64,000 nt of DNA from Yoonia ponticola (GTDB lineage: Bacteria > Pseudomonadota > Alphaproteobacteria > Rhodobacterales > Rhodobacteraceae): assembly GCF_014199395.1 (NCBI RefSeq), contig NZ_JACIJM010000005.1:1-64000 (forward strand), written 5' to 3'. The notes under the pieces were generated by a model. That model saw nothing but the letters and a program-made list of their open reading frames with translations, was not told where the DNA came from and did no database searches. Below are positions 1 to 64,000 of the stretch, piece by piece (positions within the stretch are counted from its first letter, which is position 1; each line of letters opens with the position of its first letter). A program made the position numbers and the translations under genes.

Positions 1-95
1 AGCACACGAACAACGGCATGCTGTCACCGGTTGACTATGAAATGAAACAGCAGAAAATGAACAAGGCAGGCGTCTAGGAAGTTAGGGGCACCTCA
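1..95 (+). mobile_element. Right end of an IS3-family insertion sequence
   Basis: The first bases encode the last residues of an IS3-type transposase, followed within 20 bases by TGAGGTGCCCC on the minus strand (95 back to 85). This looks like the terminal inverted repeat of an IS3-family element. The rest of the element lies outside the window, so neither the other end nor a target duplication can be seen. The IS end abuts the 3' end of the neighbouring small gene and appears to supply its stop codon. The exact boundary is inferred. Confidence 0.55.
3..77 (+). CDS. IS3-family transposase OrfB, C-terminal fragment (partial)
   Basis: Only 24 residues plus a TAG stop are inside the window, the 5' part being cut by the window edge. 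The segment GMLSPVDYE near its start matches the LSP-x-x-(F/Y)-E motif that typically closes the DDE integrase domain of IS3-family OrfB proteins, and it is followed by a short Lys/Gln-rich tail. If the rest is intact it would catalyse cut-and-paste or copy-out transposition of the element. No judgement on integrity is possible from this fragment. Confidence 0.6.
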   Translation, partial: HTNNGMLSPVDYEMKQQKMNKAGV

Positions 96-404
96 AATAA
101 TTCCATACAAACTTTCCCAAATTTCGTCACTGAAGTCGTTAGGGTCTGTGATTGGGCCTAGCCGTCTGGTTTCAGCGCGCTCGGCGTTGATCACATCCAA
201 CACCCATTCTTCTGGAGTTATCCCAGAGAACAGGAATTCACGGTCTCCACGGTTCAGTTGCGGGAATGCTCCTTGCAGGGGGTTAATACTCGCGTCGCCC
301 AAATCCCAATAGAATTTCCAATTTTCAAACGCGAGTGGATCCACATCGATGTCACGTTCATGTACCAAACCGCTCCAAGGGCTTGTCCGTCTAATTTTAG
401 CCAT
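93..404 (-). CDS. Hypothetical small acidic protein, last gene of the mob operon, probably truncated by an IS
   Basis: A 103-residue soluble protein with many Asp, Glu and Trp residues; I recognise no family and see no signal peptide or membrane segment. It starts 12 bases after the relaxase stop codon behind an AGGAAAG ribosome site, so it is probably translated from the mobilisation transcript. Its TGA stop (95-93) coincides with the first bases of the presumed IS terminal repeat. The original protein was therefore probably longer and has lost its C-terminus to the insertion. Being cargo of the mobile module, an accessory or immunity-like role is possible but unsupported. Confidence 0.6.
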   Translation of the reverse strand: MAKIRRTSPWSGLVHERDIDVDPLAFENWKFYWDLGDASINPLQGAFPQLNRGDREFLFSGITPEEWVLDVINAERAETRRLGPITDPNDFSDEIWESLYGII

Positions 405-416
405 CTCTTTTCTTTC

Positions 417-1889
417 CTATCTGTGGTATTGTGGTTGTCTGTTTCGCTCTAGCTCGCGGCCCAAGAGCGCAAGCTCGTCTTTCACCTTTATTTGCCGCTC
501 AAGTGTTTCGCCTTCTCGATCAAGTCGGTCGTTAGTCTGTTCTGTCTCTGCAAGGCTGCGCTCACTTGCTGCAAGTGCGCCTCTAGCTGGTTCTGACGGT
601 CTGCTAGCGCCTTCGTCGCGGCCAAAAAATGATCTGACAATTGTGATTGCTGACGTGCCATATTCGCGAATGCTGCTGCCAAGCTCTCGAATTCTTGCAA
701 GAGCGCTTTTTCGATCTGAGTCAGGTTCTCCGACATTCATTCCTCCAATTTTACGCAAGGCCGCGTTCCACAGGTCCAGCCTTGTTCGGCGTTCTCCGGC
801 AGGATCAGAAACATCCCGTCCGTCGTCTGCTCGACCGTTACGCTTTTCAGTCGCCAAATCATCCAAATCTCGGGACCCGCCATCATCAACGCCGACGTCA
901 TCGCGCCGATCAGCGTGCTGATCACGATCACCCTTTTCGGTCTGTCGCTGATCTCGTTCATCTCGACCTTGATCCGTTGGTTCTTCGCGTTGATGTCGTT
1001 CTGAATCCCCAAGAGTTGTTGCTGGATATCGCTCTCGAACCCATTCAGCGCGTCGCGTGATGACCGCCTCAAGTCTTTCGCGAGACTGTGCAGCTCTTCG
1101 TTCATCTTTGTCGCCAACTGCGCCCTCTGAGCCTTGGCTTTCTCTTGCAGCGCCTCGGTCAAGTTCTGCGTCGCGGGTCCAGTCTTTTTCATAGATGCGC
1201 CCTTTAAGCCGCCAGCGGTCTCCGGTGTCTGGGTCCATTGCTGTGATGTAATTTTGACCTTGGCGTGGAGTCTCAAGCCCGGCCTCATGCAAGGCCGCGA
1301 CGATGTCGGCGCGGTTCTCGATCTCACCAGTCAAGATTTTGCCTTCGAGGTAGGCCGTCACGCTGTCGCGGGTTTCACCACGTATCGGCGCTTCTGACAT
1401 CTGCTGTTGCGTCCGAGCGCGTGCAGGATCATCGGGCCGCGCCCAGCCATACTCAAAGTTGTAGGTGTCTCTGAGCGGCGCATAGGACCGCTCCCATCCC
1501 GGCGGCGCGATGTTGAAAGCCTTACCGCTTGCGAGCTCCATGCGGGGAGTCAAAAAATGCAATTCGACGCGACCGCCTTGCGTGTGACTGTGACGAACCC
1601 ATGTGATGTCATATTGATCGCGTTGCAGACCGGCGAAGGCCAGGCGCTCGAAGTCGTCCATCAATGCCGTTTGCTGTGCCTCTGTTGGCCGATCCTCTGG
1701 CGCAAAACTCAGTACGCCGGTCGAATAGGTCCATTTACGGTCGCTGCTGTCGATCAATTCGCGGGTCTGAGCAATATCTCCGCGTAACACTTCGGGGGCC
1801 GCATTTTGGCGGCCTTGGCGATCTGGATCGACAAGGTAGTTGGCGATACCACTGCCGCCGCCAGTGCCTCCGAAGAACTTAATCAACAT
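417..1889 (-). CDS. mobA: ColE1-type MobA/MbeA relaxase
   Basis: Predicted relaxase that nicks oriT and stays linked to the 5' end of the transferred strand. The 490-residue form beginning MLIKFFGGTG is chosen because MbeA-like relaxases start at this motif; an upstream ATG at 1901 would add four residues. The catalytic tyrosine should be Tyr18 in GGGSGIANYL. The metal-binding motif of the MbeA class, His-x6-Glu-x-Asn, appears as His102, Glu109 and His111, so the last ligand is His instead of Asn. The conserved block STGVLSFAPE is present near residue 56. The C-terminal half (from about residue 230) is Arg/Asp-rich and of low complexity because it is also read in another frame as mobB and mobD. 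The start overlaps the end of mobC. Confidence 0.9.
   Translation of the reverse strand: MLIKFFGGTGGGSGIANYLVDPDRQGRQNAAPEVLRGDIAQTRELIDSSDRKWTYSTGVLSFAPEDRPTEAQQTALMDDFERLAFAGLQRDQYDITWVRHSHTQGGRVELHFLTPRMELASGKAFNIAPPGWERSYAPLRDTYNFEYGWARPDDPARARTQQQMSEAPIRGETRDSVTAYLEGKILTGEIENRADIVAALHEAGLETPRQGQNYITAMDPDTGDRWRLKGRIYEKDWTRDAELDRGAARESQGSEGAVGDKDERRAAQSRERLEAVITRRAEWVRERYPATTLGDSERHQREEPTDQGRDERDQRQTEKGDRDQHADRRDDVGVDDGGSRDLDDLATEKRNGRADDGRDVSDPAGERRTRLDLWNAALRKIGGMNVGEPDSDRKSALARIRELGSSIREYGTSAITIVRSFFGRDEGASRPSEPARGALAASERSLAETEQTNDRLDREGETLERQIKVKDELALLGRELERNRQPQYHR
488..736 (-). CDS. mobD: MobD/MbeD-like mobilisation protein, nested inside mobA
   Basis: An 82-residue, Gln/Leu-rich, almost entirely helical protein, read on the same strand as mobA but in a different frame and wholly inside it. 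It begins with an (I/L)EKALLQEF block and continues as a coiled coil, the layout of ColE1 MbeD, which promotes mobilisation and entry exclusion. Its ATG is two bases beyond the mobB stop and is preceded by a full GGAGGA Shine-Dalgarno at ideal distance, strong evidence for real translation. Assignment to the MbeD family rests on layout, length and helical character rather than strong identity. Confidence 0.7.
   Translation of the reverse strand: MSENLTQIEKALLQEFESLAAAFANMARQQSQLSDHFLAATKALADRQNQLEAHLQQVSAALQRQNRLTTDLIEKAKHLSGK
737..1192 (-). CDS. mobB: MobB/MbeB-like mobilisation protein, nested inside mobA
   Basis: A 151-residue protein entirely inside the mobA coding region in another frame. 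Residues 10-80 are a charged coiled coil (LTEALQEKAKAQRAQL at the start), residues about 88-112 form one hydrophobic segment, and a short tail follows. This matches the MbeB/MobB proteins of ColE1-like plasmids, which anchor the relaxosome to the membrane. An open frame extends upstream to 1327, but the ATG at 1192 fits where the family-like helical sequence begins; the upstream ribosome site (AAAGGGCG) is only moderate. It ends directly against the mobD start, so the pair is likely translationally coupled. Confidence 0.72.
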   Translation of the reverse strand: MKKTGPATQNLTEALQEKAKAQRAQLATKMNEELHSLAKDLRRSSRDALNGFESDIQQQLLGIQNDINAKNQRIKVEMNEISDRPKRVIVISTLIGAMTSALMMAGPEIWMIWRLKSVTVEQTTDGMFLILPENAEQGWTCGTRPCVKLEE

Positions 1890-2199
1890 CGCGCACCTCA
1901 TGGATTTGTCGCAAGCGCATCAGCTCGCGCTCGATCCCCATGAGCTGCCCCATGATCGCCACGCGGTCGGCGTACTGCTGGTCACGATTGGCCCAACGCG
2001 CGAGCTGATTGAGATTGTTGCCCACACGCGCCAACTGACGCAGCAAAGCGGGGTCTATGCTGCGCAATTGTGACCTTTGTCGGACGGTCACACCGTCGAT
2101 GGCACTGCGAGCAAACTCAGAGAAGCTGACGCCTTTCGCAGCGGCTTTAGCATACCACGCAGCGCGTTCATCAGGGGTTGTGCGCAGCTTCACCCACAT
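1879..2199 (-). CDS. mobC: Plasmid mobilisation protein MobC/MbeC
   Basis: A 106-residue ribbon-helix-helix-like accessory protein that helps the relaxase open oriT. The family hallmark is present as QLARVGNNLNQLARWAN, after an N-terminal block with a DERAAWYAKAAAKG helix. The start MWVKLRTT (ATG at 2197-2199) is preferred over a longer TTG-initiated frame reaching 2250, because that extension runs into the 16-bp inverted repeat at 2237-2276. Its stop overlaps the mobA start by about 11 bases, the usual translational coupling of mobC-mobA pairs. Confidence 0.88.
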   Translation of the reverse strand: MWVKLRTTPDERAAWYAKAAAKGVSFSEFARSAIDGVTVRQRSQLRSIDPALLRQLARVGNNLNQLARWANRDQQYADRVAIMGQLMGIERELMRLRQIHEVRDVD

Positions 2200-2236
2200 G
2201 ACGCACCATCCGAGATTGCAGAACTGTTTACATGGG

Positions 2237-2276
2237 CCTTCGGTTTCCAAATCTTCATATATTTGGAAACCGAAGG
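2237..2276. repeat. Perfect 16-bp inverted repeat upstream of mobC
   Basis: CCTTCGGTTTCCAAAT (2237-2252) is repeated exactly in inverted form at 2261-2276, with an 8-base spacer. Neither side is followed by a T tract, so it is not a standard terminator. It sits 38 bases upstream of the mobC start between rep and mob, where oriT or a MobC operator is expected. Confidence 0.85.
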
Positions 2277-2340
2277 TGCTGCATCGGCTGAAAGCCGATT
2301 GAGGGGATCGAAGGGGAGGCGGAGCCCCCCCTCGCCAGCT

Positions 2341-2410
2341 TTTTGTGAGCCCACGCGCAGCGTGGCCACAAAAGTATGCTGGCCATCTACGCTAAGCCAA
2401 ACTTTACACG
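2341..2410 (-). other. Candidate origin of transfer (ColE1-like nic region)
   Basis: On the minus strand, bases 2410 to 2390 read GTGTAAAGTTTGGCTTAGCG. The ColE1/pBR322 bom nic region reads GTGTATACTGGCTTAAC and is cut between TGG and CTTA, so the expected cut here is between 2397 and 2396. Next to it is an imperfect inverted repeat at 2341-2374 (TTTTGTG ... CACAAAA, with CCACGC/GCGTGG inside). The match to bom is from memory of that sequence, and the repeat lies on the 3' side of the putative nick, so the exact site is uncertain. Confidence 0.45.
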
Positions 2411-2413
2411 TCA

Positions 2414-3268
2414 TCATTTCAACAGACCCACAGCTCGCAAGGCCGCATCACTGACGGCGGCACTCTTCCGCAATTGAGCGACTTGTGTCGGAGTGATGTG
2501 TTTGCACATTGGGCTTGCGCTGGCGATCCATGCAACGAGACGTTCTTGATGAGCTGCAGACAATTCTTCTACAGCCCAGTTTTGACTACGCAGCTCTTCG
2601 ACGTACGTTTGCCAGCGTCGTGACTTGAACCAATTATCGGAAAAGCAGACCCGAGATCGGGTAAATCCTTCGGTCTCGGCGGCGTAGGTCTTCACGGCAT
2701 GGTGCAGCTCGTCTGCAGCGACGCCTTCCGCAATCGCAATTTCAATTTGCGAGAAACAGGTTGTACGGTCCCGAATGCGATCCGCCGGAAAACTGGTAAG
2801 AATTTTCTTGAGGTCAACAGCCACCTCTGCCTCGCGCTGGCGCGTAGGTGGTTTATGGATGGTTTTAGGATGGTTTGGGGGCCGTGCTGGCCCCGGTACC
2901 CCGGCCACAGTGGCCCCCGTACCGGGGCCAGACTGGACGGGGGCCACTGTGGATCCCGTCTCAATCTCGGGTTCAAGTGTGGGTTCCAGCGCCTCGACCT
3001 TGGCAAGATCGATCCGGTAGACGACGGTGAAACCGTTCTTGCAGGTGCGCGAACCGGTCTCGACGAGTATACCTTCCTTCAGGAACGCGCGCACGGCTCG
3101 CTTGACTGTGGTCTCTCCCAGTTCGGTATGCCGCTGAATCGTGCCCTTGGAGCACCAGATGCCAGACCCATCATCGCTCGCCTTGTCCGCTAGAAACATG
3201 ATGATCTGCTTGCGCGTTGCGCTGCCGAACTTTCGTTCCGCGCATATGTTTGCAACCCGCCAGCTCAT
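2414..3268 (-). CDS. Helix-turn-helix protein, probable replication initiator of the mobile element
   Basis: A 284-residue protein. Residues about 10-85 form a winged helix-turn-helix (WCSKGTIQRHTELGETTVKR is the recognition part), of the type found at the start of phage and small-plasmid replication proteins. A Gly/Pro/Thr-rich linker follows at about residues 105-145, then a helical C-terminal domain with conserved Trp (SDNWFKSRRWQTY). It lies upstream of the mob operon on the same strand, the common rep-mob order of small mobilisable plasmids. No nucleotide-polymerising motif is visible, so its role as an initiator is inferred from context; a transcription regulator is the alternative. Confidence 0.55.
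   Translation of the reverse strand: MSWRVANICAERKFGSATRKQIIMFLADKASDDGSGIWCSKGTIQRHTELGETTVKRAVRAFLKEGILVETGSRTCKNGFTVVYRIDLAKVEALEPTLEPEIETGSTVAPVQSGPGTGATVAGVPGPARPPNHPKTIHKPPTRQREAEVAVDLKKILTSFPADRIRDRTTCFSQIEIAIAEGVAADELHHAVKTYAAETEGFTRSRVCFSDNWFKSRRWQTYVEELRSQNWAVEELSAAHQERLVAWIASASPMCKHITPTQVAQLRKSAAVSDAALRAVGLLK
2887..2952. repeat. Two overlapping inverted repeats inside the rep-like gene
   Basis: A 13-bp perfect inverted repeat (CTGGCCCCGGTAC at 2887-2899; complement at 2919-2931) overlaps a 16-bp perfect inverted repeat (CCACAGTGGCCCCCGT at 2905-2920; complement at 2937-2952). They share bases 2919-2920, and the two hairpins cannot form fully at once. The DNA encodes the Gly/Pro-rich linker of the protein. 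Confidence 0.85.
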
Positions 3269-3423
3269 TGGAAGGCCCCGAATTGGGCAAAGACGTGCGA
3301 AATTTGTACAGGTTTTGTACGAGATTTCCGCCGTTTCAGCAGAATTCGGCCCGAAAGCTCACGGGACTTTCTGCACGCTCCTGCACAAAGCCCTGTAAAT
3401 AATCCATATTTTTTAGGTGTTTT

Positions 3424-3500
3424 TGGTGACCCCGATTGGATTCGAACCAATAACCTGCCCCTTAGGAGGGGGCTGCTCTATCCAGTTGAGCCACGGGACC
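3424..3500 (-). tRNA. tRNA-Arg (anticodon CCT)
   Basis: A complete cloverleaf is visible on the minus strand: acceptor GGTCCCG/CGGGGTC, D stem GCTC/GAGC, anticodon stem GCCCC/GGGGC with loop CTCCTAA (anticodon CCT), T arm ATTGG-TTCGAAT-CCAAT, discriminator A, and an encoded CCA. It reads AGG codons. Its 3' end points toward the mobilisation module, making it the likely attachment site of that element. The divergent LacI-type regulator starts 127 bases away. Confidence 0.96.
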
Positions 3501-3626
3501 ACGGGGTGATCCTTGCCGCGCTTTTGCTCAATCGTCAACGGTGCTGTCGTCGTTCGTGACCTTCCCCTTGGACAAGCCCCTGCAGAATGGCTAACAAGGT
3601 TGCAAAGATAGTATCAGGACTACACC

Positions 3627-4652
3627 GTGAACCCACCCCCACGCCGCCCGCTTACCCTTCGTGATGTGTCTGAAGCCTCTGGCGTTAGTGAAATGACGGT
3701 CAGTCGCGTTTTGCGCAACAAGGGCGATGTCAGTGCTGCCACGCGCACCAAGGTGCAAGAAGCTGCAAAGCGGTTGGGCTATGTCCCGAATAAAATCGCA
3801 GGGTCGCTGGCCTCTAGTCGTGTGAACCTTGTCGGGGTTGTGATCCCGTCGTTGAGCAACATGGTATTTCCCGAAGTTTTGTCCGGTATTTCCGAGCGGC
3901 TCGACGACACGGGGCTTCAGCCAGTGGTCGGTGTGACTGATTATCTGCCTGAAAAGGAAGAGAAAGTTCTGTTTGAGATGCTCAGCTGGCGCCCGTCAGG
4001 CGTGATCATAGCAGGGCTGGAACATTCCGAAGCGTCAGAGGCGATGCTGCGTCAGGCAGGCATTCCCGTGATCGAGATTATGGACGTTGACGGGGTGCAA
4101 ATCGATTCCTGCGTCGGGATTTCGCATCGCCGGGCGGGCCGCATGATGGCCGAGCAGATCATCGAAGCTGGGTACAAGCGGATCGGTTTTATGGGCACCA
4201 AAATGCCCCGTGACCATCGCGCCCGCAAGCGGTTCGAGGGCTTCACCCGCACACTGGCCAAAGCTGGCATCGAGATCGCGGATCAAGATTTCTACTCTGG
4301 CGGTTCGGCCTTGGCAAAAGGTCGCGAGATGACGCAATCCATGCTGGAACGTACGCCTGACGTCGATTTCCTGTATTTTTCCAATGACATGATCGGCGCT
4401 GGCGGGCTGCTTTACCTGCTGGAAAAAGGCATCGATGTGCCGGGCCAAATCGGGCTTGCTGGTTTCAACGGGGTCGAATTACTGGACGGGCTACCGATGC
4501 AGCTAGCCACGATGGATGCTTGCCGCAAAGAGATCGGTTTGGCTGCGGCCGACATGATCGCCAAGCATTACGCCGAGGGTGCTGACAGCTACGAGCGCCG
4601 GATCGAGTTGGAACCAAAGTTGGCGCTTGGCCAGACATTGCTGCGTCGTTAA
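3627..4652 (+). CDS. LacI-family transcriptional regulator
   Basis: A 341-residue repressor. Residues 10-32 form the LacI helix-turn-helix (LRDVSEASGVSEMTVSRVLR), a hinge helix follows (VPNKIAGSLASSR), and residues from about 62 form the periplasmic-binding-protein-like effector domain, starting at LVGVVIPSLSNMVFPEV. It resembles the GntR/IdnR-type branch. The start codon is GTG at 3627 with only a weak ribosome site. It is convergent with the amine oxidase gene and next to the putrescine genes, which it may control, though the effector cannot be read from sequence. The intergenic space before it carries only the tRNA promoter region. Confidence 0.9.
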   Translation: MNPPPRRPLTLRDVSEASGVSEMTVSRVLRNKGDVSAATRTKVQEAAKRLGYVPNKIAGSLASSRVNLVGVVIPSLSNMVFPEVLSGISERLDDTGLQPVVGVTDYLPEKEEKVLFEMLSWRPSGVIIAGLEHSEASEAMLRQAGIPVIEIMDVDGVQIDSCVGISHRRAGRMMAEQIIEAGYKRIGFMGTKMPRDHRARKRFEGFTRTLAKAGIEIADQDFYSGGSALAKGREMTQSMLERTPDVDFLYFSNDMIGAGGLLYLLEKGIDVPGQIGLAGFNGVELLDGLPMQLATMDACRKEIGLAAADMIAKHYAEGADSYERRIELEPKLALGQTLLRR

Positions 4653-4679
4653 GCGCGAATATTCCCGATAAAACGCGGC

Positions 4680-5987
4680 CTAAAGGCGGTCGCGGATACT
4701 GTACCAGATCATCGCGGCAACCAGTAGCGGCGTGCGTAATGCAGCCCCACCAGGGAACGTATGCGTGGGCACCGACGCCATCACATCAAACTTTTCGGCA
4801 TGTCCCGCGATAGCATCCGCCGCGATCTTGCCGCCCAATGTCGCCATGGCAACGCCGTGTCCAGAATAGCCGCTGGCGGTCAGCACATTCCCAGCCACGC
4901 GCGCAAAATGCGGCATCCGGTTCATCGTGATGCCAAGCGTGCCACCCCACGCGTAGTCGATTTTGACATCTGCCAGTTGCGGGAAAATCTCGGACATCGG
5001 TTTACGAACGGTCGCGGCAATGTCACTAGGAAAGCGATAGCCGTAACTTTCGCCGCCGCCGAATAACATGCGATTATCATCAGACAGTCGGAAGTAATTG
5101 ATCACGAATTTACTGTCCGCTACCGCGTGATTATACTTGATCAAGCCCTTTGCGCTGTCATCATCCAGCGGTTCAGTCGCAGCAATGAAGTTGTTGATGG
5201 GCATGACTTTTTTCGCGACGTTTCCGTCCAGACCGCCAAGATATCCGTTACAGCCCATCACCACATAAGACGCTTTCACATCTGCCGTATTGGTACTGAT
5301 CGTGACGGTTGATCCATGCACGAGGCCCGTCACTTTGGACCCCTCAAAAATCCGCACGCCAGCATCGCGTGCTGCCCGCGCAAGCCCCAAGGCATAGCGT
5401 AGCGGGTGGATATGGCCGCTGCCCATATCGAGCGCGCCACCGTGATAGGCCTGTGACCCAACGTGGTCGTGCATCGCAGCGCGGTCTAACGCGGTCATTT
5501 GCGTGTAGCCGTAAACCTTTTCCAGATGGGCGGCGTATTCGTGAAATTCGGGGACAAATCGCGCACGATGTGCCGCCTCGATCACGCCGTCATGGAACGG
5601 AACATCCATCGCGTGTGTCTTGATCAGGTCTTTGACCAATTGCACCGACTCGAGCGACATGTCCCACAGCGCCTTAGCAGGCCCCATGCCGACCATCTTT
5701 TCGACGCTGTCCATTTCAACCCGCTGTCCAGTTCCGACTTGCCCGCCATTGCGACCCGACGCGCCAAAGCCCACGCGCTGCGCCTCAAGCAGCACAACGT
5801 CGTAGCCCTTTTGCGCAAGGTGAAGTGCGGCTGCCAGCCCCGTGTACCCGCCGCCAATGACGCAAACGTCGCAAGTGATTGTGCCCTCTGCCGCCGAAAA
5901 GGGCGGCAGGGGTGTTGCTGATGCGGCGTAGTAGGACGCGGGGTACGCGCCCTGTTTGTCATTGGCGGTGAGCAGGTCGAGGGTCAC
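4680..5987 (-). CDS. FAD-dependent amine oxidase (PuuB/DAO family)
   Basis: A 435-residue flavoprotein with an N-terminal Rossmann motif (DVCVIGGGYTGLAAALHLAQ, residues 40-59) and the family block GASGRNGGQVGTGQR, as in gamma-glutamylputrescine oxidase and related DAO enzymes. It would oxidise an amine to an aldehyde with release of hydrogen peroxide. I take the GTG at 5987 as start because it overlaps the TGA of the upstream aminotransferase (GTGA), typical translational coupling; an in-frame ATG at 6017 lies inside that gene. With the aminotransferase and the potFGHI-like importer it forms a putrescine-use cluster. The true substrate is inferred. Confidence 0.85.
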   Translation of the reverse strand: MTLDLLTANDKQGAYPASYYAASATPLPPFSAAEGTITCDVCVIGGGYTGLAAALHLAQKGYDVVLLEAQRVGFGASGRNGGQVGTGQRVEMDSVEKMVGMGPAKALWDMSLESVQLVKDLIKTHAMDVPFHDGVIEAAHRARFVPEFHEYAAHLEKVYGYTQMTALDRAAMHDHVGSQAYHGGALDMGSGHIHPLRYALGLARAARDAGVRIFEGSKVTGLVHGSTVTISTNTADVKASYVVMGCNGYLGGLDGNVAKKVMPINNFIAATEPLDDDSAKGLIKYNHAVADSKFVINYFRLSDDNRMLFGGGESYGYRFPSDIAATVRKPMSEIFPQLADVKIDYAWGGTLGITMNRMPHFARVAGNVLTASGYSGHGVAMATLGGKIAADAIAGHAEKFDVMASVPTHTFPGGAALRTPLLVAAMIWYSIRDRL

Positions 5988-7375
5988 GCTGTCATATGCC
6001 CTTCGGATTTCGCCCAAGCATAGGTTTCGTCTAGCGATTTCACAGCGCGGTCCATCAACGTGTCGATCTCGTCTTTCTTGATCACAAGCGGCGGCGAAAT
6101 GATCATGCGATCACCGACGTGGCGCATCACAAGGCCATTATCAAAGCAACGTGTCCGGCAATAATAGCCCAATGCACCCGATGTTTTGAACGCAGCGCGG
6201 CTTTCCTTGTGCGGCGTCATCGCGACGGATGCCATCATGCCGGAAATTGACGCTTGGCCGATCAGGGGGTGATCGGTCAGTGCTTCCCATTTCTCTTTGA
6301 GGTAGGGCGCAGTTTCATCGCGGACGGTGTCAACGATGCCTTCTTCCTCAAGAATACGCAGATTTTCCAAGGCAACAGCGGCCGAAACAGGGTGGCCGGA
6401 ATAGGTGTAGCCGTGGTTGAAATCGCCTGCGTTATTGATCACATCAGCGACCTCGTCACAGACCAGAGACCCGCCAATCGGCGCATAGCCAGACGACAAG
6501 CCCTTGGCGATTGTCATGATGTGCGGCTTGATGTTGTAGGTCGTAGAGCCGAACCAATTGCCGGTACGTCCAAAGCCGCAGATCACTTCGTCAGCGATCA
6601 GCAGGATGTCGTGGGCGTCGCAAATGCGCTGGATTTCAGGCCAGTAGGTTTCCGGCGGCACGATCACACCGCCAGCACCCTGCACGGGTTCGGCGATGAA
6701 CGCGGCGATTTTGTCTTCGCCGTAATGGTTGATCGCAGCCTCAAGCTGACGGGCGCGTTCAAGACCGAAGTCTTCGGGGGACATGTCACCGCCTTCGGCC
6801 CACCAGTTTGGCTGATCAATGTGGTGAATATCGGGAATCGGTAGCCCGCCTTGCTGGTGCATCGGGATCATCCCACCGAGGCTGGCACCCCCCAAGGTTG
6901 AACCGTGGTAGCCATTCTTGCGGCTGATGATGATTTTCTTTTCGGGCTGGCCCTTGGCGGACCAATAATGGCGGACCATGCGGATATTCGTGTCGTTGGC
7001 CTCTGACCCAGAGCCCGCGTAAAACACGTTGTTGAACCCTTCTGGTGCAAGCTCTGCCAGCTTCGCAGACAATGCGATCACCGGAACATGGGTCGTCATG
7101 AAAAACGTGTTGTAGTACGGCAATTCGCGCATTTGACGCGCAGCCGCTTCGGCCAATTCGTTGCGCCCATAGCCAATGTTTACACACCAAAGACCGGCCA
7201 TCGCATCCAGCAATGTCTTGCCCTCGCTGTCGGTCAACATCACGCCATCGGCGGATGTAATGACCCGCGCACCAGCCTTGGCCAACTCTGCGCCTGCGGT
7301 GAACGGATGCATGTGGTGCGCAGCATCAAGTGCCTGCAATTCTGCAGTCGGCATGTGGTTTGTTATTTTATTCAT
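5984..7375 (-). CDS. Class III aminotransferase, probable putrescine/omega-amine:pyruvate transaminase
   Basis: A 463-residue PLP enzyme. The PLP lysine is Lys291 in IMTIAKGLSSGYAPIGG, and Asp262 in LLIADEVICGFGR pairs with the pyridine nitrogen; GSGSEANDTNIRM (121-133) is the phosphate-binding segment. It resembles SpuC-type transaminases that convert putrescine to 4-aminobutanal with pyruvate as acceptor. The start MNKITN at 7375, behind AAGGATG, is preferred over a longer open frame to 7519 that would fill the divergent promoter region. Neighbours: amine oxidase gene directly downstream and a divergent polyamine-binding protein gene. Confidence 0.88.
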   Translation of the reverse strand: MNKITNHMPTAELQALDAAHHMHPFTAGAELAKAGARVITSADGVMLTDSEGKTLLDAMAGLWCVNIGYGRNELAEAAARQMRELPYYNTFFMTTHVPVIALSAKLAELAPEGFNNVFYAGSGSEANDTNIRMVRHYWSAKGQPEKKIIISRKNGYHGSTLGGASLGGMIPMHQQGGLPIPDIHHIDQPNWWAEGGDMSPEDFGLERARQLEAAINHYGEDKIAAFIAEPVQGAGGVIVPPETYWPEIQRICDAHDILLIADEVICGFGRTGNWFGSTTYNIKPHIMTIAKGLSSGYAPIGGSLVCDEVADVINNAGDFNHGYTYSGHPVSAAVALENLRILEEEGIVDTVRDETAPYLKEKWEALTDHPLIGQASISGMMASVAMTPHKESRAAFKTSGALGYYCRTRCFDNGLVMRHVGDRMIISPPLVIKKDEIDTLMDRAVKSLDETYAWAKSEGHMTA

Positions 7376-7479
7376 CAGATGCATCCTTTTTGGGCTGAGA
7401 TTTGCCATTTTGCGTTGTGTCGCGGTCTGAATGCGGTGCAGCAACGCGCTCTTGTATTGCATTGGCTTTGCGAAATTGA

Positions 7480-7496
7480 TCATATCGAGAATATGA
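7480..7496. promoter_or_regulatory. Inverted repeat in the divergent potF/aminotransferase promoter region
   Basis: TCATAT and ATATGA face each other around five bases, 39 bases upstream of the potF start, in the only intergenic space between the two divergent putrescine operons. It is a plausible operator for the nearby LacI-type regulator, but no consensus allows this to be tested by eye. Confidence 0.35.
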
Positions 7497-7534
7497 GGGC
7501 AAGAGACTCTCACTGACATCGACGGGAGATACCG

Positions 7535-8614
7535 ATGAAAAAGATTGCTTTGTTGCTGGCCACGACAACATTCGCCAGCGCTGCATTCGCCGAAGAAGTG
7601 CGGGTTTACAACTGGTCTGACTATATCGACGAAGACTTGCTGACCAAATTCGAAGAAGAAACAGGTATCGACCTGATTTATGACGTGTTTGATAGCAACG
7701 AAGTGCTTGAGACAAAAATGCTCGCAGGATCATCGGGTTACGATGTTGTGGTGCCGACTGGTGACTTCCTTCAGCGTCAAATTTCTGCGGGTGCGTTCCA
7801 GCCTCTCGATATGGATCAACTGCCAAATGCAGGCAATCTTTGGGACATTATCGAAGCGCGGACATCGCAGTACGATCCCGAAAACGCCTATTCAATCAAC
7901 TACATGTGGGGCACGACTGGCCTTGGCGTGAACGTCGCAAAGGTCGCTGAAGCCTTGGGTGAAGATGCTCCGATCAACTCGCTTGATCTGATTTTCAACC
8001 CTGAGAACATGGAAAAACTGTCCGCGTGTGGCGTGTATTTCCTTGATGCCCCGTCGGAAGTGATTCCTGCGGCATTGAACTACCTTGGTGAAGACCCGAA
8101 CAGCGAAGATCCTGATGCGATTGCCAAAGCCGAAGAGGTCCTGATGGGCGTGCGCCCGTACATCCAGAAGTTCCATTCGTCCGAGTATATCAACGCGCTT
8201 GCGAACGGCGAAGTTTGCGTGGCATTCGGTTGGTCTGGCGACATTTTGCAGGCGCGTGACCGCGCTGCCGAGGCCGACAATGGCGTCGAAATCGCGTATA
8301 ACGCTCCGACAGAAGGTGCGTTGATGTGGTTCGACCAAATGGCGATCCCGGTGGATGCGCCAAACACAGAAGCTGCGCACACGTTTCTGAACTTTATTCT
8401 TGATGCGCAGAACATGGCGGCAGCGTCGAATTACGTTTATTACGCAAACGGCAATCTGGCGTCACAAGAGTTCTTGATCGAGGATGTGATCGGGGATACT
8501 GCGATTTACCCGGACGCCGCGACGCTCGAAAATCTGTACACAAAGGCCCCTTACGACTCGCGTGTGCAGCGGACGATTACGCGTTTGTGGACCAAAATTA
8601 AGTCCGGAACCTAA
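7535..8614 (+). CDS. potF: Periplasmic polyamine-binding protein (PotF-like)
   Basis: A 359-residue extracellular binding protein with a clear signal peptide (MKKIALLLATTTFASAAFA, cleavage expected after Ala19). The mature protein begins EEVRVYNWSDYIDEDLLTKF, the characteristic opening of PotF/SpuD putrescine-binding proteins, where the Trp and Ser/Asp residues contact the ligand. It hands polyamine to the PotH-PotI permease. The ribosome site GGGAG precedes the ATG. It is the first gene of the potFGHI operon and is separated from the next gene by a GC-rich hairpin, which may keep its message more abundant. Confidence 0.93.
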   Translation: MKKIALLLATTTFASAAFAEEVRVYNWSDYIDEDLLTKFEEETGIDLIYDVFDSNEVLETKMLAGSSGYDVVVPTGDFLQRQISAGAFQPLDMDQLPNAGNLWDIIEARTSQYDPENAYSINYMWGTTGLGVNVAKVAEALGEDAPINSLDLIFNPENMEKLSACGVYFLDAPSEVIPAALNYLGEDPNSEDPDAIAKAEEVLMGVRPYIQKFHSSEYINALANGEVCVAFGWSGDILQARDRAAEADNGVEIAYNAPTEGALMWFDQMAIPVDAPNTEAAHTFLNFILDAQNMAAASNYVYYANGNLASQEFLIEDVIGDTAIYPDAATLENLYTKAPYDSRVQRTITRLWTKIKSGT

Positions 8615-8643
8615 ATCACTACACGTGCACAACACGTACACAA

Positions 8644-8672
8644 GGCGTGCACCGGATTCCCCGATGCACGCC
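8644..8672 (+). promoter_or_regulatory. Stem-loop between potF and potG
   Basis: GGCGTGCA (8644-8651) pairs perfectly with TGCACGCC (8665-8672) around a 13-base loop. No T tract follows. Hairpins in this position behind a binding-protein gene commonly protect the upstream message or partly terminate transcription. Confidence 0.55.
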
Positions 8673-8700
8673 GTTGAAACCCTAAAGTGAGACCCCACAT

Positions 8701-9828
8701 ATGGCGCAATCGCCACAAGACGTCTTTGCCCCTTGGGACGATGCGACTGAAAAGCCGCTGATCCGCTTTCGTAATGTGACGAAGAATTTTGGTGACTTTA
8801 CCGCCATTGATGACCTGACGCTGGATATCTACGCCAAAGAATTCTTTGCGCTGCTCGGTCCGTCTGGCTGTGGGAAAACGACCCTGATGCGGATGTTGGC
8901 CGGATTTGAAAAGCCGACGACAGGCACGATTGAGCTAGATGGAAAAGACATCGCAAACGTACCGCCGAACCAGCGCGCGGTGAATATGATGTTCCAATCC
9001 TACGCGCTGTTTCCACACCTTAGTGTCTATGAAAACATCGCTTTCGGGCTGAAGCGATCCGATATGGACAAGGCCGACATCCCCGCACGGGTTGACGAAA
9101 TGCTGCGCCTGACCCGTTTGCAGAAATTTGCGAAACGCAAGCCGCACCAGATTTCTGGCGGTCAACGGCAACGTGTTGCTTTGGCGCGGTCGTTGGCGAA
9201 AGCACCGAAATTATTGCTGCTGGACGAGCCGTTAGGTGCGCTTGATAAAAAGCTGCGCCATGAGACGCAGTTCGAATTGATGGATATCCAAGAAAAGACG
9301 GGCACGACCTTTGTCATCGTGACCCACGACCAAGAAGAAGCGATGACAGTCGCGTCTCGTGTTGCCGTTATGGACGCTGGTGTAATCGTTCAAGTTGCTA
9401 CGCCAGACCGGATTTATGAAACGCCTAATTCCGTCTATGTCGCTGATTTCATTGGTGAAGTGAATCTTATCGAAGGTCATGCTGCGGTTGATAATGGGGT
9501 CGCAACGATCAGTTGGGCTGAAGGACAACCACCGATTACAGCCAAAACTGATCTGACAGCTGACACGCAATGCACCTATGCTGTGCGCCCCGAGAAAATC
9601 ACGATCACGCAACATGAACCACAGGATCGTCCGAACAAGATCAAAGGGGCGGTGTTGGATATCGCCTATCTGGGGAACATTTCGACCTATCACGTTGAAC
9701 TGCCTGATGGGAAAGTCATCAAAGCCCAAACCGCCAATGATCGCCGCATCGCGCGTCGTAGTTTCACATGGGAAGACACCGTTTGGCTGTCATGGACCGA
9801 CACCGCTGGTGTCGTGTTGACCGCGTAA
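8701..9828 (+). CDS. potG: Polyamine ABC transporter ATP-binding protein (PotG/PotA)
   Basis: A 375-residue ABC ATPase that powers polyamine import. Visible motifs are Walker A (LGPSGCGKTTLMRML), the Q-loop in MFQSYALFPHLSV, the signature ISGGQRQRVALARSL, Walker B plus D-loop (LLLLDEPLGALDKK) and the switch histidine in IVTHDQEEA. The C-terminal third is the TOBE regulatory domain typical of PotA/PotG. It ends one base before the permease gene, consistent with one operon. Confidence 0.93.
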   Translation: MAQSPQDVFAPWDDATEKPLIRFRNVTKNFGDFTAIDDLTLDIYAKEFFALLGPSGCGKTTLMRMLAGFEKPTTGTIELDGKDIANVPPNQRAVNMMFQSYALFPHLSVYENIAFGLKRSDMDKADIPARVDEMLRLTRLQKFAKRKPHQISGGQRQRVALARSLAKAPKLLLLDEPLGALDKKLRHETQFELMDIQEKTGTTFVIVTHDQEEAMTVASRVAVMDAGVIVQVATPDRIYETPNSVYVADFIGEVNLIEGHAAVDNGVATISWAEGQPPITAKTDLTADTQCTYAVRPEKITITQHEPQDRPNKIKGAVLDIAYLGNISTYHVELPDGKVIKAQTANDRRIARRSFTWEDTVWLSWTDTAGVVLTA

Positions 9829-9829
9829 G

Positions 9830-10720
9830 ATGCGCCGCTTTACCCTCATCGCGATACCGTATCTGTGGTTGTTTGCACTGTTTGTGGTGCCTTTCCTGAT
9901 CGTTGTTCGCATTAGTTTCTCTTACTATGAATTATCGATTCCGCCTTACGGTCCGCAGCTAGACCTTTCGACCGGATGGGACGGGGTGAAGGCGTTTTTT
10001 GCCGAACTTAACTGGGATAACTACGCCTTTCTGACGGGTGATGATCTATATTGGAAAGCGTATCTCTCAAGTTTGAAGATTGCGTTAATCGCTACATTTT
10101 TGACGCTTTTAGTAGGGTTTCCAATCGCTTACGCGATGGCAAAGGCCGCGGAAGAATGGCGCCCGATGCTGATGATGTTGATCATTTTGCCATTCTGGAC
10201 GTCGTTTTTGATTCGCGTTTATGCGTGGATCGGCATTTTGGGAACTGAAGGATATCTTAACCAATTGATGTTAGGAATCGGTCTGATCGATGCGCCTCTG
10301 ACGATCTTAAACACGAATGTTGCCGTCTATATCGGCATCGTTTACACGTATTTGCCGTTCATGGTGCTGCCGATTTACGCGGCGCTGGAAAAGATGGACG
10401 ACAGCCTGCTTGAAGCGGCAGAAGACCTTGGTTGTACGCGCACCCAAGCATTCTGGCTCGTCACCGCGCCTCTGGCGAAATCCGGCATTATCGCTGGCTG
10501 TTTTCTGGTGTTCATCCCGTCGCTGGGCGAATTTGTCATCCCATCGTTGCTAGGTGGATCTGATACCTTGATGATCGGGAAAGTACTGTGGGAGGAATTT
10601 TTCTCGAACCGTGATTGGCCAGTGGCGTCGACGGTTGCAGTGATCTTGTTGTTGATCTTGATCATCCCGATCATTCTGTTCCAACGCAACGAGCAAAAAC
10701 AGCGGGAGACTGACGGATGA
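9830..10720 (+). CDS. potH: Polyamine ABC transporter permease PotH/PotB
   Basis: A 296-residue inner-membrane permease with about six hydrophobic segments, the first at residues 6-28 (IAIPYLWLFALFVVPFLIVV). The EAA loop that docks the ATPase is at EAAEDLGCTRTQAFWLVTAPL. It forms the translocation channel with the next gene product. It starts directly after the potG stop and its own stop overlaps the potI start (ATGA), showing tight coupling. No unusual features are seen. Confidence 0.93.
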   Translation: MRRFTLIAIPYLWLFALFVVPFLIVVRISFSYYELSIPPYGPQLDLSTGWDGVKAFFAELNWDNYAFLTGDDLYWKAYLSSLKIALIATFLTLLVGFPIAYAMAKAAEEWRPMLMMLIILPFWTSFLIRVYAWIGILGTEGYLNQLMLGIGLIDAPLTILNTNVAVYIGIVYTYLPFMVLPIYAALEKMDDSLLEAAEDLGCTRTQAFWLVTAPLAKSGIIAGCFLVFIPSLGEFVIPSLLGGSDTLMIGKVLWEEFFSNRDWPVASTVAVILLLILIIPIILFQRNEQKQRETDG

Positions 10721-11532
10721 GGCGCTTTAGCTGGTTCAATGCGACGTCGCTGACTGTCGGTTTTGTGTTCCTATATTTGCCGATGATCATTCTGGTGATC
10801 TATAGCTTTAACGAAAGCCGACTTGTCACGGTTTGGGCCGGATTTTCGACAAAGTGGTACGCGGAATTAATGCAAAACACCGCATTTTTGGATGCGGCTT
10901 GGGTGACGGTGAAGGTCGGGTTCTGGTCGTCCACATTGGCGACAATTCTCGGCACGATGGCTGCCTATGTGATGGTGCGCGGCGGTCGGTTTTTTGGGCG
11001 CACGTTGTTTTCAGGGATGGTCTATGCACCGTTAGTCATGCCTGAAGTCATCACCGGATTATCGTTGCTTTTGTTCTTTATTGCCATCGACTTAGACCGT
11101 GGTGTGTTGACAATTGTATTGGCCCATACGACGTTTTCGATGTGCTACGTTTCTGTCGTGGTCTCGTCCCGTTTGGTAAGCTTTGACAAGTCGTTGGAAG
11201 AGGCTGCGCTCGACCTTGGTTGCACCCCGTTTGACGCATTCCGATCGGTCACGCTGCCGATTATCGCGCCATCGGTGATCGCGGGATGGTTGCTGGCGTT
11301 TACCTTGTCGCTAGACGATCTGGTGATCGCGTCGTTCGCGTCAGGGCCATCGTCAACGACGCTGCCGATTAAGATTTTCTCGGCTGTTCGGCTTGGTGTG
11401 ACGCCTGAAATTAACGCGCTATCAACCATAATGATCGGGATCGTCACCGTCGGCGTGATCACCGCATCTTTGGTCATGAAGCGCAATGTCGCCCGCCAAA
11501 AGGCGGACGAACTTCGGGCTGCACAGGGTTAG
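10717..11532 (+). CDS. potI: Polyamine ABC transporter permease PotI/PotC
   Basis: A 271-residue inner-membrane permease of the PotC/PotI type. It opens with a hydrophobic helix (VGFVFLYLPMIILVIYSFNE) followed by the ESR...W segment common to the family, and carries an EAA loop (LEEAALDLGCTPFDAFRSVTLP). It pairs with PotH in the putrescine importer. Its TAG stop overlaps the stop of the convergent peptide-transporter ATPase gene by a few bases, leaving no room for a terminator between the two operons. Confidence 0.93.
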   Translation: MRRFSWFNATSLTVGFVFLYLPMIILVIYSFNESRLVTVWAGFSTKWYAELMQNTAFLDAAWVTVKVGFWSSTLATILGTMAAYVMVRGGRFFGRTLFSGMVYAPLVMPEVITGLSLLLFFIAIDLDRGVLTIVLAHTTFSMCYVSVVVSSRLVSFDKSLEEAALDLGCTPFDAFRSVTLPIIAPSVIAGWLLAFTLSLDDLVIASFASGPSSTTLPIKIFSAVRLGVTPEINALSTIMIGIVTVGVITASLVMKRNVARQKADELRAAQG

Positions 11533-12485
11533 TTTTCAGGGAAAAAGCAGGCTGCCGCGTGGGCGTCCGCAGATAGTTCTGGGCGCTCGGAACGGCATTT
11601 ATCTTGGACTTTCCAGCAGCGTGGTGCGAACGGACAACCATCAGGCACGGCAAGCGGCGAAGGCAATTCGCCCGACAGTTTGATCCGTTCTTTGGGCGCT
11701 TTCGGGTCTGCCTGCGGCGTCGCGGATAGCAACGCTTTGGTGTAGGGATGTTTGGCGCCGGCGAAAACCGCGTCTTTTGATCCGCGTTCGACCGCACGTC
11801 CGAGGTACATCACGATGACGTCGTCAGAGATGTGTTTGACGACGCTGAGATCGTGGGAAATGAACAAATAGGCGAGGTTCAGGCGTTCTTGGAGGTCAAT
11901 GAGCAGATTGAGGACCGCGGATTGGATCGACAGGTCCAAAGCGGACACCGGTTCATCTAATACTAACACTTTTGGGTCTAACATGAGCGCACGCGCAATC
12001 GCGATGCGCTGACGTTGCCCGCCAGAGAACATGTGCGGGTAGCGATCGTAATGTTCAGGGCGCAGACCGACGAGTTTGATCATCTCGCGGGCTTTTGCTT
12101 CACGCTCGGCTCGGGACATCTCGGGTCGGTTAATGACGAGCGGTTCCTCTAGGATCTGCGCGATCCGTTGGCGTGGATTCAGCGATCCGTAGGGGTCTTG
12201 GAATACAATTTGAATGGAACTGCGCAAGGAGGCCCAGTTTTCTGGCAACACAGTCTTACCGTCGATGGCGAACGACCCGGAAGTCGGTTCTTCGATCATG
12301 GTGACAAGGCGGGCAAGGGTGGATTTGCCACAGCCACTTTCGCCAACCACGGCAAGCGTTTTGCCAGGGAAAAGCGCAAAATCGATACCGCCGACGGCCT
12401 TGAGGGTCTTTGGCTTGCTGAAGATGCCGCCGCCGACTTCATAATGCCGCGCGAGCGCGGTTGCAGTCATAATAGGGGCGGTCAT
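11529..12485 (-). CDS. dppF: Peptide ABC transporter ATP-binding protein (DppF/OppF-like)
   Basis: A 318-residue ABC ATPase, last gene of the peptide importer operon. Walker A is VVGESGCGKSTLARLV, the signature is MFSGGQRQRIAIARAL and Walker B is KVLVLDEPVSALDLS. The C-terminal oligopeptide-transporter domain has the Cys-rich segment CPFAPRCWKVQDKC, which binds an iron-sulfur cluster in some DppD/DppF homologues. It overlaps the dppD stop at its start and the convergent potI stop at its end. The substrate is a peptide or opine-like compound by family; the exact one is unknown. Confidence 0.9.
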   Translation of the reverse strand: MTAPIMTATALARHYEVGGGIFSKPKTLKAVGGIDFALFPGKTLAVVGESGCGKSTLARLVTMIEEPTSGSFAIDGKTVLPENWASLRSSIQIVFQDPYGSLNPRQRIAQILEEPLVINRPEMSRAEREAKAREMIKLVGLRPEHYDRYPHMFSGGQRQRIAIARALMLDPKVLVLDEPVSALDLSIQSAVLNLLIDLQERLNLAYLFISHDLSVVKHISDDVIVMYLGRAVERGSKDAVFAGAKHPYTKALLSATPQADPKAPKERIKLSGELPSPLAVPDGCPFAPRCWKVQDKCRSERPELSADAHAAACFFPEN

Positions 12486-13459
12486 GATGCTTGCCTCTGG
12501 TCTGTGTTGAGCGGATAAAAACAGCGGGCGCGGCCCAATGCGTCTGATTGCGGTGCAGGGGATTCAGCTTTGCATTTGGCGTCAGCGAATTTGCAGCGTG
12601 GCGAGAAAAGACATCCGGCGGGCCGATCAAATTGACCGGGAACAACGCCGGGAATTGTCGGAAGGCGCTTTTCCGTTGCACGTTCGGGCAGCGCATCAAG
12701 TAGCGCATTTGTGTAGGGATGATGCGGTTCGTCGAATAGCGGCACGACCCGTTGTTCTTCGATCTTTTGGCCTGCGTATTGCACGCTAACTCGTTCCGCC
12801 GTTTCGGCCACGACGCCCATGTCATGTGTAATCAGCACAAGGCCCATGCCGGTTTCGTCGCGTAGCGAGGCGAGCAGGTCGAGAATTTGTGCTTGGATCG
12901 TGACGTCCAAAGCTGTCGTCGGTTCGTCCGCGATCAGCAGCTTGGGTTTACACGCGATTGCCATTGCGATCATCACACGTTGGTTCATGCCGCCGGACAT
13001 TTGGTGTGGAAAGGCGGACAGACGCCGTTCTGGATCGGGAATACCGACTTGTTCGAACAGTTCAATCGCACGGGCGTGTCGCTGTTTACGGTTCAGGCCG
13101 AGGTGGACGCGCAGTGATTCCTTAATCTGCCACCCGACTGGAAAGCATGGATTAAGCGACGACATCGGTTCTTGGAATATCATCGCAAGGTCGTTGCCAA
13201 CAATCTTACGCCGTGCCTTTGTGTTCATTGTCAGCAGGTTGTGACCGTCGAAAGTCATCTCGTCGGCTGTGACAGTCGCGGTCCACGGCAGAAGGCCCAT
13301 CATGGCGAGCATGGACACGGATTTACCCGACCCGCTTTCCCCGACAATAGCGAGAATTTCACCTGTATCGACGTCTTGGTCTACTTGATCGACGGCCCGG
13401 AATTTACCGGAAGCTGTCGCGAAATCGACCGAAAGGTTACGGATGCGTAAAAGTGACAT
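12482..13459 (-). CDS. dppD: Peptide ABC transporter ATP-binding protein (DppD/OppD-like)
   Basis: A 325-residue ABC ATPase that works as a heterodimer with the DppF-like subunit. Walker A is VGESGSGKSVSMLAMMGLL, the signature is QMSGGMNQRVMIAMAI, and Walker B is KLLIADEPTTALDVT, where the second acidic residue (Glu) is intact. The C-terminal domain has a CLFSPRCKFADAKC segment. It begins two bases after the dppC stop region and overlaps the dppF start (ATGA), so the four transporter genes are tightly linked. Confidence 0.9.
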   Translation of the reverse strand: MSLLRIRNLSVDFATASGKFRAVDQVDQDVDTGEILAIVGESGSGKSVSMLAMMGLLPWTATVTADEMTFDGHNLLTMNTKARRKIVGNDLAMIFQEPMSSLNPCFPVGWQIKESLRVHLGLNRKQRHARAIELFEQVGIPDPERRLSAFPHQMSGGMNQRVMIAMAIACKPKLLIADEPTTALDVTIQAQILDLLASLRDETGMGLVLITHDMGVVAETAERVSVQYAGQKIEEQRVVPLFDEPHHPYTNALLDALPERATEKRLPTIPGVVPGQFDRPAGCLFSPRCKFADAKCKAESPAPQSDALGRARCFYPLNTDQRQAS

Positions 13460-13460
13460 A

Positions 13461-14354
13461 TCAGCTCCGTTTCAGTTTGGGATCAAGCGCGTCGCGTAGC
13501 CCGTCGCCCATCAGGTTGATCGCCAAAACGGTGACAAGGATCGCGATGCCTGGGAAGGTGACGACCCACCATGCGCGCAAGATAAATTCCCGCGCTTCGG
13601 CGAGCATTGTGCCCCATTCTGGGGTTGGCGGCTGTGCGCCCATGCCAAGGAACCCGAGGGCGGCGGCGTCCAAAATCGCGGTTGAAAACGACAGTGCTGC
13701 TTGCACGATAATTGGTGCGAGGCAGTTCGGCAGGACCGTGATGAACATCAACCGTGCTTTACTTGCGCCTGCGACGCGGGCCGATGTGACGTAGTCTTTT
13801 TGCCGTTCAGCGAGAACACTTGCACGGGTCAAACGCACGTAATGTGGCTGTAGAACGATGGCGATCGCGATCATCGCATTGGTTAACGATGGCCCCAAAA
13901 TGGCGACGAGAACCAGCGCCAAGAGCAGGGATGGAAACGCGAGGATGATGTCCATGATGCGCATGATAATCGTGTCGAGCCACTTGGGTGCGAAACCGGA
14001 CAGCAGGCCTAGGATGATCCCACCAGATGCCGCGATTGAGACCACAACGATGCCGACAAAGAACGAATACCGTGCCCCGACGATAAGCCGCGACAGCATA
14101 TCGCGGCCCAGTGGATCGGTGCCTAAAAGGTAGCTAGAGTTGCCACCTTCCTGCCAGAATGGCGGAAGAAGCGCGAATTCACGGTATTGTGCGGTGGGGT
14201 CATGCGGTGCAATCCACGGTCCGAAAAGTGCCACAAATGCAAAAGCCGCGAAGATCCAAAGACCGATAACGGCACCACGATTTTCGCGAAAATAGAACCA
14301 GAATTCACTGAGGCGACCAGGGCGGGTGCTTGTTTCTGCTGAAGTATCGGTCAT
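13461..14354 (-). CDS. dppC: Peptide ABC transporter permease (DppC-like)
   Basis: A 297-residue inner-membrane permease. An N-terminal cytoplasmic stretch precedes the first helix (GAVIGLWIFAAFAFVALFGP); the DppC hallmark LLGTDPLGRDMLSRLIVGAR follows near residues 96-115. Further helices are spread to the C-terminus, and the docking loop is around VTSARVAGASKARLMFITVLPN. It pairs with DppB. Its ATG overlaps the last base of the dppB stop. Confidence 0.92.
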   Translation of the reverse strand: MTDTSAETSTRPGRLSEFWFYFRENRGAVIGLWIFAAFAFVALFGPWIAPHDPTAQYREFALLPPFWQEGGNSSYLLGTDPLGRDMLSRLIVGARYSFFVGIVVVSIAASGGIILGLLSGFAPKWLDTIIMRIMDIILAFPSLLLALVLVAILGPSLTNAMIAIAIVLQPHYVRLTRASVLAERQKDYVTSARVAGASKARLMFITVLPNCLAPIIVQAALSFSTAILDAAALGFLGMGAQPPTPEWGTMLAEAREFILRAWWVVTFPGIAILVTVLAINLMGDGLRDALDPKLKRS

Positions 14355-15361
14355 CAGCGCTTCCTGATTTTAGGGTTGATGACACCGTAAAGCATATCAA
14401 CAGTAAGGTTAACGACCATGACCATAACGGCGATCAGCAACAGGCCGCCTTGCACGACCGGATAGTCGCGGCGGAAGATGCTATCGACCATCCATTTGCC
14501 AATGCCGGGCCACGAGAAAATCGTTTCGGTCAGGATCGCGCCCGCGAGTAATGTACCGACAGATAGGCCGATGACTGTGATCACGGGGATCAGTGCGTTA
14601 CGCAGCGCATGGATGCCGTTGATGCGTCCAGTGGATAGGCCCTTGGCGCGGGCTGTGCGAATGTAGTCTTCGCCCAAGACCTCAAGCATCGCTGATCGGG
14701 TTTGCCGCGCGATGACTGCGAGGGGGATCGTGCCGAGGACGATGGTCGGTAGGATCAGGTGACGTACCGCTGATTTGAATGCCCCGGATTGACCCGATGC
14801 GAGGCTGTCGATCAGCATGAAACCGGTGGGGTCGGGGAAGTAGTAGAGCAGGTCGATGCGGCCTGAAACCGGTGTCCACTGAAGGTTGCCCGAGAACACA
14901 ATGATCAGCAGCAAAGCCCACCAGAATATGGGCATTGAGTACCCGATGAGGGCTGTGGACATCAGTGCGCGGTCGAAGAATTTACCACGATTTACCGCCG
15001 CGATCACGCCAGCAGGTAGGCCGAGTGCGAGCGCGAAAAGCATGGCGCAGATCGATAGTTCGAGGGTCGCGGGAAAGAGCGCGAAAAACTCGTCCCAGAC
15101 GGGGCGCTTTGTGACAAATGAATTGCCGAGATCGCCCTGCACAACGCCGGTCAGGTAGTCCCAGAATTGTTTGTAGAGCGGTTGATCAAATCCGTATTGC
15201 GCAGACAATTCGGCATAGCGTGCGTCGGACATGCCGCGTTCGCCGGCCATCACGATGATCGGATCGCCCGGCAAGACGCGGATAAATCCGAAAGAAATTA
15301 ACGTTACGCCAACGAATGTCGGTATAAATGTCAGGATGCGGCTGAGGATATAATTTAACAC
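14354..15361 (-). CDS. dppB: Peptide ABC transporter permease (DppB-like)
   Basis: A 335-residue permease. The first helix (ILTFIPTFVGVTLISFGFIR) and the following RVLPGDPIIVMAGERG segment are the standard DppB opening; the docking loop is at LGEDYIRTARAKGLSTGRIN. It forms the channel with DppC. Its start overlaps the stop of the M24 peptidase gene, placing the peptidase inside the transporter operon. Confidence 0.93.
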   Translation of the reverse strand: MLNYILSRILTFIPTFVGVTLISFGFIRVLPGDPIIVMAGERGMSDARYAELSAQYGFDQPLYKQFWDYLTGVVQGDLGNSFVTKRPVWDEFFALFPATLELSICAMLFALALGLPAGVIAAVNRGKFFDRALMSTALIGYSMPIFWWALLLIIVFSGNLQWTPVSGRIDLLYYFPDPTGFMLIDSLASGQSGAFKSAVRHLILPTIVLGTIPLAVIARQTRSAMLEVLGEDYIRTARAKGLSTGRINGIHALRNALIPVITVIGLSVGTLLAGAILTETIFSWPGIGKWMVDSIFRRDYPVVQGGLLLIAVMVMVVNLTVDMLYGVINPKIRKR

Positions 15362-16455
15362 GGGAGGATCGCGAGCTCCTTTGAGAATGTCGTCAGGGAG
15401 ATGCAGCCGTCGTCTGTGATCAAGACGTCGTCTTCTATGCGGACTCCGAAGTTGCCGATCTCGTAGAGGCCGGGTTCGTTGGTGTAGACTGTACCAGCGG
15501 GCAGGGCGGTGTGGTTGCCGCGCATGATATAGGGTGCTTCGTGGACGTCGCGCCCAAGACCGTGGCCCGTTTTTGTACGGATGCGGTCGGCGTAGGGTGT
15601 GGATTCGAGGTGGCTTGTGACGGCGTCGTCGATTTCGTGGGCCGTGACGCCTGCTTTGGTCATTTTGTGACCGATCAGGTTCGCTTGGAGAACGGCGTCG
15701 TAGACGGCGCGTTGTTCTTCGCTGGCGTGGCCAAGGAAAAATGTGCGTGTGATGTCAGCGGCGAAACCGTTTTTGCGCGCGCCAAAGTCGATCAGGATCG
15801 CGTCGCCCTCTTTGATTGGGGTGTCGCCCGCGTGGGCATGCGGCATGGCGGTGTTGGCACCCGCGACGACGATGGGCGAAAAGGACTGTCCATCTGCGCC
15901 TTCGGCAAAGAGGGCTTGCACGAGGGTTTGTTCGACTTGTTTTTCGGTTTGCCCCGGCTTGATCGTGGTCAGGGTGTGCGCCAATGCGCGTTCTGAAATG
16001 CCGATCGCCTCGCGAAGAGCGGCGATGTCTGCGTCTGTTTTAACGATACGCAGCGCGGAGATCTCGCGTTCGGCGTCTGTGATTTTCAGGTCGGGCTGTG
16101 CATTAAGGAATGCGTGATGCACAAACACACGCATGACTTGGCCCTCAACAGCAAGAGAGGTGATGTCGAGATGTTGAGTGAGTGCTGCAAAGGCGTCATC
16201 GTAACCAGTTTGGTCGCGCCAATCAAAAACAGCGCCGTCAAAACCGACCTGCGCCCAACTGCCGAGTTCCAAGTTCGGAACAAGCGCCGCGGCGGGGCCA
16301 TTTGCAGGGATGACAACGACTAGAGGCCGTTCGTGGCTCATAAATTCATGGCCAATGGCACGGGTGAAATTCGGGCCGGGGACAAGCGCCACGGCGTCAA
16401 CGCCGAGATCGGCGGCAACAGCGGCATAGGCGGCAAGGCGATCAATCAGCATCAA
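15355..16455 (-). CDS. M24-family Xaa-Pro peptidase
   Basis: A 366-residue cytoplasmic aminopeptidase P/prolidase-like enzyme. An N-terminal creatinase-like domain (to about residue 135) is followed by the pita-bread catalytic domain. The five metal ligands can be placed: two Asp in IDFGARKNGFAADITRT, His in GHGLGRDVHE, Glu in YTNEPGLY and Glu in GVRIEDDV, so it should be active. It lies between the binding-protein gene and dppB. This suggests the imported peptide has proline or another blocked second residue that needs this enzyme. A creatinase-like substrate is the alternative. Confidence 0.88.
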   Translation of the reverse strand: MMLIDRLAAYAAVAADLGVDAVALVPGPNFTRAIGHEFMSHERPLVVVIPANGPAAALVPNLELGSWAQVGFDGAVFDWRDQTGYDDAFAALTQHLDITSLAVEGQVMRVFVHHAFLNAQPDLKITDAEREISALRIVKTDADIAALREAIGISERALAHTLTTIKPGQTEKQVEQTLVQALFAEGADGQSFSPIVVAGANTAMPHAHAGDTPIKEGDAILIDFGARKNGFAADITRTFFLGHASEEQRAVYDAVLQANLIGHKMTKAGVTAHEIDDAVTSHLESTPYADRIRTKTGHGLGRDVHEAPYIMRGNHTALPAGTVYTNEPGLYEIGNFGVRIEDDVLITDDGCISLTTFSKELAILPC

Positions 16456-16483
16456 GAAAAATCCGGGAAAAGTGTGGTTGAAA

Positions 16484-16507
16484 GGGGCGGCACAGATGCG
16501 CCGCCCC
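16484..16507 (-). promoter_or_regulatory. GC-rich stem-loop between dppA and the M24 peptidase gene
   Basis: GGGGCGGC (16484-16491) pairs perfectly with GCCGCCCC (16500-16507) around eight bases. On the minus strand it is followed by only three T residues. It may partly terminate transcription or stabilise the dppA message, giving more binding protein than permease, as does the hairpin behind potF. Confidence 0.6.
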
Positions 16508-16522
16508 GGCTACTAATCTGAA

Positions 16523-18112
16523 TTACTCAGAAAGGCCAACTTGGTTAAAGATGTGGCCACCAAGTGGGTGAACAACATAGCCTTCAACTTCTGGACGCAT
16601 TGTCATGAAGACAACAGAGTGCGCGATGGTGGCCCAAGGTGCTTGGTCCTTGAAGATTGCTTGCGCTTCTTCATACAACGCTGTCCGCTCTTCTTGCGAG
16701 GACAGTGTTTTCGCTTCTTGGATCACTGCGTCGAACTCTTCGTTGCACCATTGTGCGCGGTTTGAACCACCTACGCCGTCACAACCGAGCAGAACAGCGA
16801 GGAAGTTGTCTGGATCGCCGTTGTCGCCTGTCCAACCGAGCAGAACTGCACCGTCACGGTCAACGTCGCTGGACCGCTCAAGGTATTCACCCCATTCGTA
16901 GGAAACGATTTCAACATCGACGCCAACTTTGCTGAAGTCTTCTTGCATCAACTCGGCCATGCGGCGTGCGTTCGGGTTGTATGGACGCTGAACCGGCATT
17001 GCCCAGATTTTCAGTTCCAGATCTTCAACACCTTCAGCCGCCAGCATTTCCATGGCTGCTTCTGGGTTGTATTCGTCATCCACGGTGTTCTCGTCGTAGG
17101 ACCACATGGTTGGCGGGATCGGGTTTTTCGCGATTTCGCCGGAGCCTTGGAAGACCACGTCGATGATTGCTTGCTTGTCGATGGACATGTTCAACGCTTT
17201 ACGCACGTTGGCGTTGTCGAACGGAGGCATCTGCGTGTTGTAGGCAAGGTAGCCGACGTTCAGGCCTTCTTGTTCCATGACAACGATGTCTTCTGCGCTT
17301 TGCATGTCAGCAACGTCTGCAGGGTTCGGGTAGGCCATGACGTGGCATTCGCCAGCTTGGACTTTCTGGTAACGTACTGACGCATCAGGTGTAATGGCAA
17401 AGATCAGGCTTTCGACTTTTGCTGGATCACCCCAGTAGTTGTCGTTGCGTAGATAGCGGATAACGGCGTCTTTTTGGTAGGCTTGGAACGTGAACGGGCC
17501 TGTGCCGATTGGCGCTTGGTTTACCATTTCAGGTGTGCCAGCTTCCATCATGGCGTCGGCGTATTCTTTGGACACGATTGACGCGAAATCCATTGCCATG
17601 TTCGCGATGAACGGAGCTTCTGTCCGTGTCAGGTTAAATTTGACGGTGTAATCGTCAACTTTTTCGATGCTGGACACGAGTTCTGGCATCGACATGCTTG
17701 AGTAATATTCCCAAGAGCCGCCGGACACTTGGTTATATGGGTTTTCTGAATTGCCTTGACGGTCAAATGTGAAAATCACGTCGTCCGCGTTGAAGTCGCG
17801 TGTTGGTGTAAAGTCCGCATTTGAGTGGAATGAAACGCCCTGACGCAGGTTAAATGTGACGGACAGGCCGTCTTCGGAGACTTCCCAGCTTTCGGCAAGG
17901 CCCGGGACCGTTTCCGTTGTGCCGACTTTGAATTCTGAAAGACGGTTGTAGACGGGGTGGCTGGACGCATCAAAGGTTGTGCCAGATGTGTACAGAGCCG
18001 GGTCAAAACCCTCTGGTGAACCTTCGGAACAATAAACGAGGGATTGCGCCATCGCCGATGTGCCAACGGTTGCCAGAAGCATCCCGGTCGCAAGTGTTGT
18101 TTTAATAGACAT
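16523..18112 (-). CDS. dppA: Periplasmic peptide-binding protein (DppA-like)
   Basis: A 529-residue family 5 extracellular binding protein. The start at 18112 is chosen for its signal peptide (MSIKTTLATGMLLATVGTSA, cleavage expected after AMA) and the GGAGAG ribosome site; an open frame to 18358 would overlap the upstream regulator. The mature protein begins QSLVYCSEGSPEGFDPALYT, the opening found in DppA proteins, which bind di- and tripeptides. It starts 31 bases after the XRE-cupin regulator gene, suggesting one operon. Confidence 0.93.
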   Translation of the reverse strand: MSIKTTLATGMLLATVGTSAMAQSLVYCSEGSPEGFDPALYTSGTTFDASSHPVYNRLSEFKVGTTETVPGLAESWEVSEDGLSVTFNLRQGVSFHSNADFTPTRDFNADDVIFTFDRQGNSENPYNQVSGGSWEYYSSMSMPELVSSIEKVDDYTVKFNLTRTEAPFIANMAMDFASIVSKEYADAMMEAGTPEMVNQAPIGTGPFTFQAYQKDAVIRYLRNDNYWGDPAKVESLIFAITPDASVRYQKVQAGECHVMAYPNPADVADMQSAEDIVVMEQEGLNVGYLAYNTQMPPFDNANVRKALNMSIDKQAIIDVVFQGSGEIAKNPIPPTMWSYDENTVDDEYNPEAAMEMLAAEGVEDLELKIWAMPVQRPYNPNARRMAELMQEDFSKVGVDVEIVSYEWGEYLERSSDVDRDGAVLLGWTGDNGDPDNFLAVLLGCDGVGGSNRAQWCNEEFDAVIQEAKTLSSQEERTALYEEAQAIFKDQAPWATIAHSVVFMTMRPEVEGYVVHPLGGHIFNQVGLSE

Positions 18113-18143
18113 TTTTACTCTCTCCAGTTGGTCGTTTGTTTTG

Positions 18144-18770
18144 TTAAGCAGTTTGCGTTGCCGCGACTTTAGTCGCGCGGCTTTCGCGGGCAGGGACGTG
18201 CCCTGATTGGTCGTATTGCATACGTCCAACCCACATAATGCAAGCAGGTTCGTTGGTCTGGTTTGACCAAGAATGCGGGTGCGTCCCGAGGTAATGTAGG
18301 CTGTCGCCGGATCGCATGACATAATCTCGACCTTCGACACGTTGGCAAATTTCGCCATCCAGAACGTAGATGATTTCTTCGCCGACGTGTTTGACTTCTT
18401 CTGACGTGTAGCCCGGAGGCACGTGCAGAATATACGATGTCATCTCGAGGTCAGGGTGATCTGCGCCGATCTGTTCATACTCTAACGCGGATCCGTCGAC
18501 CGAAAAACGCGGTCGTTTGCCTGCATTCGTCAGGCTATCTACGGGCCGTGGTGTTGCGATAAAGTAGTCGGCAGTCACGTTCAGCGCAGCGGCAATTTGC
18601 GACAGTGTACCAAGCGTCGGCGTCGCATTGCCTCGTTCCAATTGGCTCAGATAACCGACGGACACGCCGCTTTTGTCAGCGAACTGCTGCAAGGTCATGG
18701 ACATGCGGCGGCGCAGATTGCGCATCCGTTGACCCAACGCATTGTCAGAGTTTTGCTGATTATCGGTCAA
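18144..18770 (-). CDS. XRE-family regulator with C-terminal cupin domain
   Basis: A 208-residue regulator. Residues about 13-68 form the XRE helix-turn-helix (LQQFADKSGVSVGYLSQLER). Residues about 110-185 form a small cupin sensor domain (EEVKHVGEEIIYVLDGEI; DSLHYLGTHPHSW). PuuR-type proteins of this design sense amino acids, peptides or polyamines. It is the first gene ahead of dppA and is divergent from the aldehyde dehydrogenase gene, so it probably controls both arms of the island. The effector is unknown. Confidence 0.9.
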   Translation of the reverse strand: MTDNQQNSDNALGQRMRNLRRRMSMTLQQFADKSGVSVGYLSQLERGNATPTLGTLSQIAAALNVTADYFIATPRPVDSLTNAGKRPRFSVDGSALEYEQIGADHPDLEMTSYILHVPPGYTSEEVKHVGEEIIYVLDGEICQRVEGRDYVMRSGDSLHYLGTHPHSWSNQTNEPACIMWVGRMQYDQSGHVPARESRATKVAATQTA

Positions 18771-18816
18771 AGTGCCCCCACACAGATCGTACCTACGCTG
18801 GACACGCTCGCGTCAT

Positions 18817-18848
18817 TTGACTGCTTGGTCAAGAATAAAAATTATTCT
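18817..18848. promoter_or_regulatory. Promoter and palindromic operator candidate between the regulator and aldehyde dehydrogenase genes
   Basis: On the plus strand TTGACT (18817) is followed after 17 bases by AATTAT (18840), a passable -35/-10 pair for the dehydrogenase operon. Two inverted repeats overlap it: TTGAC-N6-GTCAA (18817-18832) and AGAATAA-N3-TTATTCT (18832-18848), the latter covering the -10. This is where a repressor such as the divergent XRE-cupin protein would bind. Confidence 0.5.
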
Positions 18849-18955
18849 CTGCGCAAAATGTTGATTCACTTGGATGTGGCTTAGATTGGTGATTAGAGTT
18901 TGGGCAACTTCTAAATGCTCCGGCCTCGTCGGGGCGCTGATAAGAGGACTAAAGC

Positions 18956-20377
18956 ATGATCGAGAAACGTGATTTTTACATCAATGGGGCTTGGGTCGCG
19001 CCGTCTGAAGCGCATGACCTCGCGGTCATTGATCCATCAACCGAACAGCAATGTGCTGTAATTTCACTGGGAAGTCAGGCAGATACTGACGCTGCTGTTG
19101 CTGCGGCCAAAGCTGCTTTTCCCGCATGGTCGGCGGCCCCGCTAGGGGATCGTCTCGCTGCACTTGAACGGCTTGAGGCGTTGTATAACGCCCGCAAAAC
19201 GGAAATGTCCGAGGCGATGTCGCTGGAAATGGGCGCGCCAAAATTCCTGTCCGAGACGTCCCAATGGGGTGCCGGTGCGTGGCACATCAAAGAAGCCATT
19301 CGCGCTGCACGTGCTTATGAATTCGAGCGCAAAAGCGGCGATGACTGGATTTATCACGAGCCGATTGGCGTGGCTGCGCTGATCACGCCATGGAATTGGC
19401 CGATGAATCAGGTGACGTTGAAGGTGATTCCAGCGCTGGCGGTTGGCTGTACGGTCGTGCTGAAGCCATCGGAAATCGCGCCGCTGTCGTCCATTCTGCT
19501 GGCTGAAATGATAGACGAGGCGGGTTTCCCCGCCGGTGTATTCAACATGGTAAACGGTGACGGTGCTGGCGTTGGGTCGCAACTGTCTGTGCATCCTGAT
19601 GTGGATATGGTCAGCTTTACCGGCTCTACGCGCGCTGGCGCACTGATCACTAAGGCCGCCGCTGATACAGTGAAGCGCGTGAGCCTTGAGCTGGGCGGCA
19701 AGGGTGCCAATGTGATTTTCGCGGATGCGGACGACAAAGCTGTTGCGCGTGGTGTGCGGCATTGTTTCCAAAATACCGGACAATCGTGCAACGCCCCGAC
19801 ACGGATGCTAGTCGAAGAAAGTATTTATGATCAAGTGGTTGAGTCTGCACGCGAGGCCGCTGAACAGCAGGCCGTTGGTCCTGCGCAGCAAGACGGTCGT
19901 CATATCGGGCCGCTCGTCAGCGAAGGGCATTGGCACAAGGTTCAAGGGCTTATACAGGACGGTATCGATGAAGGTGCGCGGCTTGTTGCTGGCGGCACAG
20001 GGCGGCCTGACGGGATGAACGCCGGATACTTTGTAAAGCCGACGGTTTTCGCTGACGTGAACAATCAGATGAAAATTGCACGGGAAGAAGTGTTCGGTCC
20101 GGTGCTGGTGATCATTCCGTTCAAGGACGAGGCGGATGCGTTGACGATTGCAAACGACACGCCTTACGGTTTGGGCAACTACGTGCAGACGCAAGACCCT
20201 GAAAAAGCTAAGAGAATGGCACGCGGTATGCGGTCCGGCATGGTTGAAGTGAACGGTAATTCGCTAGGTGGCGAGACCCCGTTCGGCGGCTACAAACAGT
20301 CGGGCAACGGTCGCGAAGGGTCGGTTTGGGGCTTGGAAGAATACCTCGAAGTGAAGGCCGTCGCAGGGATTTCTTAA
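18956..20377 (+). CDS. NAD(P)-dependent aldehyde dehydrogenase
   Basis: A 473-residue ALDH-family enzyme with all key residues: Asn147 in TPWNWPM, Lys170 in VVLKPSE, the FTGSTRAG loop (221-228), general base Glu245 in LELGGKG and catalytic Cys278 in NTGQSCNAP. It oxidises an aldehyde to the acid. It starts the plus-strand operon divergent from the XRE-cupin/dpp operon and is followed 60 bases later by an M29 aminopeptidase gene. The substrate is not readable; an aldehyde from catabolism of the imported peptide or from the nearby polyamine pathway is plausible. Confidence 0.92.
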   Translation: MIEKRDFYINGAWVAPSEAHDLAVIDPSTEQQCAVISLGSQADTDAAVAAAKAAFPAWSAAPLGDRLAALERLEALYNARKTEMSEAMSLEMGAPKFLSETSQWGAGAWHIKEAIRAARAYEFERKSGDDWIYHEPIGVAALITPWNWPMNQVTLKVIPALAVGCTVVLKPSEIAPLSSILLAEMIDEAGFPAGVFNMVNGDGAGVGSQLSVHPDVDMVSFTGSTRAGALITKAAADTVKRVSLELGGKGANVIFADADDKAVARGVRHCFQNTGQSCNAPTRMLVEESIYDQVVESAREAAEQQAVGPAQQDGRHIGPLVSEGHWHKVQGLIQDGIDEGARLVAGGTGRPDGMNAGYFVKPTVFADVNNQMKIAREEVFGPVLVIIPFKDEADALTIANDTPYGLGNYVQTQDPEKAKRMARGMRSGMVEVNGNSLGGETPFGGYKQSGNGREGSVWGLEEYLEVKAVAGIS

Positions 20378-20437
20378 CTGGTTGACGTTAATGTGGTCGG
20401 GCGTAGGTTGGCACAGGTTTTATAGCTGAGGTGCACC

Positions 20438-21676
20438 ATGTCCGACCATATCGATCCAAAGAAACTCGACCGGCTTGCAGAAGTTGCGGTGCGAACGGGT
20501 GTTAACCTGCAAAAAGGCCAAGATCTGGTCATCACTGCCCCGATGTCGGCGTTGCCGTTGGTGCAGCGTATTGCTGTGCACGCTTACAAGGCTGGCGCAG
20601 GCGTTGTGATGCCGTTCTTCACGGACGATGCAATCACTTTGGCGCGGTACGAAAATGCCGATGATGCCAGTTTCGATCACGCGCCGGGCTGGTTTTACGA
20701 AGGCCTCGCCGCTGCGTTTAAAGGCGGTGCCGCGCGTATGGCCGTGACTGGCGACGATCCGATGCTACTGGCCGAGCAAGATCCGGCAAAAGTCGCGCGA
20801 CTGTCAAAGGCGACATCGATTGCCGCGAAACCTGCGATGAACCCGATCGTCGGTTTCGAGGTAAACTGGAATATTGTTGCATTCCCTGGGGCTGGCTGGG
20901 CTGCGCGGGTGTTCCCCGATTTGCCGGTGGACGAGGCGCAGGGCAAGTTAATGGATGCGATTTACGCGGCTTCGCGTCTGGACGGCGATGACCCCGTTGC
21001 GAATTGGGCTAACCATACGGCAGAGTTGAAAAAACGGGTGAAATGGCTGAATGACCAGGCGTTTGACGCGTTGCATTACACAGGTCCGGGCACAGATTTG
21101 CGCCTTGGCTTGGCGGAAGGGCACATTTGGAAAGGCGGGGCATCACCTGCGCTAAATGGTGTTGTGTGCCAGCCAAATATCCCGACCGAAGAAGTCTTTA
21201 CCTGCCCGCATGCTTATAAGGTCGACGGAACTGTTTCCGCGACAAAGCCGTTGGCGCATCAGGGGAATGTCATCGAAGATATTTCGGTACGGTTTGAGGC
21301 GGGAAAGATTGTGGAGGCGACCGCATCAAAGGGTCAGGAGCAGCTACGCGCGTTGCTCGCAACAGATGATGGCGCAAGTCGGATCGGCGAAGTGGCCTTG
21401 GTCCCACATTCTAGTCCGATTTCGCAGTCTGGGGTTTTGTTTTTCAATACGTTGTTTGATGAAAACGCATCGTGCCATATAGCATTGGGCCAGTGTTACG
21501 CCGACACAATCGAAGGTGGTTCGGAATTGGCTCCTGAGGAATTGCAGCAAAAGGGCGGCAACCAAAGCTTGATCCACGTCGATTGGATGATGGGCTCTGA
21601 TGCGGTTGATATTGATGGCGTTACGTTGACCGGTGAAACCGTGCCTGTGATGCGTAAGGGCGAATGGGCGTTTTAA
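20438..21676 (+). CDS. M29-family aminopeptidase (AmpS/AmpT-like)
   Basis: A 412-residue cytoplasmic metallo-aminopeptidase. Ligands known from the Thermus enzyme can be matched: Glu251 in PNIPTEEVFT, Glu318 in RIGEVALVPHSS, His347 in DENASCHIALGQ, and His380/Asp382 in SLIHVDWMMGSD. It removes N-terminal residues from short peptides. Together with the M24 peptidase and the DppABCDF-like importer it forms a complete route from outside peptide to amino acids. A strong terminator follows. Confidence 0.92.
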   Translation: MSDHIDPKKLDRLAEVAVRTGVNLQKGQDLVITAPMSALPLVQRIAVHAYKAGAGVVMPFFTDDAITLARYENADDASFDHAPGWFYEGLAAAFKGGAARMAVTGDDPMLLAEQDPAKVARLSKATSIAAKPAMNPIVGFEVNWNIVAFPGAGWAARVFPDLPVDEAQGKLMDAIYAASRLDGDDPVANWANHTAELKKRVKWLNDQAFDALHYTGPGTDLRLGLAEGHIWKGGASPALNGVVCQPNIPTEEVFTCPHAYKVDGTVSATKPLAHQGNVIEDISVRFEAGKIVEATASKGQEQLRALLATDDGASRIGEVALVPHSSPISQSGVLFFNTLFDENASCHIALGQCYADTIEGGSELAPEELQQKGGNQSLIHVDWMMGSDAVDIDGVTLTGETVPVMRKGEWAF

Positions 21677-21698
21677 CTTACTATTACATATCGGAAGA

Positions 21699-21721
21699 GG
21701 CCCGCGCTTTGCGGGTCTTTT
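21699..21721 (+). terminator. Rho-independent terminator after the M29 aminopeptidase gene
   Basis: GGCCCGC (21699-21705) pairs with GCGGGTC (21711-21717), with one G-T pair, around GCTTT and is followed by four T residues. It lies 23 bases after the stop codon. Confidence 0.85.
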
Positions 21722-22061
21722 CACCTTTGAAGCGACCTTTAGTTTTCTCTAGACGTTTCACTCACACGTCCGTGAGGTATAAAAGGAGACAGGACCGTTT
21801 TTAGGCGAGGCTTATGAATGGGTCGCCAAATCCGATCTCAAGCAACAGTATGTCCTCTACACCGGGCGGGGTGGATCATCGAACACGGGTTCAGCAGTGT
21901 TAGAAACGCGATTCTGTTGAGAGAGTGCAACGTTACGAATGGATCGCTTTGCTGTTACGTCGGGTTCAGCGTTGCATTCAGCCAAGCCGTGCTCGATTAA
22001 TACGTCAGTGAATTCTGGACGCGCTCCATATGATTGCTGGAACTGTGACGCTTGCTATGTC
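21722..22061. other. Intergenic stretch without a recognisable gene
   Basis: About 340 bases between the peptide island and the flagellar block. It holds an AAGGAG-like site near 21783 and several short open frames on the plus strand (one of 29 codons from 21813, one of 60 from 21818), none with a recognisable product. It may contain remnants of a decayed gene. No clear promoter or repeat is seen. Confidence 0.5.
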
Positions 22062-22853
22062 CTACCGAGTAGCTAAGAGTGTTAGCGCAATATTGCCGCT
22101 TGAATAGCCGGTGCTTTCGCTCAGTGATGATCGAAGCAAAAAAAGACGTACTAACTTTTCTTGCAGGTCTTCTCCCGAAAAATCAGCAATTTGATCTGTA
22201 CCGAAAACCGATTCTGAACGCGCCTTGAAAGTCTCGAGTTGTTTGTCGATATCGACGCTGCCGACTTCCGTAGGTAAACCTAACGCGGTTTGAACCACCT
22301 CTCTCAATGGTGCGTTTCCCAATAGGGCATACCATTGCGCATTCGTCGATTTTGCACTGTCCGTAACGTCCTCAAGTGCCTTCCCAATGTTCAAAGCAAG
22401 TCGTAGTTGATTATCTTGTTCACCGACCGCAGCTTCGAACGACTGTCTTTCGAAGCGAGTGATGATGTCTTCTGAAGCGATCGATGTTGTTGTCAATGGA
22501 GTCGAAAAGTCACCAAACCCAAATGCTTTCGAAAATTCTGCGTATCTGCTATCGGAAAGTTTATTGGCAAGCGCATCGTCGTCGGTCGTGCCTTCTTCCA
22601 GAATTTTCTGGATAAAGAACTTGTTATTAATGTCGTCATCTAGACCGAATGCACCAAGTGCTACGGTCAAAAGGTCTCTGTCATTTACCAACTCTTCTGC
22701 CGTGCGTATCTCAGAAATCTTCTCTCGAAAATTTTCTGTGACACGTTTTATAGTTGGGCTTTCATCAAACGCTTGCTGTTGTTGAACGAGAGTCCTTTCA
22801 AGGAATTTCCATCCAGTATAACCTCCGATCGGGACAAGAGGTTGAAAACTCAT
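22062..22853 (-). CDS. DUF1217 flagellar-locus protein
   Basis: A 263-residue soluble helical protein opening MSFQPLVPIGGYTGWKFLER, with repeated blocks such as KFFIQKILEEGTTDDDALAN and SDSRYAEFSKAFGFGDF that mark the DUF1217 family. Members are found in alphaproteobacterial flagellar gene clusters; their role is not established, though a structural or assembly function is suspected. Its start overlaps the flbT stop, so it is the last gene of the flagellin-flaF-flbT group. Confidence 0.85.
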   Translation of the reverse strand: MSFQPLVPIGGYTGWKFLERTLVQQQQAFDESPTIKRVTENFREKISEIRTAEELVNDRDLLTVALGAFGLDDDINNKFFIQKILEEGTTDDDALANKLSDSRYAEFSKAFGFGDFSTPLTTTSIASEDIITRFERQSFEAAVGEQDNQLRLALNIGKALEDVTDSAKSTNAQWYALLGNAPLREVVQTALGLPTEVGSVDIDKQLETFKARSESVFGTDQIADFSGEDLQEKLVRLFLLRSSLSESTGYSSGNIALTLLATR

Positions 22854-23254
22854 TGTGAGTGCACTGCGAGAAGACGTGCCTCCCTAGGCAGTAGCGATCG
22901 CAATGCCTTTAATGCGCGATAGAAATCGTCTTTCATGATCGCATCGCTAGCTATGGATAGCTGTTCTCGACTGTCGGCGTCTCTAAGTGCTTGGCTAAGC
23001 TGCTCAACACCCTGTAATATCTGATTTTTGGCGTCGTCTATACAGACATCCCCAGATAGGATTAATTGCGCAACATAACATACACGCCGGACGGGCGTGT
23101 TCACCTCATCTGGCCGCAAAGCGTCCCTAAGTCGTAGGATATTTGCGTTCGGGGTTAGGATTGAAAGACGACTACGTCGGTCACCGTTTTCAATCACGGC
23201 TCCATTCACGAGCACACGTTCTTTCGGGTTCAGTTTCAATACAAGACCTGACAT
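22850..23254 (-). CDS. flbT: Flagellin mRNA regulator FlbT
   Basis: A 134-residue protein opening SGLVLKLNPKERVLVNGAVIENGDRRSRL, the conserved FlbT core. In Caulobacter FlbT binds the 5' leader of flagellin mRNA and blocks its translation until the hook is complete. Here it follows flaF directly (stop and start one base apart) downstream of the flagellin gene, the standard alphaproteobacterial order. It is soluble with no membrane segment. Confidence 0.93.
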   Translation of the reverse strand: MSGLVLKLNPKERVLVNGAVIENGDRRSRLSILTPNANILRLRDALRPDEVNTPVRRVCYVAQLILSGDVCIDDAKNQILQGVEQLSQALRDADSREQLSIASDAIMKDDFYRALKALRSLLPREARLLAVHSQ

Positions 23255-23629
23255 CTATTTACTTTGCCCCATATTTAGACCACGCATGACAGAGGTGTTT
23301 ATTTCAATTAGGGCATCAGCAGCGGTGTTTTTACGCAGAATTTTCGCACTGAAGATTTCAGTAAATTTTGCCAAATAGAAAATTTGTGCACGTAACGATG
23401 GTGGTAGTTCATTTTCTGATGCGGCAACGTCAATTGCCAATGTATTCCAAAGCTTGCGATTATCATTCAAAGCTTCCGCAAACTTCGGAAAATCGCGATC
23501 TCTTCGGTTGGAAGCCACACGAAGGCGCGCAGTAACATTTCCGATAACTTGAGCTTCAACGCTACGGTGCGATTTAAAGGGTGCATTAGTGGGGGCATAT
23601 GCTTGCCGAGCAAGTTCAATTGCGTTCAC
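23255..23629 (-). CDS. flaF: Flagellar biosynthesis regulator FlaF
   Basis: A 124-residue helical protein with the FlaF block RQAYAPTNAPFKSHRSVEAQ at its start and NRKLWNTLAIDVA in the middle. FlaF acts as the positive counterpart of FlbT and binds flagellin to promote its secretion and translation. It lies between the flagellin gene and flbT. Two hairpins separate it from the flagellin gene, so flaF-flbT may be transcribed partly by read-through. Confidence 0.92.
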   Translation of the reverse strand: MNAIELARQAYAPTNAPFKSHRSVEAQVIGNVTARLRVASNRRDRDFPKFAEALNDNRKLWNTLAIDVAASENELPPSLRAQIFYLAKFTEIFSAKILRKNTAADALIEINTSVMRGLNMGQSK

Positions 23630-23658
23630 GGTAAGTCCTTCCGGGACAATATAGAACG

Positions 23659-23679
23659 GAATACGGTTTTACCGTATTC
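23659..23679 (-). repeat. Stem-loop in the flagellin-flaF spacer
   Basis: GAATACGG (23659-23666) pairs perfectly with CCGTATTC (23672-23679) around TTTTA. It lies 30 bases before the flaF start on the minus strand, just after a larger palindrome, and may be part of a two-hairpin read-through control element. Confidence 0.6.
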
Positions 23680-23690
23680 GGCTGTGAGAA

Positions 23691-23712
23691 GAGGGCCGAT
23701 TAATCGGCCCTC
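23691..23712 (-). terminator. Palindromic terminator-like hairpin after the flagellin gene
   Basis: A perfect 22-base palindrome (GAGGGCCGAT and its complement) lies 13 bases after the flagellin stop. On the minus strand it is followed by TTCTC, a poor T tract, so termination may be partial. Confidence 0.55.
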
Positions 23713-23724
23713 CGTTCAACTTGC

Positions 23725-24984
23725 TTATCTAAAGAGCGACAAGATCGTTTGAGGTGCTTCATTCGCAATCGACAAGGACTGCACAGCTAGCTGCTGCTGG
23801 ACCTGAAGCGCTTGCAGGCGAGCCGAAGTTTCTTCCATGTCAGCATCGACCAGCGCTCCGATTCCGGATTCTAAGCTATCTGAAAGTGAAGACACAAATT
23901 CGCTCTGGATTTCGATGCGCCCTTCGGTTGAACCGAACTGAGCTGCAGCATCAATTGAGGTTTGGATCAAGCTTTCAAATGCGGCGAGTGATGCCTTCGC
24001 ACCGTCAAGCGTAGACACGTCGATTGTATCAAGTAACTCAAGCCCGCCACCCGGTACACCAAAGCTGGCAGTTACACCCGCAGCAGTGATGGCCGTCGTC
24101 GTGTTGTTGGTCATCGTAATTACAGCGCCTTCGCGCGAAAATTCGATGTCGATACCGTCAGATTTCGCCTGGAAGGATGCGCGGGCTTCTAACGCTTTGG
24201 CGATGTCAGTGGCAGTATCACCGTCACGTGCTACGTACTCTACGTCCTCTGTTGTACCAAGCGACGCTGACGTTAGCCGATAACTGTCACCAGCAAGTAC
24301 GGCGTTATTACCGCGTGCGACGGTTGGGTCGCCGGCAATCGTAATCGTTGCTGTCCCGCCGCTGACTGCTGCTGCGCCTGAAACTGCCATAGCCGACGCA
24401 GTTAGGATCGCGCCGGAACCAAATGTTAGTGCTTGGGTCCCAAGATCAGCCTTCTGAGCGCCAATGGTTGAAGATACGACGCTGCCATCTGAAGCGCGAT
24501 CGAGAGACGAAAGGATATTGACTTGTGAGCCACCAACGTTTTTGAGCGAGGTAGCAAGATCGGTACCCGCGTCTTTATTCCCAAGTAGGTTGAGACCATT
24601 GAACTGCGCAGCACCCGTAATCGATGTAATTTGATCGCGTAGCGAAACGAGGTCTGTTTGCAATTTGTCGCCATCAAAGTTTTCTTCGTTCGCCGAAATA
24701 ACTTTGCTTTTGATATCGTTCAACAAATCGGTGATTTTTTCAGCACCGTTACGCGCGACGGCTACGGTTGATTGACCAAGTGAAAGGCTTTCTGAAATTG
24801 CTTTGAAACCTTTTACGTCAGATTCCATCACTTTCGAAATAGCCCAAACCGCAGAGTTATCTTTTGCGCTGGCAATCGATTTGCCGGTCGAGATCGCAGA
24901 TTGGGTACCGGAAAGGTTGCTGTTAACAGCCTTCAATGTTTGAAGGGCAACCATCGCACTGTTGTTTGTCAAGATACTGGACAT
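23725..24984 (-). CDS. Flagellin
   Basis: A 419-residue secreted filament subunit. The N-terminal helical domain opens SSILTNNSAMVALQTLKAVN and contains GLNLLGNKDA-type turns; the C-terminal domain ends QSLSIANEAPQTILSLFR, the polymerisation end of flagellins. A variable Ala/Thr-rich middle part lies between. The ATG at 24984 behind AAAGGACC is preferred to an in-frame ATG 33 bases upstream, because MSSIL is the usual opening. Regulation by FlaF and FlbT is expected from the adjacent genes. It is the only flagellin gene in the window. Confidence 0.95.
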   Translation of the reverse strand: MSSILTNNSAMVALQTLKAVNSNLSGTQSAISTGKSIASAKDNSAVWAISKVMESDVKGFKAISESLSLGQSTVAVARNGAEKITDLLNDIKSKVISANEENFDGDKLQTDLVSLRDQITSITGAAQFNGLNLLGNKDAGTDLATSLKNVGGSQVNILSSLDRASDGSVVSSTIGAQKADLGTQALTFGSGAILTASAMAVSGAAAVSGGTATITIAGDPTVARGNNAVLAGDSYRLTSASLGTTEDVEYVARDGDTATDIAKALEARASFQAKSDGIDIEFSREGAVITMTNNTTTAITAAGVTASFGVPGGGLELLDTIDVSTLDGAKASLAAFESLIQTSIDAAAQFGSTEGRIEIQSEFVSSLSDSLESGIGALVDADMEETSARLQALQVQQQLAVQSLSIANEAPQTILSLFR

Positions 24985-25040
24985 ATTTTGGGTCCTTTGT
25001 TCGCGCATTTTGCGCATGATTTCAGGATTTCGACCCTATC

Positions 25041-25048
25041 GGATCGGC
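25041..25048 (-). promoter_or_regulatory. Possible sigma-28-type -10 element of the flagellin gene
   Basis: On the minus strand GCCGATCC lies 57 bases upstream of the flagellin ATG and resembles the sigma-28 -10 element GCCGATAA. A matching TAAA -35 at the normal distance is not clear, so the assignment is weak. Confidence 0.3.
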
Positions 25049-25181
25049 TTGTACGCCGTTCTGACGATTTCAATTTCGCAATTTGCGGTTTGTCCGTTCT
25101 GGATGTAATTCTTATGCACGTTACTTGTTGAACAATTCCTTAACATCAAAGCAAACAATCGCTTCAATTTTATGAAACGCT

Positions 25182-25523
25182 TCAATACTTTTCGGAATTA
25201 AGCGCCGGACGATTGTCAAATGTCTCCATGGCGCCTGACTTGTTATATATAGTAACTTTTGAAGCGTCATTTTTGGACCCAATAATATGGGACCTTGCGG
25301 ATTTGACACCGGAAATTACCGCATTCATTATCGCTTGGTTTCGGCTGACCTCTTTCGAAATGATGATAAGGTCAGTATCAGATAGACGGATAGACCGTAG
25401 TTTCAGAAATTCCGACTCCTTTGTTTTTGCTATCTGGTTGAGGCCTTCAAAATCGCCTCTCAAAGCAGCTTCGCGTTCGATCAAGAGCGCATTAAGTATT
25501 TTTTTTGTCGTTGTTTTACTCAT
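25182..25523 (-). CDS. FlgN-like flagellar export chaperone
   Basis: A 113-residue, strongly helical, charged protein (LLIEREAALRGDFEGLNQI) with the size and layout of FlgN-type chaperones, which deliver hook-filament junction proteins to the export gate. Its start overlaps the end of the FlgJ-like gene, matching the flgJ-flgN pairing seen in related flagellar clusters. Sequence similarity is only general, so the family assignment is moderate. Confidence 0.6.
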   Translation of the reverse strand: MSKTTTKKILNALLIEREAALRGDFEGLNQIAKTKESEFLKLRSIRLSDTDLIIISKEVSRNQAIMNAVISGVKSARSHIIGSKNDASKVTIYNKSGAMETFDNRPALNSEKY

Positions 25524-25806
25524 CTTGTCTTGCCTTCATTGCTTCGAAGATTGATTCGGCTAGGCCTACTCCGCCACTTCGCGCTAATTCGAGTGCTTGT
25601 GCGTCGCGTGAAAATGACCCAAATTGTTCTTCTCCCGCTCCACCGCCAAAATCGCCACGAGATTCGCCGACCCCTGCAGATTTGAGCATTTCAGATAAAA
25701 AAGTTGCCTCGAGTTTGATAGCCGCCTCTTTTAGCGCTCGATTACTATCATCTTGCGGCGTTGCTTGCGGGCCTTGCTGCAAATGCGGGTTTAATCCGGT
25801 GAGCAT
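25516..25806 (-). CDS. flgJ: FlgJ-like rod-binding protein (rod domain only)
   Basis: A 96-residue protein matching only the N-terminal rod-binding domain of FlgJ (AAIKLEATFLSEMLKSAGVG and the closing ELARSGGVGLAESIFEAM). It lacks the muramidase domain found in enteric FlgJ, as is usual in alphaproteobacteria. The ATG at 25806, behind a perfect AAGGAG, is chosen over one 57 bases upstream. It is divergent from fliK and coupled to the FlgN-like gene. It would cap rod assembly in the periplasm. Confidence 0.85.
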   Translation of the reverse strand: MLTGLNPHLQQGPQATPQDDSNRALKEAAIKLEATFLSEMLKSAGVGESRGDFGGGAGEEQFGSFSRDAQALELARSGGVGLAESIFEAMKARQDE

Positions 25807-25900
25807 ACGATTCTCCTTTTCTGCGTCAGTTATCTGCGACGGCGGTAAAGAATTAGTAATCATCCGCTGTCATATTCGTCGAAACAGGATCGGAGCATCG

Positions 25901-27367
25901 ATGGTGGAAATTCCAATTTTAGCGACGACAGGCAAGCCCGCGCGGCAGGATGTAAACCTGGCCGGTTCAACAGGTCTGGCTGAAGGTGAAGGCGTGGCAA
26001 ACCTATTCGAACGTCTGGTTTCTACGTCCTCGGCTGATCGGGTGATGTGGCTTGACGAAACGTCTGCGCCAGAAGACGAGATGTTGATTACATTGGATTC
26101 CGAACCCGCATCCGCACCCGAACTTGAGGAGATTGAAACAGTTGCTGTGCAGCAGTTGGATTTGGTGAAAATCGAACAAAACTTGCCCGCGCCGAGGCTC
26201 GCACCAGTAAGCACGACCGACGTGGAAATCACGAATAAATCGTCGCCGTCTTCTGTGACGCCTTCAGTTATCGGTGTTGAACCCCACTCCCCCACGGAAG
26301 CACTGAGATTTGTAGTTCCGCCGCAATCAAATAATCGGATAGATGTCGACCGACGCCCGTCTGAGTCCTCTTTGATTTCTAACGAATCGCGGCTTGCAGT
26401 GGCGCAGAAAACCCCAACCGCGTTGCCTCAACCTCAACCTCAACCTGAACCTCAACCTCAAGCGGTAACATTTCCCGTCAATCGGCCGACTATTCAAACC
26501 ACAGAAACCATCGCTTTAGCATCCTCAAATTTACCCGGTAAAACGGCCGATTTAATTGCAAGAATTGCGACACCACCTCAGTCGACGTCGAATACGCAAC
26601 CGTTGTTTGTGATGCCTGCTCAGACGTCGTCCACGCAACATGTGGATACTGTAAGCGCACTGCAACTGAAAACCAGTTCACCTAAAATTCCAATACAGGA
26701 CGATGAAACACCACGCCCCGTAAAATTCGCTCGTGTCGACTTGCCTCGTGAAACGGTTACTCCGGCGCACATAACGACAACGCCAGTTACCCAAAGTTCG
26801 GGGGTCGTATCGACACAGATTGCAGGCGGGTTACAGCCGCCGCTGACACCACCACAATCGGGGTCTCGCCGTGAAGGAAAAGAATTGTTGGAGTTTGCCG
26901 TGGCAGGCGAACCTAGCACACGACAATCCGTATCGACGACTAGTCCCGTTCAGATAACACCTTCGCACGTTCAAAGCGAAGCGCGTCAGATCGCCCAACA
27001 ACTTGCGGTACAATTTTCGAAGCAAAGCGATGGCACAACAGTCATTCGTCTCAATCCAGAAGGACTTGGGCATGTTCGTATGACATTGGGTACGACGGAC
27101 GGCGTAATGACGATGATCGTGGTCGCCGAACGTCCAGAAACCGCTGACATTATGCGCCGCAACATGAATGAGCTCGCGCAGGAATTTCAGTCACTTGGCT
27201 ACGATAGCCTAAATTTTGAATTTGGTGGCAGTGCAACACCTGAACAGGACGCGGCGAATGTTTCAGGTACGCGCGCAGAAGGTGAATTTGAAGACCCCGA
27301 ACAACCAGATCACAGGCAAAACGCCCCACAAGATACGGCGATTGGCCGTCTTAACCTAAGGCTTTGA
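25901..27367 (+). CDS. fliK: Flagellar hook-length control protein FliK
   Basis: A 488-residue protein. Most of it is a Pro/Thr/Ser-rich, disordered ruler (residues about 1-350), including a PQPQPQPEPQPQ tract encoded by six tandem CCTCAA-type hexamers at 26426-26461. The compact C-terminal domain (about 360-450) has the FliK core TVIRLNPEGLGHVRMTLGT and switches export from hook to filament. The ATG at 25901 behind GGAG is chosen because the longer open frame overlaps the divergent flgJ gene. It is followed after seven bases by flgD. Confidence 0.88.
   Translation: MVEIPILATTGKPARQDVNLAGSTGLAEGEGVANLFERLVSTSSADRVMWLDETSAPEDEMLITLDSEPASAPELEEIETVAVQQLDLVKIEQNLPAPRLAPVSTTDVEITNKSSPSSVTPSVIGVEPHSPTEALRFVVPPQSNNRIDVDRRPSESSLISNESRLAVAQKTPTALPQPQPQPEPQPQAVTFPVNRPTIQTTETIALASSNLPGKTADLIARIATPPQSTSNTQPLFVMPAQTSSTQHVDTVSALQLKTSSPKIPIQDDETPRPVKFARVDLPRETVTPAHITTTPVTQSSGVVSTQIAGGLQPPLTPPQSGSRREGKELLEFAVAGEPSTRQSVSTTSPVQITPSHVQSEARQIAQQLAVQFSKQSDGTTVIRLNPEGLGHVRMTLGTTDGVMTMIVVAERPETADIMRRNMNELAQEFQSLGYDSLNFEFGGSATPEQDAANVSGTRAEGEFEDPEQPDHRQNAPQDTAIGRLNLRL
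26426..26461 (+). repeat. Six tandem hexanucleotides inside fliK
   Basis: The unit CCTCAA occurs six times in a row, one copy being CCTGAA. It encodes alternating Pro-Gln (one Glu). Copy-number change would lengthen or shorten the FliK ruler by two residues per unit without shifting the frame. Confidence 0.9.
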
Positions 27368-27374
27368 GGATTAA

Positions 27375-28046
27375 ATGGAAATTTCAACTACACAAGTCAA
27401 TGCAACAACCCAGTCCAGTATTTTGCCTACCGCAACTGCAGGAAGCGAAATCAGTTCTGATTTCGAAACCTTCCTAAAAATGCTCACGGTGCAAATGCAG
27501 AACCAAGACCCGTTAAATCCGGTCGACTCATCAGATTATGCCGTGCAATTGGCGACGTTTTCGAACGTTGAGCAGCAGGTTAAAACCAATGATCTGCTTA
27601 AAGAGTTGAAGTCTCAGCTTGGGCTCACCGGTATAGCTCAGATGGCTGATTGGGTGGGAAAGCAAGCGCGTGCAGTTGCGCCTGCCCAATTTGATGGTTC
27701 GCCGATTACATTGCTGCCGTCGCCAGCGCCGACGGCCACCGAGATCGACATCGTCGTGCATGATTCGGCGGGATACGAGGTGACGCGCTTTACGGCGCCC
27801 GCAAAAAGCGATGCAATCGAATGGGCTGGCGTCACGAACGATGGATTTCCGTTTCCGACGGGACAGTATACATTCGAGGTTGAAAGTTACGATGGCGACA
27901 CGTTGCTCGCAACGACGCAGGCCGCCGTCTATGGGACTGTTCGTGAAGTCCAGAAAAATGCCGATGGCGACACGCATGTGGTCTTTGAAGGAGGCACGGT
28001 AGTACCTGCAAGCGACGTGTCAGCGATCCGAGAGGCACACAGTTAG
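27375..28046 (+). CDS. flgD: Flagellar hook assembly protein FlgD
   Basis: A 223-residue scaffold that caps the growing hook. The N-terminal family block is clear: FETFLKMLTVQMQNQDPLNP, followed by ATFSNVEQQVKTND. The C-terminal half is the FlgD tudor/Ig-like part with VHDSAGYEVTRFTAP. It forms a two-gene unit with fliK. Its stop codon overlaps the stop of the convergent ubiB gene, so no separate terminator exists between them. Confidence 0.95.
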   Translation: MEISTTQVNATTQSSILPTATAGSEISSDFETFLKMLTVQMQNQDPLNPVDSSDYAVQLATFSNVEQQVKTNDLLKELKSQLGLTGIAQMADWVGKQARAVAPAQFDGSPITLLPSPAPTATEIDIVVHDSAGYEVTRFTAPAKSDAIEWAGVTNDGFPFPTGQYTFEVESYDGDTLLATTQAAVYGTVREVQKNADGDTHVVFEGGTVVPASDVSAIREAHS

Positions 28047-29572
28047 ATCGAACTTACGATCCACACCGCGAGCCCCATAATCGCAGCACCGGATACCATC
28101 CAAACCGCTGGTCCGAGCTTGATCTTTTGGTCGTCGTCCTGCGCAGGCTTCGATTGCCGAATTATTGCGGCCTCGGCCATCGCGGGCAGGCGTGATCCGT
28201 ATCGGGACAGGACTACGGCCGTTTTCACTAGATCTTGCATAATGGCTTTGGGGCCAATGCTATCTTTTATGTACGCTTCTACAATGGGGCGTGCATCCTC
28301 CCAAATATTCATTTTGGGGTTCATGGATCGCGCGACGCCTTCGACAACAACCATAGTGCGTTGAAGGTGAATCAGCTCTGTACGCGTCTCCATCCCGAAT
28401 CGTTCGGTTACTTCGAACAGGTAGGACAGCAAGCGGGCCATCGAGATGCGCGTCGCATCCATTCCAAAGATGGGTTCGCCTACAGCACGCAGTGCCCGCG
28501 CGAATTCATCGACATCGCGGTTTGCAGGAACATAACCTGCCTCAAAATGAACTTCGGCAACGCGTTTGTAATCGCGGCGGATGAACCCGTAGAGAATCTC
28601 GGCGTAGACACGTCGCGTGTATTCATCAATGCGCCCCATGATCCCGAAATCATATGCGATGATATCGCCATTCGCCCCGATTTTCAGGTTCCCTTGGTGC
28701 ATATCACCGTGGAAATATCCGTCGCGTAAGGCGTGGTTCAGAAACATTTGTAAGACGCGCGTTGATAATTCTTCGCGGTTATGTCCTGCGGCATCGATGG
28801 CGTCGTTGTCGCCAGCGTTCACGCCTTCGGCCCAGTCTAGCGTCATGACACGCCGAGCAGACAGGTGCCATCTGACGCGAGGCACCGCAAACCCTGCATC
28901 TTCAGCAGTATTATCCGCGAATTCCGATGCCGCAGATGATTCGAGGCGCAAGTCCAGCTCGCCAGACACGACACCTTCGAAATGCGTGATGACCTCCATC
29001 GGGCGCAATCGACGTGATGATGGCGACAGAAATTCGATCGCGCGCGCCGCGAAATAGAATGCATCGATATCTTTGCGGAATGCTTTTTCGATGCCGGGAC
29101 GCAGAACCTTTACGGCGACCGCTTCACCTGTATCGGCCAAGTGTGCTTTGTGAACTTGGGCCAAGGACGCAGCCGCAACGGGTTCCGAAAATGACGAGAA
29201 CAATTGTTCGACGGTCTGCCCGATTTCCCGTTCAATTTCGTCTTTTGCTTCTTGCATCGAAAACGGCGGTAGCTTGTCTTGTAGGACGCGCAACTGGATC
29301 GCCATATCGTTGCCGACAACATCAGGACGGGTCGATAGGATCTGACCGAACTTGATGTAGGCTGGGCCCAAAGCGGTCAATGCACGCGGTACGGGTGGGG
29401 TGTTCACGTCACCTTTGTAGCCAAGCCATTGAAACGGCCAAACAATTGCTCTGAAAACGCCCTTGACTAATGGCGGTGCTTCGAGTGCTTCGAGCACGAC
29501 GTTCATGGCGCCGGTACGTTCGAATGTCGCACCAGTTCGGATCAAGCGGATGATATTGTGAGGGCCGCGCAT
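28043..29572 (-). CDS. ubiB: Ubiquinone biosynthesis kinase-like protein UbiB
   Basis: A 509-residue atypical kinase/ATPase needed for ubiquinone assembly. The KxGQ motif is AYIKFGQILS (about residue 71), the Ala-rich nucleotide loop is VAAASLAQVHKAHL, and the catalytic/metal motifs are HGDMHQGNLKIG and IIAYDFGIMG. A hydrophobic C-terminal stretch anchors it to the membrane. It directly follows ubiE, one base apart, as in many Rhodobacteraceae. Confidence 0.95.
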   Translation of the reverse strand: MRGPHNIIRLIRTGATFERTGAMNVVLEALEAPPLVKGVFRAIVWPFQWLGYKGDVNTPPVPRALTALGPAYIKFGQILSTRPDVVGNDMAIQLRVLQDKLPPFSMQEAKDEIEREIGQTVEQLFSSFSEPVAAASLAQVHKAHLADTGEAVAVKVLRPGIEKAFRKDIDAFYFAARAIEFLSPSSRRLRPMEVITHFEGVVSGELDLRLESSAASEFADNTAEDAGFAVPRVRWHLSARRVMTLDWAEGVNAGDNDAIDAAGHNREELSTRVLQMFLNHALRDGYFHGDMHQGNLKIGANGDIIAYDFGIMGRIDEYTRRVYAEILYGFIRRDYKRVAEVHFEAGYVPANRDVDEFARALRAVGEPIFGMDATRISMARLLSYLFEVTERFGMETRTELIHLQRTMVVVEGVARSMNPKMNIWEDARPIVEAYIKDSIGPKAIMQDLVKTAVVLSRYGSRLPAMAEAAIIRQSKPAQDDDQKIKLGPAVWMVSGAAIMGLAVWIVSSI

Positions 29573-29573
29573 C

Positions 29574-30320
29574 TTAGAGTTTCCAACCAGAATGAAGGGC
29601 TGCGACGCCCAAGGTCATGTTGCGATATTTCGCGTTCTCAAAGCCAGCCGTTTTGACCATTTCCAAAAAGGTTTCCTGATCGGGAAAGTTGCGGATCGAT
29701 TCGACGAGGTATTGATAGCTCTCGCTGTCATTCGCGATCAACTTGCCCATGCGCGGGATCACGTTGAACGAATACGCATCGTATGCCGCCTGCATCATTT
29801 TGTTCGGTAATTGCGAAAACTCTAGAACCATCAATCGACCGCCCGGACGCAGCACGCGGTAGGCTTCGTTTAATGCTTCTTGGGGGCGGGTGACGTTACG
29901 AATGCCAAAGGAAATCGTGTAAACGTCGAAGGTGTTGTCCTCGAACGGTAGCGCCATCGCGTCGCCGACAACCCAATCGAGGTTTGCGGACATGTCTTCG
30001 GCTTCGGCGCGCTTGCGGCCTTCGACCAACATTGGCTCGGTTAAATCAAGCACAGTTGCGTGGCCAGAGCCCGCGCGTTTCAGAAAACGGAACGAAATAT
30101 CGCCCGTTCCGCCCGCCACGTCCAACAGTTTCTGACCGGGGCGTGGGGCTAACCAATCCATCATCGCATCTTTCCAAATGCGGTGGATGCCGACTGACAT
30201 TACGTCGTTCATGACGTCATATTTAGAGGCGACCGAAGAAAATACGCCCTGCACGCGGCCCGCTTTTTCGTCTTCGCGAACCGTTTCGAACCCAAAATGC
30301 GTTGTTTTGTCGTCAGTCAT
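29574..30320 (-). CDS. ubiE: Ubiquinone/menaquinone methyltransferase UbiE
   Basis: A 248-residue SAM-dependent C-methyltransferase. The SAM-binding motif is [16 protein letters not shown] and the UbiE signature is [18 protein letters not shown]; a second conserved block is [20 protein letters not shown]. The start at 30320 ([11 protein letters not shown]) matches family N-termini; an open frame to 30407 would overlap the divergent mutM gene. It is divergent from mutM with an 85-base shared promoter region and is cotranscribed with ubiB. Confidence 0.95.
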
Positions 30321-30405
30321 GGGCTTGTCGTCCTCTGTGCTTCGCCCCAAGTATAGGACGCTCATCGCGGCATACACCGTCCGCACCCTATAAGGAAAGT
30401 ACGCC

Positions 30406-31257
30406 ATGCCCGAATTACCAGAGGTCGAGACAGTGCGTCGCGGTTTGGCGCCTGTTATGGAGGGCGCGGTGATCGCGCAAGCAGACGTAAATCGCCCTGA
30501 TTTGCGATGGCCGTTTCCTGAAAATATGGCCGGGCGCCTGACGAATCAAAAGGTGCTGGGGCTACGGCGTCGATCTAAATACATTCTCGTTGATCTTGAA
30601 GGCGGCGAAAGTCTGTTGATCCACCTTGGCATGTCGGGGCGGATGTTGATTTCCGGCCACAAAACAGGTGATTACCATCACGATCATCCTGTGCCAGCGA
30701 AACATGACCACGTCGTTTTACATCTGGATAGTGGTGTGCGGATCACGTTCAATGATGCGCGTCGCTTTGGGGCGATGGATTTACTGCCTACCGTGGGCCA
30801 AGAAGATCATTGGTTAATGCGCGATCTGGGGCCAGAGCCACTTGGGAATAACTTCGACGAAGCATACCTTGTTGAGCGTCTAAAGAATCGCAATACACCG
30901 ATCAAATCCGCCCTTTTGGATCAAAGGATCGTGTCTGGATTGGGTAATATTTACGTTTGCGAAGTGCTGTTTCGTGCTGGCATTCATCCCGCGTGTAAGG
31001 CGGGTCAGATCGCTGCTAAACGGGTTTCTGGCCTCGTGCCTATTATTCGTGCCGTTCTTGAAGAGGCCATCGCGGCGGGTGGATCATCCCTAAAAGACTA
31101 CCGTCAGGCGGACGGCGAATTGGGTTATTTTCAACATGGTTTTCAGGTATATGACCGTGAAGGAGACCCCTGCGTTAACCCTGATTGTACGGCCCAAATC
31201 ACCCGAATCGTGCAGTCGGGTCGTTCAAGCTTCTTTTGTCCGCAATGCCAAAGATAG
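30406..31257 (+). CDS. mutM: Formamidopyrimidine-DNA glycosylase MutM (Fpg)
   Basis: A 283-residue bifunctional glycosylase/lyase that removes 8-oxoguanine. It starts with the catalytic [13 protein letters not shown] (Pro2 and Glu3 are the active residues), has the helix-two-turn-helix ([17 protein letters not shown]) and ends with a four-cysteine zinc finger (CVNPDC ... CPQCQR). Length and motifs are normal. It is divergent from ubiE and followed by an enoyl-CoA hydratase gene. Confidence 0.96.
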
Positions 31258-31320
31258 CTTGATCCGTAGCAAATACTTCGCCAACAACAGGGGTCAGAGA
31301 AACAGCATGGATTGCTTTGC

Positions 31321-32097
31321 ATGGCTTATGAAACGATCAACGTTGATGTGACTGAAAATGTCGCCACCATCACGCTGGACCGCCCAGATGCGCTAAATGC
31401 GCTCAATCAAAAACTGCTCGGCGAAGTTTGCACCGCCTTGGAAGATGCTGATAGCAATGACAAAGTGCGCTGCATCATCATCACCGGGTCGAGCAAAGCT
31501 TTTGCTGCTGGCGCTGATATCACCGAGATGGCGAACCAGTCTTTCGTCGATATGTTCATGCGTGATTTCTTTACCGCTGAGACCAAACGTTTCAATAACA
31601 CGCGCAAACCGATTATCGCTGCCGTTGCTGGCTATGCGCTGGGTGGCGGGTGCGAATTGGCGATGATGTGCGACTTTATCATTGCTGGTGACAACGCCAA
31701 GTTTGGTCAGCCTGAAATTAACCTTGGTGTCATCGCTGGGATCGGCGGGACACAGCGTCTGACCCGTTTTGTCGGTAAATCCAAGGCGATGGATATGCAT
31801 CTGACTGGTCGCTTTATGGACGCCGAAGAGGCTGAACGCTCTGGTCTTGTGAGCCGCGTCGTTCCTGTCAAAAAGCTGATGGACGAAGCCCGCGCTGCCG
31901 CTGTGAAAATCGGTGAAAAGTCTCAGATCGCAACGATTGCGGCGAAAGACGCGGTTAATCGGTCTTACGAGACGACATTGGCCGAAGGCATTAACTATGA
32001 ACGTCGTTTGTTCCAGTCGCTTTTCGCAACTGAGGACCAATCCGAAGGCATGGCTGCATTCCAAGAAAAACGCGAAGCGCAGTTCCGCGACAAGTAA
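31321..32097 (+). CDS. Enoyl-CoA hydratase (crotonase family)
   Basis: A 258-residue crotonase-fold enzyme that hydrates 2-enoyl-CoA in beta-oxidation. The oxyanion-hole segments are [14 protein letters not shown] and [18 protein letters not shown], and the catalytic glutamates sit in ALGGGCELA and in [13 protein letters not shown]. The ATG at 31321 ([10 protein letters not shown]) is chosen; a TTG three codons upstream is possible. It lies between mutM and rpsT, a neighbourhood conserved across the family. Confidence 0.93.
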
Positions 32098-32272
32098 GAC
32101 TACTCGCGGCGTTTAGGGGTTCCTTTCTTGAAGGATTGGCTCTATATGCCGCTTTATAAATGCGTGTGAGGCCCGCTTGGCCAGAATCAGCCGGTTCTAA
32201 AACCCGGTCGGGCCGATTGCGCAGACGATATTCAATTGCCCGATCAATGGGCTTAGACATAAGGTACGCATC

Positions 32273-32536
32273 ATGGCGAATACTCCACAGGCTAAAAAAC
32301 GCGCACGTCAGAACGAAGCACGTTTTGCGATCAACAAAATGCGCCGTTCACGGATCCGCACAGAGCTGCGTAAAGTTGAAGAAGCAATCGCTTCTGGCGA
32401 CCAAGCAGCAGCAGCGGCAGCACTGAAGGCTGCACAGCCAGAATTGATGCGCGGCGTCACAAAAGGCGTTTTCCACAAAAACACAGTGGCACGCAAAATG
32501 TCCCGTCTGTCTTCCCGCGTGAAGTCACTCGCCTAA
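32273..32536 (+). CDS. rpsT: Ribosomal protein S20
   Basis: An 87-residue, Lys/Arg/Ala-rich protein that binds 16S rRNA. The opening [20 protein letters not shown] and the closing [19 protein letters not shown] are characteristic. Its 175-base upstream region may contain its own promoter (TATAAA near 32154), and a strong terminator follows. It lies upstream of dnaA as in many alphaproteobacteria. Confidence 0.97.
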
Positions 32537-32600
32537 TAAGCGAGACGACGCCTTCGACGGCAGAATCGTTGTCGAAATGTCACCTGCAAGAGCTTATGAA

Positions 32601-32630
32601 AAGCGCGCCCAATGTGGCGCGCTTTTTCTT
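32601..32630 (+). terminator. Rho-independent terminator after rpsT
   Basis: AAGCGCGCC (32601-32609) pairs with GGCGCGCTT (32616-32624) around a six-base loop and runs into TTTTTCTTTT. It lies 65 bases after the rpsT stop. Confidence 0.93.
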
Positions 32631-33117
32631 TTCCAAGACGCAAATCTAAGCAATTCCAAGGGCTTTGCGCGGGCCGAGAGATTCTTTTCCACAAGGGTCA
32701 GAGTCAAGCGCGTTGTTCTGTTGATATGGCACCACTGCGGTTGGTAACTTATCCAAGCGACTCGGGTCGCATGGGGGATACGATGGAAGCCGGACGTTTG
32801 TTGCATTAAGAAATACTGCCAATTCGCAACACGACCGCTTCTCATACATCCAAGGTTAAGATGCTTAGGGCAAACTAAGCACCAATGTCAGGTTTGTGTC
32901 GACATGATGCCGTATGCGCGGCGCATGTTGTCCGTCCCCTATATTGTACTGTTTGTGGGTCTTACGCTTTTTGGGCGTGACTAAGATTTCACCGCAGAAT
33001 GCAGATGAAGAGGGCGCTTGTTCTGTGGCAAGCGACGCTTTTTTGTTTGTTTATAATGAGTAATTAATGCGGGCTGTGGGGCCCCGTGACGACAACGACA
33101 GTGGGACAACTGAATAG
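32631..33117. other. Long dnaA upstream region with degenerate DnaA-box-like sites and hairpins
   Basis: No gene is seen in about 490 bases. Two near-matches to the DnaA box TTATCCACA occur: TTTTCCACA (32685) and TTATCCAAG (32749). Inverted repeats: TGCTTAG-N6-CTAAGCA (32862-32881), ATGCGC-N1-GCGCAT (32914-32926), and CGCTTG-N8-CAAGCG followed by six T residues (33015-33044). An AT-rich stretch (33039-33068) precedes the dnaA start. It should hold the dnaA promoter; a replication origin is possible but not shown, as no perfect DnaA box is present. Confidence 0.5.
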
Positions 33118-34455
33118 ATGACGAATGATACGTGGGCACGTGTAATGGGCGCTTTGAAAGAAGTTCTCGGTGCGAATAGTTTTTCAAATTGGATCGAGCC
33201 GCTCGAATTTGGCGGTCTGGCGGGCGGCGTTGCGACGCTGAATGCGCCGACAACTTTCATTGGCAATTACGTCAAACAGAATTTTTCCGACCTGATTATT
33301 CACAAATTGCGCGAGGCGGATCAGAACGTTGATCGCCTTAGCTTTGCGGTTAGTGGCGAACGCCGCGCCGCAACAAAAGATGTTCAAACGCCAGCCACTG
33401 CCCCACGAAGCGACACGTCGCAGGCCGGTCTTGATAAACGCTTTACGTTTGAAACCTTCGTTGTCGGTAAACCAAACGAACTTGCACATGCCGCTGCGCG
33501 CCGCGTCGCCGAAGGTGGTCCGGTTAGCTTTAACCCGCTGTTCCTGTATGGTGGTGTTGGCCTTGGTAAAACGCACTTGATGCACGCCATTGCACACGAA
33601 TTGCGCAATCAGTCGCCACATATGAACGTGCTTTATCTGTCCGCAGAGCAATTCATGTACCGTTTCATCACGGCGTTACGTGACCGCAAAATGATGGATT
33701 TTAAGGACCTGTTCCGTTCTGTCGACATCCTGATGGTCGATGACGTTCAGTTCCTTGCTGGCAAAGACAGCACTCAAGAAGAATTCTTTCACACGTTCAA
33801 CGCGCTTGTTGATGCCGGCAAGCAGATCATCATTTCTGCTGATCGTGCGCCCGGTGAGATCAAAGATCTGGAAGAGCGGATCAAATCCCGCCTGCAATGT
33901 GGTCTGGTTGTTGATCTACACCCGACAGATTACGAACTGCGTCTCGGCGTTTTGCAAGCCAAGGCCGAAGCTTATGCGCCGATGTATCCGGGCATTCAAA
34001 TGGCCGACGGTGTTTTGGAATTCCTTGCCCACCGGATCAGCACCAACGTGCGTGTTCTCGAAGGTGCGTTGACACGTCTGTTTGCTTTTGCCTCGCTTGT
34101 TGGTCGTGAGATTAACCTTGAGTTGACGCAGGATTGTCTTGCCGATGTTCTGAAAGCCTCTGATCGCAAGGTCACAGTTGAGGAAATTCAGCGCAAGGTG
34201 TCCGAGCATTACAACATCCGCCTGTCCGATATGATCGGGCCAAAGCGGGTGCGGACCTTGGCGCGTCCTCGTCAGATCGCGATGTATCTTGCGAAAAACA
34301 TGACGAGTCGGTCATTGCCAGAGATCGGTCGCCGCTTTGGCGGACGCGATCATACAACTGTCATGCACGGCGTGAAAAAGATCGAAGAACTCAAAGCGAT
34401 CGACAGCCAAATGGCTGATGACGTGGAACTTCTGCGCCGCGCACTGTCAGAATAA
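33118..34455 (+). CDS. dnaA: Chromosomal replication initiator DnaA
   Basis: A 445-residue AAA+ protein that opens the origin. Domain I spans about residues 1-80, a short variable linker follows, Walker A is GGVGLGKTHLMHA (about residue 142), Walker B is ILMVDDVQFL, and the C-terminal DNA-binding signature is RFGGRDHTTVMHGVKKIEEL. The ribosome site is weak. It heads the dnaA-dnaN-recF run and sits behind a long intergenic region. Length is slightly short of the E. coli protein because of the small linker, as usual in this family. Confidence 0.98.
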   Translation: MTNDTWARVMGALKEVLGANSFSNWIEPLEFGGLAGGVATLNAPTTFIGNYVKQNFSDLIIHKLREADQNVDRLSFAVSGERRAATKDVQTPATAPRSDTSQAGLDKRFTFETFVVGKPNELAHAAARRVAEGGPVSFNPLFLYGGVGLGKTHLMHAIAHELRNQSPHMNVLYLSAEQFMYRFITALRDRKMMDFKDLFRSVDILMVDDVQFLAGKDSTQEEFFHTFNALVDAGKQIIISADRAPGEIKDLEERIKSRLQCGLVVDLHPTDYELRLGVLQAKAEAYAPMYPGIQMADGVLEFLAHRISTNVRVLEGALTRLFAFASLVGREINLELTQDCLADVLKASDRKVTVEEIQRKVSEHYNIRLSDMIGPKRVRTLARPRQIAMYLAKNMTSRSLPEIGRRFGGRDHTTVMHGVKKIEELKAIDSQMADDVELLRRALSE

Positions 34456-34582
34456 CGCGCCCACGGCTTGACGCTGCCCTTTAGGGCGGCAACAGTCCAA
34501 CAAATCGCTTGAGCCTGCCGGGAATTAGAGTAGTTTTTACATCCCGGCGGCAGATAGCACGCCATATTGCGGAGCATGGGAC

Positions 34583-35701
34583 ATGAAATTCAGTATCGAA
34601 CGGGCAGCATTGCTGAAGGCCGTGGCACAAGCACAATCCGTGGTTGAGCGCCGCAACACAATTCCGATCCTCGCAAACGTGTTGATCGAAGCAAATGGTG
34701 ACGACGTCATGTTCCGCGCAACCGACCTCGACATCGAAGTCGTGGACAAAGCGCCAGCCAAAGTTGAACGGGCAGGGGCCACGACGGTTTCGGCTGTGAC
34801 GCTGAACGAAATCGTTCGCAAATTGCCTGACGGTTCGTTGGTCACATTGACCGAAGACGGCGCATCAGGACGTTTGACGATCGAAGCGGGCCGCTCGAAT
34901 TTCTCATTGGCGACGTTGCCAAAAGAAGACTTCCCCGTGATGGCGTCGTCCGAATATGCCGCGAACTTTTCGGCACCAGCCCCTGTGCTGCGCCGCTTGT
35001 TTGACAAGGCCAAATTCGCGATCTCGACTGAAGAAACCCGCTACTACCTGAACGGTGTCTACATGCACGTGTCCGAGGCAGATGGCGGCAAGGTGCTGCG
35101 TTGCGTGGCAACGGACGGTCACCGCCTCGCACGGATCGACGCCGCACTACCTGAAGGCGCTGCCGACATGGCTGGCGTGATCGTGCCGCGTAAAACCGTG
35201 GGCGAGTTGCGCAAACTGCTCGACGACGACGAAATGCAGATCGCTGTATCTGTGTCCGAGACGAAAATTCGTTTTGCGACGCCGACAATCACACTGACGT
35301 CAAAAGTCATCGACGGCACGTTCCCTGATTACACGCGGGTTATCCCGACGGGAAACACGCGCAAGCTGGAAGTTGACGCCGCTGAATTTGCTAAGGCCGT
35401 TGACCGCGTTGCTACCGTATCGTCGGAACGGTCGCGTGCCGTGAAATTGTCGTTGGATGAAGACCGTTTGATATTGTCCGTGAACGCCCCTGATAGCGGC
35501 GCTGCGGAAGAAGAACTGGCGGTTTCTTACGGTGATGAGCGTTTGGAAATCGGCTTTAATGCCAAATACTTGCTCGAAATCGCAAGCCAGGTAGATCGCG
35601 AAAACGCTGTGTTCCTGTTCAATTCTTCGGGCGATCCAACGTTGATGCGCGAAGGCAATGACACGTCAGCCATCTACGTTGTTATGCCGATGCGTGTTTA
35701 A
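34583..35701 (+). CDS. dnaN: DNA polymerase III beta sliding clamp
   Basis: A 372-residue processivity clamp made of three similar domains. It opens KFSIERAALLKAVAQAQSVV and ends in the conserved MPMRV. The peptide-binding pocket strand near VVMPMRV is intact. It lies 127 bases after dnaA; that spacer contains a hairpin (GCTGCCC/GGGCGGC, 34481-34498) that may slow read-through. Confidence 0.97.
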   Translation: MKFSIERAALLKAVAQAQSVVERRNTIPILANVLIEANGDDVMFRATDLDIEVVDKAPAKVERAGATTVSAVTLNEIVRKLPDGSLVTLTEDGASGRLTIEAGRSNFSLATLPKEDFPVMASSEYAANFSAPAPVLRRLFDKAKFAISTEETRYYLNGVYMHVSEADGGKVLRCVATDGHRLARIDAALPEGAADMAGVIVPRKTVGELRKLLDDDEMQIAVSVSETKIRFATPTITLTSKVIDGTFPDYTRVIPTGNTRKLEVDAAEFAKAVDRVATVSSERSRAVKLSLDEDRLILSVNAPDSGAAEEELAVSYGDERLEIGFNAKYLLEIASQVDRENAVFLFNSSGDPTLMREGNDTSAIYVVMPMRV

Positions 35702-35776
35702 CGCAGACAATTTTTGATAAATTGTTTTCCCGACAGGCTTTTGCAGAAAAGTCCGCGGCGATGGTAACTTAGGATA

Positions 35777-36889
35777 ATGCTCGCGCTTTCTGAACTGACT
35801 CTGTCTCACTTTCGCTCGCACCGTCGGGCTGTGCTAGAGGTCGATGCGCGGCCTATCGCGATCTATGGTGGAAATGGCGCGGGCAAGACGAACCTGATCG
35901 AAGCAGTGTCGATGCTATCGCCCGGGCGTGGTTTGCGTCGCGCTGCGATGGATGACTTGATCCGCCGACCTGAATCGCTGGGTTGGAAGGTCACATCAGT
36001 CCTGCAATCGCTCAACCAGACGCATGAAATCAGCACATTTGCCGAGCCGTCGCAGTCACGCCAAGTCAAAATAGATGACAAGACATCGCCGCAAACGGCA
36101 CTTGGCCGTATCGCGCGGATTCTGTGGTTGGTCCCATCGATGGATCGCCTTTGGATCGAAGGGGCTGACGGTCGGCGGCGTTTTCTGGATCGCGCAACGC
36201 TCAGTTTTACACCGTCCCACGCCGAGGCCGTGCTGTCCTATGAAAAGGCGATGCGTGAACGAAACCGGTTGCTGAAAGACATGGTGCGCGACCCGCATTG
36301 GTATGTGGCGCTGGAACGGCAGATGGCGGAATCCGGTGCGGTCATCCACGCTAACCGGACCGCGACCATTAATGAGTTGAACGGCGCGCAGGCAATTGCA
36401 ACGACTGGTTTTCCAACGGCTGAGTTGTCGTTAATCCATCCTGATGGCGGGTGCGAGGCACCTGATGATCCGATTGCGCTTGCCTTAACCTTTGCGAACA
36501 ATCGCGCCCGCGATCTTGCCGCCGGACGCGCATTACACGGTCCACACCGTGCTGACTTGGGCGCGCGATACGCGGAAAAGGACGCTCTTGCCAAAGATTG
36601 CTCAACTGGCGAACAAAAGGCATTGCTGATTTCGCTCATCCTCGCCAATGCACGCGCGCTGACCCGCGATTTAGGGGCGCCCCCGATCTTATTGCTGGAC
36701 GAAGTCGCGGCACACCTTGACGCGAACCGCCGCGCGGCCCTCTATGATGAAATATGCACGCTCGGCGCGCAGGCGTGGATGACTGGCACCGGCGCAGAGT
36801 TGTTTTCCGAACTCGGTAGTCGTGCCCAGTATGTCGAAGTCGGCGATGAAACCGGCGCATCAACCGTGACCCAAAGGACCGCACCATGA
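35777..36889 (+). CDS. recF: DNA repair and recombination protein RecF
   Basis: A 370-residue SMC-like ATPase that loads RecA at gaps. Walker A is YGGNGAGKTNLIEAV (about residue 29), the signature region lies near STGEQKALLISLILANAR, and Walker B is PPILLLDEVAAHLD. The start behind TAACTTAGGATA is standard. Its stop overlaps the start of a small glyoxalase-fold gene (ATGA), so the two are coupled. Confidence 0.95.
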   Translation: MLALSELTLSHFRSHRRAVLEVDARPIAIYGGNGAGKTNLIEAVSMLSPGRGLRRAAMDDLIRRPESLGWKVTSVLQSLNQTHEISTFAEPSQSRQVKIDDKTSPQTALGRIARILWLVPSMDRLWIEGADGRRRFLDRATLSFTPSHAEAVLSYEKAMRERNRLLKDMVRDPHWYVALERQMAESGAVIHANRTATINELNGAQAIATTGFPTAELSLIHPDGGCEAPDDPIALALTFANNRARDLAAGRALHGPHRADLGARYAEKDALAKDCSTGEQKALLISLILANARALTRDLGAPPILLLDEVAAHLDANRRAALYDEICTLGAQAWMTGTGAELFSELGSRAQYVEVGDETGASTVTQRTAP

Positions 36890-37335
36890 CCCAGTTTCCG
36901 GCACAACGTGCAACGCTGATTACCCTTGGTGTCGCTGATCTGGATCGTGCAAAGGCGTTTTATGCCGCACTTGGTTGGACGCCCAAAGAGGACCTGCCCG
37001 AAGTCGCATTTTACCAGATCAACGGCATGGCGCTTGGACTATTCGGGCTGAAAAACCTTGCCAAAGATCAAGGTCGCCCTGATGCCGCGCTTGGCGTTGG
37101 GGGGATGACGCTAGGACAGAATTTTGAAACCGAAGCGGATGTTGATGCGGCCTATGCACTTGCGCTGAAAGCCGGTGCGACTGCGTTAAAGGCCCCCGAA
37201 AAGGTTTTTTGGGGCGGATATTCCGGTTATTATTCAGATCCCGACGGACATGTTTGGGAAGTCGCAATGAATCCGTTCTGGCCGTTAAACGACGATGGCA
37301 GTTTAACCTTGCCTGACAGGCCAAATGCTGCGTGA
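36886..37335 (+). CDS. VOC/glyoxalase-fold protein
   Basis: A 149-residue single-chain vicinal-oxygen-chelate protein with two beta-alpha-beta-beta-beta modules (TLITLGVADLDRAKAFYAAL; GYYSDPDGHVWEVAMNPFW). Metal-ligand positions are not all conserved in type (the usual first His is replaced in ITLGVADL), so it may bind a small molecule without catalysis. It is translationally coupled to recF and close to a LysE-type exporter; no specific function can be given. Confidence 0.85.
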   Translation: MTQFPAQRATLITLGVADLDRAKAFYAALGWTPKEDLPEVAFYQINGMALGLFGLKNLAKDQGRPDAALGVGGMTLGQNFETEADVDAAYALALKAGATALKAPEKVFWGGYSGYYSDPDGHVWEVAMNPFWPLNDDGSLTLPDRPNAA

Positions 37336-37385
37336 TATGCGCGACCACTTGTTGATCCTTTCAACCCGCAAGGGCGCGCAGTTTG

Positions 37386-38006
37386 ATGACACTCTCGATT
37401 TCTGACCTGCTGCTTTATGCAGGAGCATTGTTCGTTCTTTTCCTCACGCCCGGACCCGTCTGGGTCGCGTTGATCGCACGCACGTTGTCGGGCGGGTTTC
37501 ACGGGGCGTGGCCATTGGCATTGGGTGTTGTTATCGGCGATGTACTTTGGCCGCTTGTCGCGATCTTTGGCTTAACGTGGTTAATTTCACTTTACGGGGG
37601 TATCCTCGAAGCGATTGGCTGGATCGCTTGCCTCATGTTTATTGTGATGGGTGTGCTGCTGATCCGTCATGCGGACAAAACCATCGCGAGCGATAGCAGG
37701 CTCACGCGTCCTGGCAGGTGGGCGGGCTTTCTTGCTGGGCTGGCCGTGATCATCGGCAATCCGAAAGCCGTTTTATTCTACATGGGCATGCTGCCCGGTT
37801 TCTTTGATCTCTCGTCGGTCACGGCATACGATATCGCGGCGATCTGTACTTTATCGTTCGTGGTGCCGCTGATCGGGAACCTCATTCTGGCGACATTTAT
37901 CGGCAAAGCACGCGCACTTTTGACGTCTCCGACAGCCTTAAAGCGGACCAACATCATCGCTGGTTTCCTGCTGATCGGCGTGGGGCTTGTGATCCCTTTC
38001 GTCTGA
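37386..38006 (+). CDS. LysE/RhtB-family exporter
   Basis: A 206-residue inner-membrane protein with about six helices. The family motif is at the N-terminus: LFLTPGPVWVALIARTLSGG, followed by GAWPLALGVVIGDVLWPLVA; a second block is GLAVIIGNPKAVLFYMG. Members export amino acids such as homoserine, threonine or lysine; the substrate here is unknown. The ATG at 37386 is preferred over a TTG three bases upstream. Confidence 0.9.
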   Translation: MTLSISDLLLYAGALFVLFLTPGPVWVALIARTLSGGFHGAWPLALGVVIGDVLWPLVAIFGLTWLISLYGGILEAIGWIACLMFIVMGVLLIRHADKTIASDSRLTRPGRWAGFLAGLAVIIGNPKAVLFYMGMLPGFFDLSSVTAYDIAAICTLSFVVPLIGNLILATFIGKARALLTSPTALKRTNIIAGFLLIGVGLVIPFV

Positions 38007-38067
38007 CACAAAATGTAGCGGCTAACGCGTGACAACCCCCTGAAAAAAGCATATATTTGGGGGGTAA

Positions 38068-40503
<2,436 letters not shown>

Positions 40504-40524
40504 CGTCAGATTAATTGCCGAAAT

Positions 40525-40559
40525 AACCGCGCGACCCGTAAGGGTTTGCGCGGTTTTTA
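40525..40559 (+). terminator. Rho-independent terminator after gyrB
   Basis: ACCGCGC pairs with GCGCGGT, enclosing an inner ACCC/GGGT helix, and is followed by a run of T residues at 40554-40558. It lies about 22 bases after the gyrB stop and faces the end of the convergent fliI gene. Confidence 0.9.
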
Positions 40560-40596
40560 GCAATTCAAATTTGTTCGCGAAGTCGTCTAAGTCTCA

Positions 40597-41943
40597 TCAG
40601 CCTCCAGCACCCACAGCCCGGTTCAACATACTGTCAGGCATTGTACGGTTTAACGCATCGAAATGCGATTTGATGCCTCGGCTGTCACGAACCGCTAGAA
40701 ACGTTTCAAGCGCGTCGTGGCTTTTGATAGCGTCGTCGACCTTTGGGTCTGATCCTTTTACATATAGCCCCGCTTGGATCATCAACTCTGCATTCTTGTA
40801 GTTGCCAAGATGCTCGCGTGCCTTGGAGATCAGCGCATTCTCGTGGCGTTCAGCTGCCGCTGGCAGCGAACGGGACACTGATTTTAGGACGTCAATTGCC
40901 GGAAAACGCCCGCGTTCTGCGATTTCTCGGTCCATTACAATGTGCCCGTCAAGTATGCCTCGCATAATGTCTGCGACGGGTTCTTCCATGTCGGACCCTG
41001 ACACGAGCACGGAAAATACCGCCGTGATGTCGCCTGTGTCTTTGGTCCCGGGCCCTGCGCGTTCGCACAGGCTGGCGATTGCGGGCACCATCGATGCGGG
41101 GTAGCCGCGCAGTGATGCCTCTTCTCCGGCGGCGATCGCGACCTCGCGGTGGGCTTCGCAAAACCGTGTCATCGAATCGGCAAATAGCACGACATGTAAT
41201 CCTTGATCGCGGAAATGTTCTGCGACTGCCATGGCGGCGAGGGCGCAGCGGCGTCGGATTTGCGGTGCGCGATCTGATGTCGCCGCGACAATTATTGAAC
41301 GCGCCATACCTTCGGGTCCAAGCACATTTTCGATGAAATGAACCAGCTCACGTCCCCTTTCACCGATCAGCGCGATCACAATCAAATCGGCAGTGGCGCT
41401 TTGCGCAAGGTCCGCGATCAACGTCGATTTCCCGACGCCAGAGCCTGCAAAGAGCCCGATCCGTTGTCCCTTAACGAGTGGTAAAAAGGTGTTGAAAATT
41501 GCCAGCGAAGTCTCCAGCCGTTCGCCCATCTGTCGTCGTGTGTGCGCTGGGGGTGGGCCGCGACGCAAAGGCACGGCGTGTTTACCTTGAAGGATCGGTG
41601 CGCCGTCCAGCGGTTCGCCGTTGGGGTCGATCACACGCCCGATCCAACTTTCATCGGGGGCAAATCGAATTGGTTTATGCAAATGGACAGCGTCGTTTAA
41701 CTTGATTCCCTCCATCGTTTCTTCGACCAGAATTGTGGCGATTCCGTCGCCGAGTTGGATGATTTCACCCGAAATTTTGCGTGATCCCGCATAAATCGAA
41801 ACTGGATCACCTAATCCTGCGATTTGCGAAATCCCGGACACATGTGCCACTGCGCCGTTGATTTCTTCAATTCTTCCAATGGGATGGATCGGTGACAGTG
41901 CTTGAATTGAGGCCGTTACTTTTTCGATAAACGTGATGTTCAT
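40597..41943 (-). CDS. fliI: Flagellum-specific ATPase FliI
   Basis: A 448-residue F1-beta-like ATPase that drives flagellar protein export. Walker A is GLFAGSGVGKSTLIADL (about residue 166), Walker B lies in LHVVLFADSMTRFCEAHRE, and the family block is GYPASMVPAIASLCERAG. The ATG at 41943 behind AAAGGAAC is chosen over one 24 bases upstream. It is divergent from the flgBC-fliE-fliQ operon, with a shared 82-base promoter region. Confidence 0.94.
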   Translation of the reverse strand: MNITFIEKVTASIQALSPIHPIGRIEEINGAVAHVSGISQIAGLGDPVSIYAGSRKISGEIIQLGDGIATILVEETMEGIKLNDAVHLHKPIRFAPDESWIGRVIDPNGEPLDGAPILQGKHAVPLRRGPPPAHTRRQMGERLETSLAIFNTFLPLVKGQRIGLFAGSGVGKSTLIADLAQSATADLIVIALIGERGRELVHFIENVLGPEGMARSIIVAATSDRAPQIRRRCALAAMAVAEHFRDQGLHVVLFADSMTRFCEAHREVAIAAGEEASLRGYPASMVPAIASLCERAGPGTKDTGDITAVFSVLVSGSDMEEPVADIMRGILDGHIVMDREIAERGRFPAIDVLKSVSRSLPAAAERHENALISKAREHLGNYKNAELMIQAGLYVKGSDPKVDDAIKSHDALETFLAVRDSRGIKSHFDALNRTMPDSMLNRAVGAGG

Positions 41944-42025
41944 CGTGTTCCTTTCGGTTTGAGACAACTTCTTTTTAAGGAATCACCGTTAAAGCTTTGT
42001 TGAAGTCACACGAGGGAGAACCCCG

Positions 42026-42409
42026 ATGTATCAAAATCTTGAACTATTTCAGACCGCCGGTGCGATGGCGCGACATGCGGGTAGCCGTCAGGCTGTTGTT
42101 GCGCAAAACATTGCAAATGCGGACACACCTAATTTTCGCGCGTTAGAAATGTCTTCGTTTGCGAAGACAGTAGAGCAAAATCCAGCGACGAGCATGAAGG
42201 CGACGCGCGCCAGCCATTTGAACGGTGTTGCAGCCGCGCAAGCGCAGGTCAATCCAACTGAATCCCGTGCAGAGCCCGCGCCGAATGGCAATTCCGTCTC
42301 GATTGAAGACGAGATGCTGCGGTCTGTTGAAGTCTCGCGAGAACATTCTCGTGCGCTTGCGATCTACCGTCACGGCATGACGGTTCTGCGCACGACGTTA
42401 GGGAGATAG
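42026..42409 (+). CDS. flgB: Flagellar basal-body rod protein FlgB
   Basis: A 127-residue proximal rod subunit. The N-terminal rod motif is RQAVVAQNIANADTPNFRA and the C-terminal helix is REHSRALAIYRHGMTVLRT. It is exported without a cleaved signal peptide. It heads an operon of ten flagellar genes whose starts and stops nearly touch, behind a GAGGGAGAA ribosome site. Confidence 0.94.
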   Translation: MYQNLELFQTAGAMARHAGSRQAVVAQNIANADTPNFRALEMSSFAKTVEQNPATSMKATRASHLNGVAAAQAQVNPTESRAEPAPNGNSVSIEDEMLRSVEVSREHSRALAIYRHGMTVLRTTLGR

Positions 42410-42412
42410 ATC

Positions 42413-42805
42413 ATGGCATATGATTTTTCCGACGCAATGTCAGTCGCGTCTAGCGGCATGAAAGCGCAAGCGAACAGACTGCGCCATGTCTCTGAAAACA
42501 TCGCGAATACCGACACGCCCGGATATCGCCGCAAAACGGTTTCCTTCGAAGAAACGGTACGCGGTCCGGCGCAAGGCAGCGTTTCTGTAGGGAATGTGCG
42601 TCTGGATCAAAGTGAACTGAGTCAGGTGTTCGATCCGAACCACCCTATGGCGAACGACAACGGATATTATGACGGGTCGAATGTGAACCTGATCATCGAA
42701 ATCGCTGACGCGCGAGAGGCGCAGCGTAGTTATGAGGCCAATCTCAAAATGTTCGATCAAGTACGTCAGATGTCGACGTCTTTGATGGATTTACTCAGAA
42801 GATAA
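42413..42805 (+). CDS. flgC: Flagellar basal-body rod protein FlgC
   Basis: A 130-residue rod subunit with the motif RLRHVSENIANTDTPGYRRK near the start and the closing helix RSYEANLKMFDQVRQMSTSL. The SNVNLIIEIADAREAQRSYE region matches the FlgC C-terminal consensus (here GSNVNLIIE). It starts three bases after flgB and is followed after 12 bases by fliE. Confidence 0.95.
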   Translation: MAYDFSDAMSVASSGMKAQANRLRHVSENIANTDTPGYRRKTVSFEETVRGPAQGSVSVGNVRLDQSELSQVFDPNHPMANDNGYYDGSNVNLIIEIADAREAQRSYEANLKMFDQVRQMSTSLMDLLRR

Positions 42806-42817
42806 GGAATAGTCAGA

Positions 42818-43102
42818 ATGGATATTCGGAATATACTCGCCGCTCAGAATTACGCGGCGACAAAGGCGGTAACAGGCGCAGACCCGGCGGCGATGGGCGG
42901 GGCGGTGTTCGATGGCGCTAAAGATTTTATTTCAACGTTACAACAAAGCGAAGCAACGGCTGTTTCCGCGATGACGTCAGGCGCTGATCCGCATGCCTTG
43001 GTCGAGGCGCTGGCCCAAACGGAACTAGCCGTGCAGTCGGTCGTGGCCGTGCGTGATAAGGTCGTCGAAGCCTATCAAGAGTTGTTGCGGATGCCTCTCT
43101 GA
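42818..43102 (+). CDS. fliE: Flagellar hook-basal body protein FliE
   Basis: A 94-residue adaptor that joins the MS ring to the rod. The FliE consensus is at its C-terminal half: HALVEALAQTELAVQSVVAV then RDKVVEAYQELLRMPL. Length is normal. Its stop overlaps the start of fliQ (TGATG), indicating translational coupling. Confidence 0.93.
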   Translation: MDIRNILAAQNYAATKAVTGADPAAMGGAVFDGAKDFISTLQQSEATAVSAMTSGADPHALVEALAQTELAVQSVVAVRDKVVEAYQELLRMPL

Positions 43103-43371
43103 TGATGTCCGAGGCGCTATTCTACGACACCCTTCGGGAAGGGCTGTGGACCGGTTTTGTCGTGGCCATTCCCATTTTGACCGTGGCGTTAACCGTAGGA
43201 CTGGCAATCGGCTTGTTCCAAGCGCTGACCTCTATTCAGGAAATGACGCTCACGTTCGTTCCGAAACTCGCGGCGATCATTGCTGTGTTCTGGGGAACCA
43301 TGAATTTCATGTCAGAGACGTTGGTCAGCTTTTTCCAAGCCACATTAATACCGGTCATCATCGGAGGATAA
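43102..43371 (+). CDS. fliQ: Flagellar export gate protein FliQ
   Basis: An 89-residue inner-membrane protein with two hydrophobic helices (about residues 14-38 and 50-75), separated by the family motif LFQALTSIQEMTLTFVPKLA. It belongs to the FliP-FliQ-FliR export gate. The partner genes fliP and fliR are not in this window, so the flagellar set continues elsewhere on the chromosome. Confidence 0.94.
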   Translation: MMSEALFYDTLREGLWTGFVVAIPILTVALTVGLAIGLFQALTSIQEMTLTFVPKLAAIIAVFWGTMNFMSETLVSFFQATLIPVIIGG

Positions 43372-43374
43372 GTC

Positions 43375-44091
43375 ATGGATAACGCAACATATACCGCACT
43401 GACCCGACAGTCAGGTCTCGCAAATGAGATGCGCGTCGTGGCGAACAACATTGCCAACGCATCGACGACCGGATTTCGGGCCGAGGGTGTTATCTTTTCA
43501 GAATACGTGAATGCTTTGGGCAATGACCACGACTCGTTATCGATGGCGACCGCTCGTGTGCGCGACACCATGGAGGCGCAAGGTGCGTTAAAGCAAACGA
43601 ACGCGACATTTGATCTCGCAATCGAGGGCGACGGATTTTTCCTGATCCAAACGCCAAACGGCGAGAGATTGACGCGGGCTGGTCATTTTACACCCAACCA
43701 AAACGGCGATCTTGTCACGGCTGACGGTTTCCCAGTCCTGGACGCTGGCGGTGCACCGGTGTTCGTTCCAACGGGCGCGGGTCCTGTCGTTATTGGCGCA
43801 GACGGGGTGGTCAGCGCTGGTGGTCAGTTGGTCGGGCAGGTCGGGCTTGTCGTACCAAATAATCCGCAGGGCCTGACGCGCGAGGGTGGCACCCGATTTG
43901 TGGCTCCCGATGGGTTCGATGTCGCCCCCGATGCGCGTGTCGTTCAAGGTTTTCTCGAAGGCTCGAACGTCAATCCGACACTTGAAATCGCCCGAATGAT
44001 CGAAGTTCAGCGTGCGTATGAGCTGGGCCAAAGTTTCTTAGATAAAGAGGACGAGCGTATCCGCGCCGTCATGCAGGCCATGGGCCGTTAA
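43375..44091 (+). CDS. flgF: Flagellar basal-body rod protein FlgF
   Basis: A 238-residue proximal-rod protein. The N-terminal motif is NEMRVVANNIANASTTGFRA, the central flagellar fold has AIEGDGFFLIQTPNGERLTR, and the C-terminal helix is SNVNPTLEIARMIEVQRAYE. It lies four bases after fliQ and 13 bases before flgG, which it resembles, as expected for paralogous rod proteins. Confidence 0.93.
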   Translation: MDNATYTALTRQSGLANEMRVVANNIANASTTGFRAEGVIFSEYVNALGNDHDSLSMATARVRDTMEAQGALKQTNATFDLAIEGDGFFLIQTPNGERLTRAGHFTPNQNGDLVTADGFPVLDAGGAPVFVPTGAGPVVIGADGVVSAGGQLVGQVGLVVPNNPQGLTREGGTRFVAPDGFDVAPDARVVQGFLEGSNVNPTLEIARMIEVQRAYELGQSFLDKEDERIRAVMQAMGR

Positions 44092-44103
44092 AGGAGTATT
44101 GAT

Positions 44104-44889
44104 ATGCGAGCATTACAAATTGCGGCTGCCGGCATGGCTGCGCAACAAACACGCGTCGAAGTTATTTCCAACAATCTCGCGAACATGAACACGACGGGCT
44201 ATAACGCGCGGCGTGCCGAATTTGCCGACCTACATTACCAGCAGGTTGCCCGCCCGGGATCAATCAACGCAACTGATGGAACCGTGCTGCCGACCGGCAT
44301 TCAAATGGGGCTTGGCGTTCGCCCGACTGCGGTCTCTATGATTTTAGCGCAGGGTGCTGTTGCGCAAACCGGCGGTGATCTTGATGTTGCCATCGAAGGG
44401 CGCGGTTATCTTGAGATTACGCTACCCAACGGCACTGCGGCGTACACCCGCGATGGCGGGTTGAAGCGGACTGGCGACGGTTTGATCGTGACGTCTGACG
44501 GTTTTCCGGTTGTCCCGAACATCACCATTCCAGAGGAAACGCAGTCAATTTCGATCAATGCTGATGGCGAGGTTTACGCGTTCTTTGATGATCGCGTCGA
44601 ACCAGAGCAGCTGGGTCAATTTAACCTCGCCGGATTTACCAATCCTAAAGGTTTAGAAGCTATTGGGTCCAACATGTTCGTCGAAAGCCCCGCGTCTGGT
44701 CCGCCCGCGATATCAGAGCCGGGTGTTGATGGTTTGGGGACCTTTCGGCAGGGGTATTTAGAGGAAAGCTCGGTCGATCCTGTAAAGGAAGTCACCGATT
44801 TGATTGAGGCACAGCGTGGTTACGAGTTGAATTCAAAAGTGATCTCAGCAGCAGACCAAATGCTGGGTGCAACGGTGCAAATCCGATGA
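44104..44889 (+). CDS. flgG: Flagellar basal-body rod protein FlgG
   Basis: A 261-residue distal-rod protein. Motifs are RVEVISNNLANMNTTGYNAR at the N-terminus, VAIEGRGYLEITLPNGTAAY in the middle, and ESSVDPVKEVTDLIEAQRGY with YELNSKVISAADQMLGATVQ at the C-terminus. The length is exactly that expected. Its stop overlaps the flgA start (ATGATG). Confidence 0.95.
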   Translation: MRALQIAAAGMAAQQTRVEVISNNLANMNTTGYNARRAEFADLHYQQVARPGSINATDGTVLPTGIQMGLGVRPTAVSMILAQGAVAQTGGDLDVAIEGRGYLEITLPNGTAAYTRDGGLKRTGDGLIVTSDGFPVVPNITIPEETQSISINADGEVYAFFDDRVEPEQLGQFNLAGFTNPKGLEAIGSNMFVESPASGPPAISEPGVDGLGTFRQGYLEESSVDPVKEVTDLIEAQRGYELNSKVISAADQMLGATVQIR

Positions 44890-45302
44890 TCAGGCTTAGT
44901 GTATTGTTGTTTTTCTGGTCTGTGGCTGCACAAGCCGAGGTTTTAGTCGCAAGCCGGATTATCCCTGCAAATTCAATCATCTCGGCGGACGATATTCAGT
45001 TGAGGGATGTCGCATCCGCTGGTGGGGTGGCCGACCCGGATCAGATCGTTGGCATGGAAGCGCGAAAAGCACTGTTCGCAGGACGTCCGATACTTTTGGC
45101 TGACGTCGGCAATCCCGCAGTTGTTGAACGCAATCAGATCATCCAACTTGTTTTTAGTCGTTTTGGGCTCGTGATTAAGACGGAAGGTCGCGCAATGGAC
45201 CGCGCGGCACCCGGCGAAATGATCCGGGTCATGAACCTCGAATCGCGATCATTGGTCACTGCCAAGATTGACAACGCTGGGGTGGCATATGTTTTGCAGT
45301 AA
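44886..45302 (+). CDS. flgA: P-ring assembly chaperone FlgA
   Basis: A 138-residue periplasmic protein with a signal peptide (MIRLSVLLFFWSVAAQA). The SAF domain covers most of the mature part (VLVASRIIPANSIISADDIQ; GRPILLADVG). It assists FlgI polymerisation into the P ring; flgI itself is not in the window. It overlaps flgG at its start and flgH at its end. Confidence 0.92.
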   Translation: MIRLSVLLFFWSVAAQAEVLVASRIIPANSIISADDIQLRDVASAGGVADPDQIVGMEARKALFAGRPILLADVGNPAVVERNQIIQLVFSRFGLVIKTEGRAMDRAAPGEMIRVMNLESRSLVTAKIDNAGVAYVLQ

Positions 45303-46032
45303 GGCAGCGACGTTGTCAGTCGCGGCGATGCTCTTTTTGCTGATGGCCTGTTCTTCGACGCCAATTTCTAGCGCCCCGCCGCTATCCAACCCCACCGCGT
45401 CGCTCGAACACACGGCATTCGCGGCATTCCCAACCCCAGCAAGTTTGCCGCCGCAAAGTATGCGAAGCGTATCATCTGCTTCGCTCTGGTCGCGTGAGCG
45501 TGGGTCGCTTTTGGGTGATCGCCGCGCTGTCGAAGCTGGTGATATTTTGACTGTCGTGATTGAAATCGACGAAAGCGCCGAGATATCCAACGCCTCGGAC
45601 CGTTCGCGGTCTGCGTCTCAAGATTTGGGGATACCGCAGCTTTTCGGGTTGCCGCAACGCATTGACGCTAGGGCACCCGAAGGCGCATCGCTGGGCAGTG
45701 CGGTTTCAGTTGACTCGCAAGGGACGTCAAACGGCAGCGGTAGTGTGCGACGCAACGAAAAACTGGAACTCCGTGTCGCCGCAGCCGTGGTCGATGTGCT
45801 GCCAAACGGCGTCTTGAGTATCGTGGGGAATCAAGAAGTTCGGGTCAATTTTGAGCTGCGAGAGCTGTTGGTGACAGGCTTTGTGCGGCCCGCCGATATT
45901 ACGCGCCAAAACGAAATCACCTACGACAAAATCGCCTCTGCACGCATTTCTTATGGTGGGCGCGGACAAATTACCGACGTCCAACAACCACGATATGGCC
46001 AACAAGCGTTGGAAGCAATTTTACCGTTCTAA
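45289..46032 (+). CDS. flgH: Flagellar L-ring lipoprotein FlgH
   Basis: A 247-residue outer-membrane lipoprotein. The start at 45289 gives a proper lipoprotein signal (KAATLSVAAMLFLLMACSS) with lipobox LMAC; the cysteine would be lipidated. The core has RRAVEAGDILTVVIEIDESA and the closing GGRGQITDVQQPRYGQQALE. An open frame begins 21 bases earlier, but that would precede the signal. The ATG lies within the last codons of flgA. Confidence 0.93.
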   Translation: MFCSKAATLSVAAMLFLLMACSSTPISSAPPLSNPTASLEHTAFAAFPTPASLPPQSMRSVSSASLWSRERGSLLGDRRAVEAGDILTVVIEIDESAEISNASDRSRSASQDLGIPQLFGLPQRIDARAPEGASLGSAVSVDSQGTSNGSGSVRRNEKLELRVAAAVVDVLPNGVLSIVGNQEVRVNFELRELLVTGFVRPADITRQNEITYDKIASARISYGGRGQITDVQQPRYGQQALEAILPF

Positions 46033-46045
46033 CGGAGGTACGACT

Positions 46046-46543
46046 TTGAAACTTCTCATCATTCCACTCATTTGTCTGATTATAGGCACTGGGGCTGGCG
46101 TCGGGGCTGGCATTTTCCTTGCGCCGGAGCCAGCGCCAGAAGACGCTATCGTGGAGGAAACTCCTGCCGTTGAGGAACTGACAGAAGAACAGGCGATCGA
46201 AATTGCGCGCCAAGAAAATGGTCTCGAATATATCGATTTGAGCAGCCAGTTCATCATACCGCTTTTGGTTGATGGGAGGGTCGATGCGATTGTCGTTTTG
46301 GCTATCGGGCTGGAAATCATCGAAGGCACAATGCAAGAGGTCATGCTGAGTGAACCCAAGCTGAGGGCCGCATTCCTGCAGTCACTGTTTAACCATTCCA
46401 ACAATGGTGGGTTTTCTGGAAACTTCACGGCGTATGCATCGATGGATTCGCTGCGTAGAGAACTGTTGGCCATTGCTCGCAGCGTATCCGGCGACAAGAT
46501 CACGGACGTCTTAATTCTGGATGTCGTTCGGCAGAACCCGTAG
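46046..46543 (+). CDS. fliL: Flagellar basal-body-associated protein FliL
   Basis: A 165-residue single-pass inner-membrane protein linked to stator function. The start is TTG at 46046, six bases after a perfect GGAGGT; it gives the membrane helix LLIIPLICLIIGTGAGVGAG at once, followed by an acidic Pro/Glu-rich stretch and a periplasmic domain. An open frame reaches back to 45881, but it lies within flgH. Sequence similarity to FliL is modest, resting on layout, the DSLRRELLAIARSVSGDKIT C-terminal block and operon position. Confidence 0.8.
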   Translation: MKLLIIPLICLIIGTGAGVGAGIFLAPEPAPEDAIVEETPAVEELTEEQAIEIARQENGLEYIDLSSQFIIPLLVDGRVDAIVVLAIGLEIIEGTMQEVMLSEPKLRAAFLQSLFNHSNNGGFSGNFTAYASMDSLRRELLAIARSVSGDKITDVLILDVVRQNP

Positions 46544-46565
46544 CGAACTCGCGGACCTGACCTGT

Positions 46566-46597
46566 CGGCCTTTCGGGTGTGATTACTCGAAAGGCCG
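46566..46597. terminator. Bidirectional hairpin between fliL and the efflux gene
   Basis: CGGCCTTTCG (46566-46575) pairs perfectly with CGAAAGGCCG (46588-46597) around 12 bases. It stands between two convergent operons. The T tracts are poor (TCTATCTT on the plus side), so it may work in part as an mRNA 3' end. Confidence 0.75.
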
Positions 46598-46603
46598 TCT
46601 ATC

Positions 46604-47785
46604 TTAATCGATGTCTGGCAGAAGTGCAGTTAGGAAACCAAGAGCCAAGAGAACTGGCAGGTAGCTGAACACTTGCTGCATTCCGAACTGGTCGGCGACG
46701 GCCCCTAATGCAGCAGCACCAAGCGCGCCGATCCCAAAGGCAAAGCCAAAGACAAATCCGGAAACCATACCTACTTTTTGCGGCATCAATTCCTGCGCGT
46801 AGACCACAATTGCGGAAAACGCCGACGACAAAATCAACCCGACGATAATACTAAGCGCAATTGCCCCCGTGAGGTTCACGTGCGGCAGCAAAATGGCAAA
46901 CGGCAACGCACCTACGATCGACACCCAGATTACTTTTTTACGACCGATGCGGTCACCGACAGGCCCGCCGACAAAGGTGCCAACCGCGACTGCGCCGAGA
47001 AAGATGAACAAGGTCGTCTGCGCCGCTTGGATGCTCAGCCCAAACTTTTCAATCAAGAAAAACGTATAATAGCTTTTGAAGGTTTCGACGTAAACAAACT
47101 TGCTCAGCAGTAATGCGCCAATGATCGCGAACAAAAAGACGAGCCTCTTTTTGGGCAGTTGCGGCAATGCAAGGGGCGGTGTTCCGACCGATTTGAGCAT
47201 CCGTTGATGGTTTGTGAACCAACGCGCAACCCAGAACAACATCATCACTGCGAGGACGGCAAATAGCCCGAACCAGACCGTGCTAATGTGACCTAACGGC
47301 AGTACAAATAACGCAGCTGCAAGGGGGCCCAAGGCGGTACCCGCGTTGCCGCCAACTTGAAAGCTGGACTGCGCAAACCCGAGCTTACCGCCAGACGCCA
47401 TCCGACACACACGCGATGCCTCGGGGTGAAACAAGGCTGATCCGATACCTAGAACGGTCGCGGCTAGTAACAAAAGCGCAAAGGAATTTGCTGTCGCGAG
47501 CATGACGATACCCACGGCAACCACGGCCATCGAAACGGCGAGGGTGTAAGGCTTGGGTTTCAGATCCCCATACAGCCCCATAATCGGTTGCAAAATGCAG
47601 GCGGTAATTTGCTGCGCCAACGTCAGAAGTCCGAGTTGGAAGTAGTTAAGGTCGTAATTTGCCTTAAAAACAGGATAGAGTGCAGGCAGCAGGAATTGGA
47701 TCAGATCATTGATGAGATGAGTGCTGCTCACGACGAGGATCACCGAATACGACGTCGGTAGGTAGGTTGCTTTTTGCGTGGTCAT
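46604..47785 (-). CDS. fsr: MFS efflux transporter, Fsr (fosmidomycin resistance) type
   Basis: A 393-residue membrane protein with twelve predicted helices. It opens with the Fsr-type first helix (VVSSTHLINDLIQFLLPALY), followed by ILQPIMGLYGDLKPKPYTL and LGIGSALFHPEASRVCRMAS, the blocks that separate Fsr from other MFS pumps. It would export a small toxic compound by proton exchange. It is divergent from a LysR-type regulator gene 125 bases away that may control it. Confidence 0.88.
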   Translation of the reverse strand: MTTQKATYLPTSYSVILVVSSTHLINDLIQFLLPALYPVFKANYDLNYFQLGLLTLAQQITACILQPIMGLYGDLKPKPYTLAVSMAVVAVGIVMLATANSFALLLLAATVLGIGSALFHPEASRVCRMASGGKLGFAQSSFQVGGNAGTALGPLAAALFVLPLGHISTVWFGLFAVLAVMMLFWVARWFTNHQRMLKSVGTPPLALPQLPKKRLVFLFAIIGALLLSKFVYVETFKSYYTFFLIEKFGLSIQAAQTTLFIFLGAVAVGTFVGGPVGDRIGRKKVIWVSIVGALPFAILLPHVNLTGAIALSIIVGLILSSAFSAIVVYAQELMPQKVGMVSGFVFGFAFGIGALGAAALGAVADQFGMQQVFSYLPVLLALGFLTALLPDID

Positions 47786-47882
47786 TCTGGTTCTCTGTGT
47801 CGGTGGTGGGTCGCGCGATGCGACAACAATTTCCTCTCTATCGCACAGGTCACACGATACTTTCTTGCCAGAACGAACTCCG

Positions 47883-47904
47883 CTATAGTGTAGAAAATCT
47901 ATAG
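47883..47904. promoter_or_regulatory. Spaced CTATAG palindromes upstream of the LysR gene
   Basis: CTATAG at 47883 and at 47899 are 10 bases apart, in the divergent fsr/LysR region, ending seven bases before the LysR start. Such spaced palindromes are possible LysR-protein binding sites; no experiment-based consensus is available here. Confidence 0.35.
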
Positions 47905-47910
47905 GCTAAA

Positions 47911-48783
47911 ATGTCATTGTCCCGCAGAATATTACCCCCTCTCAACGCACTACGCGCCTTTGAAGTTTCAGGGCGGCAGTTGAATTTCCGCGCTGCATCT
48001 GAAGAATTGGGTGTCACGCAAGGCGCAGTCGCTCAGCAAGTGCGCATGTTAGAAGAGCATTTAGGCACGCCATTGTTCCATCGTTTACCGCGTGGCGTCG
48101 CGTTGACCCCTCAAGGTGCCACGTATTTATCCGAAGTAACCCGCGCTTTTGATACGTTGAACAAGGCAACAGCACAGCTTCACAATCGCGCCGATGTGCT
48201 GACGATCAGCGTGACGCCAACGTTTGCTGCAAAAATGTTGATCCCGCAGCTGTCAGCGTTTCAGGCTGCGTTACCCGGAGTGGAATTGCGGACGGTCGCA
48301 ACCGAGACTGTATCAGACTTTGATCGTGACCAAGTTGATATCGCTGTTCGGCAGAGCCGCCCGTCATTTGCGGCGTCGCTAGAGGCGAACCTACTGTTCC
48401 GGCAGGATTTGATCGTCGTCGCAAGCCCGCATTTGCTGGACGGCTTGCCACAACCGTTAACGCCTACGCAAATCCACGCCCTACCATTGTTACACGATGC
48501 CCATAATCACTGGCCGAAGTTCTTTGGTACTGTTGGAAAACTACCGGGTGCGGTGTTCAACCAGACATCGCTTTCGCTTGACGCGGCGCTCGCGGGGCAG
48601 GGGGTGGCGATTGCATGTCGTGCTTTTGTTCAAGCGGATTTGGATGCTGGACGATTGATCATGGTGTGTCCCGCAGGTTTTGAGGCGGGGTCTGATTTTT
48701 ATCTTGTGCGCAAGCGGTCACCGCATCAGCGCGACACGGTTGATGCCGTTTGGGCGTGGTGCGTCGAAAACTGGACAAGGTAA
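47911..48783 (+). CDS. LysR-family regulator (GcvA-like)
   Basis: A 290-residue regulator. The N-terminal winged helix-turn-helix is LNALRAFEVSGRQLNFRAAS with VTQGAVAQQVRMLEEHLGTP, as in GcvA-type proteins. The C-terminal effector domain begins near LTISVTPTFAAKMLIPQLSA. It is divergent from the fsr-type pump gene and convergent with the CdsA-like gene, which ends two bases after its stop. The target is not known. Confidence 0.92.
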   Translation: MSLSRRILPPLNALRAFEVSGRQLNFRAASEELGVTQGAVAQQVRMLEEHLGTPLFHRLPRGVALTPQGATYLSEVTRAFDTLNKATAQLHNRADVLTISVTPTFAAKMLIPQLSAFQAALPGVELRTVATETVSDFDRDQVDIAVRQSRPSFAASLEANLLFRQDLIVVASPHLLDGLPQPLTPTQIHALPLLHDAHNHWPKFFGTVGKLPGAVFNQTSLSLDAALAGQGVAIACRAFVQADLDAGRLIMVCPAGFEAGSDFYLVRKRSPHQRDTVDAVWAWCVENWTR

Positions 48784-48785
48784 CC

Positions 48786-49748
48786 TTAACTGCCCCAAAA
48801 GTAGCGCGTCAGGTGGTAAAAAATTGGGGCCGCAAATATGACGCTGTCCAACTGATCGACAAAGCCGCCTTGGCCGGGAATCAGATGTGACCAGTCTTTC
48901 ACGCCTCTGTCACGTTTGATCGCGGCGAAGACGAGGTTTCCGAACATGCCGACCAGTGACGCGATGCCGGCCATTGCCATCGCACCAAAGACGCCAAATG
49001 GTGTGATCCAGTTCAACAAAGCGCCGATTAAGATCGCGCTGCCAACGCCGCACGCCAAGCCTTCCCATGTCTTTGGTGACAATCCGGGCGCGATTTTGGT
49101 TTTACCGATGCGACGACCAAAGAAGTATTCCAGCAGGTCGCCAAATTGCACGACAAGCACCAAAAATCCGATCAGCAGCACAGAGCGGTCATCAATGCCG
49201 TTGAACGAGAGCGTCATCAATGCGGGCACATGGCTGAGGCAGAAAACGCTGATCATCAACGCCCATTGTGTTTCCGCGACGCGGATCAAGTAGCGGTTTG
49301 CGTCGCCGCGCAGGGCCGACACGATGGGCAGTAGCAGGAATGCATAGACGGGGATGAAAACGGTAAACAAGCCTTCCCAATCCATCCAGATAAACAAATA
49401 TTGCAATGGCAGAACGGCAAAGAATGCAAGGGCGAGCGATTTGTGGTCCGCTTGGGCTTTGGTCGTGAGCGTCAGAAATTCGCGTAAAGCCGCGAAGCTT
49501 GCGAACAGGAACAAGATGATTACGGCCAGCCGTCCGGTCATCAGCGCGACGCCAACGAGCAACACAATCCCCCACCAACTATGCACGCGGGTCATATAGG
49601 TTTCGAGAACGGGATTGTTTGGCTCGATCCTTTGGCGGGCGCGTAAGACTTCGCCCAGTATCGTAAGCGCCATTAAAATCGCGATCACACCGAAAAATAG
49701 CAACAATAGATCAGAAGTCGCGCTCGTCATGTTCACGGTCGAATTCAT
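48786..49748 (-). CDS. CDP-diacylglycerol synthase family protein (second copy type)
   Basis: A 320-residue membrane protein with about eight helices. The CdsA signature is near the C-terminus: SPKTWEGLACGVGSAI and then DWSHLIPGQGGFVDQLDSVI, with the Asp pair that binds CTP-Mg. It makes CDP-diacylglycerol from phosphatidate. It is coupled (overlap of four bases) to a PlsC-like acyltransferase gene, unlike the usual cdsA in the uppS-dxr region. This suggests an additional, membrane-lipid-related copy. Confidence 0.87.
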   Translation of the reverse strand: MNSTVNMTSATSDLLLLFFGVIAILMALTILGEVLRARQRIEPNNPVLETYMTRVHSWWGIVLLVGVALMTGRLAVIILFLFASFAALREFLTLTTKAQADHKSLALAFFAVLPLQYLFIWMDWEGLFTVFIPVYAFLLLPIVSALRGDANRYLIRVAETQWALMISVFCLSHVPALMTLSFNGIDDRSVLLIGFLVLVVQFGDLLEYFFGRRIGKTKIAPGLSPKTWEGLACGVGSAILIGALLNWITPFGVFGAMAMAGIASLVGMFGNLVFAAIKRDRGVKDWSHLIPGQGGFVDQLDSVIFAAPIFYHLTRYFWGS

Positions 49749-50410
49749 GACGTCACCGCTGCTGTTTTGGGTTGCTCGACATCAGGGCGTAGGTCGGACA
49801 ACGCCGTCGCGGCACGTTTCAAAAAGTCATCTTTGCTTTCGCCGTCGCGAACGTGGACAGGCGCACCAAAAGTCACGGTGCAAATCAGTGGCAAAGGAAT
49901 AACCTCGCCCTTCGGCATGATTGTGTTCAAATTCGCGACCCATGTCGGCACCAAATCGATTTCGGGGCGGGCCAACCCCATGTTGTAAAGTCCGGCTTTG
50001 AACGGCAGTAGCGGGTCGTCGGTCATATTGCGGTTGCCCTCGGGGAAGATGATCAGCGACGATCCCTCGTCCAGCGCTTCTAGGATTTTGTCCATCGGTT
50101 TGTCGTTCACCTCGGGGCGGCGGTCGACGAGCACGCAGTTGAAAACTTCGGGACCGACGAACGCCCGAACGGGATTTGCGAGCCAGTAATCCGCCGCAGC
50201 GACAGGCCGAACCGTGCGGCGTAATGCAGGCGGCAGCACGGCCCAGATCATCGGCATGTCGCCGTTGGATGTGTGATTGGCGTAGTAAACGCGCTGGCGC
50301 GGCACAGGTTCAATACCCTGCCAATCAGCACGGACAGCTGTGATAAAACGGGCAAATAGCCGCAATGTATGGCCGACAACCTTGGCCGCGAAAGAGCGCA
50401 ATAATTTCAT
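49745..50410 (-). CDS. 1-acyl-glycerol-3-phosphate acyltransferase (PlsC family)
   Basis: A 221-residue acyltransferase. The catalytic HX4D motif is His46-Asp51 in YYANHTSNGD, and the substrate motif FPEGNRNMTD follows about 80 residues later. It would acylate lysophosphatidate to give phosphatidate, the substrate of the CDP-diacylglycerol synthase encoded by the next, overlapping gene. An N-terminal amphipathic/hydrophobic helix attaches it to the membrane. Confidence 0.88.
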   Translation of the reverse strand: MKLLRSFAAKVVGHTLRLFARFITAVRADWQGIEPVPRQRVYYANHTSNGDMPMIWAVLPPALRRTVRPVAAADYWLANPVRAFVGPEVFNCVLVDRRPEVNDKPMDKILEALDEGSSLIIFPEGNRNMTDDPLLPFKAGLYNMGLARPEIDLVPTWVANLNTIMPKGEVIPLPLICTVTFGAPVHVRDGESKDDFLKRAATALSDLRPDVEQPKTAAVTS

Positions 50411-50479
50411 TGCGCTACTTTGACGGGCGACGCGGGGTTTGGAAAGAGATGCTGTGGTTTTTCCAAGCGTTCACCGTGG

Positions 50480-51196
50480 CTAGGCCAGCAATCGGCCAAG
50501 CCCGAGCATCATTTGTGGTAGCGTCATGGCTTGAACAAGTTGCTCCGTGCCTTCGGGCGCTGTCTGCAGCGCGACGTTCATCTGCGGGATTTGGTGCTGA
50601 ATTGCTTTCTGGGCTGGCGTCGTAGCCGAGTGTCCCATTGCGATTTCGCTGATCCAGTCGGCAAGTTCGGTGATGCTTTCGGTCGGGGCAGCACCACCTG
50701 CATCCGTTAAGCCTAGGCCCGTGGCAAGGCCCGCACGGACCGTGGCATCCGAATGATAAGCACGTAACCAAGTGGTCTTTGGCAGTGGTTCCACGTCGCC
50801 GCGTCGCGCCGCGATAATCTTGAGCGATTGGCGCAATCGCAGGGACAAACCCGTCGCTGCCGTCAACGCTGTGTTGCTTTCGAAGTGCACCCATTTGGCG
50901 TGCTCGGGCGCCTTCATTTCGAACTGGAAAGCCGCGACCAACGCTTGCACAGGATCGCCCGTTTTCGCTGTGACATTGGCAAGGCCAGCAGGGTCCACTT
51001 GGACTTCCATGCTGGCGCGTTGGATAGCTTTTGCTGATACTTCGGGCACCAAACCCATCTTGGCTTGGGTCAGCGCGAGCGTGCCCATCACAAGCAACAT
51101 CGCCCGCAATTCAGCGGTGTCGCTGAACAGCGGCGCAAGGTCCGGATCGTGGAAAATCGCCCGCCATGTGGGGCTGTCGTAAAGGCTGGCAGTCAT
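50480..51196 (-). CDS. Short PcaB-like lyase-family protein, possibly a shortened gene
   Basis: A 238-residue protein related to the N-terminal part of the fumarase/aspartase superfamily, nearest to 3-carboxy-muconate cycloisomerase by context and by TASLYDSPTWRAIFHDPDLA at its start. Family enzymes usually have 340-450 residues; here the GSSxMPHKxNP signature loop is absent and the core is shortened after the AKWVHFESNTALTAATGLSL stretch. The catalytic site is therefore probably lost or altered. It is next to an esterase gene and pcaD on the same strand. It may be a decayed gene or a shortened protein with another role. Confidence 0.55.
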   Translation of the reverse strand: MTASLYDSPTWRAIFHDPDLAPLFSDTAELRAMLLVMGTLALTQAKMGLVPEVSAKAIQRASMEVQVDPAGLANVTAKTGDPVQALVAAFQFEMKAPEHAKWVHFESNTALTAATGLSLRLRQSLKIIAARRGDVEPLPKTTWLRAYHSDATVRAGLATGLGLTDAGGAAPTESITELADWISEIAMGHSATTPAQKAIQHQIPQMNVALQTAPEGTEQLVQAMTLPQMMLGLGRLLA

Positions 51197-51199
51197 GTC

Positions 51200-51904
51200 T
51201 TAACTTTCTGCAATGCGGATCAATTCAGCGGCCAAAGCCTGCGGCGCTGATAGGAAGGGCGAGTGGCCAGTCGGTAAATCCGACACGGTGCCATTAGGCC
51301 AGTTGGCGGTGCGGGAAACCTGATAAGTGTAGGGGATAGTGCGGTCATTGCGGCACCGAATATAGTGACGGTCATGTGTGTGACCGCTGCCCGTATACGG
51401 CGTCGTCTGGGGCAAAACGGGTTGCGGGCACAGCTTGGCAATCGCCCAATCAGACGTGGCCCGATCGACGTCTTGATACAGGATGTCATGCGCAAGAGCA
51501 GGGTCAATCGTGACCGTCTTGCCATCGGTGCTAGGGATCATCGCGGCGGCTAAAGGTTGCGCATCGGCTAGCATCCGCATGTCCGCAATGGACTTACCAG
51601 CGTCGGGTACATGGGCGCAGAGGTACACCAATTTATCGATCAAATCGGGCGATAAATCGGCGACAACTGTGACCGGATAACCCGCCATCGAATGCCCGAC
51701 GAGCACGGTTTTACCACGCATCGCGGCCTGAATTTCCTGCGCATACATATCAAGCGTGACTAACGCGCCGGACGTCTGATCTTTGCCATGAGATGGCAGA
51801 TCAATCGCGCGCGCGGTGTGTCCGGCGGCGGTCAAATGCGGGATCACGTAATCCCAACACCACGCGCCATGGGCCGAGCCGTGTATCAATAAGAAATCGC
51901 TCAT
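51200..51904 (-). CDS. Alpha/beta hydrolase, plant-type esterase-like
   Basis: A 234-residue hydrolase of the hydroxynitrile lyase/methyl-esterase branch. Its opening SDFLLIHGSAHGAWCWDYVI contains the oxyanion HGSAHGAWCW block, and the nucleophile is Ser72 in VGHSMAGYPV. The closing histidine lies in TGHSPFLSAPQALAAEL. It is placed between the PcaB-like gene and pcaD, each overlapping or a few bases apart, so it may open an aromatic ester or amide, which is inferred from context only. Confidence 0.82.
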   Translation of the reverse strand: MSDFLLIHGSAHGAWCWDYVIPHLTAAGHTARAIDLPSHGKDQTSGALVTLDMYAQEIQAAMRGKTVLVGHSMAGYPVTVVADLSPDLIDKLVYLCAHVPDAGKSIADMRMLADAQPLAAAMIPSTDGKTVTIDPALAHDILYQDVDRATSDWAIAKLCPQPVLPQTTPYTGSGHTHDRHYIRCRNDRTIPYTYQVSRTANWPNGTVSDLPTGHSPFLSAPQALAAELIRIAES

Positions 51905-52707
51905 GTGGTCATGTGACCGGTGGCTGCGATGAAATCAATCAGGATTTTGGCGTATGCATCGGGGGCTTCGGCACAGGGCAGGTGCCCCACGCGACGCATC
52001 AGTGAAAACTGTGACCCGGGGATAAGATCAACGGTTTCACGTACCAGATCAGGCGGGGTTGCCCCGTCTTCTGATCCGGCGATGCCCAGCGTTGGTATCC
52101 GCAGTCCTGACGTCGGCGTGTAAAAATCGGTGCCCGCAATTGCCGCGCAAACGCCAGCGTAGCCCGCGGGCGGTGTGCTGGTCAGCATATCGCGCCAGTG
52201 TTTCAACTGCGGCGACATCAGGAAATCGCGGCTGAACCATCGTTGCATCGTGACATCAGCCAGCGATGACAGCCCTTTGTCCAGCACGGCATCGATCCGA
52301 TCCTGCCACATCGGGCCGTTACCGATCTTGGCCGCTGTGTTCGACAGGACCATCGCGCGGATCAGATCGGGACGCTTTACAGCCAGACCTTGCGCGATCA
52401 TGCCGCCGACGGACAGCCCGACAAATAGCGCATCCTTAACGGTAAACGCATCACAGACTGCCGCCGCATCCGACACCAACGCGCCCATTGTATATGGCCC
52501 ATCTGGCACATCGCTTTGGCCGTGACCGCGTTTGTCATAGCGAATGATGCGCAAACCGTCGGGCAGCAGCGGCACAATGCCGTCCCACATATGCAACGTC
52601 GTCCCGAGCGAATTGGCGAAAACCAGTGTCGGCGCATTTGTGTCGTCAACACCGTCAAGGCGCGCGTGAAGTGTCACGCCGTCACGTTCTATTTTCATGT
52701 CACGCAT
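51901..52707 (-). CDS. pcaD: 3-oxoadipate enol-lactonase PcaD
   Basis: A 268-residue alpha/beta hydrolase with the PcaD pattern: ANSLGTTLHMWDGIVPLL, IRYDKRGHGQSDVPDGPYT, nucleophile Ser99 in FVGLSVGGMIAQ, and His in RRVGHLPCAEAPDAY. It opens the enol-lactone to 3-oxoadipate in the beta-ketoadipate pathway. The other pathway genes (pcaC, pcaG, pcaH, pcaQ) are not here, and the adjacent pcaB-like gene is short. A terminator-like hairpin lies 22-73 bases before its start. Confidence 0.85.
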   Translation of the reverse strand: MRDMKIERDGVTLHARLDGVDDTNAPTLVFANSLGTTLHMWDGIVPLLPDGLRIIRYDKRGHGQSDVPDGPYTMGALVSDAAAVCDAFTVKDALFVGLSVGGMIAQGLAVKRPDLIRAMVLSNTAAKIGNGPMWQDRIDAVLDKGLSSLADVTMQRWFSRDFLMSPQLKHWRDMLTSTPPAGYAGVCAAIAGTDFYTPTSGLRIPTLGIAGSEDGATPPDLVRETVDLIPGSQFSLMRRVGHLPCAEAPDAYAKILIDFIAATGHMTT

Positions 52708-52728
52708 GTTTTGAAGTCCTCGTCAGAA

Positions 52729-52826
52729 GTATCGCAAAAAAGAATCAAGCCGCGCAATGAGGTCTCCCTCGCGCGGCTTGCTCCCGTTATCCAGCAACTC
52801 TGTAAACAGAGGTGAATAACCCTCCC
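52729..52826 (-). ncRNA. Candidate small RNA or structured leader upstream of pcaD
   Basis: On the minus strand TTGACA (52861-52856) is followed after 15-17 bases by TATTTT/TTTTCT, a plausible promoter. The presumed transcript contains a small helix (CTCTG-TTTA-CAGAG, near 52812-52799) flanked by GTTAT/ATAAC, and a 10-bp perfect hairpin CAAGCCGCGC/GCGCGGCTTG (52780-52746) with a 15-base loop, then six T residues. This is the layout of a small RNA of about 100 bases with a rho-independent terminator. If some transcripts pass the terminator, it would act as a leader of pcaD. No known family is recognised. Confidence 0.4.
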
Positions 52827-52964
52827 GCGGTTAGAAAATAGAGTTGGCATCGTTCTGTCAACAGTTTGATCTCGCACTAAAATTCGGGATAAATTGTTCC
52901 GGAAAATGTAAATAAACCATAGGTAGAGTGGTATTTCCTATAGGTTGTCAGGTGTCTAAGCCAG

Positions 52965-54161
52965 TCAGATCGCACCGCGCAATCGCATTTGCGCCATGAT
53001 CTGCCCGTGATCTGACGCAAGCTTGTTATAAGGCGCTTCTGGGTGGCTGCCGTCCGTCAGGTGATCATTCAGAACGCTGAAATATTCCATGTCTCCAATG
53101 CGTTGATCGTAGTCAGGGGCAAAATGGCGCGACATCAAAATCTGGTCGATGCTCTCAAAAACACCGCCAAAGGCAGAGGTGAAAACCATGTCACGGGCCG
53201 ACTTTCGCACGAACATCTTCTCTGCAGAATGCAGCCGAACCGCGTTAATCTGCTCTTGAATGACCTCGTTTTCGTGGTCCGTGTAGCGATCACCTTGGTG
53301 TTTCGCATCATGTCGGCGCATCCATGCGTAATTTTTAAACGGCACTTCACCGGTGATTATTTCCGAACTGACAGCGTGTTCGCTGTCGTTAAAGTCGCCC
53401 AAAACCATCACGGGGCGACCTAGGGTCAACTCATTTAGAATCGCCCGACGTAGCACCCAAGCCTCTGCCATGCGACGTAAACCTGCGCGCAGCGACCCCA
53501 AGGCGCGACCAGCCGCATCGTAATTCACCAGATCGGCGGCGGGCGGGAACGCAGCACCAGCAGGTTTGTCGAGTTCGCCCAGTTTGGATTTCAGGTGGCA
53601 GTTGAAAACGCTGATCACTTGATCGCCGACAGGAATACGGACCTTTATGATCGGGCGCGACAGGCGGCTAATTTTGTAGGTCCCGCCATCGCCGCCACCA
53701 AGATCAGCAAACGGAATTTCGAGCGGTTCAGGCAATTCTTGTAGAACCTGCGGCGCTTCCGCGAAGCCAAAGCGCGACAGCACAGCCACACCGGGCCGTC
53801 GTTCGCCGGGGCCGCCGTCATTGACGTTCGGCGCAAAGGCAAGTTCGGCCTGCGCGTAGGGTTTGTACGCCAGCTTGCGAAATATCGCTTTGCGCGCATA
53901 GCGTTTGCTCGGGTCCGGCACGTGCGCTTCGTTCGCCTCTATCCCAGCGGCGTCGCATTCGGCGATCACGGCTTGTAGGGAGGCTTCGTCGAAAATTTCC
54001 TGAAAACACACGATATCGGCGGACAAGTTCATCAATTGATCCGCGAGCCAAGCTTGCTTCCAAGCGTGTTCCTCGACCGTGTATTTTTCAAATCGGTAGT
54101 ATTCTTGGTCGGCCCCGATCAGGTTTTTGACGTTAAAACTGGCGATTGAAAATTCGGTCAT
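52965..54161 (-). CDS. Endonuclease/exonuclease/phosphatase-family protein
   Basis: A 398-residue metal-dependent phosphoesterase. Family motifs in order: FSIASFNVKNLIG (metal Asn), IVCFQEIFDEASLQ (metal Glu), VISVFNCHLKSK, VMVLGDFNDSEHA (Asp-x-Asn) and the closing SDHGQIMAQMRL (Ser-Asp-His). No signal peptide is seen, so it is likely cytoplasmic. It could be a nuclease or a phosphatase; the substrate cannot be told. It is followed by a 257-base spacer that holds a candidate small RNA. Confidence 0.88.
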   Translation of the reverse strand: MTEFSIASFNVKNLIGADQEYYRFEKYTVEEHAWKQAWLADQLMNLSADIVCFQEIFDEASLQAVIAECDAAGIEANEAHVPDPSKRYARKAIFRKLAYKPYAQAELAFAPNVNDGGPGERRPGVAVLSRFGFAEAPQVLQELPEPLEIPFADLGGGDGGTYKISRLSRPIIKVRIPVGDQVISVFNCHLKSKLGELDKPAGAAFPPAADLVNYDAAGRALGSLRAGLRRMAEAWVLRRAILNELTLGRPVMVLGDFNDSEHAVSSEIITGEVPFKNYAWMRRHDAKHQGDRYTDHENEVIQEQINAVRLHSAEKMFVRKSARDMVFTSAFGGVFESIDQILMSRHFAPDYDQRIGDMEYFSVLNDHLTDGSHPEAPYNKLASDHGQIMAQMRLRGAI

Positions 54162-54170
54162 GTCGGATCC

Positions 54171-55142
54171 TTATTGCAGGGTCGCAAGAGCGCGGGCAAA
54201 CATCGATGCGTCAACGTTGCCGCCTGAAATCACGGCGATTACAGTGTCTTGGGTCAACGTGTCGGGGTGAAATAACGCTGCTGCCAGCGCCACAGCACCG
54301 CCCGGTTCAGCCACCAGTTTCAACCGTTCAAAGGCGTGTCCCATTGCCCGAAGCGCGTCGTCGTCGCTCACCACGATACCCGCACCACAGAGCGATTTCA
54401 TGATCGGAAACGTCATGTTACCCGCCTGTTGGGTCATAATCGCGTCGCAGATTGACCCTGCCTGACTTGCATTCTTTTCGATCTGGCCAGAGACCAGCGA
54501 ACGGGCCACGTCATCGAAACCTGCCGGTTCAACTGGGCGCACAACCATGTCCGGCGCGTCGGCTTGCAACGCAAGCGCGATACCTGATGTCAATCCGCCG
54601 CCACCGCAACAGACCGCCACATCGGCGTGGGTGATCCCCATCGCCTTGGCGTCTTCTGCGATTTCTAAGCCAACCGTGCCTTGCCCCGCGATCACGTCCG
54701 CGTTGTCGAACGGTTTGATCAATGTCAGCCCGCGATCACGCGCCACTTCGTCGCCCAAGGCGTCGCGGTCGGTGGTGTGGCGGTTGTAAAGGATGACCTC
54801 AGCGCCAAGCGCTTTGGTGTTTGCGATCTTCAGCGTGGGCGCATCTTCGGGCATGATAATGACCGCTGTGGTGCCGTGCGATGCGGCGGCTAGTGCCACG
54901 CCTTGCGCGTGATTGCCGCTGGAAAACGCGATGACGCCAGTCTTGCGGGCCGCGTCGTCTAGGTTTGATACCGCTGACCAGCCGCCCCGAAATTTGAACG
55001 ACCCTGTGTGTTGCAAGCATTCGGGTTTAACCAGCACGCGGCGTCCAGCGATTTCGTCTAGAAATGGCGACGACAGCAATGGCGTGCGGCGTGCATGGCC
55101 TTTGATCCGCAGGGCTGCGGCGCGGATTGCGTCGATGTTCAT
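54171..55142 (-). CDS. Threonine/serine dehydratase (PLP)
   Basis: A 323-residue PLP enzyme. The PLP lysine is Lys50 in HTGSFKFRGGWSAV, and the glycine-rich phosphate loop is VAVCCGGGGLTSGIAL. It lacks the C-terminal regulatory domain, so it is of the catabolic/serine-racemase-like short type. It removes water and ammonia from threonine or serine. It lies between the nuclease gene and a coupled alpha/beta hydrolase gene (four-base overlap at its start). Confidence 0.88.
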   Translation of the reverse strand: MNIDAIRAAALRIKGHARRTPLLSSPFLDEIAGRRVLVKPECLQHTGSFKFRGGWSAVSNLDDAARKTGVIAFSSGNHAQGVALAAASHGTTAVIIMPEDAPTLKIANTKALGAEVILYNRHTTDRDALGDEVARDRGLTLIKPFDNADVIAGQGTVGLEIAEDAKAMGITHADVAVCCGGGGLTSGIALALQADAPDMVVRPVEPAGFDDVARSLVSGQIEKNASQAGSICDAIMTQQAGNMTFPIMKSLCGAGIVVSDDDALRAMGHAFERLKLVAEPGGAVALAAALFHPDTLTQDTVIAVISGGNVDASMFARALATLQ

Positions 55143-55969
55143 TCCATGTCCTCAAGCCACTCGTGCAACGCATCAAGCGCCATTTCTTCGTCCAGAAACG
55201 GCACATGCCCGCGCCCCGGAATATCGGCGCGGATCATATCAATACGGCGTTCCAGCATCTTGTCTGCAGTTGCCTCGGATAGCAGGTCCGAATTTTCACC
55301 ACGTATCAGGCAAAGCGGCAGACCGAGCAGCGCATCATAAAGCGGCCAAAGATCAGGCGCGGGCTGCGTTCCAGCCTCTAACACCGCTTCGCGCAATTTC
55401 GGATCGTAGCGCAGCTCGAGCCCGTCTTCCGTCTCAATATAGTGGTTTTCGACCTCAGTCAGCCACCGCGCCATAGGCACATCGCTAAAATGCGACCATG
55501 CTTTCGCGCGAAATGCAGCGGCCTCTGCATAGGTTTTCTGCGCAGGACGACGACCGATATAGTCCTTGATCACGTCCAAACCACTGTCCGCCAGTTCCGG
55601 CCCAATGTCATTCAGTGCAACGCCCAGCAGGCGATCATAAGCCGTCGCGGCGAGGAACATCGCGATCAAACCGCCACGCGAGGTTCCCAAAATTGCGGCC
55701 TTTTCCAGACCCAAATGATCGAGCAGCTCTAAGACATCCTGCGCCTCGTGTGGCACGGTGTAGGTGCTTGGGTCAGCCCAGTCGGATTGCCCGCGCCCGC
55801 GATAATCGAGCCGGATCAACCGTACCGGCATCATCGTCGGCAGGTGCGGCGCCACATGATCAAAGTCACGACCATTGCGCGTCAATCCTGCAAGGCACAG
55901 GATCGGGATGCCATTACCTTCGTCAGTATAATAGAGGCGGGTGCCGTCTTTGGTGTGGAATTCAGGCAT
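55139..55969 (-). CDS. Alpha/beta hydrolase
   Basis: A 276-residue hydrolase. It begins PEFHTKDGTRLYYTDEGNGI, has the oxyanion segment CLAGLTRNGRDFDHVA, nucleophile Ser98 in ILGTSRGGLIAM and His in GRGHVPFLDEEMALDAL. A product cannot be assigned from motifs; the family includes epoxide hydrolases and lactonases. It starts directly at the stop of the haloacid dehalogenase gene and overlaps the dehydratase start, so the three form one operon. Confidence 0.87.
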   Translation of the reverse strand: MPEFHTKDGTRLYYTDEGNGIPILCLAGLTRNGRDFDHVAPHLPTMMPVRLIRLDYRGRGQSDWADPSTYTVPHEAQDVLELLDHLGLEKAAILGTSRGGLIAMFLAATAYDRLLGVALNDIGPELADSGLDVIKDYIGRRPAQKTYAEAAAFRAKAWSHFSDVPMARWLTEVENHYIETEDGLELRYDPKLREAVLEAGTQPAPDLWPLYDALLGLPLCLIRGENSDLLSEATADKMLERRIDMIRADIPGRGHVPFLDEEMALDALHEWLEDME

Positions 55970-56646
55970 TATGTCAGGTCCGGAATTGAGGTCAGGTCAG
56001 TCAAAACATGGTGCGGTTTAGCGTAAAGTCGGTCCATGGGTTCGCCCGCACGGTTCACCCAAGCGGTGGTAAATCCGTAGCCCGATGCCCCCGCCGCGTC
56101 CCATCCGTTTGAAGATACAAATAACACTTCATCGCGGGCGCAGCCGTAGTGGGCTTCGACCAGATCATACACCGATGCGTGTGGTTTAAAGACGCCGACG
56201 GTTTCAACCGACAGGCTCGCGCTGATAAATTCGCCTAAACCCGCCGACTCGACGGCCCCCGCCAACATGTCAGGCGATCCGTTGGACAATATCCCGGCCT
56301 GCAATCCGCGCGCGTTCAGTTCCGCCAACATGTCAGGCACTTCGGCGTAGGCAGGTAGTTCCCAGTACAGCGCAAGCAGGCGCTCGCGCAGCTCAACGTC
56401 GTCTAGACCTGCGGCCTCCATCGCCCAATCCAGCCCGTCTTGGGTCACTTGCCAGAAATCGCAATGCTGCCCCGCGACGGCTCTTAACCACGTATATTGC
56501 AACTGTTTCAGCCGCCAATCCCGTGCGACTTGTGGCCAAACGGCGGCCAATGCATCGCGTCCAGGTTCTGCAGCGGCAAGCCTTGCCGCCGCGTTCACGT
56601 CAAATAACGTCCCATACGCATCAAAAATGCAGGTTTTGATCGGCAT
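55969..56646 (-). CDS. Haloacid dehalogenase type II (HAD superfamily)
   Basis: A 225-residue HAD hydrolase. Motif I is TCIFDAYGTLFDVNAAAR (nucleophile Asp9), motif II is ILSNGSPDMLAGAVE, motif III lysine lies in ETVGVFKPHASVYD and motif IV is LFVSSNGWDAAGASGYG. These match L-2-haloacid dehalogenases, which release halide and form 2-hydroxy acids. It starts the hydrolase-dehydratase operon on the minus strand, divergent from the FKBP gene. Confidence 0.9.
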   Translation of the reverse strand: MPIKTCIFDAYGTLFDVNAAARLAAAEPGRDALAAVWPQVARDWRLKQLQYTWLRAVAGQHCDFWQVTQDGLDWAMEAAGLDDVELRERLLALYWELPAYAEVPDMLAELNARGLQAGILSNGSPDMLAGAVESAGLGEFISASLSVETVGVFKPHASVYDLVEAHYGCARDEVLFVSSNGWDAAGASGYGFTTAWVNRAGEPMDRLYAKPHHVLTDLTSIPDLT

Positions 56647-56775
56647 TTATCTCTCCCAGCGTCATTTTCCGTAACGTTGCCATGCACAGGGCAGAACGAA
56701 AAGGGGCAAAGCGGTTTGCGCCTCGGTGTCAGTCCCTGTTAGGGTCCCCGCGATCTGAAAATCGAAAGGAAGAAT

Positions 56776-57210
56776 ATGTCACAAGCAAAGCAGGGCGACA
56801 CAGTCCAAATTCACTACAAAGGTACATTGGACGACGGGACCGTTTTCGATAGCTCCGAAGGGCGTGACCCGCTTGAATTCGCTGTTGGCTCTGGCATGAT
56901 CATCCCGGGTTTGGACGTTGCTATTCCCGGCATGGCTGTTGGCGACAAAAAAGTCGTGAACGTGCCTTGCGCGCAGGCCTACGGTGAAGTGAACACGGAA
57001 AACCGCCAAGCGGTGCCGCGCGATCAGTTCCCTGACGACATCCCGATGGAAGTTGGCACGCAGTTGCAGATGCAAGGCGAAGGCGGTCAGGTCATGGTTG
57101 TAACTATCGCTGAAGTTGCAGATACCGAAGTCACGCTGGACGCGAACCACGCGCTTGCCGGCAAAGATCTGACGTTTGCGATTGAAATGGTCGGCATTCA
57201 GGCTGCCTAA
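56776..57210 (+). CDS. FKBP-type peptidyl-prolyl isomerase (SlyD-like)
   Basis: A 144-residue cytoplasmic isomerase/chaperone. FKBP strands include VQIHYKGTLDDGTVFDSSEG and MIIPGLDVAIPGMAVGDKKV; the inserted chaperone flap is followed by the closing VTLDANHALAGKDLTFAIEM, a SlyD-type signature. The His-rich metal-binding tail of E. coli SlyD is missing. It is monocistronic, with an AAGGAAG ribosome site and a strong hairpin after it. Confidence 0.92.
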   Translation: MSQAKQGDTVQIHYKGTLDDGTVFDSSEGRDPLEFAVGSGMIIPGLDVAIPGMAVGDKKVVNVPCAQAYGEVNTENRQAVPRDQFPDDIPMEVGTQLQMQGEGGQVMVVTIAEVADTEVTLDANHALAGKDLTFAIEMVGIQAA

Positions 57211-57214
57211 AAAA

Positions 57215-57248
57215 TATGCCCCGCAGACCTACGAGCCTGCGGGGCATA
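57215..57248 (+). terminator. Hairpin after the FKBP gene
   Basis: TATGCCCCGCAG (57215-57226) pairs perfectly with CTGCGGGGCATA (57237-57248) around ten bases. A run of A residues lies on the left side, giving a T tract only for minus-strand transcription; on the plus side it is followed by CTTAC. Confidence 0.75.
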
Positions 57249-57529
57249 CTTACAAAACTGTTTACTACTCGATATGCAACTATCGCTAAGGCGACATGGT
57301 TAACACGAGGTTAACTTTGCAGCGCGTGCTCGGCACGTCAGCGATGCTCTGGAAATGTGTTGCCTTTAGATTGCATTTTCGCGTCGCCCCGAAAACTTAA
57401 AGCGGCAGAACAACTCTCCCAAACGATCAAATTGCGCTATTGTCGCCGCAATTCATCAGGTGGAAACGTGAAGTCAAACAATATTCGTTGCCAACCTTAT
57501 GACCCGTAGTGCCGCCGCGGCACGGTCAA
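57249..57529. other. Intergenic stretch with a CtrA-type box and no clear gene
   Basis: About 280 bases between two convergent genes. It holds a CtrA-like site (57300-57314), a GTGCCGC/GCGGCAC hairpin (57509-57523) and only very short open frames. One 13-codon frame starts with GTG near 57469 behind AGGTGG. Whether a small transcript is made here is unknown. Confidence 0.5.
57300..57314. promoter_or_regulatory. CtrA-type binding site (TTAA-N7-TTAA)
   Basis: The bases TTAA-CACGAGG-TTAA match the full CtrA consensus with exact spacing, within two direct copies of GGTTAAC four bases apart. CtrA controls motility and gene-transfer-agent functions in Rhodobacterales. The site lies between convergent genes, so its target is not evident. 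Confidence 0.5.
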
Positions 57530-58318
57530 TTAAAGGTTCTCACCCTGCGGCATCCCAAGAACATGGTAGCCGCCATCAACACGAATAATCTCGCCCGTGG
57601 TGCAAGCACCCGCATCAGAGGCAAGGTAAACAGCCGTGCCGCCAACCGCTTCTAGGGTCGCATTGGACCGCAGCGGCGCGTTCTCGCCAGTGTGCTTGTA
57701 GGTCTTGCGCGCGCCACCGATCGCCGCACCAGCCAGCGTTTTCATCGGGCCGGGGCTGATTGCGTTGACGCGAATACCGTCGGGACCCAGATCATTGGCC
57801 AGATACCGCACGGCACTTTCCAACGCAGCTTTGGCGACGCCCATCACGTTATAACTCGGCGTGACGCGGTTCGAACCTTGGTAAGTCAACGTCATGATCG
57901 TGCCGCCATTTGGCATCAGATCATGCGCACGACGGGCGACATCGATCAGGGAATAACAAGAAATCTGCATCGACTGGGCAAAGTTTTCGCGGGACGTGTT
58001 CATAATCCGACCCGTCAATTCGTCTTTGTTCGAGAAGGCAATCGCATGGACCACAAAGTCAATCGTGCCCCATTTATCCTTGATACCCGCAAAGGCTGTG
58101 TCCATCGACGCTTCGTCCGTGACGTCAACGTCAACCATAAAGTCGGAACCAACAGACGCGGCCAGCGGCTCTAACCGTTTGCCAAAAGCTTCACCTTGAT
58201 AAGTAAACGCAAGCTCCGCGCCAGCCTCTGCCAGCGCCTTGGCAATGCCCCAAGCGATAGAGCGTTCATTGGCGACGCCCATAACCAAGCCACGTTTGCC
58301 TTGCATAGAAAGTGTCAT
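57530..58318 (-). CDS. fabI: Enoyl-ACP reductase FabI
   Basis: A 262-residue NADH-dependent short-chain reductase that completes each round of fatty-acid elongation. It opens GLVMGVANERSIAWGIAKAL, the altered glycine-rich motif typical of FabI, and has catalytic Tyr156 and Lys163 (Tyr-x6-Lys) plus Tyr146. The C-terminus GEIIRVDGGYHVLGMPQGEN is characteristic. It follows fabB by 149 bases on the same strand. Confidence 0.95.
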   Translation of the reverse strand: MTLSMQGKRGLVMGVANERSIAWGIAKALAEAGAELAFTYQGEAFGKRLEPLAASVGSDFMVDVDVTDEASMDTAFAGIKDKWGTIDFVVHAIAFSNKDELTGRIMNTSRENFAQSMQISCYSLIDVARRAHDLMPNGGTIMTLTYQGSNRVTPSYNVMGVAKAALESAVRYLANDLGPDGIRVNAISPGPMKTLAGAAIGGARKTYKHTGENAPLRSNATLEAVGGTAVYLASDAGACTTGEIIRVDGGYHVLGMPQGENL

Positions 58319-58467
58319 CTGCGTCCCCTGAGTTGTTGATTTCTAAGTGGACGTTTTGTCGCGGGAGGTCAAGTTTATGGTGGCTATGATGCCAATCTAC
58401 AGCGTTCTTCGTTTCGCTTTGGTAAAGCTGGGCAGGACAGCGCGTTTGCTTGTCCTGCCCGCCGTTT

Positions 58468-59697
58468 TTACCCCGTAAACTTCGACAACAGCATCGAGCC
58501 GTTTGTCCCGCCAAAACCGAACGAGTTGGTCATGACCGTATCAAGCCCTGCGTTCTCGACCATTTCAGTGGCGATTTCTTCGGGTTTCAACGCAGGATCA
58601 AGCGTTTCGACGTTGATCGACGGCGCGATGAAGTCGTGTTGTAGCATCAGCAAGCAATAGACTGCTTCGGATGCGCCGGTTGCACCTTGGCTGTGGCCTG
58701 TCATGGACTTGGTGGATGACACGGGCGGGGTGGATCCTTCTCCAAACACGCGCCGCACGGCTTCGATTTCGCCAACGTCGCCCACTGGCGTCGATGTGCC
58801 GTGTGCGTTGATGTAGCTGATCTTGCGACCTTCTGGCAGCGTTTTCAGCGCACCGCGCATCGCACGTTCACCGCCCTCACCGGATGGGGCAACCATATCA
58901 GCGCCGTCAGATGTGGCCGAGAAACCCGTGACTTCCGCGTAGATTTTCGCACCGCGTGCTTGGGCTGCTTCTAGGCTTTCGAGCACAACCATCGCACCGC
59001 CGCCTGCGATCACAAAACCATCACGGCCAGCGTCAAAGGCGCGAGACGCTTTTTCTGGGGTGTCGTTATATTTGGATGACATCGCGCCCATCGCGTCGAA
59101 CAGGCAGGACAATGTCCAATCGAGTTCCTCGCCGCCACCCGCGAACATCGTGTCTTGTGTGCCAAGCGCGATTTGCTGGGCCGCCATGCCGATGCAATGC
59201 AACGATGTGGAACAGGCCGACGTGATCGAAAAGTTCATACCTTTGATCTGGAATGCAGTCGCCAAGTTCGCAGATACGGTGGACGACATGGTTTTCGGCA
59301 CCGCAAACGGCCCGATGCGTTTCGTGGCACCCGTGTTTTCCACAACCTTGTGTGCGGCAAACATTGCAGATGTGGACGGACCACCTGAGCCGGCAATCAC
59401 ACCCGTCATCGGGTTCACGACTTGGGCCTCATCCAGACCCGCGTCTTCGATCGCTTGCTTCATCGCGATGTAGGAATAGGCCGCACCCGGTCCCATGAAC
59501 CGCAACGTGCGCTTATCAACGTGGTCGGCTACGTTCAGTTTGACGTTGCCTGCGATCTGCGACCGAAAGCCGTGTTCGACCATATCAGCATTTGCTTCAA
59601 TTCCGGATTTTCCAGCTTTCAAAGAGGCCAAAACCTCGTCTGCATTATTTCCGATGGGGGATACGATCCCCAAACCTGTGACGACGACGCGACGCAT
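58468..59697 (-). CDS. fabB: 3-oxoacyl-ACP synthase I FabB
   Basis: A 409-residue condensing enzyme for unsaturated fatty-acid synthesis. The nucleophile is Cys162 in [20 protein letters not shown], with the two active-site His in [12 protein letters not shown] and [14 protein letters not shown]. Length is normal. It is followed by fabI, but the fabA gene that often precedes fabB in this family is not present; instead a fasciclin gene is divergent from it, with an A-rich spacer between. Confidence 0.95.
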
Positions 59698-59890
59698 GTT
59701 CAGTCCTTTTCTTAAGTCGAGGTATGTGTAGGCGAGGGGGGATTACGGGGCAAGAGGCAAGGCGAAAACTGCTGCTTTGCGTCGCCTCAAAAAAAAATTG
59801 AAAATTTTTGAAACTCATTTTGAGGATCGTCCGTGGTTGTAGGCAAGTCAAAGCGATCATGCTTCGACACTTCACACTCGGGAGAGACCA

Positions 59891-60460
59891 ATGACTTTTA
59901 CGAAAACACTCACAGCTGCTGCCGCAATCATGTCCATCACAGCCGGTGCTGCGTTCGCTGACGGCCATGCGATGAACCCAACAGTTGGTGGCGCAGAAAT
60001 GTCGACTGAAATGAACATCGTTGAAAACGCGATGAACAGCCCGATCCACACAACGCTTGTGGCTGCTGTTGTTGCGGCTGACCTTGCTGAAACACTGTCC
60101 GGCGAAGGCCCGTTCACAGTATTTGCACCAACAGATGACGCATTCGCAGCCCTGCCAGAAGGCGCAGTAGAAGACCTGCTGAAGCCAGAAAACAAAGATC
60201 GTTTGACACAAATCCTGACTTGCCACGTTGTTGCCGCTGACGCGATGTCCGACGCAATCCAAGGCATGATCGCTGATGACAACGGCAAGCACCCTGTGCC
60301 AACTGTTGGCGGTTGTACGCTTCAGGCGACTTACACGGATGGCATGATCATGCTGGAAGACGAGCAAGGCCGCATTGCGACTGTGACCGTTGCTGACGTG
60401 AAACAGTCTAACGGCGTGATCCACGTGATCGACACAGTACTTCTGCCATCCGCGTCTTAA
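59891..60460 (+). CDS. Secreted fasciclin-domain protein
   Basis: A 189-residue exported protein with a signal peptide (TKTLTAAAAIMSITAGAAFA). One fasciclin (FAS1) domain follows: HTTLVAAVVAADLAETLSGE, then GPFTVFAPTDDAFAALPEGA and the closing SNGVIHVIDTVLLP. Such single-domain proteins are periplasmic or surface adhesins. Two Cys (in LTCHVVAAD and VGGCTLQ) could form a disulfide. It has a GGGAGAG ribosome site and a strong terminator. Confidence 0.93.
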   Translation: MTFTKTLTAAAAIMSITAGAAFADGHAMNPTVGGAEMSTEMNIVENAMNSPIHTTLVAAVVAADLAETLSGEGPFTVFAPTDDAFAALPEGAVEDLLKPENKDRLTQILTCHVVAADAMSDAIQGMIADDNGKHPVPTVGGCTLQATYTDGMIMLEDEQGRIATVTVADVKQSNGVIHVIDTVLLPSAS

Positions 60461-60520
60461 GAACGCGATAGTTCGAGCCTCGCGGTTCGTTAGGCACCCC
60501 AATCCGCGCGGCTTGAAGAC

Positions 60521-60552
60521 TGCACCGCCCTTGCAAAAGGGCGGTGCATTTT
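60521..60552 (+). terminator. Rho-independent terminator after the fasciclin gene
   Basis: TGCACCGCCCTT (60521-60532) pairs perfectly with AAGGGCGGTGCA (60537-60548) around GCAA, followed by four T residues. It lies 61 bases after the stop codon and faces the phoB end. Confidence 0.93.
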
Positions 60553-60617
60553 GGTTTGTCTACATGGTCATGCAACAGGTCTCAAAGTGTCATGCGATCT
60601 CATGGCGAAGGCAGGCG

Positions 60618-61307
60618 TCACCCCAAGGCATATCCAGCGCCGCGCACCGTCCGGATCGGATCAGCGCCGCCGTTCTGGCAGATCACCTTCCGCAGCCTGC
60701 CGATATGTACGTCGACGGTGCGGGTATCGACATAGATGTCACGGCCCCACACACGATCAAGCAGCTGTTCGCGGCTCCAGACCCGGCCCGGTTTTTCCAT
60801 AAACGTGGACAATAACCGGAACTCGGTTGGTCCAAGTTTCAGCGCCTTTTCATCACGCGAAACCTTGTGTGTCTCACCATCCAGCGTGATGTCCTCGAAC
60901 TGCAAGGACATACCAACAGCCGCAGGCCGTACCCTGCGCAACTGGTTGCGCACACGCGCCATAAATTCGGCCACAGAATAGGGTTTGGTGACATAATCAT
61001 CCGCACCGGTTTCCAACCCACGCACGCGGTCCACGTCTTCGCCGCGTGCAGACACCATCACAATCGGGATCGCGCGCGTCGCGGGCTGTAGTTTCAGCCT
61101 GCGACAAATCTCGATTCCCGACACGCCCGGCAACATCCAATCAAGCACGATCAAATCAGGCACATGCTCCTGAACGCACAACAATGCTTCGTCGCCGTTT
61201 TCGGCCGATATGACCGTTACGCCCTCCGCTTCTAGGTTGTAGACAAGCACCTCGCGTTGCGAAGCCTCGTCTTCAACGACGAGAACCGTCGGCTGGCCTG
61301 CGCTCAT
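60618..61307 (-). CDS. phoB: Phosphate regulon response regulator PhoB
   Basis: A 229-residue response regulator. The receiver domain has the acidic pair in VVEDEASQ, phospho-acceptor Asp56 in DLIVLDWMLPGVSGIE, and Lys in DDYVTKPYSVAEFMAR. The C-terminal winged helix has LGPTEFRLLSTFMEKPGRVW and REQLLDRVWG. It binds Pho boxes under phosphate limitation. Its ATG overlaps the phoU stop. The partner kinase PhoR is not in the window. Confidence 0.95.
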   Translation of the reverse strand: MSAGQPTVLVVEDEASQREVLVYNLEAEGVTVISAENGDEALLCVQEHVPDLIVLDWMLPGVSGIEICRRLKLQPATRAIPIVMVSARGEDVDRVRGLETGADDYVTKPYSVAEFMARVRNQLRRVRPAAVGMSLQFEDITLDGETHKVSRDEKALKLGPTEFRLLSTFMEKPGRVWSREQLLDRVWGRDIYVDTRTVDVHIGRLRKVICQNGGADPIRTVRGAGYALG

Positions 61308-62026
61308 GCTTCACCTAAATCTTCTGGTGTGGTGAAGGCGGTAAGATCGCTTTTGGGGCGGTCGTCGTCCGGCATTTCGCCTGTCACCAGATAAATCACC
61401 TGTTCAGCGATAGATGTGGTGTGATCGCCCATGCGTTCGATGTTTTTGGCGATGAAATGCAGGTGCATACAGGCCGTAATGTTCTGAGAGTCTTCCATCA
61501 TATGGGTTAGCAATGACCGGAACAGCGTATTATACATCTCGTCCACTTGATTGTCGCGGTCGCGGACGTCTTCTGCTTTAGCGACATCGCGCTGAATGTA
61601 AGCTTCAAGCACGTCTTTGATCATGCTGCTGACCGCGTTTTGCATACCGCGCAATGCGGCTGCGACACCGTTGATCGGCTTCGCATTGGTCAGAACCGTT
61701 GTGCGTTTGGCGATATTTTTCGCGTAGTCACCGCAGCGTTCCAGATTGGAACTGATGCTCATAACGGTCAAAACGGTCCGCAAGTCGCTGGCCGTGGGCG
61801 ATCTGGTGGCAAGGATGCGGGCGCATTCGTGCTTGATGTCCTCGTCCAGCGCGTCGATTGCCTTGTCATTCTTGCGAACGGCTTCGGCTTTTGCCAAGTC
61901 ATTGGTTTCCAATGCGATGGCCACTTGGGCCATGGCTTCTTCCACGAGACCTGCCATTTTCATAACTTTGGCTTGTGCGCCGACAAGATCGCGGTCGAAT
62001 GCGCTGACGATGTGTTGCGTAGTCAT
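61304..62026 (-). CDS. phoU: Phosphate transport regulator PhoU
   Basis: A 240-residue, all-helical protein with two PhoU repeats. Each repeat has the E(R)xGDxxxxIAK-type motif: NLERCGDYAKNIAKRTTVLT and KNIERMGDHTTSIAEQVIYL. It links the PstSCAB importer to PhoR signalling. The ATG at 62026 behind AGGAG is chosen; a longer open frame would run into pstB. It lies between pstB and phoB in the classic order. Confidence 0.95.
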   Translation of the reverse strand: MTTQHIVSAFDRDLVGAQAKVMKMAGLVEEAMAQVAIALETNDLAKAEAVRKNDKAIDALDEDIKHECARILATRSPTASDLRTVLTVMSISSNLERCGDYAKNIAKRTTVLTNAKPINGVAAALRGMQNAVSSMIKDVLEAYIQRDVAKAEDVRDRDNQVDEMYNTLFRSLLTHMMEDSQNITACMHLHFIAKNIERMGDHTTSIAEQVIYLVTGEMPDDDRPKSDLTAFTTPEDLGEA

Positions 62027-62036
62027 GGTAGGGCTC

Positions 62037-62858
62037 CTATCCGATCCGGCCAGAGATATAGCTTTCGGTACGGGGGTCTTTGGGGTTCGTGAAAATATCG
62101 TCGGTGCTGCCATATTCAACTAGATTTCCGAGGTGGAAAAACGCGGTCTTCTGGCTCACGCGGGCGGCCTGCTGCATCGAGTGGGTGACGATGACAACGG
62201 TGTAGTTTTCGCGCAGTTGGTCGATCAGTTCTTCCACTTGCGACGTCGCAATCGGGTCAAGCGCTGAACACGGCTCGTCCATCAACAGAACTTCGGGTTC
62301 CGTTGCAATCGCGCGGGCAATGCAAAGACGCTGCTGCTGACCGCCAGACAGGCCAGTACCCGGCGCATGCAGGCGGTCTTTGACTTCGTTCCAAATCGCA
62401 CCGCGGCGCAGGGATTTCTCGACGATTTCGTCCATGTCAGCCTTGGACTTTGCAAGACCGTGAATTTTCGGACCGTAAGCGATGTTGTCATAGATCGACT
62501 TTGGGAATGGGTTTGGTTTTTGGAAAACCATGCCGACACGCGCCCGCAGTTGAACCGGATCAATGTCGCGATCATAGATGTCTTTGCCGTCGATCAGGAT
62601 GTCCCCTTCGACGCGGCAGATATCAATCGTGTCGTTCATCCGGTTGATGCTGCGCAAGAATGTAGATTTGCCGCAGCCAGATGGACCGATAAACGCAGTC
62701 ACTGTCCGCTCTTTGATCTCGACATTTACGTCTTTGATCGCATGGGTATCCCCGTAATAGACCTGCACATTTTTGGCGCTGATCTTGGTGTTGTTTGCAT
62801 CAACGTCTTTGCTAACTGTTCTGAGGTCGTCCACGGCCTCTCCTTTCGAGTTTACCAT
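62037..62858 (-). CDS. pstB: Phosphate ABC transporter ATPase PstB
   Basis: A 273-residue ATPase. Walker A is [20 protein letters not shown], the signature is [16 protein letters not shown] and Walker B is [16 protein letters not shown]. The conserved [21 protein letters not shown]-loop segment is typical of PstB. It powers high-affinity phosphate import. It overlaps the pstA stop by seven bases and is followed by phoU. Confidence 0.96.
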
Positions 62859-64000
62859 TTGCGTTCAAACTTGCTGCGCAAGTAGATTGCGATTGCGTTC
62901 ATCATGATGAGGAAGGTCAGCAGAACAAGGATCGCTGCAGATGTCCGGCTCACGAAGCCACGTTCAGGGCTATCTGCCCAGATGAAGATTTGTGTCGGTA
63001 GGGCCGTTGCACTGTCGAACGGCGAACCCGGTGCGGATGTGATGAAGGCGTTCATGCCGATCAACAGCAGTGGCGCCGTTTCACCTAATGCTTGGGCCAA
63101 ACCAATGATCGTCCCTGTCAAAATCCCCGGCATCGCCAACGGCACCACATGGCCAAAGACCACTTGCTGCTTTGACGCGCCTACACCCAATGCAGCTTCG
63201 CGGATCGATGGTGGCACGGCTTTCAGTGCCGCGCGTGTCGCGATGATGATCGTCGGCATGGTCATCAGCGCCAGTGTCAAGCCGCCCACGAATGGAACAG
63301 AGCGTGGCAAGCCGAACAATCCGATAAAGACAGACAGAGCAAGCAAACCAAACACGACAGATGGTACAGCGGCGAGGTTATTGATGTTCACCTCAATGAA
63401 GTCGCTGATCTTGTTCTTGGGTGCGAATTCTTCGAGGTACACCGCCGCGCCTATGCCCAATGGAAAGGCGATCAGGAAACAAACCAAAAGCGCCCAGAAT
63501 GATCCTAACAACGCGCCTTTTAGGCCAGCGAGTTCAGGAAAGCGGCTATCAGCGTTGGTGATTAAGCCTGTGTTCAGTTTCGATGTGATCGCGCCTGCGT
63601 CCAGCAATTGGTCGTAATTGGCGATTTGGAGATCATTCAAACGACGTAGTTCTTCCGGTGTCTCACGATCCAGCAGCTCTTTGTATAGCTGGTCGTAAGG
63701 GTCGGAGACTGGCATCCGCATGTTGATCGTTTGACCGATCAAAGACGGATCTTCGACGATACGGTCGCGCAGGTCAAACTGTGCGCCGTTCGAAAAGATG
63801 CCAGAGGCTTCACGCACTGCAGCGCGGTCGGTTGCGTCAACATTTGGCAGCTTTTCCAACAATGCCGCAGTCAAGACATCATCAAAGTCACCGCGCGGCA
63901 GTCGGTCTACGTTGATCTCTGCGGGGTCCACATAGATGTCCAACGTGATATTGGTCTGCATGAACGCCTTGTAGCCAGTGGCGATCTGGGACCACAGCAG
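62852..64000 (-). CDS. pstA: Phosphate ABC transporter permease PstA (5' end outside the window)
   Basis: The C-terminal 382 residues of an inner-membrane permease; the open frame continues past the window edge without a start. A long hydrophilic N-terminal part ([20 protein letters not shown]) precedes the membrane domain; an extension of this kind is common in alphaproteobacterial PstA. The docking loop is [20 protein letters not shown]. It forms the channel with PstC, expected just outside the window. An in-frame ATG at 63961 is unlikely to be the true start. Confidence 0.92.

Follow-up and report, generated by a model that had tools for sequence, protein, structure and literature searches.

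Genes nested within a relaxase gene are a known feature of ColE1-type mobilization modules (mbeA/mbeB/mbeC/mbeD; MOBP5/HEN), in which the relaxase gene holds two consecutive genes in its +1 frame and MobC/MbeC is encoded upstream. One of the two nested products of ColE1, MbeD, has been reported to act in entry exclusion. In the gammaproteobacterial ColE-type plasmid pSNC3-Kan, mobB (2347–2865) and mobD (2872–3105) are internally encoded within mobA (1659–3212), according to the available text of its description (PMC9282650). The R1162/RSF1010 system (MOBQ) features a small membrane protein, MobB, whose gene overlaps mobA in another frame and which aids transfer (available text of PMC4655240, citing Meyer 2011). 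For the Paracoccus plasmids pMARC2 and pAES4, the available text of PMC3832669 describes overlapping mobA, mobB and mobC genes, terms the module MOBP5(HEN), and likens it to that of an Aeromonas salmonicida plasmid.

Here we consider a 64,000-nucleotide stretch, henceforth the window, from Yoonia ponticola (GCF_014199395.1, contig NZ_JACIJM010000005.1, positions 1 to 64,000), for which an earlier note, made from the letters alone, had proposed that two genes, mobB and mobD, are nested in another frame of a relaxase gene. The positions given there for both nested ORFs are exact (Table 1). Both the stop-to-start junction at 737/736, where mobD begins on the base right after the mobB stop, and the GGAGGA ahead of mobD are present in the sequence.

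Table 1. Features of the mobilization module and of the element that carries it. Positions are those of the window unless a contig (C7) is named.
Feature	Position	Strand	Remarks
mobA	417-1901	-	MOBP-type relaxase gene, 494 aa
mobB	737-1192	-	151 aa; complete ORF in the mobA +1 frame; ATG 1192, TGA 739-737
mobD	488-736	-	82 aa; complete ORF in the mobA +1 frame; ATG 736, stop ends at 488
GGAGGA, RBS-like site of mobD	741-746	-	inside the mobB 3' end; 4 nt before the mobD ATG
AAAGGG, weak SD-like site preceding mobB	1200-1205	-	read from sequence; relatives have an SD-like site in the same place
mobC, NikA/MobC-type relaxosome accessory protein	1879-2250	-	Pfam NikA-like E 5.3e-14, MobC E 6.7e-12
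probable oriT region upstream of mobC	2294-2383	-	93.3% identity to L005 over 90 bases
replication-initiation-like protein of the element	2414-3268	-	PHROG 391 E 1.7e-12, PHROG 270 E 7.7e-12
att copy, 47 bp, tRNA-Arg(CCT) 3' end	3424-3470	-	recurs once in the genome, at G000:C7:5677-5723
tRNA-Arg(CCT), integration target	3424-3500	-	ARAGORN
integrase	C7:4568-5662		adjoins the second att copy

The Relaxase

MobA aligns with the NCBIfam MbeA_E1 model over residues 5–374 (E 1.2e-45; 156.6 bits, below the cut-off of 500) and with Pfam Relaxase over residues 37–153, also below cut-off (E 3.6e-4). Motif III of the window protein reads ...H-T-Q-G-G-R-V-E-L-H-F (H-E-H). Counting the window, 47 sequences were aligned, and the motif is readable in 46; the L-H-F end is found in 46/46 and the glutamate in 45/46, with L015 having G. 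Gammaproteobacterial MbeA references read E-L-N in ten cases out of ten, while the gammaproteobacterial plasmids L053 and L059 group with the H-E-H set. Because its motif III ends in E-L-H-F, against E-L-N in the MbeA references, MobA is not of the H-E-N type; as judged from these alignments, it is a relative of MbeA, yet H-E-H rather than H-E-N at the motif III residue. Upstream, the mobC ORF is listed from a TTG, and the true start is probably further in.

Chance Openness and Conservation of the Nested Pair

The length of the +1 ORFs is by itself no evidence for genes. When mobA was shuffled 2000 times among synonymous codons, 9.25% of the shuffles held a +1 open run of at least 197 codons, the observed length, and in 9.55% the span contained one +1 stop or none. 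With ~9% of shuffles equaling it, ORF length was rejected as proof of mobB and mobD, and relatives were therefore compared. Taken alone, the shuffles would favor the view that the +1 ORFs are mere shadows, kept open by the skewed composition of the charged C-terminal half of mobA and yielding no protein.

As a MobB query reached 3 of 295 genomes of the family, that of the window among them, the wide set of relatives was built from MobA, which has matches in 52 of 394 genomes of the family (E<=1e-20), in 13 of 56 genomes of the genus and in 3652 plasmid records (E<=1e-5); both genome counts again take in the window's own. Loci were taken from the best 30 family-genome and best 16 genus-genome matches. 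Upon tblastn searches in plasmids, MobB found two records and MobD nine, one of them clearly credible in each case. The resulting 59 sequences with a mobA match comprise 53 distinct ones, window included (the window appears three times, and five other loci are present twice or identical); L003, of whose MobA only 60 residues were available, was excluded before the pair was counted.

The same consecutive +1 pair, with a single stop codon between its members, is seen in 47 of the 53 distinct mobA-bearing sequences (53/59 undeduplicated), and 45 of these 47 belong either to the family of the window or to plasmids of Rhodobacterales. Six distinct sequences have no intact consecutive pair. In L002, mobA is split across two frames, mobD is intact, and mobB is open only from inside its N-terminal half; L030, L016, L049, L057 and L058 were judged from ORF lists, and some of these may run off the end of the retrieved stretch. 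Among the 47 distinct pairs, all mobB starts and 44 mobD starts have an SD-like 4-mer between -18 and -4, whereas within this set of mobA genes 13,971 of 71,887 control positions (19%) do. The gap from mobB stop to mobD start is 0 nt in 34/47, 3 nt in 11/47 and 6 nt in 2/47, and the mobB start at 1192 is backed by an N-terminus that is kept across relatives. Within the genus, locus L037 has a MobB/MobD pair identical to that of the Yoonia plasmid L001. Starts, SD-like sites, stop-start junction and an N-terminal motif of MobD are thus all conserved, which speaks against the ORFs being shadows.

Constraint on Both Reading Frames

With the frames related as they are here, mobA codon position 3 is nested position 2, and mobA position 1 is nested position 3. 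Across 18 pairs of sequences, picked by hand and mutually non-independent (so that a pooled p-value is not to be taken literally, while the direction of the shift is plain), changes at mobA positions 1/2/3 number 346/233/1072 ahead of the overlap (3877 codons), 516/366/392 where mobB overlaps (2811 codons), 288/164/209 where mobD overlaps (1615 codons) and 93/68/143 past the overlap (292 codons). Inside the overlap, and not on either side of it, the periodicity of substitutions follows the nested frame. Between the window and L005, the same counts run 40/25/94 of 183 codons before the overlap, 65/53/52 of 150 in the mobB overlap and 30/20/20 of 81 in the mobD overlap (Fisher exact, position 3 against 1, 3e-6). 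The shift is weaker in the window's more distant pairs with L001 (p 3e-4) and L006 (p 2e-3), in both of which, even within the overlap, mobA position 3 remains marginally more variable than the other two.

That changes pile up on the nested third position only inside the overlap strongly disfavors the idea of non-coding shadows, to which we assign next to no probability. The comparison with relatives confirms the nesting of mobB and mobD in mobA as more than chance. The earlier claim that these are real genes is borne out by the kept +1 pair, the SD-like sites and the codon-position shift in relatives; across homologues the alternative frame is far from unconstrained, codon-position changes having moved to it.

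It might then be asked whether selection acts on the nested genes alone, with the C-terminal half of MobA passive and dispensable. Such a picture would suit the confinement of the Pfam relaxase match to the N-terminal part, the abundance of charged residues in the C-terminal region, and a MobA identity between the window and L005 that is lower in the mobB overlap (66/150) than ahead of the overlap (137/183). The NCBIfam MbeA alignment, however, extends well into the overlap, and an internal stop is absent from 51 of the 56 MobA matches listed (family genomes). Nested wobble changes, moreover, occur at 0.184 per codon in the mobB overlap and 0.178 in the mobD overlap, versus 0.277 at the mobA wobble position before the overlap, suggesting restraint by mobA. 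Because the MbeA alignment enters the overlap and the wobble rates differ, we hold a passive MobA half to be unlikely. A nested wobble slower than that of mobA ahead of the overlap fits constraint in both frames, and it is this dual constraint on the overlap DNA that the substitution patterns support.

Relationship of MobB and MobD to MbeB and MbeD

Single-sequence structure prediction renders MobD as a single helix over residues 2–79 (mean pLDDT 95.7). In MobB a helix is modeled at residues 6–82, with a mean pLDDT of only 66.7 and with the membrane part and tail at low confidence. MobB has one hydrophobic segment, residues 88–106 (mean hydropathy 1.94), presumed to span the membrane. The modeled N-terminal helix followed by a single hydropathy peak agrees with the description of MobB as a coiled-coil protein with one membrane segment, as does the one long helix of MobD with its description as a second coiled coil. 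Nested in a relaxase gene and running from helix to membrane segment to tail, MobB has the layout of MbeB. Because an RPKR stretch precedes the membrane segment, the short tail is predicted to be periplasmic, and a disulfide between the two cysteines near its end, C141 and C146, is therefore possible. The cysteine pair is found, by a loose pattern, in 44/47 distinct sequences, and a similar pair occurs in some gammaproteobacterial MbeB proteins (L057, L061, L066).

Direct searches at E<=10 give no match of window MobB to Pfam MbeB_N (PF04837) or the NCBIfam MbeB models, nor of window MobD to Pfam MbeD_MobD (PF04899) or the NCBIfam MbeD models; PHROGs likewise yielded no MbeB or MbeD match for either protein. 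Weak matches of the window's nested proteins to BAR_3, DUF1664 and others, as well as one to NCBIfam MakA (E 3.7e-4, 19.6 bits vs a cut-off of 320), are read as coiled-coil noise. For the relatives, we used four alignments, A1–A4, of 26 sequences each, selected visually among the 47 distinct pairs. At E<=1, MbeB_N matches 2/26 members of A1 (best L047, E 0.014, 16.1 bits vs a cut-off of 22) and MbeD_MobD matches 3/26 members of A2 (best L053, E 7.3e-14).

Profile-profile comparison employed 10 MbeB and 10 MbeD references from annotated plasmids, the MbeB reference L065 being named only ‘mobilization protein’; L053, an MbeD reference that is also in the wider mobA set, was excluded from the query alignments A3 and A4. 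By hhalign, the E-values of which apply to single comparisons, MobB is matched to MbeB at 95.4% (E 1.9e-8, 130 columns) and MobD to MbeD at 74.7% (E 2.6e-5), the latter alignment starting from MbeD residue 1. With the near set, that is, the window and six near relatives (7 sequences), the values are 96.5% (E 8e-10) and 82.8% (E 9.3e-6), respectively. Reversed MbeB as a control reaches 24.7% (near set 11.7%) and reversed MbeD 0.3% (near set 0.5%); swapped families give 0.9% and 0.6%, and 40 column-permuted templates at most 1.0% per real comparison. MobD displays an N-terminal motif LTxxExxLL (LTQIEKALL in the window; TxLExxLL in MbeD), of which T6, E9, L12 and L13 are invariant in 26/26 members of A2.

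Could the two proteins have arisen independently in alphaproteobacterial relaxase genes, their likeness to MbeB and MbeD reflecting no more than coiled-coil composition? Low pairwise identity, the failure of the window proteins to match Pfam directly, and the height of the reversed MbeB control would all be in keeping with this. Yet the ColE1 type has its nested genes in the same family of host gene, in the same frame and order and with the same junction, the TxLExxLL motif is included in a MobD–MbeD alignment that begins at the first MbeD residue, and L053, annotated as MbeD and passing the Pfam model, comes from a locus within the same mobA set. We therefore think an independent origin very improbable. 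Since near-relative profiles link MobB to MbeB and MobD to MbeD, the comparisons support a remote branch of ColE1 mbeB/mbeD, with MobB and MobD as remote homologues of MbeB and MbeD. The ColE1 mbeB/mbeD layout put forward in the earlier note accordingly survives as regards nesting, order and profile-level homology, with a family tie that is remote and direct matches that fail; of the searches with MbeB and MbeD family models suggested there, the direct Pfam/NCBIfam route found nothing for the window proteins and the profile-profile route succeeded, with controls at or below 24.7%.

The Mobilizable Element

The module had been described as lying in a roseobacter chromosome, a label for which relatives provide the basis. 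It is, rather than settled chromosome, part of an integrated mobilizable element (IME). In the same-genus genome G438, the site is empty: the window flank 3424–4700 and the C7 flank 5677–7994 meet there at exactly 47 bp (L087:1355–1401), with flank identities of 96.2% and 94.8%. Genome G163 carries a related 16.5-kb element on a single contig (L103:346–16855), bounded by 47-bp repeats at L103:346 and 16809 that differ from the window's 47 bp by at most 6 bases. Its integrase (15688–16791) matches the C7 integrase with E 1.1e-211, and the relaxase relative L005 lies between the repeats (G163:C11:9914–11380); the L005 mobA match has one internal stop, at or near the end of a 491-codon frame. On the evidence of integrase, duplicated att, empty site and single-contig relative, all read from genome sequence, the module is part of an IME at tRNA-Arg(CCT). 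We infer that window 1–3470 and G000:C7:1–5723 are the two ends of one IME, split by an assembly gap; since the first base of the window is also the first of contig C5, the middle of the element is unread, and the window side is its replication-protein and mob end.

The oriT-region candidate is also 85% identical to L002, in an alignment somewhat longer than that with L005. Its core, 13/14 bases (GGGGATCGAAGGGG / GGGGATTGAAGGGG), is common to L052 and L054 at E 0.26–0.32, too short for significance alone, and the match falls within the oriT predicted for pAES4 (= L054) in the available text of PMC3832669. VirB4, the one secretion gene searched, is represented by two genes on contigs C10 and C11, not on C5 or C7, between which the gap is unread; with these two genes elsewhere in the genome, helper-driven transfer is conceivable.

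Several side observations concern the surroundings of the module. The relatives L002 and L003, both from Rhodobacteraceae MAGs, adjoin tRNA-Arg(CCG), which hints at an element family using different tRNA-Arg genes. Cargo near the integrase, L085 (G000:C7) 592–1836 and 2017–3168 on the minus strand, encodes two proteins: an HNH endonuclease (E 1.4e-9), and one with a PLD domain whose N-terminus resembles the restriction enzyme NgoFVII (E 2.1e-5). They may constitute a module for restriction or defense. At window 3–77, on the plus strand, the peptide end HTNNGMLSPVDYEMKQQKMNKAGV resembles, by eye, an IS3-family transposase C-terminus, which, if so, would explain the contig break. A 103-aa ORF follows mobA at 93–404 on the minus strand, matching PHROG 20898 (function unknown; E 2.5e-9) and no Pfam or NCBIfam model.

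Proposed Mechanism

Overall, we consider it likely that the locus comprises three overlapping mobilization genes of an IME, with constraint in two frames, internal initiation, MobB as an anchor and helper-driven transfer. A single transcript from the mobC side would carry mobC and mobA, and ribosomes entering at internal sites would produce MobB and then, by stop-start coupling, MobD, both in the +1 frame. MobC and MobA, to go by their families, would nick oriT. The cytoplasmic helix of MobB would probably hold the relaxase or relaxosome, with its membrane segment serving as an inner-membrane anchor near the coupling protein of a helper T4SS, as for the MobB of R1162/RSF1010. MobD would probably associate with either MobB or the relaxosome, and a further role in entry exclusion, like that reported for ColE1 MbeD, is possible. 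Transfer would rely on a helper type IV secretion system. A more specific proposal, that the roseobacter-type H-E-H lineage is a functionally separate branch in which a disulfide in the MobB tail is required for docking of the relaxosome to the secretion system of an alphaproteobacterium, strikes us as doubtful.

Annotation and Comparison with Known Systems

Among five alphaproteobacterial plasmid records, only the relaxase is listed as a CDS in L001 and L056 and only the nested pair in L052, L054 and L055, both together being listed in 0/5; as these listings come from the PLSDB gene table, which is incomplete, the either/or pattern is suggestive only. That overlaps of this sort escape gene callers is correct insofar as the three-gene set is never fully listed, and incorrect insofar as the nested pair itself is listed in three records. 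Because records list relaxase or nested pair, not both, mobilization modules may be overlooked or have only half of their genes annotated, and the present case exposes this annotation gap in a distant, poorly annotated branch. Among the matches listed from the open-licence PMC literature, there is no account of a mobD-like nested gene in alphaproteobacteria. The recurrence of the pair in 47/53 distinct sequences suggests that the ColE1 triple overlap is of old standing and has been retained across a broad spectrum of relaxases. Overlaps of three genes, when long and conserved, also lend themselves to measurements of the way in which two frames share constraint.

Of the described systems, pMARC2 and pAES4 have the same module as the window, with a similar oriT core, and pAES4 (L054) has both the nested pair and H-E-H; unlike the window's element, they are small plasmids. 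Although L054 reads H-E-H at motif III, pAES4 is filed under MOBP5(HEN) in the available text of PMC3832669, and although pAES4 carries the second nested ORF, the term ‘mobD’ is counted zero times in that text. The R1162/RSF1010 relaxase is of a different family from MobA, and the likeness of its MobB to window MobB is one of layout and proposed role. pSNC3-Kan has nested mobB and mobD as here, but on a gammaproteobacterial ColE-type plasmid. With ColE1-type modules generally, the locus shares the two consecutive +1-nested genes and the upstream MobC/MbeC; it differs in its H-E-H motif III, in nested products that fall below Pfam cut-offs, and in its carrier, here an integrated element that encodes a replication-initiation protein of phage type. 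Nested mobB and mobD within mobA are thus of a kind already known from ColE-type plasmids, and the case in the window is a real one.
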